A program made the position numbers and the translations under genes. From assembly GCA_013335275.1 (NCBI GenBank), contig JAAXVX010000004.1, positions 1-16,289 of the forward strand: DNA of 16,289 nucleotides, written 5' to 3'. Of this stretch, positions 1 to 16,289 are shown one piece after another. The DNA is from Bacteroidales bacterium (lineage in GTDB: Bacteria > Bacteroidota > Bacteroidia > Bacteroidales > UBA932). The notes beneath the pieces are model-generated. The model had not been told where the DNA came from. It saw only the letters and a program-made list of their open reading frames with translations, and ran no database searches. The stretch's first letter is position 1. The number at the start of each line of letters is the position of its first letter.

Positions 1-390
1 GGAATGAGCAGGGGGAGTGCAAAAACCTACCGGCCCGATCCATATCTGGCGCAAATTCCAAACGACTCGTGGTATGTTATGATTTGGGTTGAAACAGGCA
101 TAATAGGATTGATACTTCATGTCTTTATACTTCTTTATATAGTTTTATATGGAGCTTATATTGTTTATTTCCGTCTGAAAGACAATGAACTCAGAGGCCT
201 GGTCACGGCACTAATATGTGGTCTCTCAGGAGTATATGTTGCTTCATACAGCCTTGAAATTATGGGACAGTTTCCTACCGGATTTATATTGTATATAAGT
301 ATGACCCTTATTTTTATTAGTCCAAAATTCGATGAAGAGATTGAGGAGATGAAAAAAATAAATGATAAGAAGTATGGAATTACTGCCTGA
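1..390 (+). CDS. O-antigen polymerase/ligase-like membrane protein, C-terminal end (5' truncated)
   Basis: The reading frame is open from base 1, so only the last 129 codons are seen. The fragment holds a short non-membrane stretch, then N-D-S-W before V-E-T-G-I-I-G-L. This resembles the loop-to-membrane junction of Wzy/WaaL (Wzy_C) proteins, where a conserved E-x-G-x-x-G-L opens the next helix. Three hydrophobic segments follow (fragment residues about 25-48, 62-82 and 87-106), then a charged cytoplasmic tail rich in E and K. The usual His of the H-N-x-Y/L motif in ligases is not visible here. Family members act at the inner membrane and polymerise lipid-linked repeat units (Wzy) or ligate glycan to a lipid acceptor. 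A Wzx-type flippase lies in the same operon, so Wzy is the more likely role, but the fragment cannot separate the two. The 3' end overlaps the next gene. Confidence 0.7.
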   Translation, partial: GMSRGSAKTYRPDPYLAQIPNDSWYVMIWVETGIIGLILHVFILLYIVLYGAYIVYFRLKDNELRGLVTALICGLSGVYVASYSLEIMGQFPTGFILYISMTLIFISPKFDEEIEEMKKINDKKYGITA

Positions 391-1276
391 TATATCTTTC
401 GTTATTTTAAACTATAACGGACTTGAGGACACAAGGGAACTGCTGATAAGTATTAAAAATAATCTGCAGGATATTCTTTATGAAGTAATAGTTGTTGATA
501 ATGGCTCAAAAGCAGATGAGTATACAGAACTTAAAAATGAGTTTCAGGAATATATAATTTTGAAAAATCAGGCAAACCTTGGGTTTGCAGGAGGAAATAA
601 TGTTGGAATAAAAGCAAGTACCGGTCGCTATATAATGCTGATTAACAATGATACATTATTAACGGATTCTTCAATAAACCAGCTTGTGAAACATCTTGAT
701 GAACACCCCGAAATAGGTGCCATATCTCCTAAAATTCATTTTTTCTCACCTTCCGGAGTTATTCAATATGCAGGATATACAAGATTATCCAGATTTACTT
801 TAAGAAATAAAGGCATTGGATTTGGAGAAAAGGACAGAGGTCAGTACGACACACCCGGGCGTACGGAATCAGTTCATGGAGCTGCAATGATGATTCGCAG
901 GGAGGTAATAAGTAAAGTTGGGTTGATGCCGGAGGATTATTTTCTATATTATGAGGAGCTGGACTGGAGTGAGATGATAAAAAAAGCAGGATTCGAAATC
1001 TGGTTTGACCCAAGTGCAGTTATCATCCACAAAGAAAGTAGGAGTACCGGAAGAAATAGTCCTTTAAAAAAGTACTATATGGTACGAAACAGACTTATAT
1101 TTGCTAAAAGGAACAGAAGCGGATTAACTGGAATATTTGCCATTCTCTATCAGCTGACAATTGCTGATATTAGAGAATTAATTGGATCTCTTTTAATTGG
1201 CAGAGTAGATTTGGCTATTGCAACCATTCATGGTGTAATGGATTTTTTCTTAAATAAAAAGAATTTTTCTAAATAA
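374..1276 (+). CDS. GT2 family glycosyltransferase, WbbL/rhamnosyltransferase-like
   Basis: This is a soluble GT-A fold glycosyltransferase of about 300 residues. Counting from the alternative upstream ATG at 362, it shows V-V-D-N-G-S at 44-49 (nucleotide binding), N-L-G-F-A-G-G-N-N at 72-80, and N-N-D at 95-97 in place of D-x-D for metal and nucleotide-sugar binding. The acceptor and catalytic-base region is E-E-L-D-W at 198-202, followed by a conserved H-x-x-S-R segment near 223. This motif order is typical of the WbbL-like branch of GT2, whose characterised members often transfer rhamnose from dTDP-Rha to lipid-linked intermediates at the inner face of the membrane. The sugar is not proven here. 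The start at 374 gives the family-typical short N-terminus and has A/G-rich sequence just upstream; the start at 362 adds four residues. Either start overlaps the preceding gene, suggesting translational coupling. Confidence 0.9.
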   Translation: MELLPDISFVILNYNGLEDTRELLISIKNNLQDILYEVIVVDNGSKADEYTELKNEFQEYIILKNQANLGFAGGNNVGIKASTGRYIMLINNDTLLTDSSINQLVKHLDEHPEIGAISPKIHFFSPSGVIQYAGYTRLSRFTLRNKGIGFGEKDRGQYDTPGRTESVHGAAMMIRREVISKVGLMPEDYFLYYEELDWSEMIKKAGFEIWFDPSAVIIHKESRSTGRNSPLKKYYMVRNRLIFAKRNRSGLTGIFAILYQLTIADIRELIGSLLIGRVDLAIATIHGVMDFFLNKKNFSK

Positions 1277-1283
1277 TCAATTA

Positions 1284-2441
1284 ATGGAAAACGTACTTAT
1301 CATAACAGATGAGGTATTCTTCGGGATTATTGCAATTTCGGTTATATATGCTTTTGTATTTGCTTTTTTTTCTGTTTTAGGCAAGAAAAAGAGATATCCT
1401 CTAGCAAAAAAACAAGATAAATTTTTGATTCTGGTTCCGGCATATAAAGAGGATAAGGTTATTCTTCAAACAGTTGAGTCTATTCTGGAACAGGAATATC
1501 CCGAAAATAAAATGGATGTTGTTGTAATTTCGGACAGGATGGAAAATGCAACTAACCAGATTTTGTCTGAGATGCCTGTTATCCTTATGGAAATTAATCC
1601 GGAGCAAAGTACAAAGGCTTACGCCCTAAATTATGCTATTAATAATCTCACAAAAAACAGTTACGACATAGTTGTAATATTAGATGCAGATAATATTGTA
1701 GGGGCCAAGTACATTTCGGATATTAATGATGCGTTTTATTCGGGAGCCTCTGCATTACAAACCCATAGAACGGCAAAGAATCTTGACAATGATATGGCGA
1801 TTCTTGATGCAATGAGTGAGGAAATTAATAATTCTATTTTTAGGAAAGGGCATGTTAAAATAGGATTGTCATCCGCTTTGATTGGTTCGGGGATGGCGTT
1901 TGAATACAAATGGTTTTGTGAGAATGTTTGTAAACTTACTTCGGCCGGTGAAGACAAGGAGTTGGAGATACTCCTTCTCAAAGAAGGTATTTTTATTGAT
2001 TTTCTTGACTATGTTTTTGTTTATGACGAGAAAGTAAAAAAGGAGGCGGTTTTTTATAATCAACGCAGGAGATGGCTTTCTTCTCAATTCAGTTCATTGT
2101 ATAATGGGTTGAAATATGTACCGAAGGCACTGTTAAATTTAAATCTGGACTATCTGGATAAAATTTTCCAGTGGGTATTGCTCCCGAAAATTGTTCTGCT
2201 CGGAATGATTTCAATAATAATAATCATTACATCAATTATAAGCATTGAGTTGTCTTTCAAGTGGTGGGCTCTTCTTTTGCTTTTAATGACCTCGTTTATG
2301 TTAGCCCTGCCGGGTTTTCTCGTCACTGCAAAAAATATAAGCGTAATAAAGAAATTGCCGCTGCTGTTTTTGCTTATGTTTATAAACCTGTTCAGAACAA
2401 AGGGAACAGAAAATAAATTTATACATACCCCCAAAGGTTAA
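1284..2441 (+). CDS. Membrane-anchored GT2 glycosyltransferase with QRRRW motif (BcsA/IcaA-like)
   Basis: Predicted layout: one N-terminal membrane segment (about 8-32), a cytoplasmic GT-A domain (about 45-270), and three C-terminal hydrophobic segments (about 297-322, 326-348 and 355-372). Motifs seen are L-V-P-A-Y-K-E-D near 50-57, D-A-D at 134-136, G-E-D-K-E at 222-226 (the position of the catalytic-base T/E-D motif) and Q-R-R-R-W at 260-264. The D, D-x-D, E-D and Q-x-x-R-W set is the signature of processive membrane GT2 enzymes such as cellulose, hyaluronan and poly-GlcNAc synthases. At 385 residues with few membrane helices it is shorter than BcsA. Within a Wzx/Wzy-type locus it more probably adds one sugar to the lipid-linked repeat unit, but real processivity is not excluded. 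It starts 7 bases after the previous gene and ends 3 bases before the next. Confidence 0.88.
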   Translation: MENVLIITDEVFFGIIAISVIYAFVFAFFSVLGKKKRYPLAKKQDKFLILVPAYKEDKVILQTVESILEQEYPENKMDVVVISDRMENATNQILSEMPVILMEINPEQSTKAYALNYAINNLTKNSYDIVVILDADNIVGAKYISDINDAFYSGASALQTHRTAKNLDNDMAILDAMSEEINNSIFRKGHVKIGLSSALIGSGMAFEYKWFCENVCKLTSAGEDKELEILLLKEGIFIDFLDYVFVYDEKVKKEAVFYNQRRRWLSSQFSSLYNGLKYVPKALLNLNLDYLDKIFQWVLLPKIVLLGMISIIIIITSIISIELSFKWWALLLLLMTSFMLALPGFLVTAKNISVIKKLPLLFLLMFINLFRTKGTENKFIHTPKG

Positions 2442-2444
2442 GAA

Positions 2445-3578
2445 ATGAAAATTGCAATTGAAGCTCAGAGAATATTTCGTGAAAATAAACACGGGATGGA
2501 TTTTGTTGCCCTGGAATGTATTCGGGAGCTTCAAAAAATAGACAAAGTAAATGAGTATTTTATCCTTGTCGGAAGTGGGCAGGACCGTGACGTTCTTCAT
2601 GAAACGCCAAATTTTCACATAATTGAAATTAAGGTTCCTTCATATCCGCTTTGGGAACAAATAGGGATACCTTTGGCAATCAATAAAATTAAGCCCGATT
2701 TGCTCCATTGTACAAGTAACACAGCTCCTTTCTGTATTAGCACCCCTCTACTGCTCACATTGCATGATATCATATTCCTGGAGAAAAGAAAAACCATGAG
2801 CAAATCCGTATATCAGAATCTTGGATGGTATTACAGAAAGCTTGTTGTTCCAAAGGCAATCAGGAATAGTGAAAGAATTATAACTGTATCTGATTTTGAA
2901 GCAAAAAGGATTAAAGACAGGTTAAATCTTCCGGATAGTAAAATATCATATATCTATAACGGATTTGGCAAGCACTTTCACAAAATTGAAGACTATTACG
3001 AGGTTACTTCAAAATACATATCTGCAAGAAATTATTTGTTCTTTCTGGGGAACACTGACCCTAAGAAAAACACAGAAAATGTACTAAAAGCATACGGGAT
3101 ATATCTGGAAAAATCATTATGTAAAACTCCTTTGCTTATTGCAGATTTAAAGGAATCTCATATTGACGACATATTGATGAAGTTAAACCTCCGGCATATT
3201 AAAAGCAATATGGTTATTTGTGATTATATACCAAATCAGGATCTGCCATATATTTTTTCTGGTGCATTACTGTTTCTTTATCCTTCCCTGAGAGAAAGCT
3301 TTGGCATCCCGATACTTGAATCTATGGCCTGCGGTACACCGGTGATTACGTCAAATACATCTGCAATGCCCGAGATAGCAGGAGATGCTGCATTGCTGGT
3401 CGATCCGTATAGTCCGGAAACAATCGCCGAAGGAATACTTAAAATTGAGACAGAAGAAAACTTGCGGGAAGAGCTTATAAAGTCCGGAAATGAAAGAATA
3501 AAGCTTTTTTCATGGGAAAAAACTGCAACAGAACTGTTGAAAATTTATAAAAACATTGTTAATCATGAAATGGTATAA
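2445..3578 (+). CDS. GT4 family glycosyltransferase (GT-B fold)
   Basis: A 377-residue retaining GT-B transferase of the glycosyl transferase group 1 type. The N-terminal domain includes L-H-D-I-I near 106-110 and I-T-V-S-D-F near 146-151, a typical Rossmann-domain segment. The C-terminal donor domain begins about residue 198 with F-L-G-N-T-D-P-K-K-N (phosphate-binding loop with basic residues). It carries the E-x7-E motif at E284 and E292 within R-E-S-F-G-I-P-I-L-E, followed by M-A-C-G-T-P-V-I. This arrangement is common in mannosyl-, galactosyl- and N-acetylhexosaminyltransferases of polysaccharide loci, acting on lipid-linked intermediates on the cytoplasmic side. Donor and acceptor cannot be read from the sequence. 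The 3' end overlaps the next gene by 14 bases. Confidence 0.92.
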   Translation: MKIAIEAQRIFRENKHGMDFVALECIRELQKIDKVNEYFILVGSGQDRDVLHETPNFHIIEIKVPSYPLWEQIGIPLAINKIKPDLLHCTSNTAPFCISTPLLLTLHDIIFLEKRKTMSKSVYQNLGWYYRKLVVPKAIRNSERIITVSDFEAKRIKDRLNLPDSKISYIYNGFGKHFHKIEDYYEVTSKYISARNYLFFLGNTDPKKNTENVLKAYGIYLEKSLCKTPLLIADLKESHIDDILMKLNLRHIKSNMVICDYIPNQDLPYIFSGALLFLYPSLRESFGIPILESMACGTPVITSNTSAMPEIAGDAALLVDPYSPETIAEGILKIETEENLREELIKSGNERIKLFSWEKTATELLKIYKNIVNHEMV

Positions 3579-4422
3579 AAAGTATCTTGCTGTCTTCGAA
3601 AAGCCATTCAGTAATGCGCCACCGGAGATAGTCAACGAGGTAAAAGAGAACCTTTCAAAAATTAAAAGTGATACACCGGTTGCTTCAGTTGTAGTAATTG
3701 CATATAACGAAGAGAAGAGGTTGTTGAGCTGCCTATGGTCACTGAGTGATTCAAAATGTAAATATCCTATAGAAATTATTGGGGTAAACAACAATTCAAC
3801 GGACAGGACCGCAGATGTATATGATGCTGTTGGACTGAAATATTACTTTGAAGAGAAAAAAAGTGCCGGATATGCCAGGAACAGAGGGCTGTATGAGGCT
3901 AAGGGGAAATACTATATCTGCATAGATGCCGATACGATGTATCCTCCGAAATACATTGAGACAATGATTGAAAGGCTTGAAAAACCGGGTGTTGTTGCAG
4001 CTTGTTCATTATGGAGCTATGCTCCCAGCAAGGAGTTTCCAAGGTTATGGATGACTATATACGAGTTTTTTAGGGATGTTCATCTTTTCGTGCTTTCATT
4101 CAAGAGTCCGGAGTATTGTATAAGAGGGATGGTCTTTGCCCATGTGACCGACCTGGCCAGGGTAGATGGCTATAGAGTTGACATCAAAAGAGGGGAAGAT
4201 GGAACAATGGCTTTTGGACTTAAAAAGCATGGAAAGATATGTTTTGTAAGGAATAGAAAAGCACGGGTTGTAACATCAACGGCTACGTTAAAGGCCGACG
4301 GTTCCTTAATAAATGCTTTCTGGGAAAGAGTCAAGGGAGCTTTAAAGGGATCACGGAAATATTTCAGAAAGAACAAAGGTGTTGTAAAGGATCATCCGTC
4401 CAACCTTATTGATAAGGATTGA
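3565..4422 (+). CDS. GT2 family glycosyltransferase
   Basis: A GT-A fold transferase of 285 residues. The N-terminal 35 residues are charged and precede V-V-V-I-A-Y-N-E-E (42-50). Then come N-N-N-S-T-D-R-T (76-83, the nucleotide-binding loop), D-A-D (121-123, metal and nucleotide-sugar binding) and G-E-D-G (190-193, the usual catalytic-base region). No clear membrane segment is present, and a basic C-terminus with several K/R clusters could aid peripheral membrane contact. The ATG at 3565 is preferred over an in-frame TTG at 3556, because ATG is the normal start in this locus and the extra residues (M-L-I) add nothing recognisable. It overlaps the end of the GT4 gene by 14 bases. A 22-base gap, the largest in the rightward unit, separates it from the flippase gene. 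Substrate unknown. Confidence 0.9.
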   Translation: MKWYKKYLAVFEKPFSNAPPEIVNEVKENLSKIKSDTPVASVVVIAYNEEKRLLSCLWSLSDSKCKYPIEIIGVNNNSTDRTADVYDAVGLKYYFEEKKSAGYARNRGLYEAKGKYYICIDADTMYPPKYIETMIERLEKPGVVAACSLWSYAPSKEFPRLWMTIYEFFRDVHLFVLSFKSPEYCIRGMVFAHVTDLARVDGYRVDIKRGEDGTMAFGLKKHGKICFVRNRKARVVTSTATLKADGSLINAFWERVKGALKGSRKYFRKNKGVVKDHPSNLIDKD

Positions 4423-4444
4423 AATTAATTATATATAGCCATTT

Positions 4445-5902
4445 ATGTCTCTGCAGGAAAAAACGTTTAAAGGAATAATCTGGAGTTTTGTCGACAACTT
4501 TGCAAGTCAGGGTGTTGAATTTATTGTCGGGATTATTCTTGCGCGCATACTCACTCCTCATGAATTTGGCCTGATAGGCATGCTGACTGTTTTTATCGCC
4601 ATTAGCCAGACTTTTATAGATAGCGGCTTCACAAATGCGTTGATAAGAAAAAACAACTGCACCCAAAAAGACTATTCAACTGTATTCTTTTTCAATATAT
4701 CAGTTTCTCTGTTTCTATACTTTGTTCTGTTTGCTTCGTCCGAAGCAATTGGTACTTATTTCAAAGAGCCCCAATTAGGAATCCTCCTTAAAGTTCTGGG
4801 TTTATGTCTGGTTTTTGGCTCAATCTCAATGATTCAGAAGACAATTCTCACCAAAGAGATAAACTTCAAACAGCAAACTAAGATTTCACTGTTTTCATCG
4901 GTAATATCCGGCGCCATAGGAATCCTGATGGCATTATACGGATATGGAGTATGGAGTCTGGTGGGAAGGGCTTTGATTTCCCTGATATTAAGCTCGATAC
5001 TTTTCTGGATAAGCAGCAAATGGAGGCCTTCGTTTGTTTTCAGCAAAAGTTCGTTTAGGGAACTTTTTGGATTTGGCAGTAAGTTATTGGTAAGCGGGCT
5101 TATTGATACTGTTTACAATAATATATATTACCTGATTATCGGAAAATATTTTTCAACAAAAGAACTTGGTTTATATACAAGAGCAGATCAGTTCAAGAAT
5201 ATTTTTTCGCAAAATATAACCAGCGTAATACAGCGAGTGTCATTTCCAACTTTATCATTAATTAAAGAAGACTCGGACAGGTTAAGGGAGAGTTATCAAA
5301 AACTCCTGAGAAGCACGATGTTCATTACCTTTTCATTGATGTTCTCGATGGCGGCAATGTCTAAGTCAATGATATTTACCCTTGTTGGCGAAAAATGGCT
5401 TCCAGCGGCACCTTACCTCGAATTACTTTGCTTTGTCGGAATTTTTTATCCCCTGAACTCCCTTAATCTTAATATATTGAATGTGAAGGGGCGCTCAGAT
5501 CTTTTCTTAAGACTGGAAATTATCAAGAAGATTATTTTTATCCCGGTGATAGTAATTGGAGTTTTCTTTGGTATAAAAGCACTTATACTGGGCATGATAT
5601 TCAATTCGCTCGTTGCATATTTTATAAACAGCTACTATTCCGGAAGACTTATCGGATATCCGGTCTTTCGTCAGATAAACGATATAAAACCATCATTTTT
5701 AATAGGTATGGTTGTTGGGGCACTATTATATACTGAGTCATTATTTATTCCGGGCAATCTGTATATAATTTTTATAATTCAATGTATCTCGGCACCTCTC
5801 TTTATTTTGATTTTCTCGGAGATAACACAATTCAAAGACTATCTTTTTCTAAAAAAGATTATATTTGATTATATATTTAAAAATGATGACAGAGAAAGAT
5901 AA
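4445..5902 (+). CDS. Wzx-type lipid-linked oligosaccharide flippase (MOP superfamily, WzxC-like)
   Basis: A 485-residue polytopic membrane protein. The opening, T-F-K-G-I-I-W-S-F-V-D-N-F-A-S-Q-G, followed by A-R-I-L-T-P-H-E-F-G-L-I-G-M, is the characteristic N-terminus of the polysaccharide-biosynthesis branch of the MOP superfamily (Polysacc_synt_3, WzxC-like). About a dozen hydrophobic segments are spread along the chain, with basic cytoplasmic loops such as T-K-E-I-N-F-K-Q between them. Length and topology match full-length family members. The expected role is to move undecaprenyl-diphosphate-linked repeat units from the cytoplasmic to the periplasmic leaflet for polymerisation, with the Wzy-like protein at the left edge of the window as natural partner. 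Its end overlaps the aminotransferase start by 20 bases, implying co-translation. Specificity for a particular repeat unit is not visible. Confidence 0.93.
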   Translation: MSLQEKTFKGIIWSFVDNFASQGVEFIVGIILARILTPHEFGLIGMLTVFIAISQTFIDSGFTNALIRKNNCTQKDYSTVFFFNISVSLFLYFVLFASSEAIGTYFKEPQLGILLKVLGLCLVFGSISMIQKTILTKEINFKQQTKISLFSSVISGAIGILMALYGYGVWSLVGRALISLILSSILFWISSKWRPSFVFSKSSFRELFGFGSKLLVSGLIDTVYNNIYYLIIGKYFSTKELGLYTRADQFKNIFSQNITSVIQRVSFPTLSLIKEDSDRLRESYQKLLRSTMFITFSLMFSMAAMSKSMIFTLVGEKWLPAAPYLELLCFVGIFYPLNSLNLNILNVKGRSDLFLRLEIIKKIIFIPVIVIGVFFGIKALILGMIFNSLVAYFINSYYSGRLIGYPVFRQINDIKPSFLIGMVVGALLYTESLFIPGNLYIIFIIQCISAPLFILIFSEITQFKDYLFLKKIIFDYIFKNDDRER

Positions 5903-6998
5903 TATCTATGTTACCCAACCGGCAATGCCTCCACTGGACGAATTTCTTGAATCTCTCACAGAAATATGGGGAAATAAAATAATCACAAATAACGGTCCTT
6001 TCCATATTCAGTTTGAGAAAGCTTTGGCTGAGTATCTCGGCGTAAATTACATCTCTCTCTTTTCCAATGGTACGCTTGCCTTGATTACTGCCTTACAGGC
6101 ACTCAGAATAACAGGAGAGGTAATCACAACGCCATTCAGTTTTGTGGCAACAACTCACTCTCTCTGGTGGAATAATATTAAACCTGTATTTGTTGATGTT
6201 GAACCGGATTATTTCACATTAGACCCCGAAAAAGTAGAAGCTGCCATTACACCGCAGACTACTGCAATCATGCCGGTACACGTTTATGGAAATCCCTGCA
6301 AGATGGATAGATTGCAGGAAATTGCAGATACCTACGGGTTAAAAATAATTTATGATGCGGCACATGCATTTGGGGTTAAACAAAACGGAAGTTCGGTTCT
6401 TAATTGCGGGAACCTGTCAATATTAAGTTTTCATGCCACCAAAGTTTTTAATACGATTGAAGGCGGAGCTATTATTTGCCCGGATGAAAAATCAAAGAAA
6501 AGGATTGATTACCTCAAAAACTTTGGATTTGCAGGAGAAACTACTGTAATTGAGCCCGGAATCAATGCAAAGATGAATGAAATTCAAGCCGCATACGGGT
6601 TAATTCAGTTAAAATACGTAGATCAATACATACAGCAGAGAAAAGAAATTGTTGACATATATAGAAAAAACCTTAGCGGAGTAGCCGGAATTGATTTTAT
6701 GGATGATATCCCGGGAGTTCACCATAATTATGCATATTTCCCAATTATCGTGGATACAATTAAGTACGGTAAATCGAGAGATGAACTTTATGAGATATTA
6801 AAACAGCACAACATATTCGGACGCAGGTACTTCTATCCGTTAATAAGTCAGTTTCCCACATATCGGGGTTTGCCGTCTTCAAGTCAGACAAATCTTCCGG
6901 TTGCCACTAAGATTGCAAGTGAGGTTCTGTGTCTTCCTATATATCCTCATCTACCTCATTCGGATATCGATAGAATATGTTCAATAATCAGCAAATAA
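5883..6998 (+). CDS. DegT/DnrJ/EryC1 family PLP-dependent sugar aminotransferase (VioA/FdtB/WecE-like)
   Basis: A 371-residue sugar-nucleotide aminotransferase. It shows N-N-G-P-F near 36-40, S-N-G-T-L-A-L at 61-67 (PLP phosphate and substrate contacts), D-A-A-H at 158-161 (Asp to the PLP ring nitrogen), and S-F-H-A-T-K-V-F at 182-189 with K187 as the Schiff-base lysine, then E-G-G-A. Family members convert a keto sugar such as dTDP-4-keto-6-deoxyglucose or a 3-keto isomer into the amino sugar, using glutamate. The next two genes encode an acetyltransferase and a WecF-like transferase, so a C4 amine (Qui4N or Fuc4N type) is favoured over C3; this is inference from context. ATG at 5883 (or the adjacent 5886) is preferred over the in-frame TTG at 5865. 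The gene overlaps the flippase gene by 20 bases. No 4,6-dehydratase or nucleotidyltransferase gene is present in the window. Confidence 0.93.
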   Translation: MMTEKDNIYVTQPAMPPLDEFLESLTEIWGNKIITNNGPFHIQFEKALAEYLGVNYISLFSNGTLALITALQALRITGEVITTPFSFVATTHSLWWNNIKPVFVDVEPDYFTLDPEKVEAAITPQTTAIMPVHVYGNPCKMDRLQEIADTYGLKIIYDAAHAFGVKQNGSSVLNCGNLSILSFHATKVFNTIEGGAIICPDEKSKKRIDYLKNFGFAGETTVIEPGINAKMNEIQAAYGLIQLKYVDQYIQQRKEIVDIYRKNLSGVAGIDFMDDIPGVHHNYAYFPIIVDTIKYGKSRDELYEILKQHNIFGRRYFYPLISQFPTYRGLPSSSQTNLPVATKIASEVLCLPIYPHLPHSDIDRICSIISK

Positions 6999-7008
6999 CT
7001 AAAAAATC

Positions 7009-7545
7009 ATGAATTCATTTTACAGTAAAAATGAACTTGATAAAATTGGGTTTAGTAAAGTTGGAGATAATGTACTTATTAGCCGCTTTGCCAGATTTTA
7101 CAGCCCCGAAAAGATGCAGATAGGGAGCAATGTAAGGATAGACGATTTTTGTATACTCTCAGGCGATATTATACTTCACGATTTTATTCACATTTCCGCT
7201 TTTTGCGCCCTGTATGGAAAATTCGGGATAGAAATTGACGACTATTCCGGCCTCTCTCCCAGGTGCACTGTCTTTAGTGCAACAGATGATTTTTCCGGAG
7301 ACTTTCTTGTAGGACCAATGGTTGACTCCTGCTTAACGAATGTTAAAGGTGGGAAAGTTATGATAAGTAAGTACTGCCAGGTTGGAGCCGGAAGCGTTGT
7401 GCTGCCTGATATTACTATTGGGGAAGGAGTCGCTGTGGGAGCTATGTCACTTGTAAATAAAACACTTGATGAGTGGTCTGTATTTGCAGGAATTCCCTGC
7501 AAGATTGTCAAAAAAAGAACTAAAAAATTGCTTGAGCTAATCTAA
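7009..7545 (+). CDS. Left-handed beta-helix (hexapeptide) acyltransferase, likely amino-sugar N-acetyltransferase
   Basis: This 178-residue protein shows the imperfect six-residue periodicity of an LbH fold: I-G-S-N-V-R (38-43), I-I-L-H-D-F and I-H-I-S-A-F in the middle, then V-G-A-G-S-V-V-L and I-T-I-G-E-G-V-A-V-G-A further on. It ends with the family cap F-A-G-I-P-C-K-I-V-K-K-R near 159-170, where most relatives have A-G-x-P-A-K. Relatives acetylate sugars or nucleotide-linked amino sugars with acetyl-CoA. It starts 10 bases after the aminotransferase and 14 bases before a WecF-like transferase, so N-acetylation of the amine made by the aminotransferase is the natural reading. O-acetylation is the alternative. 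The insertion near 91-110 (A-T-D-D-F-S-G-D) replaces the loop that often carries an active-site His in other LbH acetyltransferases, so the catalytic residue is not obvious. Confidence 0.87.
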   Translation: MNSFYSKNELDKIGFSKVGDNVLISRFARFYSPEKMQIGSNVRIDDFCILSGDIILHDFIHISAFCALYGKFGIEIDDYSGLSPRCTVFSATDDFSGDFLVGPMVDSCLTNVKGGKVMISKYCQVGAGSVVLPDITIGEGVAVGAMSLVNKTLDEWSVFAGIPCKIVKKRTKKLLELI

Positions 7546-7559
7546 AAATTCTAAAAAAA

Positions 7560-8753
7560 GTGATTGAATCAGACGGGTTATTGCTGCACATTACAGAAGA
7601 TGAGAAGTTTATTGATTATGTGATTGATGTGTTTGAGTCGGTCTATCCAAACCGGAATGTCTATTTTGTTGCTTTAAAGGAAAACGAAGAAGAATTAAAA
7701 CTTGTACATTCACAAAACCCCAATATAGTTAAGGGCAAAATAGATTCTGATGAGTTTATAGATTTGATAAAATCGATAAACAGGTTTAAGGGGGTCATCA
7801 TTCATAATCTTATTACTGAGTTTAAGCAGGAGGTAATACTTAATGCCCGCCCGGATGTCTATTTTCACTGGATGGCCTGGGGTGCAGATTTGTACTCAAT
7901 TCCTGTATTGTCCAGAAATGTTATTCTTGCAGAAACGCAGAAGTTTTTAAATTCATGCAGAAGCTATAAAGAGAGATTGGCCGGCGAGATGTATAATAAT
8001 TACCCTGCAGTTTTCAATCTGCTTTATCCTTTCTTTTATGCAGAGAAATCGCCATTATTAATAAGAATGAAGTGTTACCGGAAAATCAGAAGCGTTTCCA
8101 CTGTCACGCCCATAGAATATTCGTATGTTAGAAAATACATTTCACATAAAATAAAATATCTGCCCTTCAGGTATATTACTATAGATCAATTTTATTCCGA
8201 AAACGAGGCAGATATTTGTACAGATAATAATTTTCTTATTGGAAATTCCGCCACATATGAGAATAATCATGTAGATACATTCCTATTGCTCCAGAGGTGT
8301 AATCTTGATGATAAACTACTCTACTGTCCTCTTTCATACGGCGATAAAAAATATAGAGACTTTGTTGTATCTAAGGGCAATGAGCTATTTGGAAAGAAGT
8401 TTGTCCCGCTGACTGAATTTTTGCCGCTTAAAGATTATAATACCTTTTTGCTCACTTGCGGGAATTTAATAATGAACAATATACGGCAACAGGGGATGGG
8501 TAATGTAATTATGTCTTTATGGAAGGGTGCAAGAGTCTTTATTAACGAAAAAAGTCCCATCTATCTGTACATGAAAGAAGAGGGTGTACTATTATATAAA
8601 ATGTCAGATTTAGAAAATATGAGCATCCTTCCCGATTTTGAGACACTGGCAAAGCATAACAGACCAATACTTGAAAACCTGTATAACCGCAACAGAGTGC
8701 TCAACGAGACCTCGGACCTGATTAAACAAATCGTTAATTCAAAAATCGCATAA
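7560..8753 (+). CDS. WecF-like (GT56) TDP-4-acetamido-4,6-dideoxyhexose transferase
   Basis: This 397-residue protein resembles the WecF/TDP-Fuc4NAc transferase family (GT56). Recognised segments are H-I-T-E-D-E-K-F-I-D (10-19), H-W-M-A-W-G-A-D (103-110), G-N-S-A-T-Y-E-N-N-H-V-D (228-239), P-L-S-Y-G-D-K-K-Y (257-265), F-x-P-L-T-E-F-L-P-L (271-280) and N-I-R-Q-Q-G-M-G-N (307-315). Known WecF adds Fuc4NAc from dTDP-Fuc4NAc to the lipid-linked enterobacterial common antigen intermediate, on the cytoplasmic face of the membrane. Placement directly after an aminotransferase and an acetyltransferase fits a three-gene acetamido-sugar cassette. The start is a GTG at 7560: no ATG lies near, and the D-E-K-F-I-D motif sits at the usual distance from the N-terminus. 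Whether the sugar is Fuc4NAc, Qui4NAc or a differently acylated relative is not determined. Confidence 0.85.
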   Translation: MIESDGLLLHITEDEKFIDYVIDVFESVYPNRNVYFVALKENEEELKLVHSQNPNIVKGKIDSDEFIDLIKSINRFKGVIIHNLITEFKQEVILNARPDVYFHWMAWGADLYSIPVLSRNVILAETQKFLNSCRSYKERLAGEMYNNYPAVFNLLYPFFYAEKSPLLIRMKCYRKIRSVSTVTPIEYSYVRKYISHKIKYLPFRYITIDQFYSENEADICTDNNFLIGNSATYENNHVDTFLLLQRCNLDDKLLYCPLSYGDKKYRDFVVSKGNELFGKKFVPLTEFLPLKDYNTFLLTCGNLIMNNIRQQGMGNVIMSLWKGARVFINEKSPIYLYMKEEGVLLYKMSDLENMSILPDFETLAKHNRPILENLYNRNRVLNETSDLIKQIVNSKIA

Positions 8754-8756
8754 TTG

Positions 8757-9881
8757 ATGAAAGCTATATTTGTCCACTTTTATGATTTCTCACTGCATAG
8801 CGGAATCAGTAAGAAGATTCTGTATCAGGTGGATGCATTGAGAGCATGTGGAATGGATGTGGAGTTATGCTATATGGATATAGATGAAAACGGTTACCAA
8901 AAAAGGATGAGCGGGGATAAGGTAATTGAAAACTATGGCAATGGATTTTCTGCGAAATTTTTAAAGTGGTTCCGTTTCGGAGCGTTAACAGATTACATAC
9001 TTGAGAATAATATAAAGTTTGTTTACATAAGAAGCTTCTATAACATCAACCCCTATCTCCTGAAAATGCTCAGGAGGTTGCGAAAAGCTGGTGTAAGGGT
9101 TGTGATGGAATTCCCTACTTATCCTTACGACTATGAGGTAAAAGGAGGCCCTCTCAAATACAGGCTGATTTTTTTGTTAAACAGAATTTTCAGAAACAGG
9201 CTTAAGGACCATCTGGACAGAATAATAACTTTTACGGATTATCCGGTTATACACGGAGTAAAAACGATATGTATATCAAATGGAATAGATTTCAACAACA
9301 TTAAATTAAAGTCGCAAAAAAATGAAATCAAAAACCGGCTAAACCTCATAGGTGTGGCGGAGATTCATTTTTGGCACGGATTCGACAGGATTATCAAAGG
9401 CATTGGGGAGTATTACAAAAAGAAAAGAGACATTGAAGTGCATTTTTTTATTGTTGGAGATGGTGCTCCCGAAGATTTAAATTTATTAATTCAATTGTCA
9501 AAACAGTTTAATGTTGAAAACTACATACATTTTCTAGGCAACAGATATGGCGAAGAACTTGACAGCCTGTTTGAACAATCTGATTTTGGAATAGCCAGCC
9601 TTGCCAGGCACAGGTCAAATATTACTAAAATAAAAACATTAAAAACCAGGGAATACGCTGCAAGAGGAATTCCTTTCATATATTCGGAGATTGACGATGA
9701 TTTCGAGAATATGCCATATATTTTAAAGGCACCGGCAGATGAAACTCCAATTGATATTGACCGCATTGTTTCATTTTCAAAATCATTGAAATTAAGTCCT
9801 TCGGATATAAGAAATTCTATAATTAATTCGCTTTCCTGGAAAATTCAGATGCAAAAGATTATAGACGAAATATTTAATTAA
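8757..9881 (+). CDS. Divergent GT4-like glycosyltransferase
   Basis: A 374-residue GT-B protein with less canonical motifs than the upstream GT4. The N-terminus contains H-S-G-I-S-K-K-I-L-Y-Q (14-24), a variant of the glycine-rich loop plus helix found in GT4 enzymes. The C-terminal half has F-W-H-G-F-D-R (205-211), F-F-I-V-G-D-G (230-236), and L-K-T-R-E-Y-A-A-R-G near 295-304, which takes the place of the second Glu in the usual E-x7-E motif; the first Glu is not evident. K-x-R-E-Y variants of this kind occur in a recognised subset of GT4-type proteins of polysaccharide loci. A cytoplasmic, membrane-associated role in repeat-unit assembly is inferred from context. The ATG at 8757 is preferred over the TTG one codon earlier. 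Spacing is 3 bases to the previous gene and 1 base to the next. Confidence 0.82.
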   Translation: MKAIFVHFYDFSLHSGISKKILYQVDALRACGMDVELCYMDIDENGYQKRMSGDKVIENYGNGFSAKFLKWFRFGALTDYILENNIKFVYIRSFYNINPYLLKMLRRLRKAGVRVVMEFPTYPYDYEVKGGPLKYRLIFLLNRIFRNRLKDHLDRIITFTDYPVIHGVKTICISNGIDFNNIKLKSQKNEIKNRLNLIGVAEIHFWHGFDRIIKGIGEYYKKKRDIEVHFFIVGDGAPEDLNLLIQLSKQFNVENYIHFLGNRYGEELDSLFEQSDFGIASLARHRSNITKIKTLKTREYAARGIPFIYSEIDDDFENMPYILKAPADETPIDIDRIVSFSKSLKLSPSDIRNSIINSLSWKIQMQKIIDEIFN

Positions 9882-9882
9882 G

Positions 9883-11070
9883 ATGAGCACAATTGAAATT
9901 ATTTTCTGGCTTTTTCTGTTCGTCGTATTCTATACCTATTTAGGCTACGGGATATTTCTCTATTTTTTGGTTTTGATTAAAGAGTGTTTTGTCAAAAAAA
10001 CAGTAACCCCTTCTGCTTTTACCGATTTGCCCGAAGTTACTCTTCTGATAGCAGCATATAATGAGGAGGACATAGTAGATGATAAAATGTTAAACACCCG
10101 GTCTCTGGACTACCCGAAGGAAATGCTTAAGGTTGTCTGGATCACAGACGGCACAACAGACGCTTCAAACGAAAAGCTTGCTGCATATAATGAAGTTCAG
10201 GTTCTTTTTGAACCGGCAAGACAAGGTAAAACAGCCGCTTTAAACAGAGCCATTCCTTATATTAAGTCGCCAATAGTTGTATTTACCGATGCAAATACAA
10301 TGCTCAACAGCCTTGCAATTACGGAGATTGTAAATGCTTTCCGGGATGTTAAGACTGGTTGTGTTGCCGGAGAAAAGAGAATTGCATCTAAAGAGAAGGA
10401 CTCGGCCTCTTCCGGGGGAGAGGGAATTTACTGGAAATACGAATCAATTCTTAAATCTCTTGATTCAAGATTGTATTCTGCCGTTGGCGCAGCCGGGGAA
10501 CTGTTTGCAATAAGACGCGAACTATTTGAGAAAATGGATAAGGATACCCTGCTGGACGATTTTATTCTCTCAATGAAAATTGCAATGAAAGGATATAAGA
10601 TATGTTACTGCAGCAACGCATACGCTATTGAGACAGGTACATTGAACATGGCGGAAGAGAAAAAGAGAAAAATACGGATTGCTGCTGGTGGGGTGCAATC
10701 GGTATACAGGCTGGCCCCTCTTTTAAATGTCTTTAAATATGGAGTTCTTTCTTTTCAGTACATATCACACAGAGTATTAAGGTGGACAATTACTCCTGTA
10801 TTACTATTCCTGCTGTTTCCTGTCAATATTGCATTAGTAATTGCAGATAATTCAATTCTCTATTCAATTCTGCTGTTTATGCAGGTATTGTTTTACTTCC
10901 TTGCCCTCCTGGGAAAACATTATGAAGGAAAAGAGCTGAAAAACAAATTTATTTTTATCCCTCACTACTTCTTGTTTATGAACCTGAATGTGGTTAAAGG
11001 GTTCTTTTACCTGCTTAAAAAGAAGAGAGGAGATGGAACCTGGGATAAATCTCAAAGAATGAAAAATTAA
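9883..11070 (+). CDS. Membrane-anchored GT2 glycosyltransferase, PgaC/IcaA-like without QxxRW
   Basis: This 395-residue protein has an N-terminal membrane segment (about 6-34), a GT-A domain (about 50-280), and C-terminal hydrophobic segments (about 291-312, 315-340 and a weaker one near 359-377). Motifs are L-L-I-A-A-Y-N-E-E (54-62), I-T-D-G-T-T-D (87-93, the D-G-S-x-D position), T-D-A-N (135-138, replacing D-x-D) and L-L-D-D-F (213-217, catalytic-base region). At the position of the processive Q-x-x-R-W motif it has K-I-R-I-A-A-G-G-V-Q near 243-252. Many membrane GT2 enzymes that add single residues look like this. It is therefore probably a non-processive transferase making a lipid-linked intermediate, though the family also includes polymer synthases. 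It starts 1 base after the GT4-like gene and ends 17 bases before the LbH acyltransferase. Confidence 0.88.
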   Translation: MSTIEIIFWLFLFVVFYTYLGYGIFLYFLVLIKECFVKKTVTPSAFTDLPEVTLLIAAYNEEDIVDDKMLNTRSLDYPKEMLKVVWITDGTTDASNEKLAAYNEVQVLFEPARQGKTAALNRAIPYIKSPIVVFTDANTMLNSLAITEIVNAFRDVKTGCVAGEKRIASKEKDSASSGGEGIYWKYESILKSLDSRLYSAVGAAGELFAIRRELFEKMDKDTLLDDFILSMKIAMKGYKICYCSNAYAIETGTLNMAEEKKRKIRIAAGGVQSVYRLAPLLNVFKYGVLSFQYISHRVLRWTITPVLLFLLFPVNIALVIADNSILYSILLFMQVLFYFLALLGKHYEGKELKNKFIFIPHYFLFMNLNVVKGFFYLLKKKRGDGTWDKSQRMKN

Positions 11071-11087
11071 TATTCAACATCACCAAA

Positions 11088-11699
11088 ATGAGAGAAAGAA
11101 TATATAACTGGTTAAAACAGAATCCGGGAATAAAGGCAAAGGTTCATTTTTGTTTAGTTCACCCATATCGTTCCCGTCCTCGCTGGTGGGTGCGTAATTT
11201 TCTTATGCCTTTCATGATTAAAAGGGGCAAAGGAGCTTATATTTCTTCAAGTGTAAGAAGAGACCTGTATCCATTCAATAAATTTGAGATAGGGTCAAAA
11301 TCTGTCATTGAAGCGAACTCTGTTTTGAATAATGGAATGGGCAATATAAAAATTGGGGATAATTGCCTCATTGGAATAGGCTCGGTTATTCTGGGAGAAA
11401 TAGTAATCGGGAACCATGTCGGCACAGGTCAATACTGTGTATTTACAGGGCTCAATCATAACTATGAATCGCTTAATTCCACATTTGACTCACAGGGAAC
11501 TTATGCCGATGCTATTGTTATTGAAGACGATGTTGTTACCGGGTCGCATGTAATAATACTGCCTGGTGTAAGAATAGGAACACATTCGGTTATATCCGCT
11601 GGAAGTGTAGTCACCAGATCTGTTCCCCCATATTCACTTGTATCCGGGAATCCGGCCAAGGTTGTTTTTAATTTCAAAACAGGCCAAAGAGTTAATTAA
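11088..11699 (+). CDS. Left-handed beta-helix acyltransferase (maltose/galactoside O-acetyltransferase-like)
   Basis: This 203-residue protein has a basic, aromatic-rich N-terminal extension of about 45 residues, with R-P-R-W-W-V-R-N-F near 31-39. A parallel beta-helix with hexapeptide repeats follows (I-G-S-K-S-V-I-E-A, I-G-D-N-C-L-I-G-I-G, V-I-G-N-H-V-G-T-G, I-I-L-P-G-V-R-I-G). It includes G-L-N-H-N-Y-E near 121-127, where H124 sits at the usual catalytic-His position, and the closing S-V-P-P-Y-S-L-V-S-G-N-P-A-K-V-V. Relatives transfer acetyl or other acyl groups to sugar hydroxyls or amines, usually from CoA; some LbH enzymes (LpxA, LpxD) use acyl-ACP. A carrier-protein gene starts only 8 bases after this one, so an acyl-ACP donor deserves consideration here. 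The basic extension could hold it near the membrane. Substrate unknown. Confidence 0.87.
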   Translation: MRERIYNWLKQNPGIKAKVHFCLVHPYRSRPRWWVRNFLMPFMIKRGKGAYISSSVRRDLYPFNKFEIGSKSVIEANSVLNNGMGNIKIGDNCLIGIGSVILGEIVIGNHVGTGQYCVFTGLNHNYESLNSTFDSQGTYADAIVIEDDVVTGSHVIILPGVRIGTHSVISAGSVVTRSVPPYSLVSGNPAKVVFNFKTGQRVN

Positions 11700-11707
11700 A
11701 GGAATTT

Positions 11708-11941
11708 ATGAATACAATAGAAGAATTCGTTATAAAATTTGCAGAACAATTTGAATCTACAGACAGGAAGAGCATAAAGGCATCCACCAGATATAAAGAT
11801 TTGGAAGAATGGGACTCTCTCGCTGTTCTTACAATAATATCCATGGTAAACTCAACCTATAATGTTGAGCTTATCGGGGCAGATGTAAGAGGCGCAAGTA
11901 CAGTTGAAGAGTTGTATAACTTAGTGATGTCCAGAATGTAA
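11708..11941 (+). CDS. Acyl/peptidyl carrier protein (phosphopantetheine-binding)
   Basis: A 77-residue acidic protein with the carrier-protein fold pattern and the 4'-phosphopantetheine attachment site D-S-L at 36-38 (Ser37) in E-E-W-D-S-L-A-V-L. The second-helix sequence after the serine is T-I-I-S-M-V-N-S-T-Y rather than the D-S-L-D-x-V-E-L-V-M of housekeeping AcpP, so it is a specialised carrier. It would need a phosphopantetheinyl transferase encoded elsewhere. It is the last gene of the rightward unit, directly after an LbH acyltransferase, and ends 18 bases from the tail of the opposing ketosynthase gene. It may serve the LbH enzyme, the ketosynthase or both; the sequence alone does not decide. 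Confidence 0.9.
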   Translation: MNTIEEFVIKFAEQFESTDRKSIKASTRYKDLEEWDSLAVLTIISMVNSTYNVELIGADVRGASTVEELYNLVMSRM

Positions 11942-11959
11942 GAGTGAAGGCTGGGTTTC

Positions 11960-13024
11960 TTAAAAATAGATTATTTCATTAAATGAGAGATACTCCATTC
12001 TTAAAAGCAAAGAAGCCCACGTTAGTCCTACTCCAAACCCGGCCAGACAAATCAGCAAAGATTCCTTTGTGAGTCTGTCGCCAAGGTTGAATGAAATTGA
12101 CGTAGGTACCGATACTCCATTTGAATTTCCAAAAAACTCAAGGATGTTGCTTGGTACCTTTTCATGCGGAACCTGTAGCTTATCGGCCAGCTTGGTAAGG
12201 GTAAACTTGTTAGGCTGATGGAACATGAAATAATCTACGTCATCTTTCGTAATACCTGCTTTTTCCAATAGCGACTCAATCATTGGAGGAACTTCCCGCT
12301 GAACGAAATTAAAAATTTTATCTCCGTTGGCACAAAGCTGATCCAGGGAACGGAAATTGCCTTCTGCATCCTCTGTCATCTCTGCGGTAGCCGGCGATGA
12401 CGGTGTTTTAAAACCGCCTGCAGGTATAATTACCGTATCAAATGCAGTCCCGTCCATTTTAATATTTGCATAAATAGTCAGGTCCGTTTCGGATTTTTCT
12501 AAAATTGTAACAGAAGCAGCATCTCCAATCAGAGGGTTGTTGCTTCTGTCCCTTTTTGATACTTTTTGACTTAAGACATCTGCATTTAGTAATACCACCT
12601 TGTTTATGTCCGGCTGATCCAATAGCATAAACGACTGAAAAAGGCCTATTTCATAGCCTGCGCAACCCTGATTTATATCAAGGCATATCATATCCTTTTT
12701 AAGCCCTAATTTGCCCTGTATTACATTGCTGGTGGGAGGGAGAATATAATCCGGAGATTGAGTCACAAGAACAATGGCGTCAATGTCTTCTTTCTTCAGG
12801 AGCTTTTGATCAAAAAGATAATTTAAACCATATACACACAAATCTGATATAGTCACACCGCTTTCCACAATCCTATGGGAACCATATCCCATGATTTTCT
12901 TTAGTTTAAGAGACTGGGCTACAGTGAAATTATAATTATCCATTTCATCCTCAAACTTGATTTCGTTTTTAGGCAAAACAGTGAGCAGCCCGCTTATTTT
13001 CTTGTTTCGGAATATCAGATTCAT
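11960..13024 (-). CDS. 3-oxoacyl-ACP synthase III (FabH-like ketosynthase)
   Basis: A 354-residue thiolase-fold condensing enzyme of the KAS III family. The catalytic triad is intact: Cys121 in N-Q-G-C-A-G-Y-E, His269 in F-H-Q-P-N-K-F, and Asn300 in F-F-G-N-S-N-G-V-S-V-P. The G-D-A-A-S motif near 167-171 and the C-terminal G-F-G-V-G-L-T-W complete the signature. KAS III enzymes normally condense a CoA-linked starter with malonyl-ACP, releasing CO2; relatives in specialised pathways can also move acyl groups. It is about 35 residues longer than E. coli FabH. The position in a glycan locus, one base after a dedicated carrier protein and in an operon with an adenylation enzyme, argues against general fatty-acid synthesis and for making or extending a short acyl decoration. 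No ketoreductase or dehydratase gene is in the window. The ATG at 13024 is the natural start. Confidence 0.92.
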   Translation of the reverse strand: MNLIFRNKKISGLLTVLPKNEIKFEDEMDNYNFTVAQSLKLKKIMGYGSHRIVESGVTISDLCVYGLNYLFDQKLLKKEDIDAIVLVTQSPDYILPPTSNVIQGKLGLKKDMICLDINQGCAGYEIGLFQSFMLLDQPDINKVVLLNADVLSQKVSKRDRSNNPLIGDAASVTILEKSETDLTIYANIKMDGTAFDTVIIPAGGFKTPSSPATAEMTEDAEGNFRSLDQLCANGDKIFNFVQREVPPMIESLLEKAGITKDDVDYFMFHQPNKFTLTKLADKLQVPHEKVPSNILEFFGNSNGVSVPTSISFNLGDRLTKESLLICLAGFGVGLTWASLLLRMEYLSFNEIIYF

Positions 13025-13025
13025 A

Positions 13026-13256
13026 CTATTTTACTCCATTCTTTTTCAACAATGCAATGATAGACTCAATGCCGGAAAAATTCTCAGGAAGAATATCCAG
13101 CCCGTCAATGGAAATTCCGAATTCCTCATCTAACGAAGAGACCAAGCTAACTATGTCAAAACTGTCTAACATTCCTTGTTCAATAAAGTCAGTCTTTTCG
13201 GTAAAATCAAACTCGGGACGGATTTCCTTTAAAATATCAATTATTTTCTGTTTCAT
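13026..13256 (-). CDS. Acyl/peptidyl carrier protein (phosphopantetheine-binding)
   Basis: A 76-residue carrier protein with the phosphopantetheine site L-D-S-F-D at 30-34 (Ser32), preceded by a short first helix and the loop F-I-E-Q-G-M. The rest, I-V-S-L-V-S-S-L-D-E-E-F-G-I, is a typical second helix and loop. D-S-F in place of D-S-L, together with the Q-G-M-L-D-S-F-D context, resembles stand-alone carriers that accompany DltA-like ligases (DltC type). Its start overlaps the end of the GNAT gene by 20 bases, and its stop lies one base before the ketosynthase start, so the three are probably translated together. The most direct reading is that the adenylation enzyme of this operon charges it and that the GNAT and/or the ketosynthase use the thioester. 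Confidence 0.92.
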   Translation of the reverse strand: MKQKIIDILKEIRPEFDFTEKTDFIEQGMLDSFDIVSLVSSLDEEFGISIDGLDILPENFSGIESIIALLKKNGVK

Positions 13257-14073
13257 TATTAATTAAGTTTTTAGTCAAGACTATATCATAAAAATTCTCC
13301 ATTTGAAAGCCGTAATGCTTATACCTTAACACTGCATTTTCGTTGGACAGGATTACCCAAAAAAACATTAACCGGGCATCCTTGCCATCCGAGAAATATT
13401 TATTCAGTAAAGCTGATCCAATTTTTTTATCTCTGTGTTCCGGATGTACAAACCAGTATCTTAAATATGAAGAGTACCCTTTATTTACATATATAACAAA
13501 GCCAAGAATCTGATTATCGGATAAATATATATATGTGTTCCCATTGGTTATCCATTTTTTAACCTCATCTATTCCTGGCAATTGCTCTGATACCGGATCG
13601 AAATATGCATAAAGTAAATCAAGGATATTTTCGGCATGTATAATTTTTGCGGGTAATATATGGCTATTTATTGCAAAATGATCGTTGTCAGAAACTTTTC
13701 TGCTCATTCTGCATAATTTTGAGTATTCGCTAAAACCGGACTTAATAAATACATCTGATGCAAGGCCGATATCAGGTATTTTTCCAACCAGATCGGCCAC
13801 AAAACTAATATCGCTCATTTCGTGATTTAAATGAATAAGTGCATTTTGTAATGAATCATATGAAGCCGCTACAAAATACAAATTCACAAAGTCTTTATTA
13901 GTGCGTAACAATAGCAATGTTTCGGCATGTTGAAAAAAATGCAGATTTCCGGAATTAATCCAACAGGTAACAATTTCAATATCGGGATAGAAATTTGTGA
14001 TTATACCCTTCTTCCCTTCTTTAATAAATTTTATCTTATCATTTATTTCCTGATAATTAGAAATTCTATCCAT
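13237..14073 (-). CDS. GNAT family acyltransferase, apparently bipartite
   Basis: A 278-residue protein whose C-terminal half is a recognisable GNAT domain. It shows the L-R-Y-W-F-V-H-P-E-H-R-D-K-K-I-G-S-A-L-L stretch near 204-223, in which R214-x4-G219-S-A is the acyl-donor pyrophosphate loop, followed by N-E-N-A near 244-247 and Y-K-H-Y-G-F at 251-256. The N-terminal half ends in F-I-K-S-G-F-S-E-Y-S-K-L-C-R-M near 109-123. That looks like the closing strand pair of a second, degenerate GNAT domain, so a tandem-GNAT layout as in FemX/MshD-type enzymes is plausible. GNAT enzymes move an acyl group from CoA, or in some cases from a carrier protein, to an amine. Lying between an adenylation enzyme and a carrier protein, it is the best candidate here for off-loading the thioester onto a sugar amine, or for capping an aminoacyl group. 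It overlaps the adenylation gene by 8 bases (ATGGATAG) and the carrier gene by 20. Confidence 0.85.
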   Translation of the reverse strand: MDRISNYQEINDKIKFIKEGKKGIITNFYPDIEIVTCWINSGNLHFFQHAETLLLLRTNKDFVNLYFVAASYDSLQNALIHLNHEMSDISFVADLVGKIPDIGLASDVFIKSGFSEYSKLCRMSRKVSDNDHFAINSHILPAKIIHAENILDLLYAYFDPVSEQLPGIDEVKKWITNGNTYIYLSDNQILGFVIYVNKGYSSYLRYWFVHPEHRDKKIGSALLNKYFSDGKDARLMFFWVILSNENAVLRYKHYGFQMENFYDIVLTKNLINNETENN

Positions 14074-15589
14074 TATTAGCCAGGTTATAAAGCGTTATCC
14101 TATCAAGTTTCCCGTTTGTGTTTCTTGGCAGCTCTTCCATTTTATGAAACACTGTTGGGACCATATATTTTGGAAAAACGGTCCCAATTGATTTTTTCAT
14201 TTCTGCAACCGAAAGTTCTTTCTTACATTCGTAAAACAGGGTAATTTCTTTCTTGTCCCGGTTGTAAACAACACATCCGGCATCAACCAATTTCAGGGTG
14301 TTTACAATAACGTGTTCAATTTCACCTAGCTCAACCCTGTAGCCCATATGCTTTATAAGACTGTCCTTTCTTCCCCTGAAAACCATTTCACCTCTGTCGT
14401 TTTTAACAACAATGTCTCCTGTCCTGTAAATTGTTTCGGGATATGATTTGTTTAGGGGATTCTGGACAAATGCTGCAGCGGTTTTTTCCGGATTGTTGTA
14501 ATATCCCATTGCAAGTGATGTGCCTCTTATACAAAGTTCTCCCTCTTCGTTCTCAGAAACAATTTGATTATCGGAGTTTAGTATAAGTATATCGGTGTTT
14601 CTGCAAGGGAATCCGATTGGTATAGGTTCGTCATCTCTCAGTTTACGGTCAACAATGTAATAAGTGCAGTCAACGGAGGCTTCAACAGGCCCGTAAAGAT
14701 TTACAAATGTGGCTTCCGGCATGTTCGCCTTCCAATAGTTGAATTGTTTTGTTGGGAAAACTTCGCCTGCAAACCAAACCATTTTGATCTGCGGTAATGG
14801 AAACTTGCTGAGCAAGTCCATATTGGCAATATTCACCATTATCGACGGCACCCAAAAAATATAAGTGACATTATGCTTTTTTAGTACCTCAAGTAATTTC
14901 ACCGGAAACGAAGCCATTTGGTTGTCAAGAAGAACAAGAGTTACCCCCTTTGACATCATCAGGCATATTTCATAATTATAGTGATCGAATACAGTAGGAG
15001 ATAATACACCAAGAATTTCTTCTCCGGTAAACCCGAATGTATTTATAGCCCATTCCGTATAATCGATATAACTTTTGTGATTCAGCACGACTCCCTTGGG
15101 CGTTCCGGTAGAACCGGAAGTATTAATAATACAAAGTGGATCGGTATCGATTATTTTGGATTGAATATTTTTAAGAACATTTTTGTCAATGGGTTGGCTG
15201 AAATCTGTTTTTTCGAAAATTAATAGTGGGATATCGCCTTTAATGCTTTTAATATCTTCGGAATATTTTTCGTTTGTGATGAGCGCCGCCGGCTTTATCT
15301 GCTCAAGAATACTATTTATCCGGGCAAGAGGAGTCTTGACATCCAGATTCATATATATATTGCCACTGTAAGTAATTGCAATATCAGAAATTATGCATTC
15401 TGCAGACTTAGGCAAAAATACAGCTATTGGCTTATTGAATAAGTTTAATCCGGACAATTCAATTGCAAAATTCCTGGCATTTTTATGCAATTCTGAAAAA
15501 GATATTTCCCGGTCTCCATCAATTATTGCAATTTTCCCGGGAACATTTCCTGCTGTTTTTTCGAAGTATTCAATGATATTGATATTCAT
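14066..15589 (-). CDS. Stand-alone amino-acid adenylation enzyme (DltA-like ligase, NRPS A-domain)
   Basis: A 507-residue member of the adenylate-forming superfamily with all core motifs. A3 is T-S-G-S-T-G-T-P-K-G (157-166), A4 is F-D-H-Y-N-Y-E (201-207), A5 is N-L-Y-G-P-V-E-A-S (297-305), A7 is Y-R-T-G-D (388-392), A8 is R-G-R-K-D-S through G-Y-R-V-E-L-G-E-I-E (405-425), and A10 is N-T-N-G-K-L-D-R with K494 as catalytic lysine. D202 in A4 is the Asp that pairs with the alpha-amino group in amino-acid-activating enzymes, so an amino acid is the likely substrate, although its identity cannot be read reliably. Length matches DltA and single A-domains; no condensation or carrier domain is fused. 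It would form an aminoacyl-AMP and load a separate carrier, presumably the one encoded two genes downstream. No DltB-type MBOAT gene is present. It is first in the leftward unit, 35 to 45 bases from a promoter-like element. Confidence 0.92.
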   Translation of the reverse strand: MNINIIEYFEKTAGNVPGKIAIIDGDREISFSELHKNARNFAIELSGLNLFNKPIAVFLPKSAECIISDIAITYSGNIYMNLDVKTPLARINSILEQIKPAALITNEKYSEDIKSIKGDIPLLIFEKTDFSQPIDKNVLKNIQSKIIDTDPLCIINTSGSTGTPKGVVLNHKSYIDYTEWAINTFGFTGEEILGVLSPTVFDHYNYEICLMMSKGVTLVLLDNQMASFPVKLLEVLKKHNVTYIFWVPSIMVNIANMDLLSKFPLPQIKMVWFAGEVFPTKQFNYWKANMPEATFVNLYGPVEASVDCTYYIVDRKLRDDEPIPIGFPCRNTDILILNSDNQIVSENEEGELCIRGTSLAMGYYNNPEKTAAAFVQNPLNKSYPETIYRTGDIVVKNDRGEMVFRGRKDSLIKHMGYRVELGEIEHVIVNTLKLVDAGCVVYNRDKKEITLFYECKKELSVAEMKKSIGTVFPKYMVPTVFHKMEELPRNTNGKLDRITLYNLANNG

Positions 15590-15625
15590 TATTATTCAGG
15601 ATTTAATAGAATCATGTTTCCTAAG

Positions 15626-15633
15626 CAAAACTA
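15626..15633 (-). promoter_or_regulatory. Possible -7 element for the leftward operon
   Basis: On the - strand this reads TAGTTTTG, an exact match to the Bacteroidota -7 consensus TAnnTTTG. It sits about 36 bases before the adenylation-gene ATG, a suitable leader length. No TTTG is found at the expected 19-21 base distance upstream, so the -33 half is weak or absent. Such an 8-mer can arise by chance in AT-rich DNA; the position is its main support. Confidence 0.4.
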
Positions 15634-15669
15634 ATAATATTTCAAGACTTATTATGCTTTTTGATACTC

Positions 15670-15700
15670 TTTGAATCAAAAGAATATTGTATTAGTTTTA
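15670..15700 (+). promoter_or_regulatory. Bacteroidota-type promoter for the methyltransferase gene
   Basis: TTTG (15670-15673) is followed after exactly 19 bases by TAGTTTTA (15693-15700), which differs from the Bacteroidota -33/-7 consensus TTTG-N19-TAnnTTTG only in its last base. Transcription would start a few bases before or within the short AT-rich leader ahead of the ATG at 15717. An 11-base imperfect palindrome, TTTGAATCAAA, covers the -33 box and could be an operator, but it is short. This is the only clear promoter in the window; the rightward glycosyltransferase operon must start outside. Confidence 0.6.
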
Positions 15701-15716
15701 CATAAAATTAATAAAT

Positions 15717-16289
15717 ATGAAAATCGGAAGTCCAATTGACAAAGATTCCCTGTTAATTAAAAAGCGGCTGATAGTATTGGAAGTAGGGCCGGGCAGCAAT
15801 CCCACAAAAAGATCAAATGTACTTGTAGAAAAATTCGTAAACGATAACAGACACAGAAGAGGGGATTTTAAAATTTATCCTAATCAGAAATTAATTCAGG
15901 CGGATGGAGAAACACTTCCATTTAAAGATAAAGAGTTTGACTATGTGATTTGCAGCCACGTACTCGAGCACGCCGAAGATCCTGCCAGGTTCGTAAATGA
16001 ACAGGTAAGGGTATCAAAAATGGGCTATTTAGAAGCTCCCAGCCTTATCGGAGAATTTCTGGCTCCAAAGTCTTCTCATAAATGGGTTATTCTGGACATC
16101 GATGACAAGCTTGTTCTTTATGAAAAATCAAAGCTCCCATTTGATTTTACACCCGATTTTGGTAATGTTTTTCTCAATTATCTGCCATATAAATCGCTGC
16201 TGTATAAGCTTTTATGCATGTCAAAACAGAATTTTCTTGCTGTCAAATATGAGTGGAAGGATTCTGTAGATATAATTGTTAATCCGGAA
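15717..16289 (+). CDS. Class I SAM-dependent methyltransferase (3' truncated)
   Basis: The open frame runs from ATG at 15717 to the window edge, giving 191 codons without a stop. The SAM-binding glycine-rich loop is V-L-E-V-G-P-G-S-N-P (20-29). Motif II/III follow as A-D-G-E-T-L-P-F (62-69) and F-D-Y-V-I-C-S-H-V-L-E-H-A-E-D-P (74-89), the pattern of Methyltransf_11-type enzymes. These act on small molecules, lipids or sugars; several polysaccharide loci carry one that methylates a sugar or caps the chain end. It is transcribed divergently from the adenylation operon and probably begins another rightward unit that continues past the window. The C-terminal substrate part is missing, so the target cannot be guessed. 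Confidence 0.85.
   Translation, partial: MKIGSPIDKDSLLIKKRLIVLEVGPGSNPTKRSNVLVEKFVNDNRHRRGDFKIYPNQKLIQADGETLPFKDKEFDYVICSHVLEHAEDPARFVNEQVRVSKMGYLEAPSLIGEFLAPKSSHKWVILDIDDKLVLYEKSKLPFDFTPDFGNVFLNYLPYKSLLYKLLCMSKQNFLAVKYEWKDSVDIIVNPE

Follow-up and report, generated by a model that had tools for sequence, protein, structure and literature searches.

Several described systems build acyl groups for sugars from parts that resemble those of the locus analysed here. The Pseudomonas syringae viosamine island (VioA, VioB, VioS, VioR, Acp, VioM, VioT) serves dTDP-viosamine and shares with this locus a 4-aminotransferase, an N-acyltransferase, a KAS III, an ACP and a methyltransferase (PMC3927599). Its seven listed genes lack an adenylation enzyme, a further ACP and a capping enzyme but include a reductase, VioR (PMC3927599), which is absent from the window. 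The wfpC-wfpG genes of the Flavobacterium psychrophilum O-PS R1-group, likewise in a Bacteroidota O-antigen locus, encode ketoacyl synthases, an ACP, a reductase and a PglD-like transferase, which have been predicted to supply a 4-amino sugar with its N-acyl group (PMC6519341). Their product, 3,5-dihydroxyhexanoyl, is free of amino acids, and 'adenyl' is not among the terms used in the text (PMC6519341). In the clorobiocin pathway CloN4, CloN5, CloN2, CloN1 and CloN7 are an adenylation enzyme, a first carrier, a transfer enzyme, a second carrier and a deoxysugar acyltransferase, as in the cassette described below; however, according to the available excerpt, CloN3 oxidises proline to pyrrole, the acceptor is a hydroxyl group, no capping enzyme is named and CloN2 acts in transfer only (PMC11218499).

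AntD of Bacillus cereus resembles one enzyme of the locus in sequence, fold and aligned active-site Ser and Asp; AntD crystals contain CoA thioesters, whereas an ACP donor is proposed for its counterpart. LgrA of linear gramicidin, with its formylation-adenylation-carrier module, is matched by the adenylation enzyme of the window and by a formyltransferase of one relative; it is a single multidomain NRPS protein, whereas the cassette parts are mostly separate and located together with a KAS III. The cassette is a variant of the VioS/Wfp type of sugar N-acyl synthesis. Among the open-licence papers listed in literature searches, no title or abstract beginning pointed to a description of loading, ACP, KAS and surface glycan in combination.

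The window, the whole stretch of DNA analysed, is an entire contig of 16,289 bases from a Bacteroidales bacterium (UBA932; JAAXVX010000004.1, GCA_013335275.1). It encodes:

4445..5902, + strand: Wzx-type flippase (PF13440, 322 bits)
5898..6998, + strand: DegT aminotransferase, DesI-like (dTDP-4-keto-6-deoxyglucose 4-aminotransferase; TIGR04427, 314.8 against a cut-off of 650; PDB 2po3, which is DesI, 222 bits)
7009..7545, + strand: AntD-type N-acyltransferase for dTDP-4-amino-4,6-dideoxyglucose (92 of 177 residues identical to AntD, 52%)
7560..8753, + strand: WecF-related glycosyltransferase (TDP-Fuc4NAc transferase; PF07429, 46.1 against 25; NF002756, 152.2 against a cut-off of 457)
11088..11699, + strand: left-handed beta-helix (LbH) acyltransferase (PF00132; nearest NCBIfam model WcaF-type, 71.9 against a cut-off of 192)
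11708..11941, + strand: carrier ACP2 (PF00550, 20.1 bits, slightly below the cut-off of 20.8; WDSL)
11960..13024, - strand: KAS III, termed KSa (PF08541, 75.3 bits, and PF08545, 40.1 bits, both above cut-off)
13026..13256, - strand: carrier ACP1, proposed to be loaded by A (PF00550, 27.5 bits, above cut-off; GMLDS motif)
13237..14073, - strand: tandem GNAT of the 'TNxY' family (PF00583, 43.8 bits, above cut-off)
14066..15589, - strand: stand-alone adenylation enzyme, termed A (PF00501, 209.2 bits, above cut-off; pocket code DHYFWALVDK)
15717..16289, + strand: SAM methyltransferase, divergent from A and truncated at the contig end (PF08241, 47.8 bits)

The four minus-strand ORFs code, in order of transcription, for 507, 278, 76 and 354 amino acids. 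A and GNAT overlap by 8 bases, GNAT and ACP1 by 20, and a single base separates ACP1 from KAS III. The earlier note had described four overlapping or abutting genes with intact motifs, which the coordinates and the Pfam matches, all above cut-offs, bear out. Its view of the four as a complete unit had to be given up, since they are repeatedly accompanied by ACP2 and a sugar N-acyltransferase; by sequence, the recurrent cassette is A, an N-capping enzyme, ACP1, KAS III, ACP2 and a sugar N-acyltransferase. ACP2 starts 18 bases past the KAS III stop, convergent to it and behind the LbH acyltransferase gene, at the end of the glycan operon. The minus-strand operon and the glycan operon are convergent in the window. 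In a second MAG (L057), which matches A at 99% over residues 227-507, the gene order is identical over the segment that starts with A, includes ACP2 and LbH and reaches the GT2 and GT4 genes.

Relatives were collected with the A protein, keeping the best 80 of the 190 loci found, in which A is present by selection. After L057 (the window's locus), L111 and L125-L128 (from the KAS III search below) and loci lacking A or KSa were dropped, 67 non-redundant loci with A and KSa remained. At least one other glycan marker is found in 51 of the 67 and none in 16; of 26 loci that have A and no KSa in reach, some of them short pieces, 8 have such a marker. The neighbourhood thus does not lie mostly outside glycan loci, and the same comparison supports the proposal that a dissociated NRPS/PKS-like line works for a glycan locus. 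Many relatives carry the cassette co-oriented with Wzx, DegT, PglC or NeuD-like genes. Record titles span seven phyla, and we propose that the cassette has spread laterally; one plasmid record matched the A protein at E 1e-100, and A's DNA matched none of the E. coli genomes.

A search starting from KAS III, in four families picked around A-carrying genomes, matched 25 of 1,053 genomes. Five known through A were set aside, and the 20 loci left have A within 2.5 kb (16 loci), at 8.0 kb (L124) or presumably at about 9 kb (L111), while in L117 and L118 FkbH, accompanied by an ACP of its own, takes the place of A as loader. L111 and L125-L128 are on contigs equal in length to those of loci found through A (L035, L060, L053, L047, L065) and are their apparent counterparts; among the other 15, A lies within 2.5 kb in 12 and at 8.0 kb in one, and two have FkbH. 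The parts, their recurrent order, the exchanges of GNAT for formyltransferase and of A for FkbH, and the intact KAS triad can be read from the gene sequences.

We propose that A loads an alpha-amino acid onto ACP1. It scores 316.9 with TIGR01733 (cut-off 317.4), and its PDB list is topped by LgrA with the sum of two domains (174 and 162 bits), DltA entries reaching up to 175. Scores below the curated cut-offs led us to discard loading by a DltA/DltC pair (DltA 277.1 against 476 and 266 against 559.85; DltC 34 against 68 and 24.6 against 52.35). Cys at one pocket position (C269) favours D-Ala; the window's A has Ala there, and Cys is confined to outliers, among them L004, L013 and L076-L081. 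The pocket residue D235 (GrsA numbering) is conserved throughout the two sets of A sequences read (84 of 84; 17 of 17). The window's code recurs in L013, L024, L042 and L044 and differs by one residue in L066. Most common is DIFFWALLDK (40 of 84 sequences, the window counted once, and 4 of 17 in the second set); other codes differ. We know of no published code that matches, and the codes of the 84 and 17 sequences gave no substrate prediction.

The window's KAS III contains the motifs QGCAG, FHQPN and GNSNG, and the Cys-His-Asn triad is intact here and in 70 of 70 KSa genes. His and Asn of KAS III are required for malonyl decarboxylation. KSa remains below the cut-offs of both curated FabH models (168.7 against 249; 152 against 292.1). 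The position of FabH W32, the CoA-stacking Trp, is K, R or Q in 70/70 (K in the window), and that of R249, the ACP-docking Arg, is F in 70/70, the window included. R36 is lost in all 70 and R151 retained in 62. We propose that KSa uses a carrier-bound starter. These changes do not prove that KSa has ceased to use CoA, because KSb, a second KAS III type, has not kept W32 either (0 of 27) and R151 is kept in most KSa. Searches of the window's class (295 genomes) and phylum (395) gave no other strong KSa copy, the best other match reaching 242.6 bits in the class search. ACP1 lies immediately upstream of 54 of the 70 KSa genes, and ACP2-type carriers are found downstream in many relatives; the simple script used for ORF calling missed some ACP genes.

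The tandem GNAT has two GNAT lobes and the overall fold of the mycothiol synthase type, which acts on aminoacyl amines; N-acetylation of aminoacyl-S-ACP1 is its proposed reaction. In L121 and L122 A is 96%, ACP1 92%, KSa 98% and the flanking proteins 87-98% identical. Because gene 2 of these near-identical loci encodes a GNAT in L121, whereas in L122 it belongs to a fusion of formyltransferase and ACP1 (366 aa), GNAT probably caps the ACP1-bound aminoacyl amine and does not join the group to the polymer. The earlier note had the line build a group and attach it to the adjacent polysaccharide; the glycan-serving line stands, while GNAT is better explained as the cap. GNAT alone is found in 45 of the 67 loci, formyltransferase alone in 13, both in three and neither in six. 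Counted as GNAT are also divergent proteins that Pfam does not match to GNAT (L055) and that were assigned through profile comparison alone (99.4%); counted as formyltransferase alone is L056, a fusion of both. The three loci and this fusion mean that the two enzymes are not strict alternatives, and strict replacement was given up for 'mostly alternative'. A second labelling with another distance rule gave TNxY 46, FMT 12, none 5, both 4 and FkbH 2; it counts L046 as TNxY and L113, doubtfully, as FMT through a downstream 208-aa match. With these labels, including that of L113, at least 10 GNAT/formyltransferase changes fall on the KSa tree, in which L068, L070 and L056 have long branches. Compared with 500 shufflings, the GNAT label is clustered (3 as low) and the formyltransferase label is not (255 as low). 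Both FkbH-primed loci, expected to be amine-free, have neither enzyme. The L002 formyltransferase reached 52.8 bits with LgrA, ranked below Fmt and ArnA.

On the sugar side, the first 13 Foldseek matches of the AntD-like enzyme are all AntD (TMq 0.92). By alignment, its S83 and D93 match S84 and D94 of AntD, provided that residues are counted from the aligned Met, and both are invariant across the 35 sequences aligned. Judged by these similarities, it is probably the window's attaching enzyme, acting on a dTDP-amino sugar, and together with the DesI-like and WecF-like genes it points to a dTDP-4-amino-4,6-dideoxyhexose as the likely acceptor. RmlB is above cut-off elsewhere in the genome, and also in 10 of 14 control genomes. 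The LbH acyltransferase beside ACP2 might transfer O- or N-acyl groups to the glycan; its presence is no proof of a special donor, because an LbH1 search matched 6208 proteins at E <= 0.001. As in the viosamine-island type, KAS III, ACP, DegT and LbH N-acyltransferase occur together.

From these data we infer a series of reactions in which a laterally spread cassette would equip an amino sugar of the cell surface with an unusual N-acyl group, capped and extended by KSa, a reading to which we give an even chance. A would adenylate an alpha-amino acid and load it onto ACP1, where the tandem GNAT would N-acetylate it (in some relatives it would be N-formylated). KSa would accept the capped aminoacyl group carried by ACP1 as its starter, rather than a CoA ester, and probably lengthen the chain by condensation with malonyl-ACP2, giving an N-acyl-gamma-amino-beta-ketoacyl-ACP2. 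The cap might block attack of the free gamma-amine on the thioester and loss as a tetramic-acid-type lactam. In most relatives an SDR would then reduce the beta-keto group. For the window, either a housekeeping reductase would have to act here or the step is missing. The AntD-type transferase, for which an ACP donor is assumed, would move the group to the 4-amine of a dTDP-4-amino-4,6-dideoxyhexose, and the WecF-like transferase and Wzx would build the acylated sugar into the polysaccharide.

KAS III might also only move the N-acetylated group from ACP1 to ACP2, from which a sugar N-acyltransferase would transfer it without extension. The resulting N-acetylaminoacyl group would be like those known on Qui4N, on which N-acetylglycyl and N-acetyl-D-alanyl are described (PMC3210612), and the Clo proteins show a matching order of roles (PMC11218499). 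Five minimal cassettes of A, ACP1, KSa, ACP2 and a NeuD-like gene (L110, L113, L115, L116, L119), which lack SDR and have no cap enzyme closer than 3.5 kb, fit such a relay better than extension. SDR is absent within 6 kb in 10 of the 67 loci, these five included; no ketoreductase was found in the window, which ends at the contig end, and no cassette-type one in its genome (82.6% complete; one SDR query, best matches 69 and 62 bits). Against a relay, the decarboxylation residues His and Asn are kept in every KSa, SDR is present in 57 of the 67 loci, and KSa is the sole KAS III type in 10 of the 15 with FabD or ACC (FabD 13/67, ACC 9/67), which makes a relay rather unlikely in our view. CloN2, acting in transfer only, is KAS III-like.

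We regard as quite improbable that KAS III makes acetoacetyl and then 3-hydroxybutyryl on ACP2 from acetyl-CoA and that GNAT joins it to aminoacyl-ACP1, giving an N-(3-hydroxybutyryl)aminoacyl group: ACP1 lies directly upstream of most KSa genes, KSa persists when FkbH replaces A, W32 and R36 are lost throughout, and a formyltransferase in GNAT's place would not carry 3-hydroxybutyryl. The retained R151 speaks for it, as do N-[(R)-3-hydroxybutyryl]-L-alanyl on Qui4N and a VioS-type KAS III proposed to supply the 3-hydroxybutyryl of modified viosamine (PMC3210612 and PMC3927599, respectively). Acetyl-CoA priming of KSa was demoted on the result of the KAS-III-first test. Service to an unrelated small molecule, beside glycan genes by chance, would suit the convergent operons and the 16 unmarked loci; the marker excess over loci with A alone, the frequent co-orientation with glycan genes and the position of ACP2 in the glycan operon make this very improbable.

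Capped extension as proposed here would bring KAS III chemistry together with NRPS-type loading of the starter in the making of surface glycans. Somewhat more tentatively, at below an even chance, the loci might represent an unnamed class of amino-acid- or FkbH-primed lines that make capped gamma-amino-beta-keto or beta-hydroxy (statine-like) acyls for surface amino sugars, with loader (A with several codes, or FkbH) and cap (acetyl or formyl) independently exchanged around a constant KAS III. The natural allelic swap between L121 and L122 makes the role of the cap enzyme directly testable. The reading predicts N-acyl substituents for glycan chemists to seek and provides a gene signature for such groups in gut Bacteroidota, Bacillota and environmental bacteria. 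Exchange of loader and cap in relatives could let bacteria vary their surface chemistry and, if independent, would be a combinatorial source of surface-antigen diversity.

Each gene of the four-gene minus-strand operon described in the earlier note is present and matches its Pfam family over the cut-off, but that inventory left out a second carrier, ACP2:

14066-15589, minus strand: stand-alone adenylation enzyme A
13237-14073, minus strand: tandem GNAT, proposed N-capping enzyme
13026-13256, minus strand: first carrier, ACP1
11960-13024, minus strand: KAS III (type KSa)
11708-11941, plus strand: ACP2, whose end and the KAS III stop codon are 18 bases apart
11088-11699, plus strand: LbH acyltransferase, upstream of ACP2

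The genes for A and GNAT overlap by 8 bases and those for GNAT and ACP1 by 20, and a single base separates ACP1 from KAS III. A methyltransferase gene (15717-16289), divergent from A, is cut by the contig end, which is also the window end; the viosamine island likewise encodes a methyltransferase, VioM (PMC3927599). The source is a MAG whose 424 contigs total 1.92 Mb.

Species genomes were scanned with the A protein and the best 80 of 190 loci were kept. With 20 loci from a KAS-III-first search added and six duplicates removed, 67 loci encode A and KSa, window included. At least one glycan marker (GT2, GT4, Wzx, PglC, DegT or NDP-sugar epimerase) was found in 51 of the 67 and at least two in 41; 48 contain a NeuD-like or AAC3-like acyltransferase, 57 an SDR, 13 FabD and nine a carboxylase. 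Gene maps show a recurrent block in Bacteroidota, in which Wzx-DegT or PglC precedes A-GNAT-ACP1-KSa-ACP2-SDR(-SDR)-MBL-NeuD-like, and a common Bacillota order, KSb-ACP2-SDR-AAC3-like-A-ACP1-KSa, KSb being a second KAS III type. By record title, the KSa tree spans Bacteroidota, Bacillota, Spirochaetota, Deferribacterota, Synergistota, Kiritimatiellota and Thermodesulfobacteriota, the last as a single long-branched row; many rows are MAGs. In a Mucispirillum locus, one 569-aa ORF carries formyltransferase and GNAT domains (L056:13621-15330). A flagellin gene lies near one Bacillota cassette (L070:3962-4804), hinting at flagellin glycosylation as its sink.

Among 26 A loci without KSa in reach, several of them short pieces, eight have glycan markers. 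Both KSa and glycan markers are absent from 13 Prevotella-type loci that have the same A enzyme with the pocket code DIFFWALLDK (L011, L018, L022, L025, L026, L028, L029, L034, L039, L040, L043, L045, L071). They adjoin a gene for polynucleotide phosphorylase, an identity confirmed by a check in L071; most encode an AAC(3)-like protein and some ACP1; possibly they represent another use of the same loader.

To avoid A-based sampling, KAS III was used as query (E 1e-80) in four families around the carrier genomes, where 6/56, 9/397, 4/301 and 6/299 genomes matched. Five of these 25 (G645-G649) were already known via A; the other 20 were refetched with flanks. A lies within 2.5 kb of KSa in 16 of the 20 loci and at 8.0 kb in L124. 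The fetched stretch of L111 contains none, but its contig is as long as that of L035, which has A roughly 9 kb away, and we infer that the two loci are one. No A was found in the remaining two, in which KSa is preceded by a different loader (296.5 and 302.5 bits vs a cut-off of 146.65):

L117:5378-7132: FkbH-type protein with its own ACP, replacing A and ACP1
L118:9871-11592: FkbH-type protein with its own ACP, replacing A and ACP1

FkbH enzymes load glyceryl groups onto ACPs. The L118 protein matches the solved structure 3slr (uncharacterized protein BF1531) with 507.6 bits. If L111 is accepted, a carrier-loading enzyme accompanies KSa in all 20 loci. Five, L111 included, lie on contigs equal in length to those of loci already found via A; in the other 15, A lies within 2.5 kb in 12 and at 8.0 kb in one, and FkbH occurs in two.

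The triad C112, H244, N274 (E. coli numbering) is intact in 70/70 KSa sequences. W32 is replaced by K, R or Q and, in all 70, R249 by F; no sequence has R at position 36, and 62 retain R151. The missing CoA-stacking Trp would fit a carrier-bound starter, but KSb also lacks W32 (kept in 0/27) and most KSa keep R151. KSa might condense the capped aminoacyl-ACP1 with malonyl-ACP2, or merely relay the acyl group from ACP1 to ACP2 without extension. The window contains no SDR, the best matches to one SDR query in its 82.6% complete genome reach only 69 and 62 bits, and minimal cassettes without SDR or cap enzyme occur, all of which would suit a relay. Malonyl use is favoured, however, because 10 of the 15 loci with FabD or carboxylase encode no KAS III type other than KSa within the sequence fetched. 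On this balance we place chain extension ahead of relay, but not beyond it.

The DegT protein (5898-6998) is closest to the DesI model and 2po3. The product of 7009-7545 shares 92/177 residues with AntD, whose structures are titled in the PDB as complexes with dTDP-4-amino-4,6-dideoxyglucose; S83 and D93 align with AntD S84 and D94 and are invariant in 35 sequences. The 7560-8753 protein is related to WecF-type transferases (152.2 bits vs a cut-off of 457), and RmlB is encoded over the cut-off elsewhere in the genome, as in 10/14 control genomes. Taken together, these similarities point to a dTDP-4-amino-4,6-dideoxyhexose as the putative sugar carrying the acyl group. Homologues of GNAT (P0005, 87%) and of the AntD-like protein (P0084, 96%) each lie on a 13,274-base contig; the two contigs share a source and are probably identical.

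A product simpler than an extended acyl group would be possible, since N-acetylglycyl, N-acetyl-D-alanyl and N-[(R)-3-hydroxybutyryl]-L-alanyl groups are reported on such 4-amino sugars (PMC3210612). No description of the cassette combination was found in the open-licence papers searched. Systems of the same kind are VioS/VioR/Acp/VioB of Pseudomonas syringae (PMC3927599) and wfpC-G of Flavobacterium psychrophilum (PMC6519341), in which the N-acyl group of a 4-amino sugar is attributed to a ketoacyl synthase working with an ACP. The cassette differs in its dedicated amino-acid or FkbH loading onto its own ACP, in a cap enzyme that can be exchanged, and in having its KAS III tied to the loader's ACP.
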